Source: Armatimonadota bacterium (lineage in GTDB: Bacteria; Armatimonadota; UBA5829; DSUL01). From it: a DNA stretch of 64,000 nucleotides. The stretch is taken from assembly GCA_025998755.1 (NCBI GenBank), contig AP024674.1, positions 1,726,162 through 1,790,161 of the forward strand, written 5' to 3'. Positions 1 through 64,000 of this stretch are shown piece by piece. The notes beneath the pieces were generated by a model, which was not told the DNA's origin, made no database searches, and worked only from the letters and a program-made list of their open reading frames with translations. Numbering within the stretch: the first letter of the stretch is position 1; each line of letters starts with the position of its first letter. The translations under genes were made by a program, and so were the position numbers.

Positions 1-1
1 G

Positions 2-256
2 TGCATCGAGATCCGTATGAGCGTGACGGCGGGCAGACAGGCCCAGCTGTTCTGGACGTCGGGCGACGGGTTCAAGGAGGTCTGGAGTCAGAGGTTCAAC
101 ATCGTGCCCGACGGGGCGATGCGCACCTACCATCTGGATCTTTCCGGCAAGCCCCGATGGCGGGGAACCATCCGGCAACTGCGCCTGGACCCGTGCGAGG
201 TGCAAGGCGCGAAGGTGACTCTGGAATCACTCCGGCTGCTGGAGAGCTGTCCCTGA
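2..256 (+). CDS. C-terminal fragment of an uncharacterised protein, possibly carbohydrate-binding
   Basis: The frame is open from the window edge and ends with TGA at 254-256, so this is the last 84 codons of a gene that starts outside the window. The visible part is a beta-rich module with 'RTYHLDLSG', 'W.GTI..LRLDP' and a closing 'V.LESLRL' strand. That pattern is common at the ends of bacterial galactose-binding-like or sugar-binding modules. I do not recognise the whole protein. Its last 30 bases overlap the end of pyrF on the opposite strand, so the two genes converge tail to tail with no room for a separate terminator. The function is inferred only weakly. Confidence 0.6.
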   Translation, partial: CIEIRMSVTAGRQAQLFWTSGDGFKEVWSQRFNIVPDGAMRTYHLDLSGKPRWRGTIRQLRLDPCEVQGAKVTLESLRLLESCP

Positions 257-979
257 CGCAGCGGCGATCTCTTCCAGGATGGCGTGGCAGGCGGCCAGCG
301 GGTCCGCAGCCTGGGTGATGGGCCGGCCTACTACCAGATAGTCCGACCCGGCCCGGATGGCCTGTTGCGGCGTATTCACCCTGACCTGATCCTGAACGTC
401 CGACCCGGCCGGGCGGATGCCCGGCGTCACGATGCAGAAACCCGGTCCGCAAGCCCGACGGATGGCCGCCGCATCGGGACCGGGAGCCACAACCCCGTCC
501 AGTCCCGAGTCTCTGGCGAGACGAGCCAGGCGCAGCACGTGCGTTTCGATCGCCCCGGGAACGCCAAGCTCGTCGCCCAACGTTTCCGGCCCGATGCTGG
601 TCAGGACGGTGACTGCGATCAGGAGCGGCGGGTCCACTCCCGCTTCATTGGCGGCGGCGCGCGCGGCCTGCGCCGCGCGCCTCATCGCCTCGCTCCCAGC
701 GGAGGCGTGGAGATTCATCATCCACACACCTGCGCGGGCGGCCGAAGCCACCGCTCCCGCAACTGTGTTGGGGATATCGTGAAACTTCAGGTCCAGAAAG
801 ATGCGACGCGCACCCGCGTTCTTCAAACGCTCCAGAAGGGCCGGCCCCTCTGCCACGAAGAGCTCCAGCCCCACCTTGAACGCCACTCCCGACGGCGCCA
901 GAAGCGCCGTCATCCGCTCCGCGGACGCTGCGTCCGGGAAATCCAGAGCGATGATCAGCCTTCGCGCGGGATCTGTCAC
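227..979 (-). CDS. pyrF: Orotidine 5'-phosphate decarboxylase
   Basis: Decarboxylates OMP to UMP, the last step of de novo UMP synthesis. The 250-residue product has the family's usual size for the shorter bacterial type. It shows the N-terminal 'IIALDFP', the catalytic D63-x-K65-x-x-D68 signature in 'FLDLKFHDIPNT', a 'MNLHASAG' strand and the C-terminal phosphate-binding 'YLVVGRPIT'. The open frame extends much further upstream, but only as a shadow of pyrD. The GTG at 977-979 overlaps the pyrD stop (GTGA), which fixes the start. It is the last gene of the pyr operon and runs 30 bases into the convergent neighbour. Confidence 0.95.
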   Translation of the reverse strand: MTDPARRLIIALDFPDAASAERMTALLAPSGVAFKVGLELFVAEGPALLERLKNAGARRIFLDLKFHDIPNTVAGAVASAARAGVWMMNLHASAGSEAMRRAAQAARAAANEAGVDPPLLIAVTVLTSIGPETLGDELGVPGAIETHVLRLARLARDSGLDGVVAPGPDAAAIRRACGPGFCIVTPGIRPAGSDVQDQVRVNTPQQAIRAGSDYLVVGRPITQAADPLAACHAILEEIAAASGTALQQPE

Positions 980-1923
980 GTCGCTGGCTCCTGCATTCGG
1001 GTGACCGTCCCAACGATCTCCGAGGGGCTGGAGAACCCGTTCGAGGCCAGATACTCGCGGATGCCCTCGATGATGGAAAGCGGCGCGAGCGGGTCCACGA
1101 AGTTCACCGTGCCCACCTGAACACAGCTTGCGCCGGCCAGCAGGAATTCGATGGCATCCTCTGCTGTGGCGATCCCACCGATGCCCATCACCGGGATGCT
1201 CACCGCCTGCGCAGCCTGATACACCATCCGCAGGGCCACTGGCTTGATGCACGGGCCGGAAAGCCCTCCCGTGACATTAGCCAGCCGAAAAGTGCGCGTC
1301 TTGATATCGATGGCCGTGCCGACCAGCGTGTTGATGAGCGAAATGCCGTCCGCCCCCGCCTCCTCACACGCCCGCGCGAAGGGGCGGATGTCCGTGACGT
1401 TCGGCGAGAGCTTGGGGATGACCGGCAGCCGGGTGCGCTCACGGACGGCGCTGACCACCCGATGCGTCATGGCCGGGTCTGCCGCGAACTCCTCGTGACC
1501 GTGCTCCACGTTCGGGCAACTGATGTTGATCTCGAGCGCATGGACCCCTTCCACATCGTCCAGACGGGCCGCGAGCTCGGCATAGTCTTCCACCCGGTTG
1601 CCCACGATGTTTACCACAACCTTGGTATCGAACTGGCGGAGGAAGGGCAGCTTATCCGCGACGAAGGACTCCACCCCGTCGTTCTGAAGGCCGATGGCGT
1701 TCAGCATTCCGGAGGGGGTCTCAAGGATGCGGGGCGGAGGGTTACCTTTGCGCGGCTCCAGCGAGGTGCCCTTCACGCAGATGCCGCCGAGCAGCGAAAG
1801 GTCGTAGATGCGGGCGAACTCCCGGCCGAACCCGAACGTCCCGGATGCCACCAGCACCGGATTCTTGAAGCGCACCCCGGCGAAATTCACTGCCAGGCTG
1901 ACGCGATCCGGGCTCAGTCCCAT
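976..1923 (-). CDS. pyrD: Dihydroorotate dehydrogenase, class 1B catalytic subunit
   Basis: Oxidises dihydroorotate to orotate with FMN. The 315-residue length, the catalytic cysteine C136 within 'NISCPN', the FMN-binding 'GIGGI' near the C terminus and 'TLVGTAID' all fit the class 1B (PyrDB) enzymes. Members of this class pair with an iron-sulfur flavoprotein, PyrK, so electrons go to NAD. The pyrK gene lies immediately upstream and its stop overlaps this ATG by 10 bases, supporting a heteromeric enzyme with coupled translation. Membrane-anchored class 2 features are absent. Confidence 0.95.
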
Positions 1924-2756
1924 ATCAGCCTCGCCGCATCCACCACAGGGCCTTCCACGCAGGCGCGCTGGAACTCGAAGTCCTCAGGGCCGTCGCCGGT
2001 CCGCATCTTTATGGCGCAGCCCATGCAAGTTCCGATTCCGCAGCCCATATATGTCTCGAGCGAAAGGTAACACTTGACGCCGAAGCGCTCGGCCATCGCG
2101 GAGACAGCTTTGAGCATCGGGGTGGGACCGCAGACATACAGCACCGGCCGGTCCGGCGAAGCGGAAAGATAACGCTCCAGCAAGTCCGTCACCAGCCCGC
2201 GATGGCCTGCGCTTCCGTCGTCGGTGGCCACCTCGCAGCGCACGCCGGTCTCCTCGAAATCCCGGATCTGGACAATGGCATCCCGGCTGCGCGCTCCGTA
2301 GAGAAGGCGGACCGGGCGGCTCTCGCCGTTCTCCCGCAGGTGCTGCGCAGCAAGCAGGAATGAGGCGATGCCGAGACCTCCCGCCACGAAGACCAACTCC
2401 CTGCCCTCCTCCGGTCCCAGAGGATACGGCCGCCCCAGGGGACCAAGCACGTCCAGCCAGTCGCCGGGACGCTTGGCGGAGATCTGACGCGTGAAGTGAC
2501 CTATCGCCTCGTAGAGGACGGCGAACGTCCCGCCGTCGCGGTCCACATGGTTGACGGAGAACGGCCTACGCAAGAACGGATCGTTCGAGTCCGCCACGCG
2601 GATTTCTACGAACTGCCCGGGAAGAGCCGTCTCCGCGATCTCCGGGCACTCCAGATGGTGCAGATGGATTTCGCCGGAAAGCCTTTCGGTCTCGGCGATG
2701 CGGCACCGGCGGCTGAAAATGGGCGCTTCCAACGCAGTCCGTATTTCCCGTGTCAC
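1914..2756 (-). CDS. pyrK: Dihydroorotate dehydrogenase electron-transfer subunit
   Basis: Passes electrons from PyrD to NAD+ through FAD and a 2Fe-2S cluster. The FAD site is marked by 'RRPFS' at residues 63-67, the NAD fold by 'VAGGLGIA' near 124-131 and 'CGPTPML' near 209-215. Four cysteines, C239, C244, C247 and C266 (C-x4-C-x2-C-x18-C), form the expected cluster site. The start is GTG at 2754-2756, overlapping the carB stop as GTGA. Size (280 residues) is slightly above the usual 250-265. Position between carB and pyrD matches Gram-positive-type pyr operons. Confidence 0.95.
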
Positions 2757-5700
2757 TCGCTGCTCCCTGCCGGCGTGACGCCCGCCGGCTCCTGCAGATA
2801 CTCATTTACCGGAAGGCAGGAGGACGCATCTCCCCTGCGCCGGCTCTGCAAAGCGACCAGCAGCGCCCGCGCCGTATCCAGCGAAGTCAGGCACGGTATC
2901 TGATGCTGTACGGAAGACTTCCTGATGATGGCCGCCTCCTGCTCGCTGCGCTTGTCGTTGGAGACGGTGTTGATGAGCGCGTCCACCTTGCGCGAGCGCA
3001 CCAAGTCCAGCAGGTTGGGAGAACCCTCGCTGATCTTTCGGACGGTCAGCGCCTCGATGCCCCTGCTGCGCAGGAAGGCGCCGGTGCCGGCGGTGGCATA
3101 AATCCGGAATTCCAGCTCCTGGAAGCCCCGGGCGATCTCCAGAGCCTCTTCCTTGTCCTTGTCAGCGACAGTGATGATGATGCGCCCCCGATCTGGCACA
3201 TCCACCCCCGAGGCGACCATCGCCTTATACAGCGCTTGCTCGAACTGGAAGTCCACCCCCATGATCTCGCCGGTGGACTTCATCTCCGGGCCGAGGGCGA
3301 CATCCACCTCCGTGAGCTTGGCAAACGAGAAGACCGGCGCCTTCACCGCATACATCCCGCGGTCCGGCAGCAGGCCGCTGCCATAACCCTGCTCCGCCAG
3401 GGTCTGACCAAGCATGATGTTGGTGGCCACTTGCACCATCGGCACCCCCGTGATTTTGGACAGATAGGGCACCGTGCGGCTGGCGCGGGGGTTGACCTCC
3501 AGCACCTGGACCTGATCCCCGTCCAGCACGAACTGGATGTTCATCAGGCCGATGACGTTCAACTCCCTCGCGATGTTGACGGAATGGCGCACCACCTGCT
3601 CCACCACGGAATCATTGAGCGAAATAGGCGGGCACACGGCCATGGAGTCCCCCGAGTGGACGCCTGCGCGCTCAATGTGCTCCATGATCTGCGGGATGAG
3701 GCAGTCCCGGCCGTCGGCGATGACGTCCACCTCCAGCTCCTTGCCCACGATGTACTTGTCAATCAGGATGGGCGCGTCCGGCGAGACCGCCATCACGTAT
3801 TTCATATAGGCCAGAAGCTCCAGCCGGCTGCCGACGATCTCCATCGCCCGGCCTCCCAACACGTAGCTGGGACGCACCAGCACCGGGTAGCCGATCTCCT
3901 CCGCCACCTGCTCAGCTTCCTCGATGCTGGTGACCGCCCGGCCCGGCGGCTTGGGAACCGCCAGCCGGGACAGCATCTTCTCGAAGAGATCCCGGTCCTC
4001 GGCGGCGTCTATGCTCTCAAACGAGGATCCGAAGAGACGCACTCCGGCGCGGTGCAGCGGCCCAGCCAGATTGATGGCCGTCTGCCCGCCGAACTGAACG
4101 ATTACTCCTTCCGGCTGCTCCTCGTCCAGAACGTTCAGGACGTCCTCCGGGGTCAGCGGCTCGAAATACAGGCGGTCCGATGTGTCAAAGTCCGTGGAGA
4201 CGGTCTCCGGATTGTTGTTGATGATGATGGACTCGTACCCCGCCTCACGCAGCGCCCACACCGCGTGCACGCTGGAGTAATCGAACTCGATCCCCTGCCC
4301 GATTCGGATGGGACCGGATCCGATGACCACCGCCCGCTTGCGTTCTCCCGCGTGTTCTCTGATGGGCGCAGCTTCGTCTTCCGAATCGTAGGTTGAATAG
4401 AAATAGGGAGTCAGCGCCTCGAACTCCGCCGCGCACGTGTCCACCATCTTGTAAGTGGGCACGATCCCTGCGCGCTTGCGTGCGTCGCGGACAGCCATCT
4501 CGGAAAGGCCGGCGAAATCCGCGATGCTGCGGTCCAGGAAGCCCAGGCGCTTCAACTGCAGCACCAGATCGCGTCCCTGCCCGGCCGCGGCGGAATCCTC
4601 CCCCGCCACAAACGCTCGGATCTCCTCCTCACGCTCCCTTGCCTCCGATTCCGCATCCACGATCTTCTTGATGCTCCGGAGGAACCAGACGTCCACGCCC
4701 GAAAGAGCCGCGACCTCCTCCACCATCCATCCCCGCCGGAACGCTTCGGCGATGACGAACAGCCGCTCATCGTTGGGGGTCTTGATGCCCTCCTCGATCT
4801 CCATTGGACCCCACTTCTCAGCGTTCTTGAGGGTGAGCGAGTGCAGTCCGACTTCCAGCGACCGAACCGCCTTCATCAGGGCCCCTTCGAAGGTCCGGTC
4901 AATGGCCATGACCTCGCCGGTCGCCTTCATCTGGGTTCCGATGGTGCGGTCCGCCTGGGGGAACTTGTCGAACGGCCAGCGCGGCACTTTCACCACGCAG
5001 TAGTCCAGCGCAGGCTCGAAGCACGCGAGCGTCCTCTTGGTGACAGCGTTTGGGATCTCATCCAGAGTCAGGCCCAGAGCGATCTTGGAAGCCACGCGAG
5101 CGATGGGATACCCTGTGGCCTTCGACGCAAGCGCTGACGACCGACTGACGCGCGGATTCACCTCGATGACGTAATACTCGAAGCTTTCAGGATCCAGCGC
5201 AAGCTGAACATTACACCCGCCCTCGATGCCCAGCGCCCGAATGATCTTCAGGGAGGCCGTACGCAGGAGCTGATATTCCTTGTCCGAAAGAGTCTGGCTA
5301 GGAGCAACGACGATGGAGTCCCCGGTATGCACTCCCATCGGGTCCAGGTTCTCCATGTTGCAGACGGTGATGGCGTTGTCCGCACTGTCGCGCATAACCT
5401 CATACTCGATCTCCTTCCACCCCAGCAGAGACCGCTCCACCATCACCTGGCTACGCATTGAGAGGTTCAGACCACGCTGCCCGATCTCGATCAGCTCATC
5501 CGCGTTGTGGGCGATGCCGCCACCCGTGCCGCCCAGGGTGTAGGCGGGTCGGATGATGAGGGGAAAGATGCCCTTTTCCGCAATCTCGTGGAGCTGGGAG
5601 GCTTTGGTCACAATCCAGCTCTCCGGCACCGGCTCGCCAATGTCACGCATCAGCTGCCGGAACAGCTCGCGATCCTCGGCCTTTTGAATGGACTCCAGGG

Positions 5701-6055
5701 GGGTGCCCAGTAGCTGCACTCCGAACTTCTCGATGACTCCCGCCTGCGCCAGCGCTACGGCCAGGTTCAGACCTGTCTGGCCCCCCAGCGTCGGAAGAAG
5801 GCCGTCCGGCCGCTCCTGCTCGATGACCCGGCTGGCAAACTCCACCGTCAGAGGCTCGATGTAGACCCGGTCCGCCATCTCGGTGTCCGTCATGATGGTC
5901 GCCGGGTTGGAATTGATGAGAATGACCTCGCAGCCCTCTTCACGCAGCGACCTGCAAGCCTGGGTACCGGCATAGTCGAACTCGGCCGCCTGCCCGATGA
6001 CGATCGGGCCGCTTCCGATGACCATCACTTTCCTGATGTTCTCTCTTCTTGGCAT
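2753..6055 (-). CDS. carB: Carbamoyl-phosphate synthase large subunit
   Basis: Makes carbamoyl phosphate from bicarbonate, two ATP and ammonia delivered by CarA. The 1100-residue protein has two homologous ATP-grasp halves. The first opens with '[20 protein letters not shown]' and the second with '[19 protein letters not shown]' near residue 580. 'GGTGGG' occurs in the first half, and paired glutamine/glutamate 'EVNPR' metal-binding strands occur in both. The C-terminal part is a methylglyoxal-synthase-like regulatory domain, the usual site for UMP or ornithine control. It ends 11 bases from carA upstream and overlaps pyrK downstream. Confidence 0.97.
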
Positions 6056-6066
6056 AGGGTCGCTGG

Positions 6067-7149
<1,083 letters not shown>

Positions 7150-7189
7150 AGGATTTGCGCCCCTTTCACTGCGTCGAAGCTACAGCCTG

Positions 7190-8509
7190 TCACGCTCTCA
7201 CGCGGCCGCGTGGAGCCCGCACCAGATCGCCGTGGACGATCTGCCCGCCCACGATAGTGGCCACCGCCCTTCCCCGCAGCTCCCAGCCTGCAAACGGCGT
7301 ATTGCGGGCGCGGGACTGGAAGGCCTCCGGGTCCACGGTCCAGCGCTCATCCGGGTCTATGATGGTGATGTCCGCCGGACTCTGGACCGAAAGATGCCCG
7401 CCCGGAATCCCAAGGATGGAGGCGGGAGCGACTGTCATCTTGCGGATGGCGTCCGCCAGCCCGATGACTCCGGCGTGCACCAGCCGGGTTAGCACCAGGC
7501 CCAGCGCTGTTTCCAACCCCACCATCCCGAACGCCGCGGCCTGGAACTCGCACTCCTTCTCATGAGCGGCATGCGGGGCGTGGTCGGTGGCGATGGCGTC
7601 AATGGTGCCATCCGCAAGCCCCGCCCGCACCGCGTCCACGTCCTCGGCGGTGCGGACTGGAGGGCTGCACTTGACCATCGTGTCGTAGCCCAGCGCACTC
7701 TCATCCGTCAGGGTGAAATACTGAGGGCAGGTCTCGCAGGTGACGCTGACGCCACGCCTCTTGGCCTCCCGGACCAGCTCAATAGACCTGGCCGTCGAGA
7801 TGTGCAGGATGTGCAACCGGCAGCCCGTCAGTTCGGCCAGACGGATGTTGCGCGCCACCTGGATCTCCTCGGCTGCGCGAGGCATCCCCTTCAACCCCAT
7901 CAACGTCGAGACCAACCCCTCGTTCATCACGCCGCCGCGGGTCATCGTCTTGTCCTCGCAGTGCGTCAGCAGCGGGAGGTCGAACGTGGCGCAGTATTCC
8001 ATCACGCGGCGGGTCAACTCCGCCGACTGCAGGGGAAACGCGTCATCCGTCACCGCCACCGCGCCCGCCTCCTTCGCGTCGGCAATCTCGGACATCAGCT
8101 CGTTTTCGTTCCCCCGGGTCGCAGCCACAGTGGGCCATACGCGAACGGGGCTGGTCTCACGGGCCCGGCGGGCAACGAACTCCACCATCGCCCGGTTGTC
8201 CGTCGCCGGGTTCGTGTTCGGCATCGGGACCACCGCCGTAAATCCCCCCGCAGCCGCCGCCCGGCCGCCACTCTCGATGGTCTCCTTGTATTCGAACCCG
8301 GGCTCCCGCAGGTGGACATGCATATCAATGAGTCCCGGCGCGACGATCAGTCCGGAGGCGTCGAACACCACGTCCCCGTCCAGCGCCATCGCATCCGGCA
8401 GGTGCTGCCCGCACCAGGCGATGACGCCGTCCTCGACCAGCAGATCCCCCACGGTATCCAGGCCGTTGCGGGGGTCTATGATCCTCCCGCCCTTAATGAC
8501 CAGACGCAT
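7190..8509 (-). CDS. pyrC: Dihydroorotase, class I
   Basis: Closes carbamoyl aspartate to dihydroorotate at a binuclear zinc site. The 439-residue amidohydrolase has the first metal pair H64 and H66 in '[10 protein letters not shown]', further histidines H183 and H236, and the general-base aspartate D309 in 'ATDHAPH'. 'AVTDD' near 152-156 matches the aspartate-containing site of the class I enzymes. Its start lies 17 bases inside the end of pyrB, so translation is probably coupled. Class I dihydroorotases often associate with aspartate transcarbamoylase; that is family knowledge and is not visible here. Confidence 0.95.
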
Positions 8510-9431
8510 CGTTCGATCCTCCCAGCAGGAGATAAAGCAGGGCCATCCGCACCGCCACGCCGTTCGTCACCTGCTCCGTCACCACAGAGAACTCCCCGTC
8601 CGCCACGTCCGGGGTGATCTCGATGCCCCGGTTCATCGGCCCCGGATGCATCACCAGCACATCGGGCTTCGCCTCCCTCAGCACGCTCCGGTTCACTCCA
8701 AACGTCTGGGCATACTCCCGGACCGAGGGGAACAGGCCCGCGTCCTGCCGCTCCATCTGGATGCGAAGGACGTTCACGACGTCACAACCGCTGATGCCGC
8801 GGCGAAGATCCGTATGGACCTCCACCGGCAGCTGCTCCACATCGGCAGGCAAAAGGGTGCGCGGCCCCACCAGCCGTACCTTCGCGCCCATCTTGGTGAG
8901 TCCCCAGACATTCGAGCGGGCCACCCGGCTGTGGGCGATATCCCCCACGATCGCGACCGTAAGTCCCCGGAGCGTCCCCTTGTGCTGCCGGATGGTAAGC
9001 ATATCCAGCAGCCCCTGCGTGGGATGCTCGTGGGTGCCGTCACCGGCGTTGATGACCCGCGCGGAGGTATGACGGGCGATGAAATGCGCCGCCCCGCTGG
9101 CCGAGTGACGGATGACGAAAGCATCTGCTTTCATCGCGTTCAGGGTCAGGATGGTATCCTTCAGGGACTCGCCCTTGGCCACGCTGCTGGTACTGGCGGC
9201 AAAGCCCGTGACGTCCGCGCTGAGGGTCTTCGCGGCCATCTCGAAGGACATCCGGGTGCGGGTGCTGTTCTCGAAGAACAGGGTGACCACAGACTTGCCC
9301 CGCAGGGTGGGCACCTTCTTGATGGGACGCGAAAGGATCTCCTTCATCTCCTGCGCCTGATCCAGAATGAGCTGGATTTCATCCGCGCTCATCTCCCTCA
9401 GCGCCAGAATGTTTCTGTTGAGTGCGCTCAT
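8493..9431 (-). CDS. pyrB: Aspartate carbamoyltransferase catalytic subunit
   Basis: Condenses carbamoyl phosphate with aspartate, the committed step of the pathway. The 312-residue chain has the carbamoyl phosphate loop 'FENSTRTR' at 53-60, 'HPTQ' near 137 and the aspartate-binding 'HPGPMNRG'. There is no pyrI regulatory subunit nearby, which agrees with control at the RNA level by PyrR. The ATG overlaps the pyrR stop as ATGA. Confidence 0.97.
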
Positions 9432-9985
9432 TTTCCGCCCTGACCTCCCGCAGGCTTCTGAATGACCACCCGGTCCGCGGAGGGGTCGTCGCCCAGCATC
9501 ACCAGCACCTCTTCCCTTCGCGAGGTGGGAAGGTTCTTACCCACGTAGTCCGCCCGCACCGGGAGCTCGCGGTGGCCTCGGTCCACAAGCACCGCCAGTT
9601 GGATGGCCGCCGGGCGCCCGAAGTCAATGAGCGCCTCAAGCGCGCTGCGCACGGAGCGGCCGGTGAAGAGCACGTCATCCACCAGCACGACCGTCTTGCC
9701 GGTCAGGGAGCACGGGATATCCGTGGGTACAAGCTCGGCGGTGCGGGAATCGTAGTCGTCTCTGTAAAGCGAGATGTCCAGTGTCCCGAGGGGAAGCTCG
9801 ACGCCCTCGATCGTCTGCACGGCGTCCCGGATCCTGCGGGCAAGCGGGACGCCCTTCTTCTGGATGCCCACGAAGACCAGACCGTCGGCTCCGTGGTTTC
9901 GCTCGATGATCTCATGGGCGATCCGGGTTATGGCCCGGCGGATCTCATCGCCGTCCATCACCTGCACGCTTTCGGTCTTCGCCAT
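9428..9985 (-). CDS. pyrR: Bifunctional pyr operon attenuator protein / uracil phosphoribosyltransferase
   Basis: PyrR binds pyr leader RNA when UMP is plentiful and usually also has uracil phosphoribosyltransferase activity. The 185-residue protein carries the PRPP-binding signature '[13 protein letters not shown]' at 99-111 and the family's basic RNA-facing segment '[16 protein letters not shown]'. The open frame runs further upstream. The ATG at 9983-9985 was chosen because it follows a GAGAGGG ribosome-binding site and gives the normal length. It is the first gene of the operon, directly after the leader whose RNA it is expected to bind. Confidence 0.96.
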
Positions 9986-10031
9986 CGTGTGGCCCTCTCG
10001 TCGCCTTTGCCGGATTCCGCTTGAGCGCCAC

Positions 10032-10066
10032 AAAAAAAGCCCCCCTGCGCTGAGTCGCAAGGCGGC
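10032..10066 (-). terminator. pyr leader attenuator terminator
   Basis: Read on the minus strand, an 11-bp stem (arms 10056-10066 and 10039-10049, with one mismatch and one G-U pair) closes on a 6-base loop. It is followed directly by seven U residues (10032-10038), about 45 bases before the pyrR start. The 5' arm is also complementary to 10092-10105: GCAAGG pairs with CCUUGC and CGGC with GCCG. This provides the competing antiterminator. The pairing is visible in the sequence. The regulatory reading follows the PyrR mechanism known from Bacillus. Confidence 0.88.
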
Positions 10067-10106
10067 CGTACGTGCCGGTCATCACGTTGTCGCCGTCTCC
10101 CTTGCA

Positions 10107-10120
10107 GGCCTCGCAGGACC
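10107..10120 (-). promoter_or_regulatory. PyrR-binding loop (anti-antiterminator) in the pyr leader
   Basis: The minus-strand RNA reads GGUCCUGCGAGGCC. This closely matches the conserved PyrR recognition segment UCCNGNGAGG flanked by pairing purines and pyrimidines. It lies between the promoter and the attenuator and sequesters the start of the antiterminator strand (10092-10105). With PyrR bound, the terminator should form; without it, the antiterminator should win. Confidence 0.85.
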
Positions 10121-10156
10121 AACTTAAAGGTGACGCATCACGGTTTTCTTGACGGC

Positions 10157-10185
10157 ATTCTATGCGCCCCATCCACCGCTGTCAA
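10157..10185 (-). promoter_or_regulatory. pyr operon promoter, sigma70-type
   Basis: On the minus strand a perfect TTGACA (10180-10185) is separated by exactly 17 bases from TAGAAT (10157-10162). It lies about 35 bases upstream of the PyrR-binding loop, so a transcript begun here would carry the whole attenuator. It is the best promoter match in the window. Confidence 0.85.
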
Positions 10186-10226
10186 GAGCGGCACCCATGT
10201 TTTTTCAGCCGCCGGACAGTAGGCCA

Positions 10227-10260
10227 GAAAACAGTGAAGCCCCCGCCTTCCGGCGGAGGC
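10227..10260 (-). terminator. Terminator after the first PEP-CTERM gene
   Basis: On the minus strand GCCTCCGCC and GGCGGGGGC (10239-10260) form a 9-bp stem with one G-U pair and a GGAA tetraloop. A moderately T-rich tail with TTTT follows. It lies 49 bases past the stop at 10309 and before the pyr promoter. Confidence 0.65.
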
Positions 10261-10308
10261 TTTCACGGTAAGCGGATTTCCCGACGGCCGATCTACCTGT
10301 TAGACACG

Positions 10309-11037
10309 TTAGACACGGCGGCGGAACCGGAACAGGCCCAGACCGCCCAGACCGCTCAGCACACCGAGCTGGAAGAACACCGGCTCAGGGATCGGAACGA
10401 TCGTCAGGACGTCCTGAGCGGGAGTGCCACGCTGGTAGCCCAGAGTGCTGGTCTCCCAGGTCAGATTCAGAACCCGGACGTCACCGGTGCCGCTGGTCCA
10501 ACCGTAAGTGTTGGCATGAGCGATGAACTTATTGTTCAAGGTAGTCTCAGTGTTGATCCAGCCCTGATACTGCCAGATCGCCCGCTGCAGCAGATCCGCG
10601 TCGGCGTTGCGCTGACCCAGCGTGTTCAGGTAATCGTAGCCCGGCAGAATGCCCGCCCGGAACTGCGAATACAGGAACGCCGTCTTCGGCTGCAGATTGT
10701 CTTTGATGGGGTCGCCTGTCGGCTGGAGCACCTGTGTGGAAATGCCGACGACCCGGAAGGTGTTGTTCGGCAGGAAATACAGGTACTCGTTCAGCTGCAC
10801 GCAGAAAGTCGTGAACGCGACGTTCAGCGGCTGCGTGATGTTGGGAGTGACAAACTCTCCGCCGTTGGCATTGCCCCAGCTATCCTGGAATCCGATGATG
10901 TCGTTCACGGCCACATTGTCCGGACCGACAAACGGGTTCGTGGGGCTAAACGGCGTATCCGCCACCGCGCCGCCGGCCACGACCACCGCGGCCGCCAGAG
11001 CGAGACCCAGACGGGAAAGCCCTTTTCCTCTCGTCAC
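10309..11037 (-). CDS. Secreted PEP-CTERM protein with a possible internal thioester domain
   Basis: The 242-residue protein starts with a signal peptide (hydrophobic run about 9-26) and ends with a PEP-CTERM sorting tail: Pro-Glu-Pro at 217-219, a short hydrophobic helix and 'RFRRR'. Such tails are cut and anchored by an exosortase. Cys79 in 'FCVQL' and Gln151 in 'LQRAIW' match the Cys and Gln pair of thioester (TED-type) adhesin domains, where the side chains form a bond able to attack a host or surface amine. This match is an inference from motifs. The GTG at 11035-11037 was chosen for its AAGGAGAGG site. The tail is nearly the same as that of the protein at 16972-18090. Confidence 0.8.
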   Translation of the reverse strand: MTRGKGLSRLGLALAAAVVVAGGAVADTPFSPTNPFVGPDNVAVNDIIGFQDSWGNANGGEFVTPNITQPLNVAFTTFCVQLNEYLYFLPNNTFRVVGISTQVLQPTGDPIKDNLQPKTAFLYSQFRAGILPGYDYLNTLGQRNADADLLQRAIWQYQGWINTETTLNNKFIAHANTYGWTSGTGDVRVLNLTWETSTLGYQRGTPAQDVLTIVPIPEPVFFQLGVLSGLGGLGLFRFRRRV

Positions 11038-11337
11038 GGAACCTCTCCTTTCAGTATCCTGAACGAGTGCGCGCTGCGACCTGGTCGCGTGTTTTGCAAA
11101 TACACACGCAGGCGCGCCTGACTCAAATCCTGGATGACAGAGGGGACACACGATAGCCGCTTCCCGGGAGCGCCCTTGCCGCTCCTGTTGGCCATCCGGA
11201 AGACCTCCCGTCAGGGGGAGATCTGTCCTTTTCCCTGCCTCCGACTTAACCAGATCACTTCAAGAGTACCACACGAACGCCGTCCTGCCAACCCTTTGCA
11301 GAAAAACCCGTATTTTTTACAGGGGGCAGGATGGCCG
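11038..11337. other. Intergenic region between PEP-CTERM gene and MscS gene
   Basis: About 300 bases without a convincing gene. It holds the ribosome-binding site of the PEP-CTERM gene, a perfect 12-bp palindrome CAGGCGCGCCTG at 11109-11120 that could be an operator, and the MscS terminator near 11302-11324. No clear sigma70 or sigma54 promoter was found. Confidence 0.5.
11302..11324 (-). terminator. Terminator after the mscS-like gene
   Basis: On the minus strand CCCTGTA and TACGGG pair (six base pairs with one bulged T) around an A-rich loop and are followed by TTTTT. It lies 14 bases after the stop of the channel gene. The stem is short, so confidence is moderate. Confidence 0.5.
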
Positions 11338-12156
11338 CTACACGACGGGTATTGCGGCCTGGCGCAGGCGCTCGAAGATCTCCTCCCGCAGTTCGCCGAG
11401 CACCTGCTCCTGGAGGGACGGGGGCACACTGCCCACCAGCTTCAATGTGACCTTCGCCGCATCGAAGGCCGAGATACCCTGCGAGCGGAAGGGAGACGCC
11501 AATCCGTGCCGCTGGGAAACGGCGGCTCCCGCCTCGTCCAGCACCGCGCTCGCCCGCTCCAGATCCGCCGATGCGGCGACATTCACCTCCAGTGACACAG
11601 TGACTTCGCCCCGCGAATGATTGCAGACCGTGGTAATGTCGCCATTGGAGAGGATGTAAAGCCTGCCCTGAGCGTCGCGCAGGCGCGTGGTGCGAAGCCC
11701 GATCTCGCACACCGTCCCGGTGACGGCCCCCACCGTGATGATCTCTCCCACGCCGAACTGATTCTCCAGCAGGATGAAGAATCCGCCGATGACGTCCCGC
11801 ACCAGCCGCTGCGCGCCGAAACCGATGGCCAGCCCCGCGACGCCTGCAGCCGTGATGAGCGGCATCGGATCCACTCCCAGCGCCTTCAAGGCCAGGATGC
11901 CGAACACCACCGTCAGGGCGTAAGACGCGGCGCTTCGGGCCAGCCCGGCGAGCGTCTCGATGCGCCTCGCCCGGACCGGGTCCACCGTCAGCAGGCGGAC
12001 GGGCCTTGAGACACGGCGCACCGCCGCCGAGGCCAGCCACCTGAGAGCGACATACAGGATCGCCAGCTTCAGCAGCTGCAGGGCGCCCGTCAGCGCCTGT
12101 TCCTGCATCTCCAGCCAGCGCGGTGAAGCCAGAATGCCGGAGAACCAGCCGTGCAT
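11338..12156 (-). CDS. Small-conductance mechanosensitive channel, MscS family
   Basis: Releases solutes across the inner membrane during osmotic downshift. The 272-residue protein has transmembrane segments near 20-40 and 70-90 and the pore-lining helix with repeated small residues ('AAGVAGLAIGFGAQ'). The MscS beta domain follows, starting at 'GGFFILLENQFGVGEII', with a mixed C-terminal domain. Length matches the minimal three-helix MscS type. Two in-frame ATGs lie six bases apart; the second was chosen because GAGGAG is then properly spaced. It is followed by its own terminator. Confidence 0.9.
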   Translation of the reverse strand: MHGWFSGILASPRWLEMQEQALTGALQLLKLAILYVALRWLASAAVRRVSRPVRLLTVDPVRARRIETLAGLARSAASYALTVVFGILALKALGVDPMPLITAAGVAGLAIGFGAQRLVRDVIGGFFILLENQFGVGEIITVGAVTGTVCEIGLRTTRLRDAQGRLYILSNGDITTVCNHSRGEVTVSLEVNVAASADLERASAVLDEAGAAVSQRHGLASPFRSQGISAFDAAKVTLKLVGSVPPSLQEQVLGELREEIFERLRQAAIPVV

Positions 12157-12175
12157 CGTCATCTCTCCTCGTGTC

Positions 12176-12973
12176 TCAATCCGGCCCGTGTTCCCACTGT
12201 CTCGCACGCTCCTCCCAGTCCACTTCTCCGCCCTGGTAGCAGATCCGGTTGTATATGCAGCCCGCGCAGTGAGGGCCGAAGGAGGGCGGATAGGTCTCCT
12301 CCGCCTCGATGCGCCGGGCCACCCGGTGGATGTCCTCCTCCAGCACGTCTAACTCCTCAGGAAGAAATTCCACCGTGGCCCGGGAGCCGGACATCAGAGC
12401 ATAAAGCGTAGCCCGTACCCGCCTCTCCGGAAAATGATGGCGCACCAGGAGGGTGTAGCATCCCAGACCCAGGCTATCGCGCACGTCGTCCGCCGTCACA
12501 TCCCGCGCGGAACTCTTGTAGTCAATGATCTCAAGCATCCCGTCCGGATGCTCATCCAAGCGGTCCAGCCGTCCAGTCAGGATGAAACTGCCGTAGTCCC
12601 GCCGGAACTGCTTCTCCAGGAAGAGTACCCGCCTCCTCGCGGCCGCCGCGGTGCGGTGGTAGCCCTGCAGCATCTGCCGTCCCGTTTCGCGGAACTGCCG
12701 TTCCCGCTCCGCAGACTCGAATCCCGCAGACACCCAGTTGGACTCCAGCAGGCGCTCCAGATCTTCCAACCCCGCCGCCGCTCCGCCGCCCGAATGGAAC
12801 GCCTGAAGGGTGCGGTGCATCACCGCGCCGAAGGTATCATACGGACCGGGACGGTAATAGAGTCGCGAGATGCGGTCCACATACGTGAACCGGTACTGCA
12901 GGCTGCATTCCAGCCAGGACCGGATGCGAGTCGGAGAAAGGACCAGCCTGCGCTCTTTCTTCCGGGAGGCCAT
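12176..12973 (-). CDS. Stand-alone RecB-family PD-(D/E)XK nuclease with iron-sulfur cysteine pattern
   Basis: The 265-residue protein has a nuclease core of the RecB/Cas4/AddB type. The metal-binding strand is 'GRLDRLDEHPDG' and the catalytic strand is 'LEIIDYKSS'. One cysteine near the N terminus ('WLECSLQYRF') and three near the C terminus ('CAGCIYNRIC') reproduce the four-cysteine 4Fe-4S staple of Cas4 and AddB nucleases. No helicase or CRISPR genes are near. The start at 12971-12973 gives the family N terminus; the longer frame upstream is a shadow of the divergent gene. Only 18 bases separate it from that divergent start. Role: probably DNA repair, inferred. Confidence 0.85.
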   Translation of the reverse strand: MASRKKERRLVLSPTRIRSWLECSLQYRFTYVDRISRLYYRPGPYDTFGAVMHRTLQAFHSGGGAAAGLEDLERLLESNWVSAGFESAERERQFRETGRQMLQGYHRTAAAARRRVLFLEKQFRRDYGSFILTGRLDRLDEHPDGMLEIIDYKSSARDVTADDVRDSLGLGCYTLLVRHHFPERRVRATLYALMSGSRATVEFLPEELDVLEEDIHRVARRIEAEETYPPSFGPHCAGCIYNRICYQGGEVDWEERARQWEHGPD

Positions 12974-12991
12974 CGCGGGGACATTATAGCC

Positions 12992-13885
12992 ATGCGTAGC
13001 GCAGTGCGGACGATGCTGACAGCCGGAGGCGTATGGTTGGCGCTGGCCGCTTCTGCGGCGCCGGCAGGAGATGCGCCTCTCGACGCCGCTCGCGTGCGTG
13101 CGGCCTGCCTGAATGCTCTGGGAAAGCGGAGCGGGGCGATCGTGGTAGTGGACATACAGCAGGGACAGCGCCTTGCCTGCGTGCCCGAAGGCGCCTGCGC
13201 GGTGAAACATCCTCCGGGATCCATCGCCAAGCTGGTCACAGCACATGCCGGTCTGCTTTCAGGCCGCACCCGGGAGAACACAACATTTGAGTGCCGGGGC
13301 GCCATCCACATAGCGGGCAGGATCTACCACTGCTCTGTTCCTGGCGGCCACGGACGGTTGCGATTGCCGGAGGCTCTGTCCCGGAGCTGCAACATCTGGT
13401 TCTATCAGGCAGGCCGGAGGATTGGAAAGAAGGCCATCCTGCGATCGTGGAAGCTGCTGGGCGTGACAGTGACCCAGGATAACAGCGACGGGATCCCTGT
13501 CGAACGGCTGGCCGCCGCAGGCGAAGGTCTGTTGGTAAGCCCACTGGAGATGGCCGCCATCTGCCGGACCATTGCCCTGAAGAAGGACGTCCCGGGAAGC
13601 CCGTGCCGAACGCTGGCGGAAGGGATGGAAGAGGCTGTTGCGCATGGCACCGCGCAGGCGTTGGCCGGTTTGCCTGCAAGGCCGGCGGGGAAGACGGGCA
13701 GCCCCGAGCACTCTGCAGATCCTGTCAGGCGGCACGGATGGTTCGTGGGCTATGCCCCGCGCGACAGGCCTCGGATCGCCTTTGCCATCTTCTGCCTTGA
13801 GGGCAACGCCTATTCCAGCGCGGTTCCCGTGGCGGAAAAGATGCTCCGGGATCTGTTCCCCGCAAAGCCCGGAGGCCCCAGATGA
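12992..13885 (+). CDS. Secreted minimal penicillin-binding transpeptidase-domain protein
   Basis: The 297-residue protein has a signal peptide (about 1-26) and a single transpeptidase domain. All three active-site motifs are present: S77-x-x-K80 in 'GSIAK', S132-C-N134 and K234-T-G236. It lacks the N-terminal dimerisation or glycosyltransferase modules of standard PBP2/PBP3, so it is about half their length. Its stop overlaps the ATG of the SpoIID gene (ATGA). The context suggests a peptidoglycan-remodelling unit. Whether it cross-links, trims or only binds peptidoglycan cannot be told from sequence. An alternative ATG lies 21 bases downstream. Confidence 0.85.
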   Translation: MRSAVRTMLTAGGVWLALAASAAPAGDAPLDAARVRAACLNALGKRSGAIVVVDIQQGQRLACVPEGACAVKHPPGSIAKLVTAHAGLLSGRTRENTTFECRGAIHIAGRIYHCSVPGGHGRLRLPEALSRSCNIWFYQAGRRIGKKAILRSWKLLGVTVTQDNSDGIPVERLAAAGEGLLVSPLEMAAICRTIALKKDVPGSPCRTLAEGMEEAVAHGTAQALAGLPARPAGKTGSPEHSADPVRRHGWFVGYAPRDRPRIAFAIFCLEGNAYSSAVPVAEKMLRDLFPAKPGGPR

Positions 13886-14979
13886 GGCGCTTGCTGCCCT
13901 TCAGCCTTGTTCTGGCCGTCGCTGCCCAACCGGGATGGGCAAGCGCCTTGGAGACCATCTCCATCGGGCTGTGGGACAGCGCACGCGCGCCTGCGCGCGT
14001 GCGGGTAGCCGGGGCGAGGATCCCCCAGGAAGGCACGGCGCGCGTCTGGACCGTAACGGCCTCAGGCGGACGGCTACACGTGGAGCCGGGAGGCCGCGCC
14101 GTAACCAGGCTGACACTCCGCGGGTCCCCGCGGATGATCATCACCGGTCCCGGAGCTAGCGCGGCTGTGCCTGGAGAACTCGTGCTGAGCGCCCGACACG
14201 GCCGTATGCAGGGCATCCTGAAGCTCCCTCTGGAAGAGTATGTTGCGCGCGTTGTGGCCCGCGAGATGCCCTCGGGATGGCCCCCGGACGCGCTGGCCGC
14301 ACAGGCCGTTGTGGCCCGCAGCTTCGCGCTTGCCTCAAAGGGCAGACACGCACGCGACGGATTCGACGTGTGCAGTCTGACCCACTGCCAACTCTGGTCT
14401 GCATCCCCTCCCACGGCGCAGGCTACGGAGGCGGCCAGGAGGACGAAAGGGTGGATTCTGACGAGCGGGGGGCAGACTCTGCGCGCGCCGTTCTGCAGCA
14501 CGTGCGGAGGATACACGGCAGATGGCGCTGCGTCAGGCCTCCCGGCGACGTGCGTGCCGGTCCGTGACGGTCTTCCCGGACGAGAATTCTGCCGGGCATC
14601 TCCGCACTTTCGCTGGCAGGCAAGGTTGTCACCGCAGGAACTGGGCCGCTTGGCGGGTCTTGCGGAAGGCCGGGCAGCGGAGATCCGGATCCTGGCACGG
14701 GACAAAGGCGGGCGCGTCACGCGAGCAAGACTGGCGGCGGAGCAGATGGACGGCGGAGCGCTGCTGATACGCTTCGGACGCGCGCTGGGATGGGCCAGGG
14801 TGAAGTCCTGCCTGTTCACCTTACGCAAAGAAGGGCCTGTCACAGTGCTGGACGGCCGCGGCCTGGGACACGGAGCGGGACTGTGCCAGTGGGGAGCCCG
14901 CGGGCGCGCCCTGCAGGGACAGGACTGGAAGGGCATACTCAGGGCATACTTTCCGAAGGCAGAGCTGGTGAGAAGATGA
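13882..14979 (+). CDS. SpoIID/LytB-domain lytic transglycosylase-like protein
   Basis: SpoIID cleaves glycan strands that have lost their stem peptides. This 365-residue secreted protein keeps the key blocks: 'LEEYVARVVAREMP' with the catalytic glutamate E128, 'AQAVVARSFAL', 'FCSTCGGYTADG' at 204-215 and the C-terminal 'GRGLGHGAGLCQWGARG'. A signal peptide covers about the first 22 residues. The gene overlaps both neighbours by four bases, forming a coupled three-gene unit. No sporulation genes are visible, so a vegetative envelope role is more likely than spore formation. This is inferred. Confidence 0.92.
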   Translation: MRRLLPFSLVLAVAAQPGWASALETISIGLWDSARAPARVRVAGARIPQEGTARVWTVTASGGRLHVEPGGRAVTRLTLRGSPRMIITGPGASAAVPGELVLSARHGRMQGILKLPLEEYVARVVAREMPSGWPPDALAAQAVVARSFALASKGRHARDGFDVCSLTHCQLWSASPPTAQATEAARRTKGWILTSGGQTLRAPFCSTCGGYTADGAASGLPATCVPVRDGLPGREFCRASPHFRWQARLSPQELGRLAGLAEGRAAEIRILARDKGGRVTRARLAAEQMDGGALLIRFGRALGWARVKSCLFTLRKEGPVTVLDGRGLGHGAGLCQWGARGRALQGQDWKGILRAYFPKAELVRR

Positions 14980-15647
14980 AAAGACAGACTCGCCAGATCC
15001 TTCAGGGACTCTTGCTCGTCTCATCGGCACTGATGCTGCCTGTTACTGCCACCCAAACGCCTCACTCCTCCCCTCTGGAGGAGGCGCAACGGGCACCTGC
15101 GGCGGTCCGCAGGCAGGCTTGCGCTCTGGCGCGATGGGCAGTGGAGCAGAAAGCAGCCGGGAAAGCGCTGTCCCCTCTTCCCTTCCGGCCGGAGGGGGTG
15201 CTGGCGAAACCGGCTCCCTGCTTTGTGACAATCAGCCTGGACGGACGCCGCCGGGGATGCACCGGTAGCTTCGAACCCCAGACCGCCACCCTGGCGCGGG
15301 AGATCGTGCGAAATGCCGTTCGGGCGTGGAATCAGGATCCTCGGACTCCCCGACTGACGAGAGAAGACCTGCGCCGGGCGGAGTTTTCCGTCACCATTCC
15401 CGGAGAGCGCCGGGCCGTGCCGGATCCATCATCTTACCCCCCTGCCAACTACGGTCTGGTGGTTTCCGGGGGCGGAAGAAGCGGCGTGCTACTCCCCGGC
15501 GAGGCGAAGACCTCGAGCTGGCAGGCGCGCGAGGCACGTCGCCAGGCCGGAATACCGGACGGCACGTCCGCTACGTTTCAGGTCTTCCGCGCCGTAACCT
15601 TCCGAGAGACGGACGAGAAGAGGCGGGAGACCAGCCATTCGTTTTGA
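14976..15647 (+). CDS. Secreted AMMECR1-domain protein
   Basis: The 223-residue protein has a signal peptide (hydrophobic run about 9-25) before an AMMECR1 domain. The family core 'FVTISLDGRRRGCTGSF' with its conserved 'RGC-G' loop lies near 85-100, followed by the helix with 'NAVRAWNQDPRTPRLT' and 'AEFSVTI'. The function of AMMECR1 domains is not established; most bacterial members are cytoplasmic or fused to MEMO domains. Export here, and coupling (ATGA overlap) to SpoIID and a transpeptidase, suggest an envelope role. That is inference. Confidence 0.8.
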   Translation: MKRQTRQILQGLLLVSSALMLPVTATQTPHSSPLEEAQRAPAAVRRQACALARWAVEQKAAGKALSPLPFRPEGVLAKPAPCFVTISLDGRRRGCTGSFEPQTATLAREIVRNAVRAWNQDPRTPRLTREDLRRAEFSVTIPGERRAVPDPSSYPPANYGLVVSGGGRSGVLLPGEAKTSSWQAREARRQAGIPDGTSATFQVFRAVTFRETDEKRRETSHSF

Positions 15648-15664
15648 AGCCCGGTCTCCCGCCT
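15621..15664. terminator. Hairpin across the AMMECR1 gene stop codon
   Basis: A perfect 12-bp inverted repeat (arms 15621-15632 and 15653-15664) has its loop over the stop codon at 15645-15647. No T-tract follows in either direction, so it may act as an mRNA 3' stabiliser or a Rho-dependent end rather than a classical terminator. It lies between convergent genes. Confidence 0.4.
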
Positions 15665-15690
15665 GGCAAGCAGCAGAAGAAAAGACGTTC

Positions 15691-16764
15691 TTAGCGGGGA
15701 GGCGGGCCTCCCGCGCGATTGCCACGGCCGGCGCCGGCAGGGCGCTCGCCTGCGGGAGGCGGAGCGGGCCGCTCAGGACGGCAGTTCTCCCGCATCCACT
15801 CCCTGGCGGCCGCCCACTGGTCCGCCGTCAGGACGCCCTGCATCGCCTGAGTGGCGGCTCGCGTCAGCTCCTGAACCTTCTGACGTCGCTCCTCCGGCGT
15901 CAGGGTGGAATCGTTTCGCACCGCCTGAAGGTCGGCGCGGAGCTTCTCCTGGATGGCGGCGATCTTCGCCTTCTGATCCGCACTGGCTCCGATGGCGTCC
16001 AGCGCCTGCATCAGACACTCGGGACGCGGGCCGGGCCCCATCCCGGGTGGCAGCGGCCTGCCGGGGCGGTCTCCAGGCGGCGGTCCGGGACGATCCCCAC
16101 CGCAGTTCTCCGCCATATACTTCTGCACCGCCGTCCTCTGCTGCGGGGTCAGCAGGGCCAGAATGGCTTGATGTGCGTCACGGGTGAGCTGAGTCACCCT
16201 CTGGCGCTTCTGCTCGGGAGTCAGGTTGCTGTCGTTCAGCACCGCACCGATGTCGGACTTCAGCTTCTGCTGGATGGCCTCGGCCCTGGAGCGCTGGTCG
16301 GCTGAAAGGCCGGCACTCTTCAGCGCCTCCTGGAAGCACTGGATGCGCGGATCCGGGCCAGGCATCGGCCTCGGACGCGGACGCGCGCAGTTCTGCGCCA
16401 TCCAGGCGCGGATGGTCTCGCGCTGCTGCTGCGTCAGAGTATTCTGGATTGCAAGGAACGCCTCAGCCCTGAGATTACGGATCTTGATCTGCCTCTGCTC
16501 GGGCGACAGAGCCGGGTCGTTCCGGACGGATCGCACGTCGTTGTGCAGTTGCTCGCGAATGGACTGGATCTGCGCCTGCTGGTCCGCTGTGACTCCCGCG
16601 GCGTCCATGGCCTGCTCGATACACTCTTTCCACTGGCCGCCTGCTTGCGGGTCGGCGCCCATTCCGAACCATTCCGGGTTCAGCCCCTGCGCCTGTGCTA
16701 CTGCCACGGCCGCAACGGCCAGGATGGGCAGCAACGCCAGCGCCAGCACTGTTCTGATTTTCAT
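15691..16764 (-). CDS. Secreted protein with three tandem Spy/CpxP-like (LTxxQ) domains
   Basis: A 357-residue exported protein: signal peptide about 1-26, then three helical repeats joined by proline-arginine-rich linkers, and a proline/glycine-rich tail. Each repeat begins at a cysteine and ends at a cysteine in 'QNC' or 'ENC': C48-C126, C143-C221 and C250-C328. The spacing is exactly 78 residues each time. Each repeat has 'SPEQ' or 'TPEQ/E' mid-way and an 'LTxxQ' motif near its end, as in Spy and CpxP periplasmic chaperones. Natural relatives usually carry one such domain. Chaperone or metal-stress function is inferred. Confidence 0.75.
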   Translation of the reverse strand: MKIRTVLALALLPILAVAAVAVAQAQGLNPEWFGMGADPQAGGQWKECIEQAMDAAGVTADQQAQIQSIREQLHNDVRSVRNDPALSPEQRQIKIRNLRAEAFLAIQNTLTQQQRETIRAWMAQNCARPRPRPMPGPDPRIQCFQEALKSAGLSADQRSRAEAIQQKLKSDIGAVLNDSNLTPEQKRQRVTQLTRDAHQAILALLTPQQRTAVQKYMAENCGGDRPGPPPGDRPGRPLPPGMGPGPRPECLMQALDAIGASADQKAKIAAIQEKLRADLQAVRNDSTLTPEERRQKVQELTRAATQAMQGVLTADQWAAAREWMRENCRPERPAPPPAGERPAGAGRGNRAGGPPPR

Positions 16765-16909
16765 CTCTCTACCTCTTACATCAAAGGGGATGGCGATGAA
16801 GAGCTCTTCTCACCGGTGAGACGGGACGCGGCGCGCCGTCCTTAACAGCGCTGTGGCGGGCGGATTTCTGTGAGCAGTCGCACGCGAGAGAGGTCCTCGA
16901 ACAGGCGCG

Positions 16910-16937
16910 AAAAGGCCCTCGCCTGGCGGCGAGGGCC
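16910..16937 (-). terminator. Terminator after the second PEP-CTERM gene
   Basis: On the minus strand a perfect 10-bp stem GGCCCTCGCC/GGCGAGGGCC (16914-16937) with a 4-base loop is followed by TTTT. It lies 35 bases after the stop at 16972. Confidence 0.85.
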
Positions 16938-16971
16938 ATGGAACGCGGCCGGCTGCTCGCGGGCAGCCTGC

Positions 16972-18090
16972 TCAGTTACGTCTGCGCATCCTCAGCATGC
17001 CGAGCCCGCCTAGCCCTGCCAGCATTCCGAGCTGCAAGAACATGGGTTCGGGGATGACAGGACATTCGACGACAAACCCGTAGATGCTCTCATCTTTCTC
17101 AAAGCCGTAGGCACTGTTGAGCAATTTCCCGGTCGTCGGGTCAATTCGTAGCGGTTGCGTAGTCGTACCGCCTGGCATTCCCTGTTGAATGTCGTGGCTG
17201 ATTTCGAGCGTATAAGTTCCGTCCTCGTTCACAGCTATAGACTCAACAACAGCTACGTGTCTCCTTCCCACAAGTTCAATATCCTGCCCGGCCTTCATCT
17301 CCTGAAACACTTTGCTGAGTTCGTTTGGGGCGAACATTCGTGTGGTCACGTAGTCCTTCAGGGCATCCCCCTTGCCCTGCCAGTGGCCCGGCGGGCAGCC
17401 GCCTGTACCAGGTATCGGATAACCTTTCGAGTCAACCCGGGGAGGTTCCCATCGAGTGGGCCCTTTCAGCCCCTCGATGCTCATCTTGTCGGGCGGGATG
17501 TTGAGCGAGGGATGCTTCCTATTGAGCCACTGCAAGCTGTTGGAAAATGCCGCAGGAACGCACTCGGAGACGTCGCAGTCCTGATTGGGCATTCCCCAGT
17601 TGTGAGCCTCGTCCGCCACCTTGCCGCCGGTCCAGGAAGAGGCCGAAGAGATTGGACCCGGATTGCCCACGCCTCCGACCGTCACAGCGTACTTGCTAAC
17701 GCTTACTTCCGCGGGAGGCCCTGATGGCATACTCATCAGCCAATCCGTGCCCACGGTTGCAAGGCACTGAACCCTTTCCACAGGGGAACCGACAACATTA
17801 CCGAGACTGAAGTTGATGCTAATGTTCCTGGAACTGCTCAGCGAACTTGTGAAGAGAGGGGCGTTCTGCACCTCCCATCGGCCGTCCACTACCAAATTGA
17901 AGTACTGCAGTTGCTCCCCCGCGCTCCAATCGTACGTGATTTTCACCAGACCCCAGTCGGAGTTCGCCTGCGAGTAGTCACCCATCACGAAATCCGTCTG
18001 ATGGACGTCAAAAGAAACAAGTCCCGCCGTCGCGGGGGCAGAGAGCATTACACAAAGCACAACCAGCACGAATCTCACGGAGGGTTTCAT
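16972..18090 (-). CDS. Secreted PEP-CTERM protein with a possible papain-like cysteine peptidase domain
   Basis: A 372-residue exported protein with a signal peptide (about 1-23), a beta-rich N-terminal half and a C-terminal PEP-CTERM tail (Pro-Glu-Pro at 347-349, hydrophobic helix, 'RMRRR'). In the middle, Gln170, Cys177 in 'ECVPAAFSNSL', His278 in 'RRHVAVV' and Asp300 in 'ISHD' occur in the order and spacing expected of C39/papain-like peptidases. The catalytic assignment is inference from pattern only. The ATG at 18088-18090 has an AAGGAGG site. Its sorting tail is closely similar to that of the 10309-11037 protein, implying one exosortase acts on both. Confidence 0.75.
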   Translation of the reverse strand: MKPSVRFVLVVLCVMLSAPATAGLVSFDVHQTDFVMGDYSQANSDWGLVKITYDWSAGEQLQYFNLVVDGRWEVQNAPLFTSSLSSSRNISINFSLGNVVGSPVERVQCLATVGTDWLMSMPSGPPAEVSVSKYAVTVGGVGNPGPISSASSWTGGKVADEAHNWGMPNQDCDVSECVPAAFSNSLQWLNRKHPSLNIPPDKMSIEGLKGPTRWEPPRVDSKGYPIPGTGGCPPGHWQGKGDALKDYVTTRMFAPNELSKVFQEMKAGQDIELVGRRHVAVVESIAVNEDGTYTLEISHDIQQGMPGGTTTQPLRIDPTTGKLLNSAYGFEKDESIYGFVVECPVIPEPMFLQLGMLAGLGGLGMLRMRRRN

Positions 18091-18461
18091 GGCAGTCCTC
18101 CTTCCTCTTCCCTCCCGTGCCGACACAGCGGCAGACGCTTCAGCAATCACGACCCAAGTACCCGCCCAGTCCCTCGATGCGCCAGGCCTTACGGCCGGAG
18201 TGGCTTCGCACCCTCCTTCAAAGGTCAAAGGCTTGGCGAGGCGATGCGCAACTTGATGGACCGGTCATTGCAGCGCCATGATGCTGCACAGTATATGACG
18301 ACGCAAGGACTTTACGAAAAGTCAGGTAGAAATACCGACCTCCGATGGCTTCTCTGACCCCGGCTGAAGGGACGCCGGAGGCGGCTGGGGAAAAGTGTGC
18401 CGGAAGTCGTCCGGCTCCGTGCTCCGGACACGAGCAACGAACCGGCGAAGGACACAAGACC
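18091..18461. other. Divergent intergenic region
   Basis: This 371-base gap separates divergent genes and should contain both promoters. It includes the AAGGAGG site for the minus-strand gene and the GAAGGA site for the plus-strand gene. The nearest promoter-like pair on the plus strand, TTGCAG and TATATG with 18 bases between (about 18267-18296), is weak. No RNA gene was recognised. Confidence 0.4.
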
Positions 18462-20810
18462 ATGGAAGCGCTTACTGTCAACGTCACCAGCCTGACCGAC
18501 CTGACCGGTGCACGCCCGGTCTCCGGAGGCATCCCCTTGCCGGAAGGGATGGCCAGCGAGGCGCAGTTCGCCCTGCTGGACAGATCGGGACGGCCTGTCC
18601 CGGTTCAGACTCAGCCGCTGGCCCGCTGGCCGGACGGAAGCATCCGCTGGCTGCTGCTGGATTTCACTGCCGACCCCCCTGCACACGGAACGGCGCCTTT
18701 CCAGCTTGTCTGTAATGCGCCAGCAGAAGTTCCGAAGCCGGAAGCGCCTGTGGAGATCCTTCAGCTCTCCCCGCCCCGCGTCCGCAGCGCAGGGATCGAT
18801 GTTCAGGCCGACACGTCGGGGCTGCTGGTGAACGGGGTGCGGATCTCTCTGACTGCTTGTTCGGAAAACGGACAACGCTTCACGGCGGCAACTGATTCTG
18901 CGGCGCTGGAGACCTGCGGCCCCCTGAGAAGCACGTTGCTCCTGCGTGGCTCGCTGCGATCGCCCAGCGGCAAGCGGCTCTTCGGGTTTCAACTGCGGGC
19001 GTCGGTGTTCGCTGCCTTTGGCGGCATACTGCTCGAGCCGCTCATCGTGGTGGACAGCGAGAGCGGTCCGCTCACCCTTTTGCGCGAACTGCGCCTGACC
19101 ATCCAGACGCCATCGCCGGTCAGCCAGATGTCGGCTGGAGGGGACGATGGAGTAACCCACTCATGGCAGCCGCCTGGCCGGCTATTCCAGCACGGCGACT
19201 CAGCCTATACCATCGAACCTGCCGGAGAGCAGGGCTGCCGCGCTGCGGGCTGGGCCACCGCCGCCACCGCTGGCGGAGTGGTCACGGTGGCACTACGGGA
19301 CTTCTGGCAGCAGTGGCCGAAGTCGCTGGAGGCGGACTCCGCCTCCCTGTCTCTGGGCCTGTTCCCCGCCTTTCAGGAAGGGACTTTCGACGAGCTGGAG
19401 CCGTGGTATAAGCATGACTATCTTTTTGAGCGAAACTGCTACCGACTGCGGTGCGGACAGGCGCGCCGGTGGCAGATCTGGCTCAGCCCGAGCGTGGACG
19501 GCCCATCCCTGGCCGCACACGCGTGCGCACCTCTCTTCCCCGCATTGAATCCCGCGCAGAGTCTTGCCACGGGAGTCTGGGGAGACGTGGCACCAGAGGG
19601 TTTCCCTGGCTTGGAGTCCTACGACCGCATGGCGCGCAGGATGCTCGAAGGATTCCAGGCGGCGATAGACGCCTGTGGAGATTACGGTGCGATGAACTGG
19701 GGAGACTGGTTCGGCGAGCGGGGGTGCAACTGGGGCAACAACGAATACGACACATCCCGCCAGCTGCTGCTCCAGTTTGCGCGCACAGGAGACCCACGAT
19801 ACCTGCTGGCCGGGCAGACGGCCGCGCGGCACACGGCGGAGGTGGATGTCATCCATCACGTCAATGACGACCTGCGGCGCTACTTTCTGGACAAGGTGTG
19901 CGCTTCCTACACCAACCGCTCCATCATCGACAACTACCCCATCCGCCCCGGTATGATGCACGCGCACTGCGTGGGGCACGTGGGCGGCTTCCACACTGTG
20001 GAGCGGGTGCGGGAGGCTTTCCAGGTGTTCACCCCGGATGCCACCGGCAAGCCATACCTGTGCCTGGACCCGTACAACGTGGGGCATATGTTTGCACAGG
20101 GGATGGCCTGGTGCCACTTCCTGACCGGCGACCCCTGGATCCGCGAGACTCTGGAGCGCATTGGCGAAAACCTGGCCCGGCTTGTGGAGGATCGCAGACT
20201 TTGCTTCACAGGGCGTCCATGCGCTGGGCGCGAGCTTGGCTGGACCATGCTGGCGCTGGCCGCCGTCCATGAACTGGAGCTGGATTCGCGGTATCTGAAC
20301 GCTATGCGGATTCTCGCTGAGGATGCACTGGAGGAGCAGGATCCGCACTGTGGAGGCTGGTTGCAGGAGCTTTTCGGGGGACACTGCGATTGCATCAGGC
20401 GCCGTCACGTCGGCGAGGCAGGGTTCATCACAAGCATCCGGCTGAACGCCCTGATGCGCTATCACCAGCTTTCAGGGGACGAACGGATCCCCCCCGCGGT
20501 GCGGCGGGGCATTGACCATATGAACGAGGACCTCTGGCGGGACCAGAAGCGGGGATGGCGTTATACGAGTTGCCCGGCCAGCCCCCATATGGGGCAACCG
20601 GGCGTCACACTGAAGGCATTGGCAGGGGCAGTGGCGCTGTTCGGGGAGAAGGAGCACCTGCGCATCCTGCGCAGAGCGTGGGAGGGATTTGAGTCGGCCT
20701 GGGAGAACCTGCCGGCTGCGTCCCCGGGAGTCGGCAAGACCTATTCGTCGGCCCTGTACGGCAGCGCAGAGGCCGCCACGCAGATCGCCAAGCACAGCTC
20801 TGATATCTAG
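18462..20810 (+). CDS. YetA / exo-rhamnogalacturonan lyase-like (PL26-type) protein
   Basis: The 782-residue protein begins with a RIFT-barrel-like domain containing 'PVQTQPLARWPDGSIRWLLL', then a beta-sandwich, then from about residue 410 a long alpha/alpha toroid with 'YGAMNWGDWFGE', 'WGNNEYD' and 'HVGGFHTV'. This three-part order and those motifs resemble the PcRGLX/YetA family, which includes exo-acting rhamnogalacturonan lyases. No signal peptide is seen, so it may act on oligosaccharides in the cytoplasm. No transporter or sugar-utilisation genes flank it. The ATG at 18462 was chosen for its GAAGGA site; upstream codons look non-coding. The substrate is not established. Confidence 0.75.
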   Translation: MEALTVNVTSLTDLTGARPVSGGIPLPEGMASEAQFALLDRSGRPVPVQTQPLARWPDGSIRWLLLDFTADPPAHGTAPFQLVCNAPAEVPKPEAPVEILQLSPPRVRSAGIDVQADTSGLLVNGVRISLTACSENGQRFTAATDSAALETCGPLRSTLLLRGSLRSPSGKRLFGFQLRASVFAAFGGILLEPLIVVDSESGPLTLLRELRLTIQTPSPVSQMSAGGDDGVTHSWQPPGRLFQHGDSAYTIEPAGEQGCRAAGWATAATAGGVVTVALRDFWQQWPKSLEADSASLSLGLFPAFQEGTFDELEPWYKHDYLFERNCYRLRCGQARRWQIWLSPSVDGPSLAAHACAPLFPALNPAQSLATGVWGDVAPEGFPGLESYDRMARRMLEGFQAAIDACGDYGAMNWGDWFGERGCNWGNNEYDTSRQLLLQFARTGDPRYLLAGQTAARHTAEVDVIHHVNDDLRRYFLDKVCASYTNRSIIDNYPIRPGMMHAHCVGHVGGFHTVERVREAFQVFTPDATGKPYLCLDPYNVGHMFAQGMAWCHFLTGDPWIRETLERIGENLARLVEDRRLCFTGRPCAGRELGWTMLALAAVHELELDSRYLNAMRILAEDALEEQDPHCGGWLQELFGGHCDCIRRRHVGEAGFITSIRLNALMRYHQLSGDERIPPAVRRGIDHMNEDLWRDQKRGWRYTSCPASPHMGQPGVTLKALAGAVALFGEKEHLRILRRAWEGFESAWENLPAASPGVGKTYSSALYGSAEAATQIAKHSSDI

Positions 20811-20850
20811 CACGCTGCGCCCAGGATACCTGTGAGCGCCGGACGGCCGA

Positions 20851-20876
20851 GAAGGCAAGCGTCCTTGCCTTCTTTT
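20851..20876 (+). terminator. Terminator after the YetA-like gene
   Basis: A perfect 9-bp stem (20851-20859 and 20864-20872) with a 4-base loop is followed by TTTT, 40 bases after the stop. Confidence 0.85.
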
Positions 20877-20993
20877 GCGCCTGTGTTCCTTACGGCTTTA
20901 GAACAGAGCGGCTCTGCCCGCGCGTATCGAGACCACGCCGGTTGATGCACGTGGTTCCGACACGTCCGGCGCAAGGCTCAACCGCCCCGGCGG

Positions 20994-21021
20994 AAAACGG
21001 GCCGCCCTCGTGGGGCGGCCC
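20994..21021 (-). terminator. Terminator after gnd
   Basis: On the minus strand a perfect 9-bp stem GGGCCGCCC/GGGCGGCCC (20999-21021) with a 5-base loop is followed by GTTTT, 56 bases after the gnd stop. Confidence 0.8.
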
Positions 21022-21076
21022 GGAGAGTGTCCTAACGCCCGCAAGCTTGCCTTGCGCCTTGAGGGCAAGGCCGGAT

Positions 21077-22495
21077 TCAGTCCTCCGCCAGCCAGTCCGT
21101 GTGGAAGACTCCCTCGCGGTCCACGCGCTCATAAGTGTGCGCACCGAAGAAGTCGCGCTGCGCCTGGATGAGATTGGCCGGCAGCCTCTCCCGCCGGTAG
21201 CTGTCGAAATAGCAGATGGCGGAGCTGAAGGCGGGCACGGGGATGCCCATTTTCACCGCCTCGGCAATCACCTTGCGCCAGTTGTCCTGCGCCGACTGGA
21301 CGGCGTCCCGGAAATAGGGAGCAAGCAGCAGGTTCGCCAGCTCCGGCTCGGCATCGAACGCCTCCTTGATACGCTCCAGGAAGCGCGCCCTGATGATGCA
21401 ACCTTCCCGCCACATCAGGGCGATCTGCCCGAAGTTCAGATTCCAGCCATACTCCTTTGAAGCCTCCCGCATCAGCGCGAAGCCCTGAGCGTATGAGCAG
21501 ATCTTCGAGGCATACAGGGCGTCCCGGATGGCGTCTATGAATGCCTTCCTGTCACCTGTATAGCTTGCCTGCGGACCGCTGAGCACCCGCGACGCAGCCA
21601 CACGCTCCTCCTTGATGGCGGAGATGCACCGGGCGAAGACCGCTTCCGTAATGGTGGGCGTGGATATGCCCAGATCCAGGGCGATCTGCGAGGTCCACTT
21701 GCCTGTCCCCTTCTGACCGGCCGTGTCCAGGATCACATCCACCAGAGGCTTGCCCGTTTCGGGATCTTTCTTCGCAAAAATGCGCGCTGTGATGTCTATC
21801 AGGTAGCTGTCCAGATCCCCCTCGTTCCAGCGTGAAAACGTCTGGTGCAACTCCTCAGCCGACATGCCGAGCGCGGTGGACATAATGAAATAGGCCTCGG
21901 AGATGAGCTGCATATCCCCGTACTCGATGCCGTTGTGCACCATCTTGACGAAGTGCCCTGCGCCGTCGGGGCCAACCCAGTCGCAGCAGGGGGAACCGTC
22001 CGCCACCTTGGCCGCAATGGCCTGCAGAATGGGTTTCACGTGAGGCCAGGCCTCCGCCGACCCGCCCGGCATGATGCTTGGCCCGTGGCGAGCGCCCTCC
22101 TCGCCACCGGAGACCCCTGTCCCAATGTAAAGAAGCCCTTTAGCCTCCAGCTCCCGGGTCCGGCGAATTGTGTCCTTGAAGAAGGAATTCCCCCCATCGA
22201 TGATGATGTCTCCCGGCTCAAGCAGCGGAACGAGCATCTCAATAAAGTCGTCCACCGCCTGTCCGGCCTTCACCATCAGCATCACTTTGCGCGGCCTGGC
22301 AAGCAGCCCCACGAACTCCTCCAGGCTGTGGGCCCCCACAATGTCCCGCCCCCGCGCCCGGTTGGTCAGGAAATCGTCCACCTTGCTCACGGTCCGGTTA
22401 TAGACCGCCACCTTGAACCCGTGGTCGCTCATATTGAGCACCAGGTTCTCGCCCATCACCGCCAGGCCGATCAGGCCGATGCTGGCATCACCCAT
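21077..22495 (-). CDS. gnd: 6-phosphogluconate dehydrogenase, decarboxylating
   Basis: Oxidises and decarboxylates 6-phosphogluconate to ribulose 5-phosphate with NADP. The 472-residue length is typical. The N-terminal Rossmann motif is '[13 protein letters not shown]', the NADP-phosphate region is '[11 protein letters not shown]', and the substrate-site blocks '[20 protein letters not shown]' and '[15 protein letters not shown]' with its catalytic lysine are intact. The C-terminal 'GAHTYERVD' tail closes the active site of the partner subunit. It appears to be a single transcription unit or to follow the Lrp-like gene. Confidence 0.97.
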
Positions 22496-22578
22496 GCCGT
22501 GTAGTCTCCCGTTCTATCAACTGTGGTCGCGTCGTCAGTGCCTGCCGGAGAGCCTCCGGCGGCGAAAACCGCTCGAGA

Positions 22579-22860
22579 TCACCCTTCGGCGCCCAGGCTG
22601 AAGGCCGCCTCCAGGTCGTGCTCGCTGTAGTGGCGGAACGCCACGTGTGTGTCCGACTTCAAGATGCCGTCTATCCTGTGCAGATGCTCGGTCACGACGT
22701 CCGCCACCTCCTCCGGGTTGCGCACACGGACCACGGCGATCAGGTCGAACTCGCCCGTCACGGAATACACCTCCGTGACCCCCTTCACCTTCAGCAGCTC
22801 CTCAGCGGTGCTGGACACGCAGCCCCGCTTCACGTTCAGCATCACAAATGCAGTCGTCAC
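22579..22860 (-). CDS. Stand-alone Lrp/AsnC ligand-binding (RAM) domain protein
   Basis: A 93-residue protein consisting only of the ligand-sensing domain of Lrp/AsnC regulators: 'AFVMLNVKRG', 'KGVTEVYSVTGEFDLIAVVRV' and a C-terminal strand with 'SDTHVAF'. The DNA-binding helix-turn-helix is absent. Such proteins form oligomers and may bind amino acids or regulate partners; their exact role is unknown. The GTG start at 22858-22860 has a strong GGAGGGAG site. It lies between mutS2 and gnd on the same strand. Confidence 0.9.
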   Translation of the reverse strand: MTTAFVMLNVKRGCVSSTAEELLKVKGVTEVYSVTGEFDLIAVVRVRNPEEVADVVTEHLHRIDGILKSDTHVAFRHYSEHDLEAAFSLGAEG

Positions 22861-22896
22861 TGTCTTGCTCCCTCCAGCGCGGCCGGCTGCCCGGCC

Positions 22897-25263
22897 TCAC
22901 TTCAGCCGGACGATGGTTGCGCCCTCTCCACCTTCGTGCGCATCGGCCAGCTCCATGGAGGCCACCGCGGGATGGCGGCGCATGAACTCCCAGACGGCCC
23001 GGCGCATCGCGCCGGTCCCTTTCCCGTGGATCACCCGCACCCGCTCCAGCCCGGCAAGGCAAGCATCGTCCAGATAGCGGTCCAGTGCCTCCAGGGCCTC
23101 TTCAACCCGTTGTCCACGCAGCATGATCTCCGGTGACACGCTCGACGCCTTCTGCAACTGCAGCCTGCCCGTCCGAAGATCCGCCGGACCCGGGCCTGAT
23201 GCCTCCCCCGGCTCCACGCGCTCCAAACGATGAGGGGAGACCCTGGCCTCCACGTTCCCGAATGCGACCAGAGCCTCGGTATCCGTTGCGTCCTCCAGCA
23301 TCACCCCCACCGCCCCAACACCGGTCATCCGGACGCGCTCTCCTTTGCGCAGTCTGTCCTGCTGCTGTGCGGGCGGAGCCTCCGGCGTCGGAGCAGGGGC
23401 CGCACGCTCGGCGGCGGTCTCCATCCTGCGGATGAGCTTCTTCGCCTTGTTGGAGAGACCCTCGGTGTGCTGCGAGTGCCGTTTCTGGGTCCGAAGCTCT
23501 CTGAGAACCTGCTCCAGCTGCCGCTGGAGATCGTCAATGACACGGCGAGCCTCGCTCTGAACCTCGTCCCGCACCTGCCGTCGGGCTTCATTCAGCCGCT
23601 CCAGATTCTGCTCGTAGATTGCACGAAGCTGTTCAGCTTCTTTGCGGGCCTGCTCCGCCAGACGCTCCTGCTCCATCGCCTGCGCGCGGAGCGCCTCCAC
23701 CTGACGGATCAGGTTATCCGTCTCCTGAGCCTGACCCTCCAGCGCCCGCTCTGCCGAGCGGATGACCTCTTTTGGCATGCCCAGCCGGGCGGCGATATGC
23801 AAAGCGTGGCTCGCGCCAGGGACGCCGATCAGCAGGCGGTAAGTGGGCTTCAGCGTCTCACGATCGAACTCCACCGAAGCGTTCTCGAACTGCGGATGCG
23901 TGAAGGCGAAGCGTTTCAGCTCACCATAGTGCGTGGTGGCCACAATACAGATCCCGCGCGCGGCAAGATGCTCCAGAACGGCACAGGCCAGCGCTGCTCC
24001 CTCGGCGGGATCAGTGCCCGCGCCGATCTCGTCAAAGAGGGCGAGCCCGCCGGGCCGTATGTCCCGCAGAGTGCTGACGATGTTGCGGATGTGCCCGGAG
24101 AACGTGGAGAGCGACTGCTCGATGCTCTGCTCATCTCCGATATCCGCGAACACGTCCGAGAAGACGCCACACTCACTGCCGTGTGCCGCAGGGATCTGCA
24201 GTCCCGACTGGGTCATCAGCACCAGCAATCCCACCGTCTTCAGAGTGACCGTCTTTCCTCCCGTGTTGGGTCCGGTGATGAGCAGCCCCCGGAAATCCAC
24301 CCCCAGCCGCACGTCAATGGGGACAACCTCGCCTTTCAGCAGAGGATGACGCGCTGCCGTGAACTTCAGCATCGGCGACCGGCGAAGCTCCGGCTGGACC
24401 GCTCGCTGCGACTCGGCCAGCAGCGCCTTTGCATTGACCAGGTCCAGGTGTCCCAGCGTCACACACGTCCGCCGCAACTCTTCCGCGCGCACCGCGACCT
24501 TCGTGGTAAGCTGACGCAGGATGCGCTCCACCTCCTCTCGCTCGGCCGCTTCCAGTTCGCGAAGCCGGTTGGCAAGATCCACCACCGCCTGCGGTTCAAT
24601 GAACAGAGTAGCCCCGCTTGCGCTGGCGTCATGGACGATTCCCGGAACGGCGGAGCGATGATCCGAGCGCACGGGCAGGCACCACCGCCCCTGCCGTGTG
24701 ACGATCACCGGGTCCTGCAGCGCATCACGCAGAGAGGAAGAGGAAATCAGGCTATTCAGCTTCTCTTGAATGCGCCCGGTGACGGTGCGGATATCCCGCC
24801 GGAGTTTGCCGAGTTCCGGGCTGGCGCTGTCCCGCACCTCTCCGGCGTCGTCAATGGCGTCGGCGATTGCTTTTCTGAGGTCCGGCACGCCCTCCAGGCC
24901 GTCTGCCAGACCCGCCAGAAGAGGGCAGGCAGAGGTCTGTTTCTTGAAGAAAGCGCGCAGTCGCTCCGCGGCGGCAGCTGTGTCGTGGACGTCCAGAAGC
25001 TCTCGCCCGTTCAGGGATCCGGCCAGCAGAGCTTTCTCCAGATGCGGCATCAGATCCCGGGCTCCTCCCAGTGGCATGCCGCCGAAAGATTCCAGCAGTT
25101 TGCGACCCTCGGCGGTCTCTTGCTGCCACCGCTCGATCTCCTGAAAATCGGCAGATGGTGCCAGATCCAGCGCGCGGCGCATGCCCATCCCTGTGGAGCA
25201 ACGCTCCGCCAGCTGTTCCAGCACCCTGCCGTATTCCAGAAGTCTGAGCGCGTTGGTGTTCAT
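22897..25263 (-). CDS. mutS2: Endonuclease MutS2
   Basis: The 788-residue protein lacks the mismatch-recognition domains of MutS and has the MutS2 plan. The core and clamp helices come first. A Walker A 'GPNTGGKT' lies near 332-339 and a Walker B 'DEIGAGTDP' follows. A long charged coiled coil occupies about 515-630, and a C-terminal Smr nuclease domain ends with 'RVRVIHGKGTGAMRRAV'. MutS2 is linked to suppression of recombination and to ribosome rescue. The ATG at 25261-25263 gives the family N terminus; a TTG nine bases upstream has no better site. Confidence 0.95.
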   Translation of the reverse strand: MNTNALRLLEYGRVLEQLAERCSTGMGMRRALDLAPSADFQEIERWQQETAEGRKLLESFGGMPLGGARDLMPHLEKALLAGSLNGRELLDVHDTAAAAERLRAFFKKQTSACPLLAGLADGLEGVPDLRKAIADAIDDAGEVRDSASPELGKLRRDIRTVTGRIQEKLNSLISSSSLRDALQDPVIVTRQGRWCLPVRSDHRSAVPGIVHDASASGATLFIEPQAVVDLANRLRELEAAEREEVERILRQLTTKVAVRAEELRRTCVTLGHLDLVNAKALLAESQRAVQPELRRSPMLKFTAARHPLLKGEVVPIDVRLGVDFRGLLITGPNTGGKTVTLKTVGLLVLMTQSGLQIPAAHGSECGVFSDVFADIGDEQSIEQSLSTFSGHIRNIVSTLRDIRPGGLALFDEIGAGTDPAEGAALACAVLEHLAARGICIVATTHYGELKRFAFTHPQFENASVEFDRETLKPTYRLLIGVPGASHALHIAARLGMPKEVIRSAERALEGQAQETDNLIRQVEALRAQAMEQERLAEQARKEAEQLRAIYEQNLERLNEARRQVRDEVQSEARRVIDDLQRQLEQVLRELRTQKRHSQHTEGLSNKAKKLIRRMETAAERAAPAPTPEAPPAQQQDRLRKGERVRMTGVGAVGVMLEDATDTEALVAFGNVEARVSPHRLERVEPGEASGPGPADLRTGRLQLQKASSVSPEIMLRGQRVEEALEALDRYLDDACLAGLERVRVIHGKGTGAMRRAVWEFMRRHPAVASMELADAHEGGEGATIVRLK

Positions 25264-25469
25264 TACTCTCAACGAATCAAGTGGTCACCGAAGGGCATTG
25301 TAGCGGATTCCAGCGAACACGGGCACGCAGAGACTGGACCAGGCGCAGCCGAGCAGAAGGAAGACTGTATAAGCCAGCGGCGCTGGTACGGAATGATTAC
25401 CATGAAGTCCGCGATAGCCGGGACGGCGCGCGGCGAATCCCCTTGGCAGGGAGGAAAGATAGCAGAGCG

Positions 25470-25880
25470 ATGAGCCTCGTATGGACAAAGGATTGCAGCG
25501 TGGGGAACCCCACCATCGATGACCAGCACAAGAAGCTGTTCGATGCCGCCAACAACCTCTTCAATGCGATGAAGGCCGGCAAGGGCAGGGAGGAGGTAGG
25601 ACCGCTCCTGAACTTTCTGGCCGATTACGTGGTTAAGCACTTCAAGGCGGAAGAAGCTATGATGGCCTCGGCCGGATACCCGGATACCTGGCGCCATCAA
25701 AGCGAACACCAGGCTTTCATGGCGACATTCCAGAAGCTGGCCGCTCAGTATGAGCGCGAAGGCTCCGGCCCCGTCCTTTCCATTCAACTTCAGCGCACGG
25801 TGAGCGACTGGTTGATGGACCACATCCTGAAAAAGGACCGGCGGGTGGGCCAGCACCTGCAGGACCAAAAGGACGCCTGA
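25470..25880 (+). CDS. Bacteriohemerythrin
   Basis: A 136-residue di-iron oxygen-binding protein. All seven iron ligands are in place with canonical spacing: H20, H57, E61, H76, H80, H118 and D123. It is a single-domain soluble form without a signalling module, so oxygen storage, delivery or sensing are all possible. The start MSLVWT fits the family. The nearest purine-rich site (GGAGGAAAG) is somewhat far, about 15 bases. It is divergent from mutS2 and converges on the epimerase gene with 8 bases between the stops. Confidence 0.93.
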   Translation: MSLVWTKDCSVGNPTIDDQHKKLFDAANNLFNAMKAGKGREEVGPLLNFLADYVVKHFKAEEAMMASAGYPDTWRHQSEHQAFMATFQKLAAQYEREGSGPVLSIQLQRTVSDWLMDHILKKDRRVGQHLQDQKDA

Positions 25881-25888
25881 GGCACTTT

Positions 25889-27076
25889 TCAACGGCGCGG
25901 CATGCCGGAGTGCCCCGTGGCTTCCTCCAGCAGCTTCCAGCAGTTCAGCTGCATCCGCGCAAGATGGTAGGGACCCTTCCAGCAGTTGCCCTTGCAACGG
26001 TTGGCAAGGGTCCCGTCCCGATGAAGATAGCCGAACCACTCCCCGTATGGCGGATCGGGGAAATGGGAATAAGTATATGCGTGTAAGCGTATATGCCAGT
26101 CCGCCCATCGCTTGTCGCCGGTCAGATGCCAGGCGAGCAGTGTGGCGTACAAAGCCTCCGTATGCGGCCACCAGAGCTTCATGTCCCACTGATATTCGGG
26201 GCGGGGAAGCCCTCTGAGATCCACGTAATACAGCAGCCCGCCGTATTCTTCATCCCAACCGCGCTCCAGCGACCATTCCAGCAAAGGAATGGCCTGCCTT
26301 GAAAGCTCCGCATCTCCCCGCAGGCGTCCCTCCTCCATCAGGAACCAGGCGCTCTCGATGGCATGACCGGGCAGGATGGTGCGCCCGTCCGGCGTGTCCA
26401 TGATGGAACCGTCCGGGGCCACCATCTCCAGAACGGCGCGAAGCTCCGGTTTGCAAAACTTCGAGAAGATGAGCTCAATGGATTCATCCGCCACTTCCCG
26501 GTAGATGGGGCGGTCATCCACTGCGCGAAGCGTCTGGGTGCAGCAGAGCAGGATCATCGGCATCGTGTGGCCGATGGAGGGCTGCACCTGAGGATTGACC
26601 TTCGGCTCCAGCAGTCCTGGCGTCCGGTGATAGCGCAGGAGCAGATCGAAGACCTCGGCAGCCCTGGCGCGGTAGCGGTCTTCGCCGCTTGCCTTCGCGT
26701 ATTCCGCAAGGCCCATCGAGGCGAACACCTCGGAGAAGACGTAGCGCCTTCTCCGGAGCGGGCGCCCATCGCGCGTCATCAGAAAGAACATCCGGCCGTC
26801 CGCATCGAAGCAGTACTTCAGCAGGAAATCCACGGCGTGGCGCGCCAGCTCCAGCCACTCCCGACGCTTCTCCACCCGGTTGTAGAGGGTGGAGTACACC
26901 CAGGCGATCCGCCCCTGCAGCCAGACAGGCTTCTCCGGACCGTAAAGGCTGCCGTCCCTGTCCAGAAAGGTCAGGAACCCACCATACTCATAGTCCGGAC
27001 TATGCCGGGACCAGAACGGAATGGTGTCTTGAAGCAGTCCGTCCCTGTAAATCGCAAGCAGGCGGGAGATATCCAC
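25889..27076 (-). CDS. N-acylglucosamine 2-epimerase (AGE) family protein
   Basis: A 395-residue alpha/alpha-barrel protein of the AGE/renin-binding protein/cellobiose 2-epimerase superfamily. Typical blocks are 'YGGFLTFLDRDG', 'WLQGRIAWVYSTLYN', 'PGHAIESAWFLMEE' with its catalytic-type histidine, 'YYVDLRG' and 'KLWWPHTEALYATLLA' with a second histidine. The family epimerises or isomerises sugars such as N-acetylglucosamine, mannose or cellobiose. The exact substrate cannot be read. The start is GTG at 27074-27076, with GGAGG about 12 bases upstream. Confidence 0.9.
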   Translation of the reverse strand: MDISRLLAIYRDGLLQDTIPFWSRHSPDYEYGGFLTFLDRDGSLYGPEKPVWLQGRIAWVYSTLYNRVEKRREWLELARHAVDFLLKYCFDADGRMFFLMTRDGRPLRRRRYVFSEVFASMGLAEYAKASGEDRYRARAAEVFDLLLRYHRTPGLLEPKVNPQVQPSIGHTMPMILLCCTQTLRAVDDRPIYREVADESIELIFSKFCKPELRAVLEMVAPDGSIMDTPDGRTILPGHAIESAWFLMEEGRLRGDAELSRQAIPLLEWSLERGWDEEYGGLLYYVDLRGLPRPEYQWDMKLWWPHTEALYATLLAWHLTGDKRWADWHIRLHAYTYSHFPDPPYGEWFGYLHRDGTLANRCKGNCWKGPYHLARMQLNCWKLLEEATGHSGMPRR

Positions 27077-27225
27077 GGCAACATAATCCTCCGTCCGGAC
27101 CCGGCAATTGCGAGCACTTTAGGCAAGGGGATGTCAGTAAATGCTACTGCGGCGCGCGTCTGACGTCCTTCGGAAGGCAGAGCTAGCGGGCGGTCCGTTG
27201 TCACCACGCGTCCGCTCACTGCGGT

Positions 27226-27316
27226 GGTTGAGCGGTCCGGCCAAGCCGGGCGAGTCGAAACCATACCGCCGCAGCGTCTGGTCTCGATACGCGCGCCAGC
27301 GGCGCGCCACTCGACC
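27226..27316. repeat. Pair of inverted REP-like palindromic units
   Basis: Unit 1 (27226-27262) runs from GGTTGAG to GAGTCGAAACC around a GC-rich core. Unit 2 (27280-27316) runs from GGTCTCGATAC through GCGCGCC-AGC-GGCGCGC to CTCGACC. Their ends are related to each other in inverse orientation, as in paired REP elements. From memory, similar GGTTGAG/GTCGAAACC palindromes are dispersed in many Actinobacteria. Unit 2 ends inside the first four bases of the direct repeat. Confidence 0.45.
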
Positions 27317-27526
27317 GGCGCAGGTGGGGCAAAGAGCGAACAAGTCACTGGCACAGTGCGTTCCCATCTCGCCAAGCCCCAAGCAGCAGGAGGCCGCCCG
27401 ACGGGGCGGCCTCCAGAGTCAGACCCGGGACGAAAGGGATGTCATTGCACGGAACCAGAAGCCCGCTCGCCTTCCTCAATCTGGCGACACAGATCGCGTG
27501 AGCGCGTCTGCAGGTCCCTCATCCGC
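27313..27526. repeat. Left copy of a 214-bp direct repeat
   Basis: This stretch matches 29910-30123 base for base without gaps at a constant offset of 2597, with about five substitutions. It contains a copy of the last 26-28 codons of the PDZ protein gene (minus strand) and a GC-rich hairpin (27389-27414). The gene copy is cut off at 27526 and has an in-frame stop just upstream, so it is not functional. Confidence 0.92.
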
Positions 27527-27610
27527 GGGGACGGCGCTTACGGCGGCACCGCAAACCACCGCACAGAAAGACAGAAGCGCCAGCCCACACAGCAGCATCT
27601 TTCGTGACAT
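27476..27610 (-). pseudogene. Truncated signal-peptide gene fused out of frame to repeated sequence
   Basis: A 44-codon frame starts with ATG at 27608-27610 behind AAGGA. It encodes a clear secretion or lipoprotein-like leader ('MLLCGLALLSFCAVVCG'), then about 'AVSAVPADE', and from 27526 onward reads the duplicated PDZ-gene tail in the wrong frame. The healthy ribosome-binding site and leader suggest the 5' end of a real exported protein whose body was lost when the repeat was joined to it. An alternative is a genuine tiny peptide. Confidence 0.5.
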
Positions 27611-27665
27611 AACAATCCTTCGCGTGGCTGCGCAAGTCAATCCCGCCAGTCGGCGACTCGGATTC

Positions 27666-28670
27666 CTAGACCGACAGCTTGACAAACCCCTTCAACACTT
27701 CGCCCCCGGCTACCAGGCGAAATGCCTCTTGCGCCTGGTCAAGTGTCCAGGTATGGGTAATGAACTTGCCGGGGTCTATCCAGCCGCGAATGATGAGGTC
27801 GCATACCCAGTCATAGCTTTCTTGTTCCCGGACATCCGACGGCACCCAGCCCTCGGGATAGCTAGTCCCAGTCGGAGGCACCCCATAGGCAGAGGCGAAT
27901 GCACCCGGTTTGAGCACGTCGAGCAGCCTGGCCGCAAGATCGGCATCGCCGGTGGCCTCGATCGCTCCGTCAGCCCCTCCGTTGGTAAGCTGTACGATTT
28001 GCTCGGTCCAGCCGCTTCGCGTAGTATCCACTACATGGTCTGCCCCCAGCTTGAGCGCAAGTTCAAGGCGCTCCTTTCGCCGGCCGAGGGTGATCACGCT
28101 TCCGCCTGCGAGCTTGATCCACAGGCCGAACGCAAGCCCGACGGCTCCTGTGCCCGCAACCACAACAGTCTTGCCTCGAACGTTCGGAAGACGGTTAAGC
28201 ACACTGGCCGTTTCCGCGAGGGTTATTGCAAGGGCCGCCTGAATGGGTTCAATCCCCTGAGGCACTACATTCTGACGAAGCACGTTGTAGTCGTCCATCA
28301 ACGAAGAATCGCCGTCCTCGGCCATCGCAAACCCGTCGCGCAGCACTCCGTATTCGGCAAATCCGCCGACGGCCAGGTTCAGTTCCGGCACGGAACCGGG
28401 AACGAATGCGCAGGGGCGAGTTACCCTGTCACCCACCTTGAACTTGCGCACTCTCGGGCCGACTTCGACCACCTCGCCGACGGACTCGTGTCCCAGCACG
28501 AACGGAAACGGCGGCGCCCAGAACATGGTGCCGTCGATAAGTTTGAGGTCAGTGCTATTGCATATCCCGCAGACCTCAATGCGAACCCTTGCGTCATACG
28601 GCCCCAGCCGGGGCTCGGGTATGTCGCGAACCTCAAGTTTCCCTTTTTGGGGCACAACTAGCGCTCTCAC
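27666..28670 (-). CDS. Zinc-type medium-chain alcohol dehydrogenase family protein
   Basis: A 334-residue MDR enzyme. The catalytic zinc site is present as C37 in 'CGICNSTD' and H61-E62 in 'GHES'. The four-cysteine structural zinc lobe is missing. The Rossmann motif is 'VVAGTGAVGLAFG'. Substrate is likely an alcohol or polyol but cannot be specified. The start is GTG at 28668-28670, overlapping the stop of the upstream MDR gene (GTGA), so the two enzymes are co-translated and may act in one pathway. Both lie between the direct repeats. Confidence 0.88.
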   Translation of the reverse strand: MRALVVPQKGKLEVRDIPEPRLGPYDARVRIEVCGICNSTDLKLIDGTMFWAPPFPFVLGHESVGEVVEVGPRVRKFKVGDRVTRPCAFVPGSVPELNLAVGGFAEYGVLRDGFAMAEDGDSSLMDDYNVLRQNVVPQGIEPIQAALAITLAETASVLNRLPNVRGKTVVVAGTGAVGLAFGLWIKLAGGSVITLGRRKERLELALKLGADHVVDTTRSGWTEQIVQLTNGGADGAIEATGDADLAARLLDVLKPGAFASAYGVPPTGTSYPEGWVPSDVREQESYDWVCDLIIRGWIDPGKFITHTWTLDQAQEAFRLVAGGEVLKGFVKLSV

Positions 28671-29653
28671 TCAGATTCCCTCCAATTGAAGACTGTGCCC
28701 AAGATCTGCGAGTCTCCAGCGGCAAATCTCGGATACATTTTCGGAGCTTCGTCGCAGGGGACTTCGTGGGTGATGAGACCATCAAAGTCCAACTTGCCGT
28801 AGCTCATAAGATCCAGGCACGTCCTGATCGCCTCCAGATCGTATCCGCAGGTGACGGCGATTGTGGGTCTTTTCAGGTGGGTCGTGTGGAAATCGAAACT
28901 AATCGGGTCGGGATACCAGCCCTGCAGCAGTATTTGCCCAAGAATTCCAAGCAGGTCAATACAAAGCGCGAACACGTCGGAGCGTCCGGTCGTCTCAATG
29001 ATGACGTCCGCTCCCTCCGGCTTGATTGAACGGACCAGCCGTGTCAGGTCCTCTTTTTGCGGATTTATTGCAATGTCCGCGCTGCAGCGTCTGCTCAGAT
29101 CCAATCGGGTTTCGCTCAAATCCGTTGCAATGACGGTAGCCCCCCTGAGTCTTGCAAGCTGCGCGCTGCCCTGACCAATAAGTCCCTGACCTATTACCAC
29201 AACCAGGTCGCCTATTCCGATTTCGAGCATTTTGATGCCCCGATAGCTCACAGCGCTTAAAGCAGAAAGCGCCGCCGCCTCGGAGCTAACCTTCTCAGGA
29301 ACGACCAGGGCAACATCGGGGGTCACGATCGCGCGGCTCACATGCGAACCCATCCAGGTAGGCGGAAACAGTTCCGGTAGCCTGCTCCTCTGGAAAAACA
29401 CTCGCTGACCCGGTTCAAACCCGCTGATATCCGCCCCTACTTCCTCTATAGTTCCTACGGCCTGATAGCCGGGGACGGTAGGGAATTGGATTTCCGGGCG
29501 CCGACCGGTAAAGGCCCACGTTTCGGTCCCCTGGCTGACTCCCGAGAACTCCGTGCGGACCAGCATCTCGCCGGGGCGAAGCTCAGGAAGGTCATAGTGC
29601 TGGATCTCGGCTCTGTTAGGCTCGGGAAACACGATCGCCTTGACTGGGGTCAC
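28667..29653 (-). CDS. Zinc-less medium-chain dehydrogenase/reductase
   Basis: A 328-residue MDR protein with 'FPTVPGYQAVGTIEEVG' where zinc enzymes have GHE, and no cysteine at the usual ligand position, so the catalytic zinc is probably absent. The nucleotide-binding motif is 'VVVIGQGLIGQGSAQLA'. It distantly resembles BchC-type or threonine-dehydrogenase-like reductases. The frame extends upstream, but GTG at 29651-29653 follows a GAGGTG site and gives the normal N terminus. It is coupled to the next MDR gene. Confidence 0.85.
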   Translation of the reverse strand: MTPVKAIVFPEPNRAEIQHYDLPELRPGEMLVRTEFSGVSQGTETWAFTGRRPEIQFPTVPGYQAVGTIEEVGADISGFEPGQRVFFQRSRLPELFPPTWMGSHVSRAIVTPDVALVVPEKVSSEAAALSALSAVSYRGIKMLEIGIGDLVVVIGQGLIGQGSAQLARLRGATVIATDLSETRLDLSRRCSADIAINPQKEDLTRLVRSIKPEGADVIIETTGRSDVFALCIDLLGILGQILLQGWYPDPISFDFHTTHLKRPTIAVTCGYDLEAIRTCLDLMSYGKLDFDGLITHEVPCDEAPKMYPRFAAGDSQILGTVFNWRESE

Positions 29654-29824
29654 GGTAACACACCTCACTTGCTTGATGAAATTCACATCGCCGAAATGGA
29701 ATCCGGCATCAGCGTAGCCATTCGTCCGCCCGCGCACACGCCACGAATAGCAACTTTAACAAAAAGCAGACTGAAAGTCGACCACGGGTCTGCCACTCTG
29801 CCAGTGTGGTGGACAACTGATGCG

Positions 29825-29865
29825 AAAATCGAGCAGGTGGGTCCGGCCACTTGCCCACCTGCTCG
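29825..29865 (-). terminator. Terminator-like hairpin between direct repeat and MDR genes
   Basis: A perfect 12-bp inverted repeat (29830-29841 and 29854-29865) is followed on the minus strand by ATTTTC. It would end transcripts coming from the PDZ gene before the MDR pair. It lies just outside the right repeat and is absent from the left one. Confidence 0.65.
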
Positions 29866-29909
29866 AAGCCGGGAACCAGACAGTGGCAAGAGCCGGCTCG
29901 GTTGCCCGA

Positions 29910-30123
29910 GACCGGCGCAGGTGGGGCAAAGAGCGAACAAGTCACTGGCACAGTGCGTTCCCATCTCGCCAAGCCCCAAGCAGTAGGAGGCCGCCCGACG
30001 GGGCGGCCTCCAGAGTCAAACCCGGGACGAAAGGGATGTCATTGCACGGAACCGGAAGCCCGCTCGCCTTCCTCAATCTGGCGGCGCAGATCGCGTGAGC
30101 GCGTCTGCAGGTCCCTCATCCGC
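29910..30123. repeat. Right copy of the 214-bp direct repeat, including the 3' end of the PDZ gene
   Basis: This is the intact context: bases 30039-30123 are the last codons of the large PDZ protein gene, and 29910-30038 are its downstream region. That region includes an 11-bp perfect stem-loop at 29986-30011 (loop GACG). It is matched at 27313-27526. Confidence 0.92.
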
Positions 30124-33100
30124 TCGGACAGCTTTCGGACAGCCTCCGCGAACTGCTCGTTCGTGCGTTCCAGGGCGGTAATATTCTTCCAGGTATGGTA
30201 GAGCTCTGCGAGATTGTAGACGTTATCCCAGAACAGGCTGCCGAACTTCCACGCTGCCCCGGGAACCGTCTTGTCCAGATTCAGGATGCCCACGATCTGG
30301 CCAATCCCGTCCCGGATGGTTTCCAGAGTCTCTCCCAGCGACTGATTCTCGCGCTCCATCAGCGAACTTGCGTCGCGGAGCGCCTTGGACTCCTTCAGGC
30401 GCTGGATCAGCGTCACCATGTGCCGGTACTTCTCCAGCAGCTCCTGCGGAGGATCCGGGAGCTTCTTCGCCAGATCGTAGATGGTCTCGTAGCGGTCCGA
30501 GAGCCCGGAGATCCCGAAGTCCATCGCCAGATCGGCGGCCATTTCCACACTGCGGGTGAACGCCTCATCAGAGGAGCGCTCCCACTCCTCGAACAGCTTG
30601 GCATTGTCCTGTATGGCCGAGGTCAACCGCAGCAGCGCCTGCCGGGTGGCTTCGATCTGCCTTTCCGTCTCATTGAGTTCCTGTTTCCACAGGGCGACCC
30701 GCTCCCTCCATTCTTCCGGCGTGGACGGCGAAGGGCGGGATCCGCCGGACCCGGCTCCCGGGCCAGGCGTGGCGGAGCCCGGGGCGCCCACGGGTGGCCG
30801 GAGCGGGGCCACGCCCGCGCTCAGGCTGGACAAGGTAACTGCCACCGAAGACGCCTGGCGCGGGTCGGAGCGAAGCACTCCCGCCGCCGCCAGCAGCTTC
30901 TGAAACTTCTGCACTGCCTCATCCCGCTTTGCCTCGGACTCCTTCCGGATCCGCTCCGCCTCATCCGGCGAGGACGAAGCTACCGCCTGCGCCCGGGCCA
31001 GCTCACCTTCGGCCTGCGTCAGCTCGTCCAGAACCCGGTGGGTCTGCTCGATCAGCGAGGCGCTGGCCATCCCGTAAGAGGCGACGATTTGCGGCTCGGG
31101 CGCGATCTCCAGCGACGGCAAGGCTGTCAGGTCCAGCTCGCCTGTCATCGCTTTGGCGCTGCGCTCGGCCAGATCGCGGGCAGCTTCAAGATCTCCCGCC
31201 ACTGCCTCCTTCAACGCTGTCTCTGCGAAGGCCGCGCTGGCGGCCAACTGGCGCATCACGTCCGAGACAACGGCGGCGTCGGTCTGCACCCTGACCCAGG
31301 AATCTCCCGACCGGCGCGAGAAATCCGTACCGCCTTCCTGTATGAACGTCAGCGACCCGCCGTCCCCGGTCACGTGGAACACCGCGCTCCAGAACCCGTG
31401 GGTCTCCCGCGGCAGAGAGGCTCTGCGGCCAGTCGCCCCGCGAACGGTGACGGTGCGGCCCGACTGGCGGATGGAGCGCGCAAGCGCGATGACCTTGGCG
31501 GCCTCAGACAGGCTGTGCAGCTCCGGGCAGACACGCGCATAAGAAGAGTAGTTCTCGGTAAGGAACCGGCCATACCCGGCGGCGGCATCCTTCAGGAATC
31601 CGGAGAGACGGCCATCATCCGGCCCGTAGATGCGCCCCAGCCAGCCGTCCACCCGGACGCTCGACTGACCGAACTCCACCACGGAACCGTCCTGCGAGAC
31701 CCTCAGCCGCACTTCCGCCGGAATAAGCGTGCAACCCATCATCGCCCCGCCGGATGCGGGCACGCTGTAGCCAGAAGCATCCTCACGCTTCCAGAGGAAC
31801 TCCTGCGACGTGAGGTGGCCCGGGAACTGCTCCCTGAGATCCGGGAAGGAGCTGATGCTCTTGAGCGCATAATCCGCGCGGAAGAGGATTTCGCCCAAAA
31901 GGGAGTCGGAAGGAACGTCCTTGAAGACCAGTTCCACCCGGGGAGAGGCGAGGCCGTAAATCCGGGACAGAATCTCCGGCCCCAGAACGAGGCCATTCAG
32001 CATGGCGGCCCCGTAGCGGCTAGAGATGGACTCCGAAATCAGGCTGCCCATGTAGTCAATGAGGTCGTCCGCGGACCGCTGACCGGCCCGGATGCCGGAA
32101 ATGATCTCCTGCATGCGCGGCTCGGACGCGCCGAAGCTCCGGCAGACCTCCGAAATGGCCAGAATGATCCCCTCGTTGCGCGTGGTCTGCGGATCCAGCT
32201 CCCGCGAAAGCAGATCCAGATACTGCTCCCGCAGTCCCAGCTCATCGCACATGCGGAAGAGCAGCTCCTCGGGCGTTCCCCCGGCAGACAGCACCCCCAG
32301 AGCCCTTCCCGCACGGGTGTAGCCCAGGCCGAGAAGCATCTTGCTGGCAAGGCTCATGACCTCGGTATCGGGAATGTTCAGCTTGCCGGTCGCAGCGTCA
32401 TGCAACCTCTTGAGCTCGCTGCCACTGATGCCCATCACCCGCGCCACGTTGTCGAAGAGACGCTTTCTGTCAGCCTGCAGAGACGGATCGTTCAGCAGCA
32501 GATCGGCCACCTTGCGCGTCCACTGGTCGGCGTAGGACGGGGAAGAATGCATCTTCCGAATGTCCTCGCCCACCTTTAGAGCCGCCTGCTGGAACTCCTG
32601 CTCCGACTGCGGAGTGGGCTCCAAAGAAAAGGAAGGATAAGGACACTCCAGGGCCTCTTTCAGGAGGTCGGCGTAGGGAATGGGCCCGGTGGCCACCTGT
32701 GGGTCATGGCGGCCGATGAAGGTTACCTCGCCAGTGGCGGGATCAATAAGAGCGTACCGGAGGACATTGATGTCCAGCGGCCCGCTTCGCTGCGGCGGCG
32801 CTGGACGCTGTGGCGCGCCGCCCTCACCGGATGCAGGAACATCGAAGCGCGATGGACGGGCGACAGGACGGACGGTAAAGGTCAGTTTCTGGCCCTGCCG
32901 CAAGACCTCCAGCGGATAAGATTCTCCCACCTGAAGAGCCAAGGCTGCCCGGACGAACTGCTCGGATCCCGTTACAGGCGTCCCTGCAAGTGAGACGATC
33001 AGATCCCCCGCTCTGATGCCTGCCTCCTCGCCCGGCGCTCCCGGCATCACCGCCACAACCAGCGCACCTCTCCCGCCTTCCGGCGCGTCCTTAATTTGAA

Positions 33101-33338
33101 GGCCAAGGAAGGCACCTGCCCGGTTCTGCAAGGCCTCGCCTCGACGCCTCACTGGCTCCGCTGAGGACAAGTCCCCGGCGCGAGCCATTCCGGCGACTTG
33201 GGCCTCTCTCGACGCCCGACGAGACTGGGTTCGGGACTCAGCCTGTTCCACGCCTGGATCGAACCGCGAGCTGCGGTCGCCCGCTGCAGGCGGCGCGCCC
33301 CCGAAGATGACGGCAAGGGCAAGGAAGAAAACGACCAT
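30039..33338 (-). CDS. Large exported PDZ-domain protein with C-terminal coiled coils
   Basis: A 1099-residue protein. The signal peptide or membrane anchor is about 1-20. A PDZ domain at about 75-159 ('GAFLGLQIKD', 'GAPGEEAGIRAGDLIVSLAG') is followed by a long mixed central region I do not recognise. That region includes a beta-rich stretch with 'DGSVVEFGQSSVRVDGW' and 'GDGGSLTFIQEGG'. A proline/glycine linker comes next, and alpha-helical coiled coils fill the last 250 residues ('ERQIEATRQALLRL', 'ERMRDLQTRSRDLRRQIEE'). No protease catalytic domain is visible. A longer start at 33416 is possible; neither start has a strong ribosome site. Its 3' end is duplicated at 27313-27526. Confidence 0.75.
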   Translation of the reverse strand: MVVFFLALAVIFGGAPPAAGDRSSRFDPGVEQAESRTQSRRASREAQVAGMARAGDLSSAEPVRRRGEALQNRAGAFLGLQIKDAPEGGRGALVVAVMPGAPGEEAGIRAGDLIVSLAGTPVTGSEQFVRAALALQVGESYPLEVLRQGQKLTFTVRPVARPSRFDVPASGEGGAPQRPAPPQRSGPLDINVLRYALIDPATGEVTFIGRHDPQVATGPIPYADLLKEALECPYPSFSLEPTPQSEQEFQQAALKVGEDIRKMHSSPSYADQWTRKVADLLLNDPSLQADRKRLFDNVARVMGISGSELKRLHDAATGKLNIPDTEVMSLASKMLLGLGYTRAGRALGVLSAGGTPEELLFRMCDELGLREQYLDLLSRELDPQTTRNEGIILAISEVCRSFGASEPRMQEIISGIRAGQRSADDLIDYMGSLISESISSRYGAAMLNGLVLGPEILSRIYGLASPRVELVFKDVPSDSLLGEILFRADYALKSISSFPDLREQFPGHLTSQEFLWKREDASGYSVPASGGAMMGCTLIPAEVRLRVSQDGSVVEFGQSSVRVDGWLGRIYGPDDGRLSGFLKDAAAGYGRFLTENYSSYARVCPELHSLSEAAKVIALARSIRQSGRTVTVRGATGRRASLPRETHGFWSAVFHVTGDGGSLTFIQEGGTDFSRRSGDSWVRVQTDAAVVSDVMRQLAASAAFAETALKEAVAGDLEAARDLAERSAKAMTGELDLTALPSLEIAPEPQIVASYGMASASLIEQTHRVLDELTQAEGELARAQAVASSSPDEAERIRKESEAKRDEAVQKFQKLLAAAGVLRSDPRQASSVAVTLSSLSAGVAPLRPPVGAPGSATPGPGAGSGGSRPSPSTPEEWRERVALWKQELNETERQIEATRQALLRLTSAIQDNAKLFEEWERSSDEAFTRSVEMAADLAMDFGISGLSDRYETIYDLAKKLPDPPQELLEKYRHMVTLIQRLKESKALRDASSLMERENQSLGETLETIRDGIGQIVGILNLDKTVPGAAWKFGSLFWDNVYNLAELYHTWKNITALERTNEQFAEAVRKLSERMRDLQTRSRDLRRQIEEGERASGSVQ

Positions 33339-34348
<1,010 letters not shown>

Positions 34349-34666
34349 ACGAGGAGAAAGAAGCGTCCGGAAGCGGTCCAGCGGCCGTTCCGGCAAGTAA
34401 TATTATACCACACGCCGCGTCAGGACCCCGCCGCTTTACCAATTTACAAGACGTCAGCAGGACCGGAAGGTTTCCGTAACCCTCCCGGCAGCAGGCGTCC
34501 AAAACGAGCAAACTGCGCGCTGGAGCGCTTTGCGGCCTCAAGTTATCCTCTGCCCTTCCGATACTCTTTATGGCTGAGTCCCGCCCGCAAAGGGCGTCCT
34601 ACCCCCGGGGCAGCGCGGATGGTGGCCCTGTCGCGGTCCCGGGGACACGGCACAGGAGAGAACGCA
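34349..34666. other. Divergent region between tmRNA and pilM
   Basis: The 318-base gap carries the tmRNA promoter on one strand and should carry the pilus operon promoter on the other. I see no strong sigma70 pair for pilM. Weak candidates such as TACTCT near 34560 lack a matching -35, so an alternative sigma factor is possible. Confidence 0.4.
34402..34407 (-). promoter_or_regulatory. Extended -10 promoter element for tmRNA
   Basis: On the minus strand TG-G-TATAAT forms an extended -10 element about 54 bases before the mature 5' end, allowing a short leader removed by RNase P. No good -35 hexamer is present at 16-18 bases upstream, which fits an extended -10 promoter. Confidence 0.6.
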
Positions 34667-35800
34667 GTGGCACTTCCGCACCTGTTCGGCAAGGACCGCG
34701 TCATCGGCATAGACATCGGCAGCAGCGTCATCAAGATCATGGAGATCGAGGCCGCTCCGGGGGGCGGCTGGCAGGCGGCGCGAGCCGTTCTGCAGCCCAC
34801 CCCGCCCGAGACCTGCCACGACGGGATGATCACCGACGTCGCCGCCGTCGCCGCCGCCATCCGCAACGCGCTGCGCGGGGCGGAGATCCACGCCCGGGGG
34901 GCTGTGGCGGCCGTCTCAGGCTCACAGGTCCTGGTGCGGCACGTGCAGGTCCCCAGAATGTCTGAAGCGGTCCTGCGCAAGTCCATTCGGTTCGAAGCCG
35001 CGAAATATATCTCCACCGGCATAGACGACAGTCTGGTGGAGTTCGAGATCCTGGACACAGACAGCGACGACGGCCAGATGCAGATCATGCTGGTGGCCGC
35101 CCCCACCGACCTTGTGGAATCCAGAGTGGCCGTTCTGGAGGAGGTGGGTCTGGAGCCGCTGGTGGTGGATGTGGAGGCGTTCGCGCTCATGCGCTCGTTG
35201 GTGGAGTTCTCCAACGATCCCACACTGCGCAACGAGTCGGTTGCCTTGGTGGACATGGGCGCGGGTCACACGGATCTGAACATCGTCTCCGGAGGGCAGT
35301 TCGCGCTAACCCGCAGCATCCCCATCGCAGGCGCCAGCCTGACGCAGGCGATCAAGTCTCAGACCGGAGCTTCCGACGAGGAATCCGAGAGCCTGAAACG
35401 CCGGGTACGCATCGGTCCGATGCTGGACAGCGGGGATGGCCCGCCCGATGAGAGCATCATCCGCACAGCGCGGGCGCTTCAGCCTCAGCTGGACGAGCTG
35501 CTCCGAGAGATCCGGCGCTCGCTCCACTACTATCAGTCACAGTTTCCGGAGGGAACCCCGCAGGCCGTGGTGAGCCGTCTGCTGCTGACTGGCGGCACCA
35601 GCCGTCTGGCGGGTCTGCCGGAGTACATCTCCGCCAAGCTGAATCTGCGCGCCAGCCTGTTCAACGTCTTCACGGACGGGATCATCGGCCGCGGCTGCCT
35701 GACGGAGGAGGAGGCCCGGTCGGAGGGGCCGCTGTTCGCAGTGGCGGCCGGTCTGGCGTTGAAGAGCGAACAGCCGGCCAGCCTGGCGCGGGCCGCATAG
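34667..35800 (+). CDS. pilM: Type IV pilus assembly protein PilM
   Basis: Cytoplasmic actin-like protein that binds the N terminus of PilN and links the inner-membrane platform to the motors. The 377-residue protein has the PilM opening 'GIDIGSSVIKIMEI', ATPase-fold motifs 'LVDMGAGHTDLNIV' and 'LLLTGGTSRLAGLPEYIS', and the usual length. The open frame runs far upstream through the tmRNA region. GTG at 34667-34669 was chosen because AGGAGAG lies six bases before it. It is the first gene of the pil operon. Confidence 0.94.
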   Translation: MALPHLFGKDRVIGIDIGSSVIKIMEIEAAPGGGWQAARAVLQPTPPETCHDGMITDVAAVAAAIRNALRGAEIHARGAVAAVSGSQVLVRHVQVPRMSEAVLRKSIRFEAAKYISTGIDDSLVEFEILDTDSDDGQMQIMLVAAPTDLVESRVAVLEEVGLEPLVVDVEAFALMRSLVEFSNDPTLRNESVALVDMGAGHTDLNIVSGGQFALTRSIPIAGASLTQAIKSQTGASDEESESLKRRVRIGPMLDSGDGPPDESIIRTARALQPQLDELLREIRRSLHYYQSQFPEGTPQAVVSRLLLTGGTSRLAGLPEYISAKLNLRASLFNVFTDGIIGRGCLTEEEARSEGPLFAVAAGLALKSEQPASLARAA

Positions 35801-35873
35801 GAGTGTCCGGAACACAGGCCCGACGAGCGGCCAGACCCGCCGCCCCACGGGCCAGGAATCGGAATCAGGACCA

Positions 35874-36536
35874 ATGCCCAACATCAACCTGATCGCACAG
35901 AAACGGGAAGAGAAGGCGCGTCTGGAGCGCACCATCCGGCGTCTGTTCTTTCTGATGAGCGGGCTGTTCATGGCCGCAATCCTCCTGTTCACGATGCTCA
36001 GCGCTCAGTGGTTCAGGATCAAGGCGGACGTGAACGAAATGAACGAGGAGCTGGTCAAGCTCCAGCCCAAAGTGGACAAGATCAAGTTCATTGAAGCCCG
36101 GACCCGGGAGCTGAAGCCGAAGATCCAGCTATACAGCAGCGCCCGGGAGCACACACTGAAGTGGTACAACTACCTGCAGATCGTCGCGCACTGCCTGCCC
36201 CAGCAGGCATGGCTGACCCGCGTCTCCACGCAGCAGGTGGCCACGTCCGCCACAGCGGATTCCGGGCCGCCGCCCTCGGCCAAGGTCAGCATTTCCGGCG
36301 TGACGATGAACCAGCAACTGGTCGGCGAGACCATGCTCCGACTGAACAGCTACGGCGCCGCCATCGAGAGCGTGGAGCTCAGCTACACCCGGCCCGGCAC
36401 GCAGGGAGCTACACCCGTCATCGAGTTCGAGGTGGCCACGGGCCTGAAGGACGTTCCCGCCTTCTTTGACGGCCGGCCGCCCCGGCCCGTGAACACCGCC
36501 CAGGGGGAGACCAATGAGACCCAGAAGAAGACTTGA
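35874..36536 (+). CDS. pilN: Type IV pilus assembly protein PilN
   Basis: The 220-residue bitopic membrane protein starts with the PilN signature 'INLIAQKREEK', the segment that inserts into PilM. One transmembrane helix (about 23-45), a coiled-coil stretch and a periplasmic ferredoxin-like domain follow. It forms the alignment complex with PilO and PilP. Its last 23 bases overlap pilO. The 73-base gap from pilM contains a GGCCCG...CGGGCC hairpin. Confidence 0.9.
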   Translation: MPNINLIAQKREEKARLERTIRRLFFLMSGLFMAAILLFTMLSAQWFRIKADVNEMNEELVKLQPKVDKIKFIEARTRELKPKIQLYSSAREHTLKWYNYLQIVAHCLPQQAWLTRVSTQQVATSATADSGPPPSAKVSISGVTMNQQLVGETMLRLNSYGAAIESVELSYTRPGTQGATPVIEFEVATGLKDVPAFFDGRPPRPVNTAQGETNETQKKT

Positions 36537-37254
36537 GCCCAGCCGCGGCTCTCTGATGCTGCTGGCAGGCGGCTCCGTGGTGGCGCTGTTGCTGTGCATC
36601 GCCGTGGTGGTCGTCGGGATGAGCCAGATCAGCTCCGTTCGTGCCGAACTGGCCGAGAAGCAGGCTCAGGTCGAGGACGGGCGGCAGTTCGCCCGCCTGC
36701 TGGAAGCCTCCGAGCGCAACTACTATCAGGCTCTGGACGAGCTGCGGCACCTGGAGAAGAGCGCCACACCGCGCTCCTACATCCCCACCCTGCTGAAGCA
36801 GCTGGAGGAGCTCGGCGAGTCGGTCAATCTGAGGGTGTCTGGCGTGCGGCCCATCCCGGATCAGCCACGGCCCCAGCGCAAGAGCTCCCAGGAGGGAGAG
36901 GAAGGCAAGAACGGGGCCGAAGCCGAGAAGGAGACCCCTCCGCCCTACCAGGTGCAGCGCATCGAGGTGAAGTGCGAGGGTTCGTACGCCGACGCGCTCA
37001 GCTTCCTCAACCGGCTGACCACTTTCCCGAAGATCCTGACGGTCAACTCCGTCGACATCACCCCTGGGGCGATGTCCCGCACGGGCAGCGGCCAGGTCTC
37101 CGGAAAGCTGGAGATCACGTTCAACCTGTCCGCCTTCATTCTGGAGGAGAAGGACTCCAGCAACGGTCAGGACGACGGACGGGGGACGTTCCGCAAGCAC
37201 AACGAGCAGACCAAAAACGTCGGCGTTAGCAACCGCAACAGCGGGACCAACTGA
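36514..37254 (+). CDS. pilO: Type IV pilus assembly protein PilO
   Basis: The 246-residue inner-membrane protein has a transmembrane helix at about 14-36, a coiled coil and a periplasmic domain with 'LLKQLEELGESVNLRVSGVRP' and 'YADALSFLNRLTTFPKILTVNSVDI', typical of PilO. A charged, low-complexity insertion ('SSQEGEEGKNGAEAEKE') splits the domain. It pairs with PilN, and the 23-base overlap suggests coupled translation for equal amounts. Confidence 0.9.
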   Translation: MRPRRRLEPSRGSLMLLAGGSVVALLLCIAVVVVGMSQISSVRAELAEKQAQVEDGRQFARLLEASERNYYQALDELRHLEKSATPRSYIPTLLKQLEELGESVNLRVSGVRPIPDQPRPQRKSSQEGEEGKNGAEAEKETPPPYQVQRIEVKCEGSYADALSFLNRLTTFPKILTVNSVDITPGAMSRTGSGQVSGKLEITFNLSAFILEEKDSSNGQDDGRGTFRKHNEQTKNVGVSNRNSGTN

Positions 37255-37269
37255 GAGAGGATGCTGACC

Positions 37270-37956
37270 ATGCAATCAGACGCCAAGAAACAGATTCCCG
37301 TCCTGGTGGCGCTGTCGCTGGTGCTGGTGCTGGCGGTGGGATACTCGGTGAAGAAAACCCTCAACCGGCCGGTCCCGCAGGAGAAACCGGCGGCCAAAGC
37401 CGAAAGCTCCGCCGCGGATCCGGCTACGGAGCAAATCGCCCAGGAACCCCGGGACACCCCCGGCCTTGCCGCCGAGCAGATCGTTTTCACGGGCCCGCCT
37501 GCCCGTGACCCGTTCCGGCCGTTGATCCGGCCGGACGCTGGCGAGCCCACCGGAGGGCTGAAGATCTACAAAGCACCATCCGGGGACACGCCGTCATCCG
37601 GGAAGAAAGCCAAAAGCGGCAACGGACGCCTGTCCATTCCGCCGCTTCCCCTCCCCGGACTGGGGCAGGGACTCCGCGTGGAAGGTCCCGGAGTGCAGGC
37701 TTCCGCGCTCCCTGAGCCTCCACCCTTCACGGCGACGGGCGTTGTACGCGGGGCATATGATATAGCCATCCTCCGCGGGGAGGGCGGCGCGAGATATTTC
37801 GTCCGCGAGGGCCAGAGCGTCGGCGATGGCTACGTGGTCAAATCCATCTCCCCGGTGGGAGTGGTTCTGAAAAAGCAAGACCGCAGCGTGTTCGTGAAAC
37901 TAGGAGGAGCGCAAGATGCGACATCTACGTCCCGGCCGCGCCAGGAGGGCAACTGA
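37270..37956 (+). CDS. pilP: PilP-like pilus lipoprotein-position protein
   Basis: A 228-residue protein with an N-terminal membrane segment (about 10-26), a long proline/alanine linker with 'FTGPPARDPFRPL', and a small C-terminal beta domain ('FTATGVVRGAYDIAILRGEGGARYFVREGQSVGDGYVVKSIS') like the PilP HR domain that contacts PilQ. It has no lipobox cysteine, unlike Proteobacterial PilP. The second ATG (37270) is used because AGAGG sits nine bases before it; the first would touch the site. Identity rests on position and this domain. Confidence 0.75.
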   Translation: MQSDAKKQIPVLVALSLVLVLAVGYSVKKTLNRPVPQEKPAAKAESSAADPATEQIAQEPRDTPGLAAEQIVFTGPPARDPFRPLIRPDAGEPTGGLKIYKAPSGDTPSSGKKAKSGNGRLSIPPLPLPGLGQGLRVEGPGVQASALPEPPPFTATGVVRGAYDIAILRGEGGARYFVREGQSVGDGYVVKSISPVGVVLKKQDRSVFVKLGGAQDATSTSRPRQEGN

Positions 37957-37957
37957 G

Positions 37958-40285
37958 ATGAAAGCCCGAACCGCCCTCTGGCCGATCATCATCATCGGAC
38001 TGGCGCTGGCCACGTCGGCCGCGCAGGCCGCCAGTGTCACCGCCGTGCGCGTGAGCGACCTTGCAGACAGGGTCGAGATCCGCGTGTCGGTGGATGGCCC
38101 GGCACAGGCCTGGGTGAATCAGTCCGCGGCGGGCCAGTGGATCGCGCTGGACATCCGCGGCGAGTATCAGTGCAAACCGGTGCGCCGGGCCGTCCGCAGC
38201 CAGTACGTAAAGGCTGTGCGGGCCGGCTGGTTCCAGAGCAGGCCCCCTCTCACCCGGGTGGCAGTGACGACATCGGCGAAGGTGCCTTATGAGCTCGGGC
38301 GCGCCGGGGACGGGTCGCTCACCCTGACCGTTTGGAAGGGCGCGGCGGCGCAGAAAGCGGCGAAAGGGGCAGCAACATCCCGCCCGGTTGAGGCCCCCGC
38401 GGCCAGCCCGGCTCCGGCGACATCTGCTGCTCCTGAGCCGGCAGCCAAAACTGCTCCTGTTTCTGTTGCCGTGAACCCGACGGGTCCACCGCTGACGGCT
38501 CTTCCCGTCGCCAGCGTTCCTCCGCCCGCACCGCGTCTGGACGTGAAGGAGGCTCCGCGCGTGGCAACCGTGGCGGCTCCTCCCACGCAGCCTCCTGCGC
38601 CGAAGCGCGACCTGATGGCATTCCGACCGGCGCCGGCGGCCCGTACGGAAGAGCCGGTGATCCGCGTGGCGGCCGAGGCCGAGGTGCTTGAGCCCGGCAG
38701 CCCCGAGCCGCGCCCGGTCCGGACCGCCCGCGCCCCCGAAAGCGCAAACACACCCACGCTGCGCAGTGCTGCCTCATCACCTATCAGCCTGAACATGGTG
38801 GCGACGGACATCAATGACGTCCTCAAGGCACTGACCATGCAGGCAGGAGTCAATGTGGTGACGGCGACGGACGTGAAGGGAGAGGTGACGGTCTCGCTAC
38901 AGAATGTGGACTTCGAGAGCGCGCTCAACTCCATCACGCGTCTGTCCGGCTACCGGTGGATCCGCGAGGGGAGCACATACTACGTGGGCTCCGACAAATC
39001 CATCAACAGCTTCCGCTCGGGCGCGGACGCGGTGACGGAGGTTGTCACAATGAACCGCGGCTCTGCGCAGGACATGCTTACGGTCCTGAAGGCGCAGTAT
39101 CCGAATCTGGTGGCATCTCTGCCCGCCCAGCAGACGGACGGCAAGACGCTGATCCTGAGCGGACCCAAGGAGGATGTTGAGGCCGCCCGCACACTGGTGG
39201 CCATGGTGGACCAATCCATCGCTCCGACGGAGTCGCCTTCAGAAACGGAATATTACCGCATCAAGCACGCCATTCCATCCACGCTGATCGCCACGCTGGA
39301 GCGCCTAATCCCCACGCTGCGCGTCGCGACCGGCCCGGTGCCGATTGCGCTGGATTTCGCCCGCCCCACGGGGAAGGACGATCTCGTATATCGGAGGCCT
39401 CAAGATCAGGAGGACGGCAAGTCCGGCGGGGGAAGCGGAGGAAGTGGCGGAGCAACGGCTGCAGGCGCGAGCGGCAAGGGCAAGAGCGACGGTCAGGGAA
39501 AGGGTGCCGTTGATGACAGCTCCCGGATGCTGGTACTCGTCGGCACCCGCAAAGACATTGACCGGGCTATGGAGATCCTGTCCCGCGTGGACGTGGCTGC
39601 GCCTCAGGTGATCATCGAGGCGCGCCTGGTAGACATCGGCTCCAACAGCGCGCTGAAGCAGGGTTTCCTGTACGACCAGTCCATGAACGGCTTCAACATC
39701 GGGGCCAGCGGAACCGCTGCAGCAGGAACCACCACCACCCGCTCTTTCAGCATGTTCCTGGACGCCACTCTGGAAGCCGAGATTAAGGACGGCAAAGCAA
39801 GGCTTCTGGCCAGTCCGAAGATCTCGGTGGTGGAGGGTGACACGGCCACGATCTTCATCGGTGACCAGATCACCTACATCGAAAGCATACAGGCGACCAC
39901 CAGCGGTATCACAGTGACCACCAACAAGGTGAACGCTGGTATCGAACTCGGCGTTGTTCCGCTGATCAACTTGGCAGACAGAACAATCGCCATGAAGATC
40001 CATCCGGAGGTCAGCACCCCCACCCTTGTCACGGACCGCAACACCGGCGTCACTCTGCCGCAGGTGGCTACCCGGTTCGCTGATACCTCCGTGCGGATCA
40101 AAGACGGTGACACGGTGGTCATCGGAGGACTGCTGAACGAGAACGAAGTCAGCACGCTGACGAGGATTCCGTTCCTATCCGACCTGCCCTTCCTGGGCAA
40201 TCTGTTCAAATACCGCGACAGGAAGAACGATCAGCGCGAGCTGGTGATTTTCATCACCTGCCGCATCGGCCCGGAAGTCCCGTAG
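37958..40285 (+). CDS. pilQ: Type IV pilus secretin PilQ
   Basis: Forms the outer-membrane gate for the pilus. The 775-residue protein has a signal peptide (about 1-25), an AMIN domain ('VRVSDLADRVEIRVSVDGPAQ') that binds peptidoglycan, a long alanine/proline linker, an N0/STN domain ('LNMVATDINDVLKALTMQAG'), N1-type domains and the C-terminal secretin pore ('VPLINLADRTIAMKIHPEVS', 'VVIGGLLNENE'). A glycine/serine/lysine-rich loop lies near 480-515. ATG follows AGGAGG by nine bases. Its presence is the best evidence for an outer membrane. Confidence 0.95.
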   Translation: MKARTALWPIIIIGLALATSAAQAASVTAVRVSDLADRVEIRVSVDGPAQAWVNQSAAGQWIALDIRGEYQCKPVRRAVRSQYVKAVRAGWFQSRPPLTRVAVTTSAKVPYELGRAGDGSLTLTVWKGAAAQKAAKGAATSRPVEAPAASPAPATSAAPEPAAKTAPVSVAVNPTGPPLTALPVASVPPPAPRLDVKEAPRVATVAAPPTQPPAPKRDLMAFRPAPAARTEEPVIRVAAEAEVLEPGSPEPRPVRTARAPESANTPTLRSAASSPISLNMVATDINDVLKALTMQAGVNVVTATDVKGEVTVSLQNVDFESALNSITRLSGYRWIREGSTYYVGSDKSINSFRSGADAVTEVVTMNRGSAQDMLTVLKAQYPNLVASLPAQQTDGKTLILSGPKEDVEAARTLVAMVDQSIAPTESPSETEYYRIKHAIPSTLIATLERLIPTLRVATGPVPIALDFARPTGKDDLVYRRPQDQEDGKSGGGSGGSGGATAAGASGKGKSDGQGKGAVDDSSRMLVLVGTRKDIDRAMEILSRVDVAAPQVIIEARLVDIGSNSALKQGFLYDQSMNGFNIGASGTAAAGTTTTRSFSMFLDATLEAEIKDGKARLLASPKISVVEGDTATIFIGDQITYIESIQATTSGITVTTNKVNAGIELGVVPLINLADRTIAMKIHPEVSTPTLVTDRNTGVTLPQVATRFADTSVRIKDGDTVVIGGLLNENEVSTLTRIPFLSDLPFLGNLFKYRDRKNDQRELVIFITCRIGPEVP

Positions 40286-40302
40286 ACGGGGATGCCAGAG
40301 CT

Positions 40303-40351
40303 GCGATGCGGGTCTCCGGGGAGCAGCCGGGGAGCCGGAGGCCCGCATCGC
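40303..40351 (+). repeat. Strong stem-loop between pilQ and pilB
   Basis: Arms 40303-40319 and 40335-40351 form a 17-bp stem with one G-U-type position and a 15-base loop, 17 bases after the pilQ stop. There is no T-tract, so it more likely shapes mRNA processing or stability than ends transcription completely. Smaller GC-rich stems occupy the pilB-pilT and pilT-pilT gaps. Confidence 0.7.
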
Positions 40352-40526
40352 TCCAATCCTTGAAACCGGCGCAAGGCCCGCCACCCGAAAAACCGGCAAT
40401 TTCACGGGGGAAAGCCGGGCCACCGTGATTGCCGACGATAAGACTGCGGACAAATCCGCGCGACGTTTTCACGAAGGCCCCCCGGAAGGGCCGCACCAGG
40501 GAAAATACAAGGACGTCAACAAACCC

Positions 40527-42251
40527 ATGGAGCTCCGAGGCATCGGCGCGACATTCGTAAAGCAGGGACTGGTCACGGAAGAGCAGCTCCGTGAGGCTCA
40601 GGAGAAGCAGGCTCAGCTGGGCCCCAACCAGTCCCTGGGCGACGTCCTGGTGAGCATGGGTCTCATTACCGAAAGGGACCGCGTCCGTTGCCTCAGCGAG
40701 CACTGGGGCGTCCGCTATGTGGAACTGGCGGACCAGCAGATTGAACCCGAGACCGTAAAGCTCCTCTCTCAGTCCATCGCCCGCCGCTACAAGGTGATCC
40801 CCATCGCCCGCAACAACGGGAAGATCACCCTGGCGATGGCGAACCCGCTGGATATCTACGCCATTGACGAGATCCGGGTCATCACCGGCTGCGACATCGA
40901 GCCGGTCATGGCCGCCGAGGACGATGTCCTGGAGGCCATCAACAAGGCCTACCGATCCGAATCGGACGTCTCCGAAGTGGTCTCCAGCGTCATCAAGGAC
41001 ATTGACGAGGACCGAATAGACATCGAGAAGCGGTCCGAGAGAGAAGAGGAAGAGGTCTCCATCGAGCAGCTCCGGGAGCTCTCCGAGGAGGCGCCCATCA
41101 TCAAGCTGGGCAACCTGATCATCTCCCGGGCCATCGCCGACGGCGCAAGCGACCTGCACATCGAGCCACAGAAGAACGAGCTACGTGTCCGCTTCCGCAT
41201 CGACGGGATCATGCACGACGTCATGACAGTGCCCAAGAAAGCCCAGGCGTCGCTGATCTCGCGGTTCAAGATAATGGCGGACATGGACATCGCGGAGAAG
41301 CGGGCACCGCAGGACGGGCGCATTTCGGCGCGCATCAACGACCGCGATTTCGATTTCCGTGTCTCCACCCTTCCCAGCGTGTATGGCGAGAAGATCGTCA
41401 TGCGCGTGCTGGACAAGAGCAGCATCCACGTGGGGCTGAACAAGCTGGGATTCCTGCCTCAGACGCTGGAGCTGTTCGAGTCCATCATCACCCGCGCCTA
41501 CGGGATTATCCTGGTGACGGGCCCGACCGGATCGGGCAAGTCCACCAGCCTGTATTCCGCGCTGGCCAAGCTGAACACGGGCGAGAAGAACATCCTGACG
41601 CTGGAAGACCCCGTGGAATACGAGCTGGAGGGCATCACCCAGACCCAGGTGAACCCCAAGGCGGGCCTGACGTTCGCCTCCGGACTGCGCACCATGCTGC
41701 GCCAGGACCCGGACATCATCATGGTGGGAGAGATCCGCGACCACGAGACGGCGCTGATCGCCATGGAGGCGGCCCTGACAGGGCACCTGGTTCTCTCCAC
41801 CCTCCACACCAACGACGCCCCGGGCGCCATCACCCGCCTGATTGACATGGGCATCGAGCCGTTCCTGATCGCCTCCGCGGTAATCGGGGTTCTGGCGCAG
41901 AGGTTGCTTCGCACCATCTGCCCGAAATGCAAGGAGTCTTACACCCCACCCGCCGACGCCATCAAGCGTCTGGGGATGAAGCTGGACCCCAACTCCAAGA
42001 TCACGTTTTACCGCGGACGCGGGTGCCCCAACTGCAAGAACTGCGGATACAAAGGACGGATCGGCATCTACGAACTGATGCCCATCACTGATCAGATACG
42101 AGACCTCATCCTGGCCCGGGCGTCAGCGTACGCCATCAAGGAAGCCGCCGTCGAGCAGGGCATGAAGACCCTGCGGGACGACGCGATGGAAAAGATCCTC
42201 CTCGGGCACACCACGCTGGAGGAATCTCTGAGGGTCATTTACACTGGCTGA
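40527..42251 (+). CDS. pilB: Type IV pilus extension ATPase PilB
   Basis: Hexameric ATPase that powers pilus polymerisation. The 574-residue protein has the N-terminal GspE/MshEN-type domain ('LVTEEQLREA', 'LGDVLVSMGLITERD'), which in relatives can bind cyclic-di-GMP. The ATPase core follows, with Walker A 'GPTGSGKST', the Asp box and Walker B 'IIMVGEIRDHET'. The tetracysteine zinc site is 'CPKC' and 'CPNC' near the C terminus. The frame is open from GTG at 40425, but codons before 40527 have weaker third-position GC, so the ATG is preferred with moderate certainty. Confidence 0.93.
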   Translation: MELRGIGATFVKQGLVTEEQLREAQEKQAQLGPNQSLGDVLVSMGLITERDRVRCLSEHWGVRYVELADQQIEPETVKLLSQSIARRYKVIPIARNNGKITLAMANPLDIYAIDEIRVITGCDIEPVMAAEDDVLEAINKAYRSESDVSEVVSSVIKDIDEDRIDIEKRSEREEEEVSIEQLRELSEEAPIIKLGNLIISRAIADGASDLHIEPQKNELRVRFRIDGIMHDVMTVPKKAQASLISRFKIMADMDIAEKRAPQDGRISARINDRDFDFRVSTLPSVYGEKIVMRVLDKSSIHVGLNKLGFLPQTLELFESIITRAYGIILVTGPTGSGKSTSLYSALAKLNTGEKNILTLEDPVEYELEGITQTQVNPKAGLTFASGLRTMLRQDPDIIMVGEIRDHETALIAMEAALTGHLVLSTLHTNDAPGAITRLIDMGIEPFLIASAVIGVLAQRLLRTICPKCKESYTPPADAIKRLGMKLDPNSKITFYRGRGCPNCKNCGYKGRIGIYELMPITDQIRDLILARASAYAIKEAAVEQGMKTLRDDAMEKILLGHTTLEESLRVIYTG

Positions 42252-42299
42252 GATCTCGCGCGCTGGCCGTGGCGCGCGACAGGACGGACACGACAGACT

Positions 42300-43490
42300 A
42301 TGGGACAGCTCTACGCATTCAGAAGAGATGATGACGAGCCCGCTCCGCAGACGGCGGGAAGCGGACCGTTCAATATGGATCCTCTGGGCAGCGACACGGA
42401 CAACTACCGGGCCGCGGGGCGGGACACGGAGACCATCCACGTGGATGAGATCCTGCGGGAGGGAGTCGGGCGGGGCGCATCGGACGTGCACCTGACCGTG
42501 GGACTGCCTCCGTGCGTGCGCGTGGACGGACGCCTCTGCCGAATGGACTTCACCCCCCTGGAAGCCCATCAGATCCAGAGGATGATCTACGACATCTTGA
42601 CGAAAGACCAGATCCTCTGGCTGGAGAAAAGCCGCGAGCTGGATTTTTCGTACGGCCTGTCTGGCGTGGGGCGCTTCCGCGTGAATGTATACCGCCAGCG
42701 CGGATCGCTGGGGGCGGCCTTCCGCGTGGTGCCGAGCGACATCCCGACGATGGAGCAGCTCCGCCTGCCTCCCATCTGCAAGGAGCTGACCGGGCGTGGA
42801 AGCGGGCTCATCCTGGTGACCGGTCCCACAGGGGCCGGCAAGTCCACCACCATCGCCTCGATGATTGATTACATCAACACGCACCGGCCGGTGCACATCG
42901 TCACCATCGAGGATCCCATCGAGTATCTACACCGGCACAAGGTGGGGATGGTGAACCAGCGGGAGCTGAACGCGGACACCGATTCGTTCGAGAACGCGCT
43001 TCGGGCGGTGCTGCGCGAGGACCCGGACGTCATTCTGGTGGGCGAGATGCGCGATCTGGAGACCATCAGCGCAGCGCTGACGCTGGCCGAGACCGGGCAT
43101 CTGGTTTTCGGAACGCTGCACACGCGCAGTGCCGCGCAGACCATAGACCGCATCATCGACGTTTTCCCCCCACATCAGCAGGCGCAGATCCGGGTGCAGC
43201 TTGCGAACACCCTGGAGGCAGTCATCTCTCAGTTGCTCCTGCCGATGAACGGGGGGGGCCGCGTGGCGGCGCACGAAATCCTGGTGGCCACATCCGCAGT
43301 GCGAAACCTTATCCGGGAGGGGAAGAGCTACCAGATCGGCACCTTGCTGGAGACCAGCCAGGCCCAGGGCATGCAGCCGATGGATCGCGCACTGGTGGAC
43401 CTCCATCTGCAGGGACTGGTGGGTCTGGAGGAAGCGCGGATGCGCGCCGTGGATCCGGAGAACTTCGACCGGTACCTGAGAGGGGGATGA
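42300..43490 (+). CDS. pilT: Type IV pilus retraction ATPase PilT (first copy)
   Basis: A 396-residue retraction motor with 'RGASDVHLTVGLPPCVRVDG', Walker A 'GPTGAGKST', Asp and His boxes ('VTIEDPIEYLH', 'ETGHLVFGTLHT') and the PilT-specific C-terminal AIRNLIRE-like motif ('AVRNLIREGK'). An N-terminal extension of about 45 residues precedes the usual start. It is one of two adjacent PilT paralogues that are strongly similar over their full length. One may be the processive motor and the other a PilU-type helper; which is which cannot be told. Confidence 0.93.
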   Translation: MGQLYAFRRDDDEPAPQTAGSGPFNMDPLGSDTDNYRAAGRDTETIHVDEILREGVGRGASDVHLTVGLPPCVRVDGRLCRMDFTPLEAHQIQRMIYDILTKDQILWLEKSRELDFSYGLSGVGRFRVNVYRQRGSLGAAFRVVPSDIPTMEQLRLPPICKELTGRGSGLILVTGPTGAGKSTTIASMIDYINTHRPVHIVTIEDPIEYLHRHKVGMVNQRELNADTDSFENALRAVLREDPDVILVGEMRDLETISAALTLAETGHLVFGTLHTRSAAQTIDRIIDVFPPHQQAQIRVQLANTLEAVISQLLLPMNGGGRVAAHEILVATSAVRNLIREGKSYQIGTLLETSQAQGMQPMDRALVDLHLQGLVGLEEARMRAVDPENFDRYLRGG

Positions 43491-43588
43491 AGCTGAGACC
43501 AGACTGACGGTCCTGCCGGGTCTGGGAGCCCGGCGGACCCCGGCAGCCACGGGCGGACGGGACCCCCCTCCTGCCGGGAGATGACTCA

Positions 43589-44782
43589 ATGGCACAAGCA
43601 TTCGCCTGGGACGACATGCCAGAAAGCGACGTGAAGATTCAGTTTCAGAAGCAGGCCAACGGCACCCACCTGTCCGGGCAGAGCCGAAAGGACGGGCGCG
43701 AGGTCCGCTTGCGCTCCCTCGAAGGGGTGCATGTGGATGAGATCCTGGAGGAGGCTCTGCTCCGTGGGGCCTCGGATGTGCACATCCACTGCGGACTGCC
43801 GCCCGTATACCGGGTGGACGGCAGCCTGGTCCGCAGCGACTATGAGCCGCTGGACGCCCGCACCATTCAGAGGCTGGTCTATGACATCCTGACGGGCGAC
43901 CAGATTGGCAGACTGGAGGCAGAGCGCGAGCTGGACCTCTCTTATTCGGTGGGAGACTGGTGCCGCTTCAGGGTGAACGTGTTCCGTCAGAAAGGCAGCT
44001 ACCAGGCGGCGTTCCGCGTGGTTCCGAGCCAGATCCCGGACATGGACGAGCTGCGGCTGCCTCCTGTCCTACGGAAGCTCACCCAGACCACCAGCGGGCT
44101 CATCATGGTGACGGGACCGACCGGCTCCGGCAAGTCTACCACCATCGCCGCGATGATAGACCACATCAACCAGAACCGCTCGGTCCACATCATCACGCTG
44201 GAGGATCCCATCGAGTATCTTCACCGGGACAAGCGGGCCATGGTGACCCAGCGCGAGCTGCACTCCGACACGGACTCCTTCCACAACGCGCTGCGCGCCA
44301 TCCTGCGGGAAGACCCGGACGTCATCCTGGTGGGCGAGATGCGGGACCTTGAGACCATCAGCGCGGCTCTCACCCTGGCGGAGACTGGGCACCTGGTGTT
44401 CGCGACCCTGCACACACGCAACGCCGCTCAGACGGTGGACCGCATCGTGGACGTATTTCCTCCGCATCAGCAGGAGCAGATCCGCGTGCAGCTCGCCAAC
44501 ACCCTGGAGGCAGTCATCTCGCAACTGCTGCTACCGATGCGTGAGGGCGGGCGAGTGGTGGCCGTGGAAGTTCTGGTGGCGACGTCCGGCATCCGCAACC
44601 TGATCCGCGAGGGCAAGACCCACCAGATCGGCACCGCCATCGAGACGGGAACCAACCTGGGAATGCAGCCGATGGACCGCTCGCTCGCTGAGCTGGCCAC
44701 TCTGGACCTGATTTCGCTGCAGCAGGCCAGGCTGCACGCGACCGACCCAGAGAATCTTGATCGCTATCTTGGAGAACGGTGA
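43589..44782 (+). CDS. Type IV pilus retraction ATPase PilT/PilU-like (second copy)
   Basis: A 397-residue paralogue of the preceding gene with the same motifs: 'RGASDVHIHCGLPPVYRVDG', Walker A 'GPTGSGKST', 'ITLEDPIEYLHRDKRAMVTQRE', 'VGEMRDLETIS' and 'GIRNLIREGK'. The catalytic glutamate, arginine and histidine boxes are intact, so both copies should hydrolyse ATP. The stop overlaps the pilC start as TGATG. The 98-base gap from the first copy holds a GC-rich stem. Confidence 0.92.
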   Translation: MAQAFAWDDMPESDVKIQFQKQANGTHLSGQSRKDGREVRLRSLEGVHVDEILEEALLRGASDVHIHCGLPPVYRVDGSLVRSDYEPLDARTIQRLVYDILTGDQIGRLEAERELDLSYSVGDWCRFRVNVFRQKGSYQAAFRVVPSQIPDMDELRLPPVLRKLTQTTSGLIMVTGPTGSGKSTTIAAMIDHINQNRSVHIITLEDPIEYLHRDKRAMVTQRELHSDTDSFHNALRAILREDPDVILVGEMRDLETISAALTLAETGHLVFATLHTRNAAQTVDRIVDVFPPHQQEQIRVQLANTLEAVISQLLLPMREGGRVVAVEVLVATSGIRNLIREGKTHQIGTAIETGTNLGMQPMDRSLAELATLDLISLQQARLHATDPENLDRYLGER

Positions 44783-46005
44783 TGGCAGTCTTTCAATACA
44801 GCGCTGTGGACGCATCCGGGAAAACCGTCACGGGCTCCATCGAGGCGGAGTCCGAGAACCTGGTCATCTCCCGTCTGCAACAGCAACAGTATCACATCGT
44901 CAGCATCCGCAGAACCCGCGGAGGTGCTAAGTCGGCGGCCCAGCCCCGCAAATCGTCAACGAAGGGCAAGAAGGTCAAGCTACAGCAGCTGGTCGTCTTC
45001 ACCCGGCAGCTTTCGACGATGATCGAGGCGGGTATCGGCATCGTCAAGTGCCTGGAGATCCTGGGCAATCAGACCAAAGACCCGGTCATGGCGCAGGTCA
45101 TCGAGACGGCCAAGCGGGACGTCAAAGGCGGTATGAGCCTGACGGAGGCGTTCAGCAAGCACCCTCATGTCTTCAACAAGCTCTACGTCAACATGATCCG
45201 CGCGGCTGAGACCGGAGGTATCCTGGACACTATCCTGGAGCGCGTCTCTCAGTTCCTGGAGAAGGAGCAGGAGATCCGCAACAAGATCAAAAGCGCGATG
45301 ATGTACCCCACCATCGTGCTCATCTTCGCGTTCTGTATGGTGGGCGCGCTATTCGTGTTCGTGCTGCCGAAGTTCAAGGAGATCTTCGCGTCCATGAACA
45401 TCGAAATGCCGCCCGCCACCGCGATGCTATTCGCGATGAGTGACCTGCTCCGCAACTACATCTACATTCCGATCGGCTTTGCTATCGGCGGCTACTTCGG
45501 CATCCGCTGGATCCTCAGCACGCCGGGCGGACGGTATCAGTACGACAAACTGAAGCTGAACCTGCCGGTGGTGGGCGAGCTGGTTCAGAAGATGGCGGTT
45601 TCGAGGTTCGCGCGAACCTTCGGGACGCTGATCGCGAGCGGTGTTCCTATGATGCGGTCCCTGGAGATCGTGGGGGAGACATCAGGCAACATCGTCATCG
45701 CGAAGGCGGTCGAGAACGCGCGTAACTCCATCAGGGAGGGACAGAAAGTCAGCGCACCTCTGGCGGCAAGCGGCGTGTTTCCCGCCATGGTGACCCACAT
45801 GATAGACGTCGGCGAAGAGACAGGGCGCCTCTCCGACATGCTGGTGAAGGTGTCGGACTTTTATGATGACGAGGTAGACAACGCGGTGAAAGGACTCACC
45901 TCGATGATCGAGCCCTGTCTGATCGTCTTCATGGGCCTGGTGGTGGGGTTCATCGCCATCTCCATCATGGCTCCGATCTTCAAGATTGTGACAAGCATCG
46001 AATGA
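44782..46005 (+). CDS. pilC: Type IV pilus inner-membrane platform protein PilC
   Basis: The 407-residue polytopic protein has two GspF domains ('VVFTRQLSTMIEAGIGIVKCLEIL' and 'SRFARTFGTLIASGVPMMRSLEIV'), each followed by a membrane helix, and a last helix near the C terminus. It couples motor rotation to pilin movement. ATG overlaps the pilT stop and follows GGAG at seven bases. Its own stop overlaps the start of the sigma-factor gene (ATGA). Confidence 0.95.
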   Translation: MAVFQYSAVDASGKTVTGSIEAESENLVISRLQQQQYHIVSIRRTRGGAKSAAQPRKSSTKGKKVKLQQLVVFTRQLSTMIEAGIGIVKCLEILGNQTKDPVMAQVIETAKRDVKGGMSLTEAFSKHPHVFNKLYVNMIRAAETGGILDTILERVSQFLEKEQEIRNKIKSAMMYPTIVLIFAFCMVGALFVFVLPKFKEIFASMNIEMPPATAMLFAMSDLLRNYIYIPIGFAIGGYFGIRWILSTPGGRYQYDKLKLNLPVVGELVQKMAVSRFARTFGTLIASGVPMMRSLEIVGETSGNIVIAKAVENARNSIREGQKVSAPLAASGVFPAMVTHMIDVGEETGRLSDMLVKVSDFYDDEVDNAVKGLTSMIEPCLIVFMGLVVGFIAISIMAPIFKIVTSIE

Positions 46006-47330
46006 AGAACGCCCAAAGACCAAGACTCACGGAAGAGCAGATCCAGCATCTGCTGGAGCGTTACAGGACCCGGCGCGACACCCGCGCCCGAGACAAGCTG
46101 GTGCTGCAGTACAGGAACCTGGTGGAATCCATCGGCAGGCGCTTCGCCGGAGCCGGCGAACCGGTGGAAGATCTGGTGCAGGAAGGCTACATCGGGTTGA
46201 TGTCGGCGCTGGATGGTTTCGACGCGTCGAAGGGGGTGAAGTTCTCAACTTATGCCACGCACTTTGTGATCGGGCAGATCAAGCATTATCTGCGCGACAA
46301 GGGGAAGATCATCAAGGAGCCGGCCTGGCTGCAGGAGCTCAACCAGCGCATGCAGCGGGTGATCGAGTCACTGGCCCAGCAGTACGGCCGCGCTCCGACG
46401 GAAGCGGAGATCGCGCAGGTGATGAAGATCTCGGAGGAGGAGGTCAGCTCGCTCCTCACCACGAGGGACGTCTTCAAGGTGGGATCCCTGGACGCCGAGC
46501 GGGACGATGGCTCCACCACCGGTTCCGAGATCGAAAAGGTGCGCTCGCGGCAGTATGAGACATTCGAGCTGCCCATCGAGGACCGCATCGTGCTGGAATC
46601 CGCCGTCGAGCGCTTGAAGAACGTGGAGCAGCGCGTCATCCACGAGTACTTCTTCCGCGACCTGAACCAGACGGAGATCGCGAGAAAGCTGGGGATCTCG
46701 TGCAACTATGTGTCGCATATTCTGCGTAACTCCACGCGCAAGCTGAAGAAGATCCTGACCACGGAGGACCTGAAGGAGGTGCAGGTGCAGCTCCGGGCGC
46801 TTCAGAGGCGCGGAGGGCAGGTGGACCTTGAAGAGGTCTCCGGCATCACGGATCCGGCCACAGGCCTTTACACCCGTTCGTACTTCCTCGCCCGTCTGGA
46901 GGAGGAGCTCTCCCGTGCAACGCGGCATCACTACCCGGTGGCCGTGATGCTGATGTCGCTGGAGTACCTGAGCGACTCTCACGGTGGCTGGGTTCCTATG
47001 ACCGCGGACGAGCGGTTGGAGGCGCTGGGTCAGGCCATCCGGTCCCGCGTCCGGCGGGCGGACCTGGTGGCGCGCTACGAATCCCACCAGTTCGCGCTGA
47101 TGCTTCCGCACACGGGATCACAAGCGGCGGCGGTATGCGAGCGGCTGCAGGGGATTGTGCAGACGATGAATGCCTCTTCCGGGCAGGAGCTGTTCCCGGT
47201 GAGAGGAACCCTGACGTTCGCCAGCTTCCCGGAGGACGCCGGGAACATCGCCGATCTGCTGGTGCGGGTGGAGGCCGGCCATCCGCCATCGCAGGTTATG
47301 GAGCGCAGAAGGGAACCGCTGGCGGCCTGA
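46002..47330 (+). CDS. Sigma-70 factor fused to a degenerate GGDEF domain
   Basis: A 442-residue fusion. Residues 30-105 are sigma region 2 ('PVEDLVQEGYIGLMSALDGFD', 'FSTYATHFVIGQIKHYLRD'), 106-155 region 3 and 190-252 region 4 with a helix-turn-helix ('LNQTEIARKLGISCNYVSHIL'). There is no region 1.1, so it is an alternative factor of the SigB/SigF/WhiG type. Residues 282-424 are GGDEF-like ('DPATGLYTRSYF'). The signature is changed to E360-S-H-Q-F364 and the metal aspartate to serine ('VMLMSLEYL'), so no cyclase activity is expected. The inhibitory-site R351-x-x-D354 is intact, suggesting cyclic-di-GMP binding. It is coupled to pilC and ends the pil operon. Confidence 0.92.
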   Translation: MKNAQRPRLTEEQIQHLLERYRTRRDTRARDKLVLQYRNLVESIGRRFAGAGEPVEDLVQEGYIGLMSALDGFDASKGVKFSTYATHFVIGQIKHYLRDKGKIIKEPAWLQELNQRMQRVIESLAQQYGRAPTEAEIAQVMKISEEEVSSLLTTRDVFKVGSLDAERDDGSTTGSEIEKVRSRQYETFELPIEDRIVLESAVERLKNVEQRVIHEYFFRDLNQTEIARKLGISCNYVSHILRNSTRKLKKILTTEDLKEVQVQLRALQRRGGQVDLEEVSGITDPATGLYTRSYFLARLEEELSRATRHHYPVAVMLMSLEYLSDSHGGWVPMTADERLEALGQAIRSRVRRADLVARYESHQFALMLPHTGSQAAAVCERLQGIVQTMNASSGQELFPVRGTLTFASFPEDAGNIADLLVRVEAGHPPSQVMERRREPLAA

Positions 47331-47364
47331 GCCGTCCGGCCCCACAACAGAACGAGCGAGTTCC

Positions 47365-47399
47365 GGGAGGCCCGGCGCACGGTGAGCGCCGGGCCTCCC
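47365..47399 (+). terminator. Strong hairpin after the sigma-GGDEF gene
   Basis: A perfect 14-bp stem (47365-47378 and 47386-47399) with a 7-base loop lies 34 bases after the stop and just before the next promoter. It has no T-tract, so it may be a Rho-assisted end of the pilus operon. Confidence 0.55.
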
Positions 47400-47404
47400 G
47401 CTCG

Positions 47405-47433
47405 TGGACAGCCCCCCACCCCGGTGCTACAAT
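47405..47433 (+). promoter_or_regulatory. Promoter of the oxidoreductase-isomerase pair
   Basis: TGGACA (47405-47410) and TACAAT (47428-47433) are separated by 17 bases; each hexamer differs from the sigma70 consensus at one position. It directly follows the operon-ending hairpin and is about 90 bases before the first start codon. Confidence 0.75.
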
Positions 47434-47522
47434 CCGGCAAGATCCTGCCCCGGCAACTGGGCTGCGGGACGGGAAATGCGTCTTGGACAATACGGACAGG
47501 AGGCTCGAAAGAGACCGCACAC

Positions 47523-48554
47523 ATGACTATGGACCCGGCAAGAAACGGCAAGGTGAGAGTCGCTGTGGTCGGCGTAGGAATCGGCCGGCTGCACCTGGAA
47601 GGCTACCGCACCCATCCGGACGCCGAGATCGTCGCGATCGCGGACGTCAACGAGGAGCGCGCAAAGGCGACAGCGGAGGAGTTCGGCGGTCCCCGCGTCT
47701 ACACGGATTACGAGAAGATGCTTCAGCAGGAGGACCTGGACGGGGTGAGCGTCTGCACGCCGAACAGCCTGCATGCTCCCGTCGCCATCGCCGCCTTCGA
47801 GTCCGGCTGCCACGTGCTCTGCGAGAAGCCCATCGCAACCAGCGCCGCAGAAGGGCAGAAGATGGTGGAAGCGGGAAAGAAGGCCGGGAAAATCTTTATG
47901 ATGGCCTTCAACAACCGTTTCCGGGGAGACACACAGGTCCTGAAGACCTACATCGAACAGGGGCGCCTGGGCCGCATCTATTATGCCAAGACCGGCTGGA
48001 TCCGGCGCAGGGGCATCCCCGGGATGGGCGGATGGTTTACCACGAAGGCCATGTCCGGCGGCGGCCCGCTGATTGATCTGGGCGTGCACGTGCTGGACCT
48101 CACGATGTATCTCATGGGCAACCCGAAGCCTGTCTCGGCCTACGGTAGCACTTACGCCGAGTTCGGGCCGCGGATGCCGGGCGGCGAGAAGTATGACGTG
48201 GAGGATTTGGCGGCGGCAATCGTCAAGTTTTCCGACGGCGCCACGGTGTTCCTGGAGGCGAGTTGGGCGTCCAACATCGAACGCGAGCGCTTCTATGTGA
48301 CGCTGATGGGCACCGAAGGAGGAGCCGACCTGGAGCCGCTCCGGATCTACACAGAGGAGAACGGCCATCAGGTGGACATCGCCCCGCAGGCGCCGGCGGT
48401 CCACGGACATCACGCGGAGGCGCGTCACTTCGTGGACTGTATCAAAGAGAACAGGACGCCGCTCGCCACCGGCGAGCACGGACTTGACGTTGTGAAGATC
48501 CTGGACGCCATCTACCAGTCCGCCGGGACGGGGGAGATGGTCAGGATCGCTTGA
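47523..48554 (+). CDS. Gfo/Idh/MocA family oxidoreductase
   Basis: A 343-residue NAD(P)-dependent sugar or polyol oxidoreductase. The N-terminal Rossmann motif is 'VAVVGVGIGRLHL', the dinucleotide end is marked by 'VSVCTPNSLHAPVAIAA', and the conserved catalytic-site 'CEKPIA' lysine is present. The C-terminal domain has 'GGGPLIDLGVHVLDL' with its conserved aspartate and histidine. The substrate is unknown. Coupling to a sugar isomerase gene 47 bases downstream suggests a shared inositol- or sugar-type pathway. A second ATG lies six bases on. Confidence 0.92.
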   Translation: MTMDPARNGKVRVAVVGVGIGRLHLEGYRTHPDAEIVAIADVNEERAKATAEEFGGPRVYTDYEKMLQQEDLDGVSVCTPNSLHAPVAIAAFESGCHVLCEKPIATSAAEGQKMVEAGKKAGKIFMMAFNNRFRGDTQVLKTYIEQGRLGRIYYAKTGWIRRRGIPGMGGWFTTKAMSGGGPLIDLGVHVLDLTMYLMGNPKPVSAYGSTYAEFGPRMPGGEKYDVEDLAAAIVKFSDGATVFLEASWASNIERERFYVTLMGTEGGADLEPLRIYTEENGHQVDIAPQAPAVHGHHAEARHFVDCIKENRTPLATGEHGLDVVKILDAIYQSAGTGEMVRIA

Positions 48555-48601
48555 CCCGGCGGCCCTTCGGGGCGGCAACATCAGGGGAGGAGTCTGCAAC
48601 A

Positions 48602-49585
48602 ATGAAGATCGGCGTATTCACGGTTCTGATGAGCGACCAGCCGCTGGAGCAGGTGCTAGACTTTCTGGCGGAAAACGGCGTGGAAGCCATCGAGCTGGGG
48701 ACGGGCAACTATCCGGGCAACGCCCACTGCAACCCGGACCAGTTGCTGGAGAGCGACAAGGCGCGCAAAGATCTGTTGAAAGCTGTGGAGAAGCGGGGAC
48801 TTATCATCAGCGCCCTGTCCTGCCACGGCAACCCCATCCATCCCAACAAGCAGATCGCGCAGGAGCACCACGACACGCACCGGAAGACGGTGCTGCTGGC
48901 GGAGAAGCTGGGGCTGGACACGGTGATCGGGTTCTCGGGCTGCCCGGGCGACTCGCCCACCGCCAAGCGCCCCAACTGGGTGACCTGCCCGTGGCCTCCG
49001 GACTATCTGGAGACGCTGGAATGGCAGTGGAAGCGCAAGGTCATTCCCTACTGGAAGCAGGAGGCGAAGTTCGCGCGCGAGCACGGTGTGCGGTTGGCCT
49101 TCGAGATGCATCCCGGCTTTGTGGTCTACAACCCGGAGACGCTGCTGCGGCTGCGCAAGGCGTGCGGAGACAACATCGGTTCCAACTTCGACCCGAGCCA
49201 TCTCTGGTGGCAGGGGATGGATCCGGTGCTGGCCATCCGGACTCTGAAGGACTGCATCTTCCACTTCCACGCCAAGGACTGCCGGATTGACCCGGCCAAC
49301 ACGTCCATCAATGGCGTGCTGGACACCAAGAACTACGTAGATCCGGAAGCGCCGATGGCGAACGAGGCCAAGCGCTCCTGGATCTTCCGGACCATCGGCT
49401 ACGGGCACGACGCGGCCGTCTGGAGGGACATCATCTCGGAGCTGCAGCTGGCCGGTTATGATCATGTGCTGTCCATCGAACACGAGGACAGTCTGATGTC
49501 GGCCCGGGAAGGACTGCTGAAGGCGGTCAACTTCCTGAAGCCGATGCTGATTACGGAGAAGCTCGGCGCGGCCTGGTGGGCGTGA
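48602..49585 (+). CDS. Sugar phosphate isomerase/epimerase (xylose isomerase-like TIM barrel)
   Basis: A 327-residue AP-endonuclease-2/xylose-isomerase-type TIM barrel. Metal-site residues are recognisable in 'LAFEMHPGF' (Glu), 'NFDPSHLWW' (Asp, His), 'FHFHAKDC' (His) and 'VLSIEHED' (Glu). These enzymes isomerise or epimerise sugars or inositol derivatives. A GGGGAGGAG ribosome site precedes the ATG. It forms a two-gene unit with the oxidoreductase and is followed by a clear terminator. Confidence 0.92.
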   Translation: MKIGVFTVLMSDQPLEQVLDFLAENGVEAIELGTGNYPGNAHCNPDQLLESDKARKDLLKAVEKRGLIISALSCHGNPIHPNKQIAQEHHDTHRKTVLLAEKLGLDTVIGFSGCPGDSPTAKRPNWVTCPWPPDYLETLEWQWKRKVIPYWKQEAKFAREHGVRLAFEMHPGFVVYNPETLLRLRKACGDNIGSNFDPSHLWWQGMDPVLAIRTLKDCIFHFHAKDCRIDPANTSINGVLDTKNYVDPEAPMANEAKRSWIFRTIGYGHDAAVWRDIISELQLAGYDHVLSIEHEDSLMSAREGLLKAVNFLKPMLITEKLGAAWWA

Positions 49586-49620
49586 CCCCGGCGAACCGGT
49601 TCTGAGCCTTTGTGACCGGA

Positions 49621-49657
49621 GGGGCGGTCTCCCGAAAGGAGCCGCCCCGTTCTTTTT
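49621..49657 (+). terminator. Rho-independent terminator after the isomerase gene
   Basis: Stem GGGGCGG/CCGCCCC plus an inner CTCC/GGAG (49621-49648, one bulged T, CGAAA loop) is followed by GTTCTTTTT. It lies 35 bases after the stop. Confidence 0.88.
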
Positions 49658-49685
49658 GCCGCCGGGTCCAGCGTGGAGCTATCAT
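49656..49685 (+). promoter_or_regulatory. Candidate promoter of the YggS-division cluster
   Basis: TTGCCG (49656-49661) and TATCAT (49680-49685) with an 18-base spacer, overlapping the T-tract of the preceding terminator and 50 bases before the YggS start. Confidence 0.5.
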
Positions 49686-49735
49686 GCCTCGCTGCCGGCT
49701 TGTGCCGGAGAAGAAGGGATTGACCGGAACGGGAA

Positions 49736-50413
49736 ATGAATCAGGGAACCATCCGCGACAACCTGATGCGAGTCCGGGAAAACATTGCCCGCGCCGCTGG
49801 AAAGGCCGGACGTGATCCTTCCGAGATCACGCTGGTCTGCGTCTCCAAGACCAAACCCGCAGAGCTGGTGAGGGAGGCTCTGGAGGCAGGAGCGACGGAC
49901 TTCGGCGAGAACTACGTGCAGGAAGCCGAGGAAAAGATCCCGCAGGTCGGCGCCGGAGCGCGCTGGCACATGATCGGGCATCTGCAGTCCAACAAGGCGG
50001 CAAAAGCGGCGGCGCTGTTCCAGATGATCCAATCGGTGGACAGTGTGAAGCTCGTCCGGCGTCTGGGCCGGGCAGCAAGAGATCTCGGCCGGACGATAGA
50101 TGTTCTAATCGAAGTGAACGTGGGCGGCGAGCAGACCAAGACAGGAGCAGCCCCGGAAGAGGTTCCGGCCGTGGTGGAAGCGGCGCTTTCCGAGGAGGGA
50201 CTGCGGTTGATGGGGGTGATGGGGATACCGCCTTTCCTGCCCGACCCGGAACAGGTCCGCCCCTATTTCGCGGAGCTCAGGAGAATCTTCGAGACGTTGC
50301 CGCCTGAACACCGCCGGGTGCTTTCGATGGGGATGTCGGCGGACTATGAAGCGGCCATTGCCGAAGGATCCACCATGGTGCGGATCGGCACGGCGGTGTT
50401 CGGAGCAAGATAG
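49736..50413 (+). CDS. Pyridoxal phosphate homeostasis protein YggS/YlmE (PLPBP)
   Basis: A 225-residue single-domain alanine-racemase-like TIM barrel that holds pyridoxal phosphate on K38 in 'VCVSKTKP'. Further blocks are 'FGENYVQEAEEK', 'WHMIGHLQSNKA', 'VNVGGEQTKTG' and the phosphate-binding 'LSMGMSADYEAAI' with 'VRIGTAVFGAR'. It buffers PLP and affects amino-acid balance. It is the usual first member of the ylm cluster beside sepF. Confidence 0.95.
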   Translation: MNQGTIRDNLMRVRENIARAAGKAGRDPSEITLVCVSKTKPAELVREALEAGATDFGENYVQEAEEKIPQVGAGARWHMIGHLQSNKAAKAAALFQMIQSVDSVKLVRRLGRAARDLGRTIDVLIEVNVGGEQTKTGAAPEEVPAVVEAALSEEGLRLMGVMGIPPFLPDPEQVRPYFAELRRIFETLPPEHRRVLSMGMSADYEAAIAEGSTMVRIGTAVFGAR

Positions 50414-50734
50414 GCAGGGCTTCTACAGGCCGGAAAGTCCGGAAAAAAATGCGCATTTCCGGTGCAGGTTCCGGGCTGCAGGGTGTAGAATAGAGTCGGT
50501 ACTGTTGCCCTTTCCGAAAACAAAGAGGGCGGCCGCGGGCGCCTTGCTCCTATCCGGGCGCCGGAAAGCGGAAAGACCCTCAAAACAAACAAGAGCAGTC
50601 CCGGGAACAAGGATGGATCCGTCAACCGGGACGATGACAGCCCCTGTGCATCCTCGCCCGTGCGTACGGCTGATCAATCACAACTCTCGGCCGCCGGCGG
50701 AACGCCGCGGTCGTCAGGGAGCGCTCACCGCTAG
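50414..50734. other. Intergenic region upstream of sepF
   Basis: This 321-base gap has an inverted repeat CCGGAAA/TTTCCGG (50439-50462) and a TAGAAT hexamer (50486-50491) that could be the -10 of a sepF promoter, but its -35 is poor. No small gene with a ribosome site was found. Confidence 0.4.
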
Positions 50735-51172
50735 ATGAACGACATGCTGCTCGATGATTTCGATGAGCCCAGAGGCCTCTGGGACCGGCTGAAGGACAGG
50801 TTCGGAATGACGGCCGAGGAGGAGGACGAGGATGTCCCCGAATCGCGTCCCCAGCGCAGGAAGGGAGTTCCCCTGAGGATGCATTCCGCCCGAGTGAACC
50901 GGGTCTCGGTCTGGCACGCAGCAGAGAGCTTCGAGACCGCCAGGCAGGCGGCGGACGGTCTGAAAGAGGGCCGTCCTCAGGTGGTGAACCTTGAGAACAC
51001 CAGTCCGGAGCTGTCCGAGCGGATCATTGACTTCCTGAACGGGGTGATCTACGCGCTGGACGGATACGTGGAGAAGGTGGGACACAAGGTCTTCTTCTTC
51101 ACGCCCAGCAACATGGTGATCGACGTCGAGGACGTAGCCCCCCGCCAGAAAAACCTGTTCTCGGGCAACTGA
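50735..51172 (+). CDS. sepF: Cell division protein SepF
   Basis: A 145-residue FtsZ-associated protein that tethers the Z ring to the membrane. The N-terminal amphipathic, acidic segment is followed by the SepF fold at about 55-140, with 'VVNLENTSPELSERIIDFLNGVIYALDG' and 'HKVFFFTPSNMVID'. It lies in the ylm-type cluster with YggS, YggT and DivIVA. SepF without FtsA nearby is typical of Firmicutes, Actinobacteria and Cyanobacteria. Confidence 0.95.
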   Translation: MNDMLLDDFDEPRGLWDRLKDRFGMTAEEEDEDVPESRPQRRKGVPLRMHSARVNRVSVWHAAESFETARQAADGLKEGRPQVVNLENTSPELSERIIDFLNGVIYALDGYVEKVGHKVFFFTPSNMVIDVEDVAPRQKNLFSGN

Positions 51173-51214
51173 GGCGCTCCTGACGCGCTCGTCCGCCGGG
51201 GGGAGCACACACTG

Positions 51215-52018
51215 ATGAGAATCGCATTCCTGGGCACGGGAGCCATGGGCGGAGCGCTGGTGCGCGGCGTTTTGGAGTCCGGATTCCGCTCGGCCGCGGA
51301 CATTCTTGCCTTCGACCCGGACACCTATCGCCTGAACGCTCTGGCGCAGGAAACAGGGGTTTGCGCGTGCGGCGGCATCATTGAGGCCGCGCGCGAGGCC
51401 GGAGCGGTGGTTCTGTGCGTCAAGCCAGCGCTGGCTCAGCAGGTGGCCCGCGAGTGCGCCCCTGCGATGGGCCCGGGCAAACTGCTCATCAGCATCGCGG
51501 CCGGCGTGCGCATCGCCAGCCTTCAGGACGTGCTTCCGGAAGGCACGGCGATCATCCGCGCCATGCCGAACACCCCGGCCACCATCCGGCGCGGAGCCAC
51601 GGCCATCTGCGCCGGGCCGGGCGTCACCCCGGAACAGCTGGAGCTTGCGGCGGGACTCTTCGGAGCAGTGGGAATCACCGTCACGGTGGAGGAAAAGCTG
51701 ATGGACGCGGTGACGGGCCTTTCCGGCAGCGGTCCTGCATTCATCTACACGGTCATCGAAGCTCTCTCTGACGGCGGCGTCAGTCAGGGGTTGAGTCGGG
51801 ATGTGGCGATAACCCTTGCAGCCCAAACCTGCGCGGGCGCGGCGGAGCTTGTTCTCGGCTCTGGGAAGCATCCGGCCGAGCTCCGGGATCAGGTGACCAG
51901 TCCCGGAGGGACCACCATCGCGGGAATTGCCGAGCTGGAGAGGGGTGGTTTGCGCTCCGCCCTCATCAGCGCTGTTCAGGCGGCCGCACGCCGCGCGAAG
52001 GAGCTTTCGGAGCAGTGA
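51215..52018 (+). CDS. proC: Pyrroline-5-carboxylate reductase
   Basis: Last step of proline synthesis, reducing pyrroline-5-carboxylate with NAD(P)H. The 267-residue protein has the N-terminal Rossmann motif 'IAFLGTGAMGGALV', 'IRAMPNTPA' and the C-terminal signature 'GSGPAFIYTVIEALSDGGV' with 'VTSPGGTTIAGI'. It sits between sepF and yggT, as in several Firmicutes and Cyanobacteria, and its stop overlaps the yggT start (GTGA). Confidence 0.95.
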   Translation: MRIAFLGTGAMGGALVRGVLESGFRSAADILAFDPDTYRLNALAQETGVCACGGIIEAAREAGAVVLCVKPALAQQVARECAPAMGPGKLLISIAAGVRIASLQDVLPEGTAIIRAMPNTPATIRRGATAICAGPGVTPEQLELAAGLFGAVGITVTVEEKLMDAVTGLSGSGPAFIYTVIEALSDGGVSQGLSRDVAITLAAQTCAGAAELVLGSGKHPAELRDQVTSPGGTTIAGIAELERGGLRSALISAVQAAARRAKELSEQ

Positions 52019-52287
52019 GACTGCTGATCGGCATCTTGCAGGTGTACCAGTGGATCATCATCGCGCGTGCGGTGGTGAGCTGGATCCCGACGATACCGCG
52101 GTATCACCCGGCGGTACGTCTGCTGGAGGATCTGACGGAGCCGGTGCTGCGGCCCCTGCGCCGACTGATTCCGCCGGAGAAGACCGCCTATGTGGACTTT
52201 ACTCCGCTGATCGTGTTTTTCCTCATCAGTTTTCTCATCCGCGTGCTCGCCAACCTGGCGGCGCCGGCCAGGACGATCGGAATATGA
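52015..52287 (+). CDS. YggT/YlmG family membrane protein
   Basis: A 90-residue protein with two membrane helices (about 3-22 and 62-82) and the family motif 'RAVVSWIP' followed by 'LTEPVLRPLRRLIPP'. YggT/YlmG proteins are linked to division and nucleoid or plastid distribution; the molecular role is not settled. GTG start overlaps proC, showing translational coupling. Confidence 0.92.
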   Translation: MRLLIGILQVYQWIIIARAVVSWIPTIPRYHPAVRLLEDLTEPVLRPLRRLIPPEKTAYVDFTPLIVFFLISFLIRVLANLAAPARTIGI

Positions 52288-52311
52288 CCCGAGAAATGGG
52301 GAGGCAGTATC

Positions 52312-52914
52312 ATGAAGATAACAGCCATAGACCTGACGCACAGGAAGTTCGCCCGCAGCTTCCGGGGCTATCGTCCACAGGAGGTGGACGACCTTCTCCG
52401 CGAACTGGCTGCGGAGCTTGAGGAGAGCGCGCGCGACCGCGCGCGGATGCAGGACCAGATCGAGCGTCTGCATGCCGAGGTGGCCCGCTACCGGGAGATG
52501 GAGCAGACCCTGAATAACGCAGTGCTGCTGGCCCAGAAGACGGCTGACGAAGTGCAGGCCAGCGCCCGGCGAGACGCCGAGTCCGTCGTGCGAGAGGCGG
52601 AGCTGCGGGCAGAACGGCTTAACGCCGAAGCCCACCGGCAGCGGCAGGATCTGCTAAACGAGATCCGGCGGCTCCAGGAGCGGCGTGAAGAACTCGAAGA
52701 CGCCCTTCGTTGCGCGGCTCGCGACCTGCTGGAATGGCTGGAGCGCCGGAGATTTGACCGGGTGGTCGCAATGCCGGCGGATGACGTGCGGGTAGCGGAT
52801 TCCGGCGAGCAGGTGCATCAGCTTCGCCTGACGGAATCCTCGGCGGAGGAAACATCTGGCGGCGAGGCAATGGCGGCTGAGACGCTGGCGGCCGAGGGGC
52901 CCGAAAGCCGCTGA
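52312..52914 (+). CDS. divIVA: DivIVA domain protein
   Basis: A 200-residue coiled-coil protein that binds curved membrane at poles or septa. The N-terminal DivIVA module has 'DLTHRKFARSFRGYRPQEVDDLL', a phenylalanine/arginine tip region, then a long heptad-rich coiled coil to about 150 and an acidic tail. It closes the ylm-type division cluster. A GGGGAGG site precedes the ATG. Confidence 0.93.
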   Translation: MKITAIDLTHRKFARSFRGYRPQEVDDLLRELAAELEESARDRARMQDQIERLHAEVARYREMEQTLNNAVLLAQKTADEVQASARRDAESVVREAELRAERLNAEAHRQRQDLLNEIRRLQERREELEDALRCAARDLLEWLERRRFDRVVAMPADDVRVADSGEQVHQLRLTESSAEETSGGEAMAAETLAAEGPESR

Positions 52915-53004
52915 CAGAAGACACAACTAAGTATAGACTTTGACCTCGAACCTATACACTCAAGTCCGACGGGAGGGACTTCCGTCTCACATTGGGAGGC
53001 GGGA

Positions 53005-53427
53005 GTGGAGTTAGCGCGCGCCATCTTCGCCGTCTTTTTCGCCCTGGCCGTCCTGGCGCTGTGGCTGGTGCTCATCTACTTCACCATCCAGTCCCTGCGG
53101 ACGTGGAGGAGAGAAAAACGCGCGCCGGTCGAGACCCTTCGGGCCTCCGTCTCCCGCTGCTACGAACAAGAGGATTTCGTGCTGCAGTACGCCGATCGCG
53201 TGGTGGCGCATCATTTGGTGGAGTTCACGGCGGAGGACGGACGCAGATTCACCTTTTCGATGACGCCGGGGCAGTTCCGGCAGTTCGACGAAGGCGACAA
53301 CGGGATCCTTCGCATCCGCAATGAAAGTTTCGTCTCTTTCGAGTCCCTGACCGGGACGGGACAGGCCATCTATCAAAGCGGCAGTGACGCCGAGCGCGTC
53401 TACCGGCGCATCGTCCGCGGCAAATGA
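53005..53427 (+). CDS. Membrane-anchored DUF2500-like protein
   Basis: A 140-residue protein with one N-terminal transmembrane helix (about 5-28), a basic stop-transfer segment and a small beta domain ('DRVVAHHLVEFTAEDGRRFTFSMTP', 'FDEGDNGILRIRNESFVSFE') like DUF2500 proteins. Function unknown. The GTG start follows GGGAGG by five bases. The 90-base upstream gap has two inverted repeats (GTATAG/CTATAC and AAGTCC/GGACTT), possibly regulatory. Its stop overlaps the next start (ATGA). Confidence 0.75.
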   Translation: MELARAIFAVFFALAVLALWLVLIYFTIQSLRTWRREKRAPVETLRASVSRCYEQEDFVLQYADRVVAHHLVEFTAEDGRRFTFSMTPGQFRQFDEGDNGILRIRNESFVSFESLTGTGQAIYQSGSDAERVYRRIVRGK

Positions 53428-53711
53428 CGCAGGATGAAAAGGCGCCGGTTCGGCTGAAGGTCCGGGTGACACCCAAAAGCTCGCGCGAAAGCGTCACGTC
53501 GGGGGGTGACGGCGTGCTGCACGTGCGGGTTAACGCCCCTCCCGCGGAGGGACAGGCCAATCGGGCCGTTGTGGCAGCCCTCGCCAAGGCTCTGCGGATC
53601 CCCAAATCGAACATCAGTATTGTCTCGGGAGAGACATCCCGCTCAAAGACTGTAGAGATCCGCGGCATCTCCCGAAATGAGATACAGGAACGCCTGCCGC
53701 CCGCCGGCTAG
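53424..53711 (+). CDS. YggU/DUF167 family protein
   Basis: A 95-residue protein with the DUF167 pattern 'LKVRVTPKSSRESV', 'LHVRVNAPPAEGQANRAVVAALAKAL' and 'SGETSRSKTVEI'. Members are often found near yggT; the biochemical role is unknown. Confidence 0.92.
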   Translation: MTQDEKAPVRLKVRVTPKSSRESVTSGGDGVLHVRVNAPPAEGQANRAVVAALAKALRIPKSNISIVSGETSRSKTVEIRGISRNEIQERLPPAG

Positions 53712-53751
53712 GCAGCGTCCACACTCGGGAAGAGACCGCGGAGCGCTTGCA

Positions 53752-55635
53752 TTGAGGCAAAAAGCCTTTTCAGCCACACTCGCCATCGCGGCAGTCCTGC
53801 TGCTGCATCTGCTCGCGCACTCGCCGTCTTGGGCCGCGGGGTTGAGACTGCGGGCCGAGCGCCATTCGATAGCCGTTCTGGACGAGAGCGGGAGGAAGTT
53901 GGGCGCTTTCGTGCGTCCCGAATCCGACCTGGATCTGTCCGGGCAAGAGACATTCAGACCGGTTCTGGTCCGGGCGGAGGCCGGATCCGGGCGTATGGTC
54001 TGGAGATCTTCACTGGATTACGAGGTGGAGGTTGCCCTGGAGACCAGAACTTCGCCGCCGCGGGTTGAGGCGCGTGTGAAAGCCCGGAACCTCTCTGCGA
54101 CGGCCCGGCAAGTGTATCTCTATTTCCCGTTCGAGCGCGAGGATGTGATGGAGCATCCCCGGTTGATCAGCTTCGCGGTGGACGGCGATGAGCTTCTGCC
54201 ATTCGAACGGGAGATGCCCGGAGAGGGCATCACGGCTTTCTGGAGTACGTCCGACCTGAACCTGGCCCGCCCCGACGCTGAACTGCTTCTGCCCGTGGTG
54301 GCGGCTCAGATTCCCAGCGGATTCTTGGTGGCCGGTTTCGATCCCGCCTCCGCCTTCGCCATCCGATTTCACAGAGAGGTACGGCTGGAGTTCGCGCGCC
54401 GCTTCTTCCTGCCGGCGGGAAACGGTATGGAGGATGCCATGCCTTTGAGTCTCTGCACCGCGTGGAACCGGCACTACGCGTTCTACATCGGCAAGGCGCC
54501 GGAGGGCATGGGGTGGGCGCAAATCTACAGGGAATGGTTCCTGGAACTCAACCCATCCCGCCTTCGGGCACGTCCCGGCCTTCACACGCTGCTGCCAGCT
54601 CAACGCGCAACGGCCCCGGCGTCAGAAGGACAATCCCCAGCAGGAGGGGATGAGGAACCGCAGGAAGGGATGCGAGGAAAGATTCTGCTGGAGTTTCTGG
54701 GCCGGGCAGCGTCCGGCCCGGACGGACGACCGGATCCGGCGGCGCAGGACAGCCTTGTTCTGACTCCCAGAGGACAGCCCGTCCCGGACCGGGATGGATG
54801 GAAGGTGAACATCAGCCCCCGGTTCTCCTTTGGGAAGAAGCTCTTGCTTCAGCTGGAGGAGATTGACGCCTCCCGATGGGCGGGAGCGCTTCTGGACACA
54901 GGCTCGGACGCAAACAGGGTGGACCGCAACCGCCGGCTGCCCCCCTACCCCTTCTTCCCGCATCACCACGCGGCGGCAGAGCTCCTGTGCGAAGCGCGGA
55001 AACGCATCGAGGGACGGGGGCTTGTGCTGGCGGCCCGGACCGATCACCCGGCCAGCCCGGCCCTGGAGATGGCCGATCTGCTGGTGGCAGATGCTTCCAC
55101 GGACCGGATCGCAGGGGTGCGGCTGGCGGCAGGTTCCCTGCCTGTTGCGGCGGGCCGATCGTCAGACCGGGCAACCTGGCTCCGGGCACTGTTCTTCGGA
55201 TGCGTGCCTCCGACGGAGAGCCCCGCCGGTTTCCCTGCGGCAGGATTGTTCGCTGCGCTGGGCGAAGCCGCCGTTACGGACGGTTCGCCGCGTCCGGACC
55301 GCCTGGAGTTCGCCTCGCCATCGGGGGAGATATGGGTCACCGTGCGCAACGTGGATCCGTTGCCAACGGAGCGACCCGTCTCATTTTCGGCCAGCCTCCA
55401 GACGCGCGCAGGACAGCAGTCGTGGGAAGTTTTCTCCTGGTCACCGATGGAAGGCCTGCAGATCCACGGCCAGAGGAACACTTCCGGCCTGCCGAATCTG
55501 ACCGTGACAATGCCTCTTGCTCCCGGAGACACCGGGATCCTCTTTGCCGTGCCCTCCTCCCTGGCGTCGCAAGAACCTTACGCTAGCCTCAGGAAGCCGA
55601 AAACCCTTCAGAACGTTCAGCAGACAGGGAACTGA
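53752..55635 (+). CDS. Large exported protein of unknown function
   Basis: A 627-residue protein with a clear signal peptide (hydrophobic about 7-22, cleavage near 'SWAAG'), a beta-rich body with 'VYLYFPFERED' and 'WNRHYAFYIGKAPEGMGWAQIYREWF', and a C-terminal beta domain. I recognise no family motif. It could be a cell-surface or carbohydrate-related protein. The start is a TTG with GGAG eight bases upstream, which gives an intact signal peptide; no ATG or GTG fits better. It is not obviously part of a functional cluster. Confidence 0.75.
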   Translation: MRQKAFSATLAIAAVLLLHLLAHSPSWAAGLRLRAERHSIAVLDESGRKLGAFVRPESDLDLSGQETFRPVLVRAEAGSGRMVWRSSLDYEVEVALETRTSPPRVEARVKARNLSATARQVYLYFPFEREDVMEHPRLISFAVDGDELLPFEREMPGEGITAFWSTSDLNLARPDAELLLPVVAAQIPSGFLVAGFDPASAFAIRFHREVRLEFARRFFLPAGNGMEDAMPLSLCTAWNRHYAFYIGKAPEGMGWAQIYREWFLELNPSRLRARPGLHTLLPAQRATAPASEGQSPAGGDEEPQEGMRGKILLEFLGRAASGPDGRPDPAAQDSLVLTPRGQPVPDRDGWKVNISPRFSFGKKLLLQLEEIDASRWAGALLDTGSDANRVDRNRRLPPYPFFPHHHAAAELLCEARKRIEGRGLVLAARTDHPASPALEMADLLVADASTDRIAGVRLAAGSLPVAAGRSSDRATWLRALFFGCVPPTESPAGFPAAGLFAALGEAAVTDGSPRPDRLEFASPSGEIWVTVRNVDPLPTERPVSFSASLQTRAGQQSWEVFSWSPMEGLQIHGQRNTSGLPNLTVTMPLAPGDTGILFAVPSSLASQEPYASLRKPKTLQNVQQTGN

Positions 55636-55929
55636 CGCGCCCCGGAGCGCGCCTTCTCCTTGCAACTTTTCCTCTCCGGAGCGTTTCGGAGATGTTGTAT
55701 AAGTTTTGCGGGAACGCTCGCGACTGCGTTGTTCCACACCTTTTTCCACAGCCTGTGGAAAACCGGCCGGTTTGTAGTAGAATGCCGCTGCAAAGACGGC
55801 CAGCCCTTCGCCGGACGTTGTGGAAACAGGCTGCGGAAAACGCTTTGCCACTGTGCCCGTGGGAGTGGATGGTTCGCGGCAGGAAACGCAAACCGTTCCG
55901 CGACCTGTCCGCAACTGGAAACTGATGAG
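55636..55929. other. Intergenic region with DnaA-box-like sequences
   Basis: Two 9-mers matching TTWTNCACA face each other at 55742-55750 (plus) and 55754-55762 (minus). Looser matches lie at 55730-55738 and 55819-55827. A TAGAAT hexamer (55778-55783) with TGGAAA 16 bases upstream overlaps the boxes. Open frames cross this stretch but have no coding features. Confidence 0.5.
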
Positions 55930-56445
55930 TTGAAAGCGGTCTTAGATCCTGGCCAAAACCTTAACAACCGTGCCGCTGTGACGCTTCTGGCACGGCAGGT
56001 GCGGCTCACGGCCATCTCCGCCGGGTCGGGCTTCGGACACGTGTTCGTATTTACTGCTCCACAATCCAACTGCATCGCCTTCATTGCGCAGAAAGACGGG
56101 GGTGTCGCCGTCGGAGCCGATAGAGCGCACGCCATTTGCCAGATCCGCAGTTCGGACGCAGGATTCATTCTGGTGGGAACAGTGGAAAAGCTCGATCCGG
56201 TGATCCGGGTCAACGCTCGCCCCCTCGAGGGGGCGACAGTACTGAAGGAGGGGGACACTCTGCGCATCGGAGAGGCAGTCTTCCTCTTCGAGACCTGCCT
56301 CGCGCCGGATCCTTCGTTGCGTGGACGGGATCTGACCGAAGAGCAGGGAATGGCACGAGTGTACGAGGCGCTCAAGGCGCTGGCGCGCGGAGTGGGTGTG
56401 GGACGGGAAGCCCACCAGCATCGTCACGGAGCCGGCCGCCGGTGA
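55930..56445 (+). CDS. FHA-like domain protein
   Basis: A 171-residue protein. The first part is beta-rich ('VRLTAISAGSGFGHVFVFTAP'), and residues about 45-125 follow the FHA layout with 'GADRAHAICQI' in place of the usual R-S-R-H block and 'VNARPLEGATVLKEGDTLRIGEAVFLFE' as closing strands. The phosphothreonine-binding serine/arginine residues are degenerate, so binding is uncertain. The TTG start at 55930 is inferred from where similarity and codon quality begin; the frame is open further upstream. Its stop overlaps the acpS start (GTGA). Confidence 0.6.
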   Translation: MKAVLDPGQNLNNRAAVTLLARQVRLTAISAGSGFGHVFVFTAPQSNCIAFIAQKDGGVAVGADRAHAICQIRSSDAGFILVGTVEKLDPVIRVNARPLEGATVLKEGDTLRIGEAVFLFETCLAPDPSLRGRDLTEEQGMARVYEALKALARGVGVGREAHQHRHGAGRR

Positions 56446-56798
56446 TCTGCGGCATCGGCACGGACATTCTGGAGATCGAGCGGATGCGCTCGTTTCTTGA
56501 GCGAGGGCCGCGCTGCGTTGACCGCGTGTTCACCCGCCGCGAGCAGGAGCTGGCAGCCGGCAAAGGCGATGCGGCGGCGTTCTTTGCCGGGCGTTTTGCC
56601 GCGAAGGAGGCGGTCGCCAAGGCGCTGGGCCCGCCGCTCGGGTGGCATGAAGTGGAGATTCTGGCGGATTCTTCAGGGCGGCCGGCGGTGGTGCTGCACG
56701 GCAGGGCGGCGCTCGCAGGCGAAGGAGCAAGGATCCTGGTCAGCATCTCTCATTCTCGAAGCCACGCCGTGGCGACGGCGGTGGTGGAGCGGTGCTGA
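56442..56798 (+). CDS. acpS: Holo-[acyl-carrier-protein] synthase
   Basis: Transfers phosphopantetheine from CoA to acyl carrier protein. The 118-residue protein has the two family motifs 'GIGTDILEIERM' (magnesium-binding aspartate) and 'FAGRFAAKEAVAKALG', plus 'VSISHSRSHAVATAV' at the end. Size is typical. GTG start overlaps the FHA-like gene. The NAD(P)HX repair gene follows, a common pairing. Confidence 0.95.
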   Translation: MICGIGTDILEIERMRSFLERGPRCVDRVFTRREQELAAGKGDAAAFFAGRFAAKEAVAKALGPPLGWHEVEILADSSGRPAVVLHGRAALAGEGARILVSISHSRSHAVATAVVERC

Positions 56799-56949
56799 GG
56801 GCGCTGCCGGGCGAAGGGTATACTGACGCGGGGAGAGGTGGGGACGCTCCCGCTGTGGAAAACAGGTTCTGCGCGGTCCGCCGGGCAAGCGGTCCCCGGA
56901 GATAACAAAAGCCCGACGGACGGCATCTAGGCACGGAGGCAAAGCGGCA

Positions 56950-58584
56950 ATGAGGGTTCTATGCGCCGAAGAGATGCGCGATATGGACCGGCGCGCGTTC
57001 GAGGAGTACGGCATCACCGGGGTCCAGCTGATGGAGATGGCCGGCCGCGCCGTCGCGCTGGTGGCCGACCACGTTCTGCAGGGACGCCTGGCGGGAGAGC
57101 TTCAGGCACATCCGTCGCCCGTGTTGACCTGGCTGGATGATCTGTCCCACGGCCAGACAAGCCTGCCCAGGCGCTCCGGACTCCGGGTATGCGCCGTCTG
57201 CGGTACGGGCAACAACGGGGGAGACGGTTTTGTGGCGGCTCGACATCTGGCAAACTGGGGTTACGACTGCACCATCTTCGTGGCGGGCGACCCGGGGCGC
57301 CTGCGGGGCGAGGCGCGGCTGAACTACGAAGCGCTGGTCCGCCGGGGGCTGCCTGTCATCGACGTCCCCGAAGTCTCCGAGCTGCGGGCACTGGAGCAGG
57401 CTGACTTGATCATTGACGCTCTCCTGGGCACGGGCATCCGCGGCGAGGTGATGGAGCGCATCAGCGAGGTAATGGACATCATCAACTCGGCGGAGGCTCC
57501 CGTGCTGTCCGTGGATATCCCCTCCGGCATCAATGCCGATACAGGGGAGGTATGCGGCAATGCGGTGGTGGCCGATGTCACGGTGACCTTCGCCGCACCC
57601 AAGACGGGCCTTTTGCTGTATCCGGGAGCGGACTTCGCCGGAGCCATCACCGTGGCGGACATTGGCATCCCGGCTCCTCTGATGGATCTGCGCGCGCCCG
57701 CGGGCAAACACATCATTGATGGAGCGATGGTCTCCGAGCTGATCCCGGAGCGGGAGAGCGACTCGCACAAGGGTGACCATGGACACGCGCTGCTGGTTGC
57801 GGGATCCCCCGGCATGACCGGAGCCGCGGAGATGGCGGGGCGCGCCTGCGTGCTCAGCGGGGCCGGATTGACGACGGTGGCGTGTCCCGTCGGAGTGCAC
57901 GCGACGCTGGCGGCGAAGTTCACAGAGGTGATGACCCTTCCCCTCGGCCAGCCATCGGAGGCGGCGCTGGCTCCCTCACATGCGAAGGCGCTGCTGGAAC
58001 AGATGGAACGGTGGACGGCTGTGGGGTTGGGGCCGGGGATCGGCCGAGACCCGCAGACGATCAGCTTTGTTAAAGATATAGTCCCAAAGCTGGACCGCTC
58101 CTTCGTGCTGGATGCAGACGCGCTGTTTGCGCTGGGCGAGGACGCGGCGAAGCTGCTGGCCGGGAAAGCGGATCTGGGCGTCATCACCCCCCACCCCGGT
58201 GAGCTGGCCCGGCTGCTGGGAACAGACGCAGAATGGGTGCAGTCGAACAGGCTGGAGGCGGCGGGCAGGGCCGCGGATGATTTTGGCGTGGTCTGCGTGC
58301 TAAAAGGGGCGCACACCATTGTGGCGGAGCCTCAGGGTCGGGCCTTCTTCAACCTGACCGGCAACGCGGGCCTGGCGAAAGGGGGATCCGGGGACGTTCT
58401 CACCGGCATCATCCTGGCGCTCCTGGCGCAGGGACTCGCACCGGTGGAGGCGGCCGCCGCCGGCGTGTGGCTGCACGGCCGGGCGGCTGATATCGCGGCG
58501 GCGCGAAGCAACCAGATCTCCTTGACCGCCACAGACTGTCTGAAAGCCATTCCCGAGGCGTTCTGCGAGGCGGGCGCGGCCTAG
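56950..58584 (+). CDS. nnr: Bifunctional NAD(P)HX epimerase/dehydratase
   Basis: Repairs hydrated NADH and NADPH. The 544-residue fusion has the YjeF-N epimerase domain at about 1-225 ('GNNGGDGFVAARHL', 'IDALLGTGIRGEV', 'VDIPSGINADTGEV') and the ADP-dependent dehydratase domain at about 240-540 ('GLGPGIGRD', 'VITPHPGELARLLG', 'GGSGDVLTGI'). A proline-containing insertion of about 25 residues lies before the first glycine motif. A normal ATG start follows an AGGAGGC-like site. Confidence 0.95.
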   Translation: MRVLCAEEMRDMDRRAFEEYGITGVQLMEMAGRAVALVADHVLQGRLAGELQAHPSPVLTWLDDLSHGQTSLPRRSGLRVCAVCGTGNNGGDGFVAARHLANWGYDCTIFVAGDPGRLRGEARLNYEALVRRGLPVIDVPEVSELRALEQADLIIDALLGTGIRGEVMERISEVMDIINSAEAPVLSVDIPSGINADTGEVCGNAVVADVTVTFAAPKTGLLLYPGADFAGAITVADIGIPAPLMDLRAPAGKHIIDGAMVSELIPERESDSHKGDHGHALLVAGSPGMTGAAEMAGRACVLSGAGLTTVACPVGVHATLAAKFTEVMTLPLGQPSEAALAPSHAKALLEQMERWTAVGLGPGIGRDPQTISFVKDIVPKLDRSFVLDADALFALGEDAAKLLAGKADLGVITPHPGELARLLGTDAEWVQSNRLEAAGRAADDFGVVCVLKGAHTIVAEPQGRAFFNLTGNAGLAKGGSGDVLTGIILALLAQGLAPVEAAAAGVWLHGRAADIAAARSNQISLTATDCLKAIPEAFCEAGAA

Positions 58585-58620
58585 CGGGACGAGAGGGATA
58601 GAACAGGAGCTGATGCAGCA

Positions 58621-59961
58621 ATGAAGGCGATGGTGCGTTGGAGCATCGCAGCGCTGACGGCGCTTTTCCTCTGTATCTTTCTGAGGACGGCTACGCTGGC
58701 AGCGCCGCCGGTGGGTGAGAAGGGGGACACGCCGGCGGCATCCTCCGCCGCGGATACCAAAGCGCCCCCCCAAGAAACAGCCCCCGGAAATGAAGCCAAA
58801 AAAGATTCGCCCAAAGAGAATGTCTCCGCCTCTGAGCTGAAGGGCAAGGTGCTGCCTCCCTCCGAGGGCGACTGGGTCTGGTGGGTGGAAGACGCCGATG
58901 GGAACGTGACGGCGGGGCCCATCGTCGCCCGGGGCGAGCAGTTCGAATGGGCAGCGGAAGCACCGGCAAAGCCTGAAGGAACGCTTCGCGTGCTGAACCG
59001 CCGGACCGGGAATATCGCCGCCTTGCCACTGGCAGACGCAGCGGACAAAGAGCCCAAGCTGGTGGATGCGGATTTCTCAGCGGCACACAGGTTGAAGGTG
59101 AAGGTGACGGGACGGTCCGGCGACCCGGTGGCGGCGGCTTTCGTTCGGCTGACCGACAGCGAAGGCAACGTGCAGACTCAAATAATTGCCGAGACGGACC
59201 GCGGCGAAGCCGTCTTCCACAACGTGGCGCTCGGGAAAGCCACTATCGAGGCCCGGTCGGGCGATGTGGGAATCACGCAAGAGGTGCGCCTGGAGCGTGA
59301 GAGAAAGAGCCCTGAGGCTCTGGCCGAGGTGGTGCTGGCTGGAGACGTGCCCACCGTCCCCGCCAAGGGCGACAGCGAAAGCCCGGGCAAGAAAGAGGAG
59401 CGCGCTCCCGCTGGCGGCGCCAGGACTCTCCAGGCGGTGGTCTCGCTGATCATCCTGGCGGCGGTGGTGGTCATTCTGGCCATCGTTCTCAAAAACCGGC
59501 GGGTGACCCTGCGCTCGGCCCTGCAGAAGGCAGGGATCGCCATCGAGGAAGATCAACCCGCCGCTACTCCAGCGCCGGTGCCTCCCGGAGTCCCGCCGCT
59601 CGACCCGGACCTTGTGGGGCCCGCTCCGACCGTCCCGCCCACGTCCGCTCCAGGGCCAGCCGCGGCACCCTCCGGCCCGAAACTGGTGGGTGTAGCTGGC
59701 AGATATGCGGGCGTGATCTTTCCCGTGAAGCCCGACGTCGCAGTTATCGGCAGAGAGATGACCTGCGACATCGCCCTGACGGACGATGCGACCACATCCC
59801 GCAGACACGCCACCATCAGCCGCTCGGGGGACGCGTTCGTCATCCGGGATGAGGGGAGCTCCAACGGTACGCTGGTCAACGGACTGAAGATCACCGAACA
59901 CCCCCTGAAGAACGGGGACGAGGTGCAGATCGGCTCCACCCGTTTCCGTTTCGAAGCCTGA
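58621..59961 (+). CDS. Membrane-anchored FHA domain protein
   Basis: A 446-residue protein: signal peptide about 1-28, an extracytoplasmic region with a beta-sandwich-like domain at about 155-240 ('RLKVKVTGRSGDPVAAAFVRL'), a transmembrane helix at about 270-291, a proline linker, and a cytoplasmic FHA domain at 353-446. The FHA domain has the phosphothreonine-binding residues: G377-R378, 'SRRH' 393-396 and 'SSNGTLVNG'. It could link an outside signal to threonine phosphorylation inside. It opens the FHA-VWA-PP2C island. Confidence 0.9.
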   Translation: MKAMVRWSIAALTALFLCIFLRTATLAAPPVGEKGDTPAASSAADTKAPPQETAPGNEAKKDSPKENVSASELKGKVLPPSEGDWVWWVEDADGNVTAGPIVARGEQFEWAAEAPAKPEGTLRVLNRRTGNIAALPLADAADKEPKLVDADFSAAHRLKVKVTGRSGDPVAAAFVRLTDSEGNVQTQIIAETDRGEAVFHNVALGKATIEARSGDVGITQEVRLERERKSPEALAEVVLAGDVPTVPAKGDSESPGKKEERAPAGGARTLQAVVSLIILAAVVVILAIVLKNRRVTLRSALQKAGIAIEEDQPAATPAPVPPGVPPLDPDLVGPAPTVPPTSAPGPAAAPSGPKLVGVAGRYAGVIFPVKPDVAVIGREMTCDIALTDDATTSRRHATISRSGDAFVIRDEGSSNGTLVNGLKITEHPLKNGDEVQIGSTRFRFEA

Positions 59962-59968
59962 GCGCCCT

Positions 59969-61417
59969 ATGGTCTCACTGGTCAAGCTGACCCGCAACCT
60001 GATCGGAGGGGTGGCCGGGGCCATCGCCGGGTGGCTCATCGTGGAGCCCTGGCCCTGGCTGACCACCGACCCCGCCCCCGGTCAGCCGTCACCGACATCG
60101 CTCGCCGCGCTGGCGGTGCTGGGGATGATCGTGGGCGGCGCGATGGGAGCCGGGCTGGGAGCCGCGGAGGGCGTCAACTCGGGGTCGCAGAGGCAACTTG
60201 CCCGTTCGCTTGCCATCGGGCTGCTGGTCGGGGTGGCGGGAGGGCTGGTTGGCATCTATCTGGGCCAGATGATCTACGCAGCGCTCGCTCCGTCGCCGGG
60301 AGGCGTGGGGGGGCTGCTGGATTTCGTCAGCCAGATGGTGGCGCGAACGCTGGGATGGGCGCTCTGGGGAGTGCTGATCGGGGCAGCGCAGGGAATTGCC
60401 ACAGGTTCGGCCCGGCGGATCGCCCTGGGAGCGCTGGGCGGTGTCGCTGGAGGAGCGGCAGGCGGCTTCGTTTTCGAGCTGCTGGCGCAGACAACGGGCG
60501 GGCTGATGACGGGGGAAGCGCTCAGACTGCTGGGATTCGTCTCCATCGGTGCGGGAATCGGGCTGCTCTCCTCGCTGGCGCAGGAAATGTTCAAGCAGGC
60601 GTGGGTCCGGGTTCTGGTGGGCCGTGGAGAAGGCCGCGAGTTCCAGATCGCCAAACCGGAGACCTTCGTGGGACGGGACGAGCTTGCAGACATCCCGCTG
60701 TTCGGCGACCCGCAGATCGCGAAGCGGCACCTGATCATCCGGCAGGTGAACGGGCGCTATGAAGCGGTTGCGGCGCAGCCAGGCCTAGCCTTCTCGGTGA
60801 ACGGACAGATGGTGTCCAGCGCTCCGCTGAAGGACGGCGATATCATCGGGGTGGGGTCACGCCAACTTGAGTTCCATGAGCGGGTCACCCGCACGGCCGC
60901 CGGAGCCGCGATGGGATATCCGCCATCTCCGTGGTCCGGGCAGGCCACTCAGGTGAGCACGCCTCCGCCGGTGGAGACACCGCCGGGAGTCTGCGCCTTC
61001 TGCGGGCAGACTAAAGATGCTTATGGCGGATGCGCCTGCACGGTGGGAGCGCCGTCTCCGGTGCAGACGGCCGACTACGTGCCTGGCCAGGCCACCGGAG
61101 CCACAACGCAGGTGATGGGAGCGGGAGCCGTCTGGACGCTTCAGGTGATCTCCGGGCCGCAGGCCGGGCGCAGCTTGACTCTCTCGGAGGGGCATACAGT
61201 GACCGCCGGCCGGTCGCCGGATGCCGATCTGTCGCTGGAAGGGGACACGTTCGCTTCGCGCAGGCATGCCGTATTTTCGGTGCAGGGAGGGCAACCGGTG
61301 GTGGAGGACGCAGGGAGCACCAACGGCACTCTGGTCAACGGGGTTCGCGTGACCCGGCACACGCTGACGAGCGGCGACACTGTGAGCATCGGGCAGACGC
61401 AGATCCGCGTGGTCTGA
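59969..61417 (+). CDS. Multi-span membrane protein with two FHA domains
   Basis: A 482-residue protein. The first 200 residues hold several glycine/alanine-rich membrane segments. Next come a first FHA domain at about 213-300 ('VGRDELADIPLFGDPQIAKRHL'), a linker with a CxxC...CxC zinc-ribbon-like 'CAFCGQTKDAYGGCAC' and a TTQVMGAG motif. A second, canonical FHA domain lies at about 390-482 ('AGRSPDADL', 'SRRHAVF', 'STNGTLVNG'). The first FHA lacks the S/T-N-G-T loop and may be degenerate. It lies 7 bases after the preceding gene. Confidence 0.88.
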   Translation: MVSLVKLTRNLIGGVAGAIAGWLIVEPWPWLTTDPAPGQPSPTSLAALAVLGMIVGGAMGAGLGAAEGVNSGSQRQLARSLAIGLLVGVAGGLVGIYLGQMIYAALAPSPGGVGGLLDFVSQMVARTLGWALWGVLIGAAQGIATGSARRIALGALGGVAGGAAGGFVFELLAQTTGGLMTGEALRLLGFVSIGAGIGLLSSLAQEMFKQAWVRVLVGRGEGREFQIAKPETFVGRDELADIPLFGDPQIAKRHLIIRQVNGRYEAVAAQPGLAFSVNGQMVSSAPLKDGDIIGVGSRQLEFHERVTRTAAGAAMGYPPSPWSGQATQVSTPPPVETPPGVCAFCGQTKDAYGGCACTVGAPSPVQTADYVPGQATGATTQVMGAGAVWTLQVISGPQAGRSLTLSEGHTVTAGRSPDADLSLEGDTFASRRHAVFSVQGGQPVVEDAGSTNGTLVNGVRVTRHTLTSGDTVSIGQTQIRVV

Positions 61418-61441
61418 ACACGCGACAGGAGCCAGAACATT

Positions 61442-62794
61442 ATGGACAGGACTCAGCAACTGGGAGGAGATGCCGACCGCACACGCGCCATCCATCCCAA
61501 TCCGTCAGTGACACAGGCGATGGGGGCGGATCCCGGCCGGACGCAGATGGCCGGGATGGACACGGGCTCGGTGCAACTGGAGGTTATCGCGGGGAACACG
61601 CACGCCCTGTCCACACGCAACACGCGGGAGCATGTGCTGGTGCGGGCGCGCGCCGGGCAGTTCGCCTCGGGCCAGCGAATGCCCCTGAACATCTGTCTGC
61701 TGCTGGACCGCAGCGGCTCCATGGAAGGACAGCCGCTGGAGTTCGCAAAGCAGGCGATGTATTACGTGGTGGATCTGCTGCAACCCGCGGACGTGCTCTC
61801 CATCGTCACCTTTGAAGACACGGTGGAGGTGCTAATGCCGGCCCGAAGGGTTGTGAACAAGGACCTCATCAAGCAGCACATCGCCCGCATCCAGCCAGGG
61901 AACACCACCAATCTGTACGATGGTTTCGTCGCGGCGTGCAGCCAGGTGGCCTCTGTGCCGCCCGGCTACATCAACCGCGTGCTCCTGCTGACAGACGGCG
62001 AGCCAACCGCCGGTTTGACGGATTTCCAGTCGATTGTGGGCCAGGTGGCGGAGCAGAAAAGTCGCGGCATCACCCTGACCGCACTCGGCTTCGGGCAGGA
62101 GTACAATGAGGAGCTGCTGGCCGGGATGGCCAAGCGCTCCGGAGGCAACTACTACTATATTCCCCGCCCCGAGATGCTGCCCGAGGTGTTCCGCCGGGAG
62201 ATGGACGCGCTGATGTCCGTGGTGGCCCGGAACCTGCGACTGACATTCCGGCTTCCCCGATGGACGCAGGTACGGCAGGTCTACGGCAAACTGCCAGTAT
62301 GGGGGGACCGTCGAGTGGATGTGACCTTGGCGGACCTGGAGCGCGGAGCGGCCGTCTCCGCGCTGGCGGAGCTGGAGCTGGGGAACCGTCCTGCGGGCAC
62401 GTACCGTGTGGCGCAGGTGGAGCTCGTGTATGACGACGTCGTCAGCGGCCGCGAGGAGCGCCGCAGCGCGGATGTGGTGCTTGAGTTCACCGCGGACGAG
62501 GGTCTGGTGAAGGCGGGACGCAACCCGATGGTGGACCAGGAGCTGGAAGTGGCGCTGGCGTCGCGCAACCTGGAGCAGACCGTAATGGGGATGCGCACCC
62601 AGGCCATTAGCGCGACGGCGGCTGTGGCGGAACTCGAAAAGACCCAGGCGCTGCTGGCGGCGCAGGGGAGGACTCTGGAGGCGGCCCAACTGCAGGAAGC
62701 GATAAACGCAGCCAGGGCCGGCGAAGACCTGCAAAAGACCCTAGTGGGCACCATCCTGAATCTGGACCAGGGAAAGACGCGATCGGGAGACTAG
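61442..62794 (+). CDS. VWA domain protein with TQ-rich N terminus
   Basis: A 450-residue cytoplasmic protein. The VWA domain at about 82-260 has a complete metal site: D89-x-S91-x-S93 in 'LLDRSGSM', a downstream threonine in 'PGNTTNLYDG' and aspartate in 'LLTDGEPT'. The first 40 residues are rich in threonine-glutamine pairs ('RTQQL', 'VTQAMGAD', 'RTQMAGMD'), plausible phosphothreonine sites for FHA partners. A helical tail ends the protein. There are no membrane segments. VWA proteins with PP2C and kinase neighbours occur in TerY-type and other phospho-signalling clusters. Confidence 0.9.
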   Translation: MDRTQQLGGDADRTRAIHPNPSVTQAMGADPGRTQMAGMDTGSVQLEVIAGNTHALSTRNTREHVLVRARAGQFASGQRMPLNICLLLDRSGSMEGQPLEFAKQAMYYVVDLLQPADVLSIVTFEDTVEVLMPARRVVNKDLIKQHIARIQPGNTTNLYDGFVAACSQVASVPPGYINRVLLLTDGEPTAGLTDFQSIVGQVAEQKSRGITLTALGFGQEYNEELLAGMAKRSGGNYYYIPRPEMLPEVFRREMDALMSVVARNLRLTFRLPRWTQVRQVYGKLPVWGDRRVDVTLADLERGAAVSALAELELGNRPAGTYRVAQVELVYDDVVSGREERRSADVVLEFTADEGLVKAGRNPMVDQELEVALASRNLEQTVMGMRTQAISATAAVAELEKTQALLAAQGRTLEAAQLQEAINAARAGEDLQKTLVGTILNLDQGKTRSGD

Positions 62795-62806
62795 AGGGAG
62801 GACGCA

Positions 62807-63766
62807 ATGCAGGACCAGGAACGTACGATGCTGGCGGGCGGAGCGCCCGACGCGGGACGGACCCAAGCGCTTCCTCAGGCGGAGGCCACGCAGATGGGCG
62901 CATCGGTGGAATGCCCGGTCTGCCGCTCCCGCAACATTCCAGGGGATCTTTTCTGCTGGGACTGCGGATTCCTGCTGACGGGCACTCCCGGTGAGGCTCC
63001 GGAGGCTCCTCGCGGACCTACCGCGAAGCTTGTTGACCCACGAAGCGGACGCAGCTTCGCGCTGCAGAAGGGCCTGAACACCGTGGGACGGCAGGACACG
63101 GACGTGCTGCTGAGCGACCCGAGCGTCAGCCGCCGTCACGCAACCATTGAGGTTCGCGAGTCGGATGCCGTGGTCACAGACACCGGCAGCACCAATGGAA
63201 CCCTCGTGGCGGGAACCCGTCTGGGAGAGGGTGAGCAGGCCGTCATCAGCGCAGGGCAGGAGGTTCGCTTCGGCAATTGTGCGCTGATCTTCGAAATGGA
63301 AGCCGTGCAGGAATCATCAACTGGTGATGAACCGCCCGACGCCGAAGCTCAGTCCCCGGGGGAAGCTGTTGCGGAGGTAACGCCGGAACCGGAGCCGGAG
63401 GGCGAAGAAAGGTTGGAGGAAGCCGGGCCGTCCGGAGCCGCAGAGGCTGAGGAACTCTCCGGTCAAGCCGTTGGGGTTCTGACAGTGAGGGAGACAGGGG
63501 AGCGATTCACTGTGGGGCCTGACGGAGCGAGCATTGGAAGGCGGTCCAGCAACGACATCGTGCTGTCCGATGCCTATGTCTCGGGCCAGCACGCCATTAT
63601 TGCATTCCGGGACGGCGCGTTCCACCTGACTGACATCGGAAGCACGAACGGAACACTTTTGAACGGCAACCGTCTTGAGCCGAACGTGCCGGCAGAGCTT
63701 TCCGCCGGCGATGAGATCCGGATGGGTCAGCTGACCCTTGAGTTCTCCCTGGAGGAGGCGGGGTGA
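62807..63766 (+). CDS. Zinc-ribbon protein with two FHA domains
   Basis: A 319-residue protein. The N-terminal tail carries 'RTMLAGG', 'RTQAL' and 'ATQMGA', followed by a zinc ribbon ('CPVC' and 'CWDC', 36-53). A first FHA domain lies at about 72-165 ('VGRQDTDV', 'SRRHATIEV', 'STNGTLV'), then an acidic linker, and a second FHA at about 222-315 ('IGRRSSNDI', 'SGQHAII', 'STNGTLLNG'). Both have the binding loops. In the second, the usual arginine of S-R-x-H is replaced by glycine-glutamine, which may change affinity. Its stop overlaps the phosphatase start (TGATG). Confidence 0.9.
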   Translation: MQDQERTMLAGGAPDAGRTQALPQAEATQMGASVECPVCRSRNIPGDLFCWDCGFLLTGTPGEAPEAPRGPTAKLVDPRSGRSFALQKGLNTVGRQDTDVLLSDPSVSRRHATIEVRESDAVVTDTGSTNGTLVAGTRLGEGEQAVISAGQEVRFGNCALIFEMEAVQESSTGDEPPDAEAQSPGEAVAEVTPEPEPEGEERLEEAGPSGAAEAEELSGQAVGVLTVRETGERFTVGPDGASIGRRSSNDIVLSDAYVSGQHAIIAFRDGAFHLTDIGSTNGTLLNGNRLEPNVPAELSAGDEIRMGQLTLEFSLEEAG

Positions 63767-64000
63767 TGGCCGAGGAGACGGAGATCACGGCCCGCTTCGC
63801 CCGGGAGGAGCTGCAGGCTGGCTGGAACGAGCGCGGCACTCCGGCGCGGCGCTTCGCCCGTCTGCTGCTGGGAGCGAAGACCGACCTTGGCTGCGTGCGG
63901 GAAAACAACGAGGATAAGTTCGAATTCTATATCCCCTCGGACGCTCGCGTGCTGGCATGGAGGGGGATCGCGCTTGCCGTCTCGGACGGTATGGGCGGGC
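63766..64000 (+). CDS. PP2C-family serine/threonine phosphatase, N-terminal part
   Basis: The first 78 codons of a gene cut by the window end. After a 35-residue N-terminal extension the PP2C opening is clear: 'GAKTDLGCVRENNEDKFE' with its metal-binding aspartate, then 'ALAVSDGMGG', the second metal motif. It would remove phosphate from serine and threonine residues, the counterpart of the FHA readers upstream. A Ser/Thr kinase is expected beyond the window but is not seen. ATG overlaps the previous stop. Confidence 0.9.
   Translation, partial: MAEETEITARFAREELQAGWNERGTPARRFARLLLGAKTDLGCVRENNEDKFEFYIPSDARVLAWRGIALAVSDGMGG

Follow-up and report, generated by a model that had tools for sequence, protein, structure and literature searches.

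As reported for an Escherichia coli lacZ conjugation assay, insertions that duplicate part of their target predominated, accounting for 56 of 60 clones examined by PCR; the duplications measured 109–950 bp in 14 sequenced cases and were attributed to a circle with shortened homology that recombined through a single crossover (PMC3240628). The locus described here resembles these single-crossover, or homology-facilitated, insertions in that foreign-looking DNA lies between direct copies of the target, and its 214-bp duplication falls within that range; in contrast, the assay used a plasmid with built-in homology (PMC3240628), whereas here the copies have had time for five substitutions and no donor was identified. 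As in insertions of single-crossover or illegitimate origin, we found flanking target copies of 0.1–1 kb, no mobility genes in the insert, and a single locus. Integrative elements at gene 3' ends provide a second comparison, and elements of this kind that lack an integrase (CIMEs) are known. The locus is similar to them in its insertion site, its duplicated gene end, and the intact gene that remains, with flanking direct repeats of which one completes a gene 3' end. It differs in that the insert has no integrase, no att core is recognisable, and the repeat extends 129 bp beyond the gene and reaches into a REP-like element; integrase and excision genes, which a CIME can do without, are absent inside 27527–29909. 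Finally, REP and BIME families with a RAYT share with this genome a palindrome present in dozens of copies, whereas the Y1 transposase was not found in this genome. Our literature search returned no paper on REP elements together with template switching and none on REP elements together with Armatimonadetes.

In this study, we analyzed a 64,000-nucleotide stretch (the window) of an Armatimonadota genome. Between a gene for a PDZ-domain protein and a REP-like element, a foreign piece of 2,383 bp, holding a two-gene operon for MDR dehydrogenases and the truncated beginning of a third gene, was probably inserted once, duplicating a 214-bp target and most likely proceeding without a dedicated enzyme. 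The locus is a well-preserved insertion scar, new in detail and ordinary in kind: a clean trace of genes acquired with no mobile element, in a phylum that has received little study.

The direct repeats occupy 27313–27526 (left copy) and 29910–30123 (right copy), neither assigned to a strand. They match without gaps over 214 bp at an offset of 2597, as the original prediction had stated, and the roughly five substitutions given there are exactly five: 27387 (C in the left copy, T in the right), 27422 (G/A), 27457 (A/G), 27487 (A/G), and 27489 (A/G). A search of the whole 3,289,812-bp single-contig chromosome with the repeat recovered the first copy at E = 3.6e-113 and the second at 2.4e-102 and no third, which settles the question of further genomic copies in favor of two. 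At the left edge of the repeat the similarity is lost abruptly, while at the right edge it fades across about 9 bp; for this reason a separate repeat search reported 223 nt at 96%.

The right copy comprises the terminal 85 bp of the PDZ gene (30039–33506, minus strand, 1155 aa) and 129 bp downstream. The C-terminus of the protein aligns with five relatives and is native, so that the copy is, as predicted, the natural end of the gene with its downstream hairpin; this hairpin, within the repeat, is strong (z −4.7, folded on the left copy). Of the five substitutions, the coding part has three and the non-coding part two, leaving 82 of 85 and 127 of 129 sites unchanged, respectively. Both parts are thus about equally kept, which fits a recent plain copy. 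Each of the five differences would fit a change from GC to AT, which would have happened three times in the left copy (coding part) and twice in the right copy (non-coding part). In particular, two of the substitutions in the left coding fragment lie in one codon and turn arginine into cysteine, at a position occupied by K, R, R, H, and Q in the five relatives. The earlier description of the left copy as a dead fragment therefore holds for its coding part and fails for the remainder, since the copy also ends a REP-like element in an apparently native place.

The extent of the repeat bears on a decayed integrative element. An integrase would have placed such an element at the 3' end of the PDZ gene, where an end carried by the element restored the gene, and the integrase would later have been lost or would have acted in trans, in the manner of a CIME flanked by attL and attR. 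The topology would be the same, with the displaced gene end and the old downstream DNA at the far side and the restored end at the gene. However, the repeat continues 129 bp beyond the stop codon, is equally kept there, and ends inside the REP-like element, none of which is needed to restore a gene. There is no mobility gene among the open reading frames of 27527–29909, and neither the repeat nor the cargo has another copy elsewhere in the genome. We regard this origin as distinctly unlikely. A transposon was also considered and rejected: there is no transposase, no pair of inverted repeats at the ends of the insert, and a single copy, and a duplication of 214 bp does not agree with the short duplication a transposon leaves, as the original prediction had noted.

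The REP-like element adjoining the left copy forms a double palindrome about 105 bp long (27219–27323, no strand assigned), and its last 11 bp (27313–27323) are the first 11 bp of the left copy. Its core occurs at 37 sites in this genome at no more than one mismatch, compared with 4 for a reversed control pattern, and the double-palindrome form was seen in the REP sites that we listed side by side. The exact core was found 26 times in this genome, 7 times in its genus mate, and not at all in 59 other genomes searched. The Y1 transposase (RAYT, PF01797) had no match in this genome and none in the genus mate, itself 69% complete, and gave one weak match each in two further relatives (G002 and G003). 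Hence, the family looks like an orphan, with no Y1 transposase found in this genome or in the genus mate. A further REP-like copy lies in the window at about 20921, and elsewhere on the chromosome four copies cluster within about 2.2 kb (L135; G000:C1 2006412–2008635).

To distinguish old from new junctions, we used the broken tail of this dispersed repeat, which makes the distinction possible without a sister strain. Other REP copies in this genome finish with CTCGACC(A/G)NCGTAG or a sequence near it. The copy at the locus ends in CTC-GACCGGCGCAG, and the left repeat copy begins at its GACC. A matrix was built from 22 distinct 11-base tails found elsewhere in the genome (whose own scores are 8.3–17.1); against it, the tail GACCGGCGCAG reaches 11.9 bits, a value attained by 79 of 854,434 11-mers, true REP tails included. 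Outside the window 33 tails were recognised, with sites lacking a recognisable tail left uncounted. Moreover, both ends of the element at the locus are changed alike, reading CTGCG..CGCAG in place of the CTACG..CGTAG of most copies. The left repeat copy therefore completes the element, while the right copy has the same 11-bp tail with nothing of the element before it. On the simplest reading, drawn from this tail, the outer junctions (27312/27313 and 30123/30124) would be the old ones and the inner junctions (27526/27527 and 29909/29910) the new ones. The left copy would thus have retained the old downstream context with a severed PDZ gene end, and the right copy, joined to the intact gene, would start with a REP tail that has lost its REP element. 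The empty site would have read epimerase gene, REP-like element, one repeat copy, and PDZ gene.

The same junctions were weighed against the idea that the MDR genes are old neighbors of the PDZ gene and that the left copy is the remnant of a larger duplication followed by a deletion. A hairpin located mostly in the right end of the insert is extended by the opening bases of the right copy, which thus have a possible context on the insert side as well, as might be the case with a native junction. Elsewhere in the genome, near a REP element, gene 3' ends also form a larger repeat (L141). However, this history would make it a coincidence, of about 1 in 10,000 per site, that the left copy completes the end of a REP element. 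We weighed the REP tail, though short, as the stronger sign of polarity. The composition of the insert and the neighborhoods of PDZ relatives, given below, also argue against old neighbors, and we consider this history very improbable.

The inserted segment (27527–29909, no strand assigned) measures 2,383 bp of unique sequence, or 2,597 bp counting one repeat copy, and no second copy was found in this genome. Its GC content is 0.587, compared with 0.635 ± 0.017 for the host, and its tetranucleotide distance is 0.316, compared with 0.202 ± 0.029; by either measure, 1 of 319 host windows reaches so extreme a value. These windows overlap and were drawn from REP neighborhoods and the window itself, so that they are no random sample. 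A weaker sign is GC3, which is mildly low: among 214 host open reading frames, 39 are as low or lower for MDR1 and 22 for MDR2. The proposed check of the GC content of 27527–29909, made here against these host windows, thus shows atypical DNA, and by this composition the MDR pair looks foreign. The tetranucleotide distances of the insert to the loci of six relatives are 0.325–0.472; none of these is below the 0.316 to the host, and the comparison thus points to no donor. Atypical composition is also what an assembly or binning error could leave, an account that we consider extremely improbable, given that the genome is a single contig, 98.95% complete, and that the copies differ at five sites, unlike those of a looped assembly. 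A strong hairpin without a T run is present at 29829–29866, within the insert upstream of MDR2. An Rfam scan of 26900–30400 gave two matches, both located at the hairpin and far below the gathering score, and a promoter and terminator scan gave hits no commoner than in shuffled sequence.

Two coupled MDR genes had been predicted between the repeats, and both are present on the minus strand. MDR1, a zinc-type medium-chain dehydrogenase, lies at 27666–28670 (PF08240, 1.5e-17; PF00107, 4.5e-17). MDR2, an MDR dehydrogenase, has an open reading frame at 28667–29737, with a real start probably near 29653, where the alignment of relatives begins. Next to MDR1 is the start of a third gene (27527–27610, minus strand), 28 codons that resemble a signal peptide, with AAGGAT upstream of an ATG at 27610. 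It is severed at 27527 by the left repeat and continues out of frame into a 44-aa chimaera. Apart from the genome's own copy, these 28 residues had no convincing match in the 40 loci compared. The open reading frames of 27527–29909 hold just these two MDR genes and the gene start and no mobility gene, which agrees with the earlier statement that no integrase or transposase is present.

At 1e-40, MDR2 had no match in any of the 27 other genomes of the class; at 1e-40 or better it was found in 9 of 61 genomes searched and, at 1e-90, in 5 of 291 genomes of the phylum, this genome included in both counts. Relatives of the cargo are at most 63% identical. For MDR2, the identity is 52% in a genome of the same phylum (G052) and 63% in a named Armatimonadetes MAG, and the MDR2 relatives in loci L094 (63%) and L096 (59%) showed no separate MDR1 beside them. 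Both genes were found in an uncultured Armatimonadetes MAG (L095; MDR2 61% and MDR1 63% identical) and in a Capsulimonadaceae MAG (L097; 51% and 57%), where they overlap in the same order as in the window. Similar MDR neighbors also occur in Phycisphaerales and Verrucomicrobiota loci. Judged from gene order, the MDR2–MDR1 pair is evidently a real operon elsewhere. The operon of Armatimonadota, Planctomycetota, and Verrucomicrobiota matches the window in order and in its 4-bp overlap; in contrast, the pair in the window lies between direct repeats and has a cut gene after it.

The neighborhoods of relatives were compared on both sides of the locus. The left flanking host gene encodes an N-acylglucosamine 2-epimerase family protein (25889–27076, minus strand; PF07221, E 2.5e-52). 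Its counterpart in a same-family genome (G003) is 77% identical and has none of the other tested genes of the window nearby. In three other genomes of the same genus or family, two of them just 69% and 80% complete, the PDZ gene gave only PDZ-domain matches. Relatives of the PDZ gene are located in other neighborhoods, and in the stretches around them, from seven genomes, there is no match to MDR1 or MDR2. This absence counts against the MDR genes as old neighbors of the PDZ gene, as does the atypical composition of the insert.

The original prediction had offered two readings: integration at the 3' end of a gene, with duplication of that end, or a segmental duplication. The first is supported by the REP polarity and the atypical filling. 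A plain segmental duplication was set aside as the main reading, because only 214 bp are duplicated and the filling is single copy. For insertion with target duplication, the duplicated target would run from the 85-bp end of the PDZ gene through the hairpin to 11 bp of the REP-like element, and two routes may be drawn. In one, a circle carrying the cargo beside a short piece of the target would enter by a single crossover; in the other, break repair with a template switch would copy foreign DNA and rejoin 214 bp back. We lean toward the single crossover as a guess, although it needs a donor with a piece of this target and none was found. Against insertion by either route, no empty site was seen in any genome. 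A PilM gene adjoins the locus and a ComEC domain was found in the genome, so DNA uptake is possible.

Another way to the same pattern is a staggered break, in which two nicks 214 bp apart were joined to a foreign fragment and the gaps filled, giving a very long target-site duplication. This would yield exactly the repeats observed, and the base of the REP hairpin, where a nick is plausible, coincides with one edge (CTC/GACC). However, 214 bp is very long for a stagger. Moreover, no Ku and no Y1 transposase were found in the genome, which leaves neither Ku end joining nor a resident REP transposase to nick the DNA. We consider the staggered break quite improbable. As agents in their own right, a REP transposase and Ku end joining were each rejected, given that neither Y1 transposase nor Ku was found in this genome.

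Insertion with duplication of the target may instead have been caused by the REP palindrome itself. Synthesis or repair coming from the PDZ gene would have stalled at the hairpin base (CTC/GACC, 11 bp into the element), jumped to foreign DNA coming in, and rejoined the target 214 bp back. Such a template switch at the hairpin would explain why a new junction lies at its base. We put this forward as a speculative and unlikely cause. If true, a bacterium in which no REP transposase or Ku was detected would acquire genes through REP-like palindromes acting as gates, and if REP hairpins recur as sites of such insertions, the idea becomes testable.

Furthermore, we searched 30 stretches around other REP sites of this genome (about 0.36 Mb) for internal repeats of at least 70 bp, and 10 of them contain a pair. 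In L129, L135, L137, and L145 the pairs are at REP positions, judged by coordinates; pairs also occur in L126, L128, L130, L144, and L150. The L141 pair (3379–4733 and 6098–7455) spans 1365 bp at 93% identity and is the shared 3' part of neighboring genes, with a REP element between them and differing 5' parts. From their translations, we read the genes as amidase-like, and the pair looks like gene conversion or a partial duplication of a gene end. Within the window itself, two directly repeated stretches of about 950 bp (42438–43388 and 43730–44680), 74% identical, are probably tandem paralogous genes.

Follow-up and report, generated by a model that had tools for sequence, protein, structure and literature searches.

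The analysed window was a 64,000-nucleotide stretch (G000:C1:1726162-1790161) of a 3.29 Mb genome whose related loci were labelled Armatimonadetes or Armatimonadota. On its plus strand, 58621-64000 held genes A to D and the start of gene E, which is cut by the window end; together with kinase gene F, located beyond the window, they form a compact signalling cluster of six genes (Table 1). Genes A to D were spaced by 7-25 bp, the stop codon of D overlapped the start of E, and kinase gene F began 83 bp past E. According to Pfam, A contained one FHA domain, B two FHA stretches, D two FHA domains, C a VWA domain only, E a PP2C domain, and F a Pkinase domain together with a TM helix and TPR. A first-pass annotation of this DNA had proposed looking for a Ser/Thr kinase beyond position 64000, and a Hanks-type kinase was indeed encoded directly after the PP2C gene; its heading 'VWA-FHA', however, corresponds to two adjacent genes, C and D, and not to a single protein. 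The A-F cluster accounted for all PF00498 matches of the 3.29 Mb genome, which encoded three kinases and two PP2C proteins in all.

Table 1. Features of the A-F cluster (window coordinates; those of F lie beyond the window)
Feature	Position	Strand	Evidence or remark
Gene A: N-terminal anchor helix, extracytoplasmic beta-rich domain, TM helix, cytoplasmic FHA	58621..59961	+	Pfam FHA, 2.9e-19; AlphaFold layout
A, predicted domain limits: beta-rich domain, ~residues 72-240; second TM helix, residues 269-303			AlphaFold layout (predicted)
FHA domain of A	59743..59934	+	PF00498 at G000:C1:1785904-1786095
Gene B: glycine-rich multi-TM region, degenerate FHA1, Cys-rich linker, FHA2	59969..61417	+	Pfam
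TTQVMGAG in B, directly before FHA2	61103..61126	+	Not kept in orthologues
FHA2 of B	61199..61393	+	PF00498 match
Gene C: ArnB-type VWA protein	61442..62794	+	Pfam VWA; AlphaFold; Foldseek
C N-tail, predicted disordered: T4, T14, T24, T34 (RTQQLG, RTRAI, VTQAMG, RTQMAG)	61442..61567	+	
C C-terminal helix bundle: T380, T386 (LEQTVMGMRTQ), T401, T433, T437 (KTLVGT)	62498..62782	+	
Gene D: threonine-motif tail, zinc ribbon, two FHA (ArnA-like layout)	62807..63766	+	
D N-tail: RTMLAGG, RTQAL, ATQMGA	62807..62911	+	Orthologue conservation; shuffle test
Zinc ribbon of D, C-x2-C-x10-C-x2-C	62912..62965	+	Cys 94-100% conserved, 57 orthologues
FHA1 of D	63080..63274	+	PF00498 match
FHA2 of D	63530..63727	+	PF00498 match
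Gene E: PP2C-type Ser/Thr phosphatase, start	63766..64000, continuing to ~64743	+	Pfam PP2C; NCBIfam
Gene F: Hanks-type kinase	~64827-66512 (L010:6489-8174)		Pfam

Among the neighbours of the cluster loci, only the NAD(P)H-hydrate epimerase/dehydratase gene nnr (56950-58584), directly upstream of A, was widely conserved (38 loci); its position probably reflects synteny only, and this neighbour analysis gave no clue to the output of the cluster. Downstream of F (L010:8352-17556), genes for a PEP-CTERM protein, a Wzz/GNVR tyrosine-kinase-like protein, an SLBB exporter and an exosortase were observed. An Rfam search returned no match.

Four FHA domains of the cluster (A, B-FHA2, D-FHA1 and D-FHA2) keep the residues for phosphothreonine binding, the Arg/Ser/His/Asn of the pocket being 100% conserved, as counted over 38 orthologues of A and 41 of B; in B-FHA1, the pocket Ser has been lost. 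The best PDB match of both the FHA region of A and the FHA domains of D was GarA; D also matched OdhI and, more weakly than these two, ArnA. The spacing of the zinc ribbon of D is identical to that of ArnA C21/C24/C35/C38 as given in PMC12852372. Protein E scored 234 bits as a Stp1-type PP2C, above the NCBIfam cut-off of 230.

The AlphaFold model of C (pLDDT 81.8) showed a disordered N-tail, a VWA domain, a beta-sandwich and a C-terminal four-helix bundle with helices at 362-385, 391-407, 411-425 and 431-443. Its best PDB match by Foldseek was 8s05, in which ArnB is complexed with ArnA (E 2.4e-25, TM 0.79 by target), followed by the ArnB paralogue 5a8j and by 4fx5 from Catenulispora. The sequence profile of C matched ArnB over columns 87-430 (9.9e-15), in agreement with the fold match; the Pfam ArnB_C model had no match in 10 members of C up to E 5. 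Since C is devoid of an FHA domain according to Pfam, the GarA/OdhI-type binding of a phosphorylated tail by the protein's own FHA domain, as evoked in the first-pass annotation, is ruled out for this protein, and the tail of C must be read in trans.

All motifs quoted in that annotation (TTQVMGAG, VTQAMGAD, RTQMAGMD, RTMLAGG, RTQAL and ATQMGA) were present in frame in B, C and D, and the tail of C also carried RTQQLGG. Comparison of 64 Armatimonadota orthologues of C gave the tail motif as a tandem [RK]-T-Q/x-x-hydrophobic-G; in the form [DPN][RK]-T-Q/x-x-hydrophobic-[GA], it occurred in one to five copies per N-tail in most orthologues, with variable linkers. Two registers were distinguished, T-x-hydrophobic-G and T-x-x-hydrophobic, which suggests a loose specificity. 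The tail threonines of C were Thr in 73-86% and Ser in 0-3% of the 64 orthologues, and residues 1-40 had a pLDDT of about 32 in the AlphaFold model. In many families, the tail of D ended in a near-constant ATQM[GA]xS, ahead of the zinc ribbon. The expectation that the TQ motifs would be conserved between orthologues thus held for the tails of C and D, strictly as Thr and not Ser, but not for B, whose TTQVMG was rejected as a conserved site. No conserved TQ motif was found in orthologues of F, A or E.

The residues P, A, T, G, M and Q abound in these tails, and one could argue that disordered segments of high Thr and Gln content yield TQ by chance. Shuffling each tail gave far fewer motifs: in the 64 C tails, 106 TQ were observed against 23.0 +/- 4.6, 70 DPx[RK]T against 0.2 and 88 core [RK]T motifs against 1.7, and in the D tails 72 TQ against 18.3. 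The 64 C tails were taken as extracted, from 18 families, with start codons picked by rule, and the p-values of these tests are inexact because the sequences are related and the starts rule-chosen. The TQ density was 38 per 1000 aa in C tails versus 1.4 in background ORFs, and the C tail was the sole segment with three TQ inside 45 aa in any frame of the window and of three large stretches of the same genome. Conservation of the motif columns also speaks against a composition artefact, and a DNA repeat was rejected, as direct repeats were absent and the threonine codons differed. Chance composition was rejected by the shuffle tests as the source of the tail motifs and can hardly be entertained.

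On a genome-wide scale, TQxMG gave only 7 matches, two of them in this cluster, the same number as its reversed control, so that no regulon claim is possible and its use as a genome-wide regulon mark was rejected. A second kinase (L011:3248-5656; G000:C1:2363247-2365655) carried HQTQFVVGG and HQTQVVMGA in a linker, and the adjoining zinc-ribbon protein RTQF and GRTQMG; each may be a further client of the FHA proteins. The closest relative of this kinase (L171) kept NQTVYAP alone and had the zinc ribbon fused. In several families, a DnaJ-like segment was apparent by eye in the D proteins (L068, L069, L070, L077, L087, L092, L093, L105 and L109), N-terminal to the threonine motifs and the zinc ribbon.

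The strongest sites were absent from the first-pass annotation, as was the ArnA/ArnB match: these were near-invariant threonines in the helix bundle of C, namely T380 (100%, 64/64), T386 (95%), T401 (97%), T433 (97%) and T437 (89%), with Ser in 0-3%. The motifs of the bundle, LE[KR]T[VIM]MGx[KR]TQ and EKTLxGT, are similar to that of the tails. The almost complete avoidance of Ser at the tail and bundle positions of C is as expected with phosphothreonine-specific FHA readers, but the bundle threonines could also be conserved for structure rather than for phosphorylation.

Could the tails act within their own proteins? In a self-inhibition of the GarA/OdhI type, the N-tail of D (or B), once phosphorylated, would fold onto the protein's own FHA domain and switch the binding surface of that domain. 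Protein D combines a threonine-motif tail with FHA domains whose best PDB matches are GarA and OdhI, and the same arrangement of an N-terminal phosphothreonine site and an FHA domain in one protein is known in GarA and OdhI of Actinobacteria and in DgcB of Bdellovibrio. However, these proteins have a single short site bound in cis, whereas tandem arrays are found here, and it is C, a protein devoid of FHA domains, that carries the richest and best conserved motifs; the motif of B is not conserved, and D remained under the cut-off of the NCBIfam OdhI model (100.6 versus 200 bits). We consider self-inhibition unlikely.

The tails might alternatively serve as unphosphorylated docking peptides, for instance with the D of DPNRT placed in the VWA MIDAS, or as peptide ligands of the zinc ribbon. 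The D-P-N flank is enriched at -4 to -2 of the tail Thr, and the contact of the ArnA zinc finger with ArnB needs no phosphorylation, according to PMC12852372. But many motif copies lack the acidic flank residue although the Thr is kept and Ser avoided, and conserved FHA domains, a kinase and a phosphatase co-occur with C, which renders docking without phosphorylation highly improbable.

Orthologues of C were found in 129 of 201 Armatimonadota genomes, about 119 of them strong, and the order A-B-C-D-E-F was found in many families (60 fetched genome regions and ten public loci). The lack of a kinase in or near the cluster of relatives, which would have spoken against the proposed network, did not occur, the A-F operon being conserved across the phylum. 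Among the 201 genomes, 112 had both C and D, seven C without D, two D without C and 80 neither, and C, D and the signature of F occurred together in 103; their co-occurrence gave p ~1e-31 to 1e-45 with phylogeny ignored. In a few genomes, C was found without detected D or F. At the family level, the TQ contents of the C and D tails, computed on fixed tail windows, were correlated (rho 0.76, n=18 families), but some pattern definitions gave no correlation; in families f18 and f25, the motifs were nearly gone from both tails.

In Fimbriimonadaceae (f16), the module was split into A-B-C, D-E and F at three places, and a PP2C gene lay within 1 kb of D in 9 of 10 fetched loci. The DPN[RK]T style was common to the C and D tails in this family despite the unlinked genes, which favours a common writer or reader over operon history. 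When four whole genomes were searched for the pattern, clusters of in-frame copies came up in C and in D, while the other matches examined were single. One outgroup family (L100:4852-6841) displayed a minimal pair, an ArnB-type VWA protein ending in TGTKRLRYETQRLT and an FHA protein with two zinc ribbons, and no kinase was found beside it among the ORFs listed.

In kinase F, the catalytic motifs HRD and DFG were retained, as was the lysine of VALK type. Its glycine-rich loop was non-canonical and read EI[AG]RSND[IV]V in those orthologues whose segment was displayed; searched as a DNA pattern, this loop occurred in 114 of 201 genomes, as a single copy in all but one, which had two, and the reversed control gave zero. 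The activity of F is uncertain because of this RSND loop, and the writer of the sites could be a different kinase. The TPR segment of F sits past its TM helix and, with the extracytoplasmic beta domain predicted for A, would suit envelope sensing; the membrane parts of the module suggest that the signal concerns the cell envelope or stress.

Taken together, the module is probably a bacterial Arn-like phosphothreonine switch, in which F writes, A, B and D read through their FHA domains, and E erases. This reading is based on gene content, conservation, FHA pockets, motif statistics, co-occurrence and the predicted fold of C, and from these sequence data we infer the phosphorylation by F, the FHA binding and the direction of signalling. 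Kinase F would phosphorylate threonines in the disordered N-tails of C and D and in the C-terminal helix bundle of C. The phosphorylated sites would be bound by the FHA domains of D, which is soluble, and of A and B at the membrane, and this docking would recruit the VWA protein C to D and to the membrane. The presence of several sites may provide avidity and a graded response, and removal of the phosphates by E would reset the switch.

The closest known system is the ArnA/ArnB/ArnC/PP2A archaellum switch of Sulfolobus acidocaldarius. According to PMC12852372 and PMC6509490, the Sulfolobus kinase ArnC phosphorylates Thr in the ArnB helix bundle and the FHA domain of ArnA binds them; the zinc finger of ArnA contacts ArnB in the absence of phosphorylation and so keeps the two proteins in a loose complex (PMC12852372). 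The module shares with it the three-part ArnB fold of C, the C-x2-C-x10-C-x2-C zinc finger N-terminal to FHA in D, the Hanks kinase and the phosphatase, as well as conserved Thr in the helix bundle of C, a likeness of presence and not necessarily of position with regard to ArnB T343/T353. It differs in being bacterial and without an archaellum, in having PP2C instead of PP2A, in the extra N-tails of C and D, which are disordered and bear repeated threonine motifs, in the two FHA domains of D where ArnA has one, and in the additional membrane FHA proteins A and B. Its six genes also lie mostly in one operon, and C has no Pfam ArnB_C match. Control of archaellum expression, a trait of the Arn network, does not apply to the host, a bacterial Armatimonadota genome, and the module is classed as Arn-like but not as a member of the Arn regulatory network.

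The type VI secretion PpkA/PppA/Fha threonine-phosphorylation pathway likewise has a kinase, a PP2C and an FHA protein encoded side by side. The D protein scored 111.4 bits with the model of TagH, a T6SS-associated FHA protein, below the cut-off of 120.25, and reading of 20 kb around the cluster revealed no secretion genes. Nor were Ter proteins, linkage to which marks the VWA/kinase/PP2C triads of the TerY-P type, seen among the ORFs read there.

The feature is real and conserved, and its novelty in an Arn-like FHA/VWA switch is the multivalent threonine tails; that of C has no counterpart in the accessible parts of the ArnB descriptions (PMC6509490, PMC12852372). The ArnA/ArnB architecture, studied in archaea, is hereby extended to bacteria. 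A wider and more speculative proposal, which we put forward tentatively, is a closed phylum-wide writer-reader-eraser system, in which one kinase with a unique RSND loop may write a short threonine code on multivalent tails, to be read by the complete or almost complete set of cellular FHA domains; with the simpler outgroup pairs of VWA and zinc-ribbon FHA proteins, it might tie ArnAB to a broader lineage of bacterial switches. To our knowledge, few physiological ligands of bacterial FHA domains have been described, and within the library searched, Armatimonadetes and FHA domains were not mentioned together in any paper. Likely FHA ligands can here be read from the sequence, are conserved across the phylum and adjoin their putative writer, readers and eraser, so that the pairing is directly testable.
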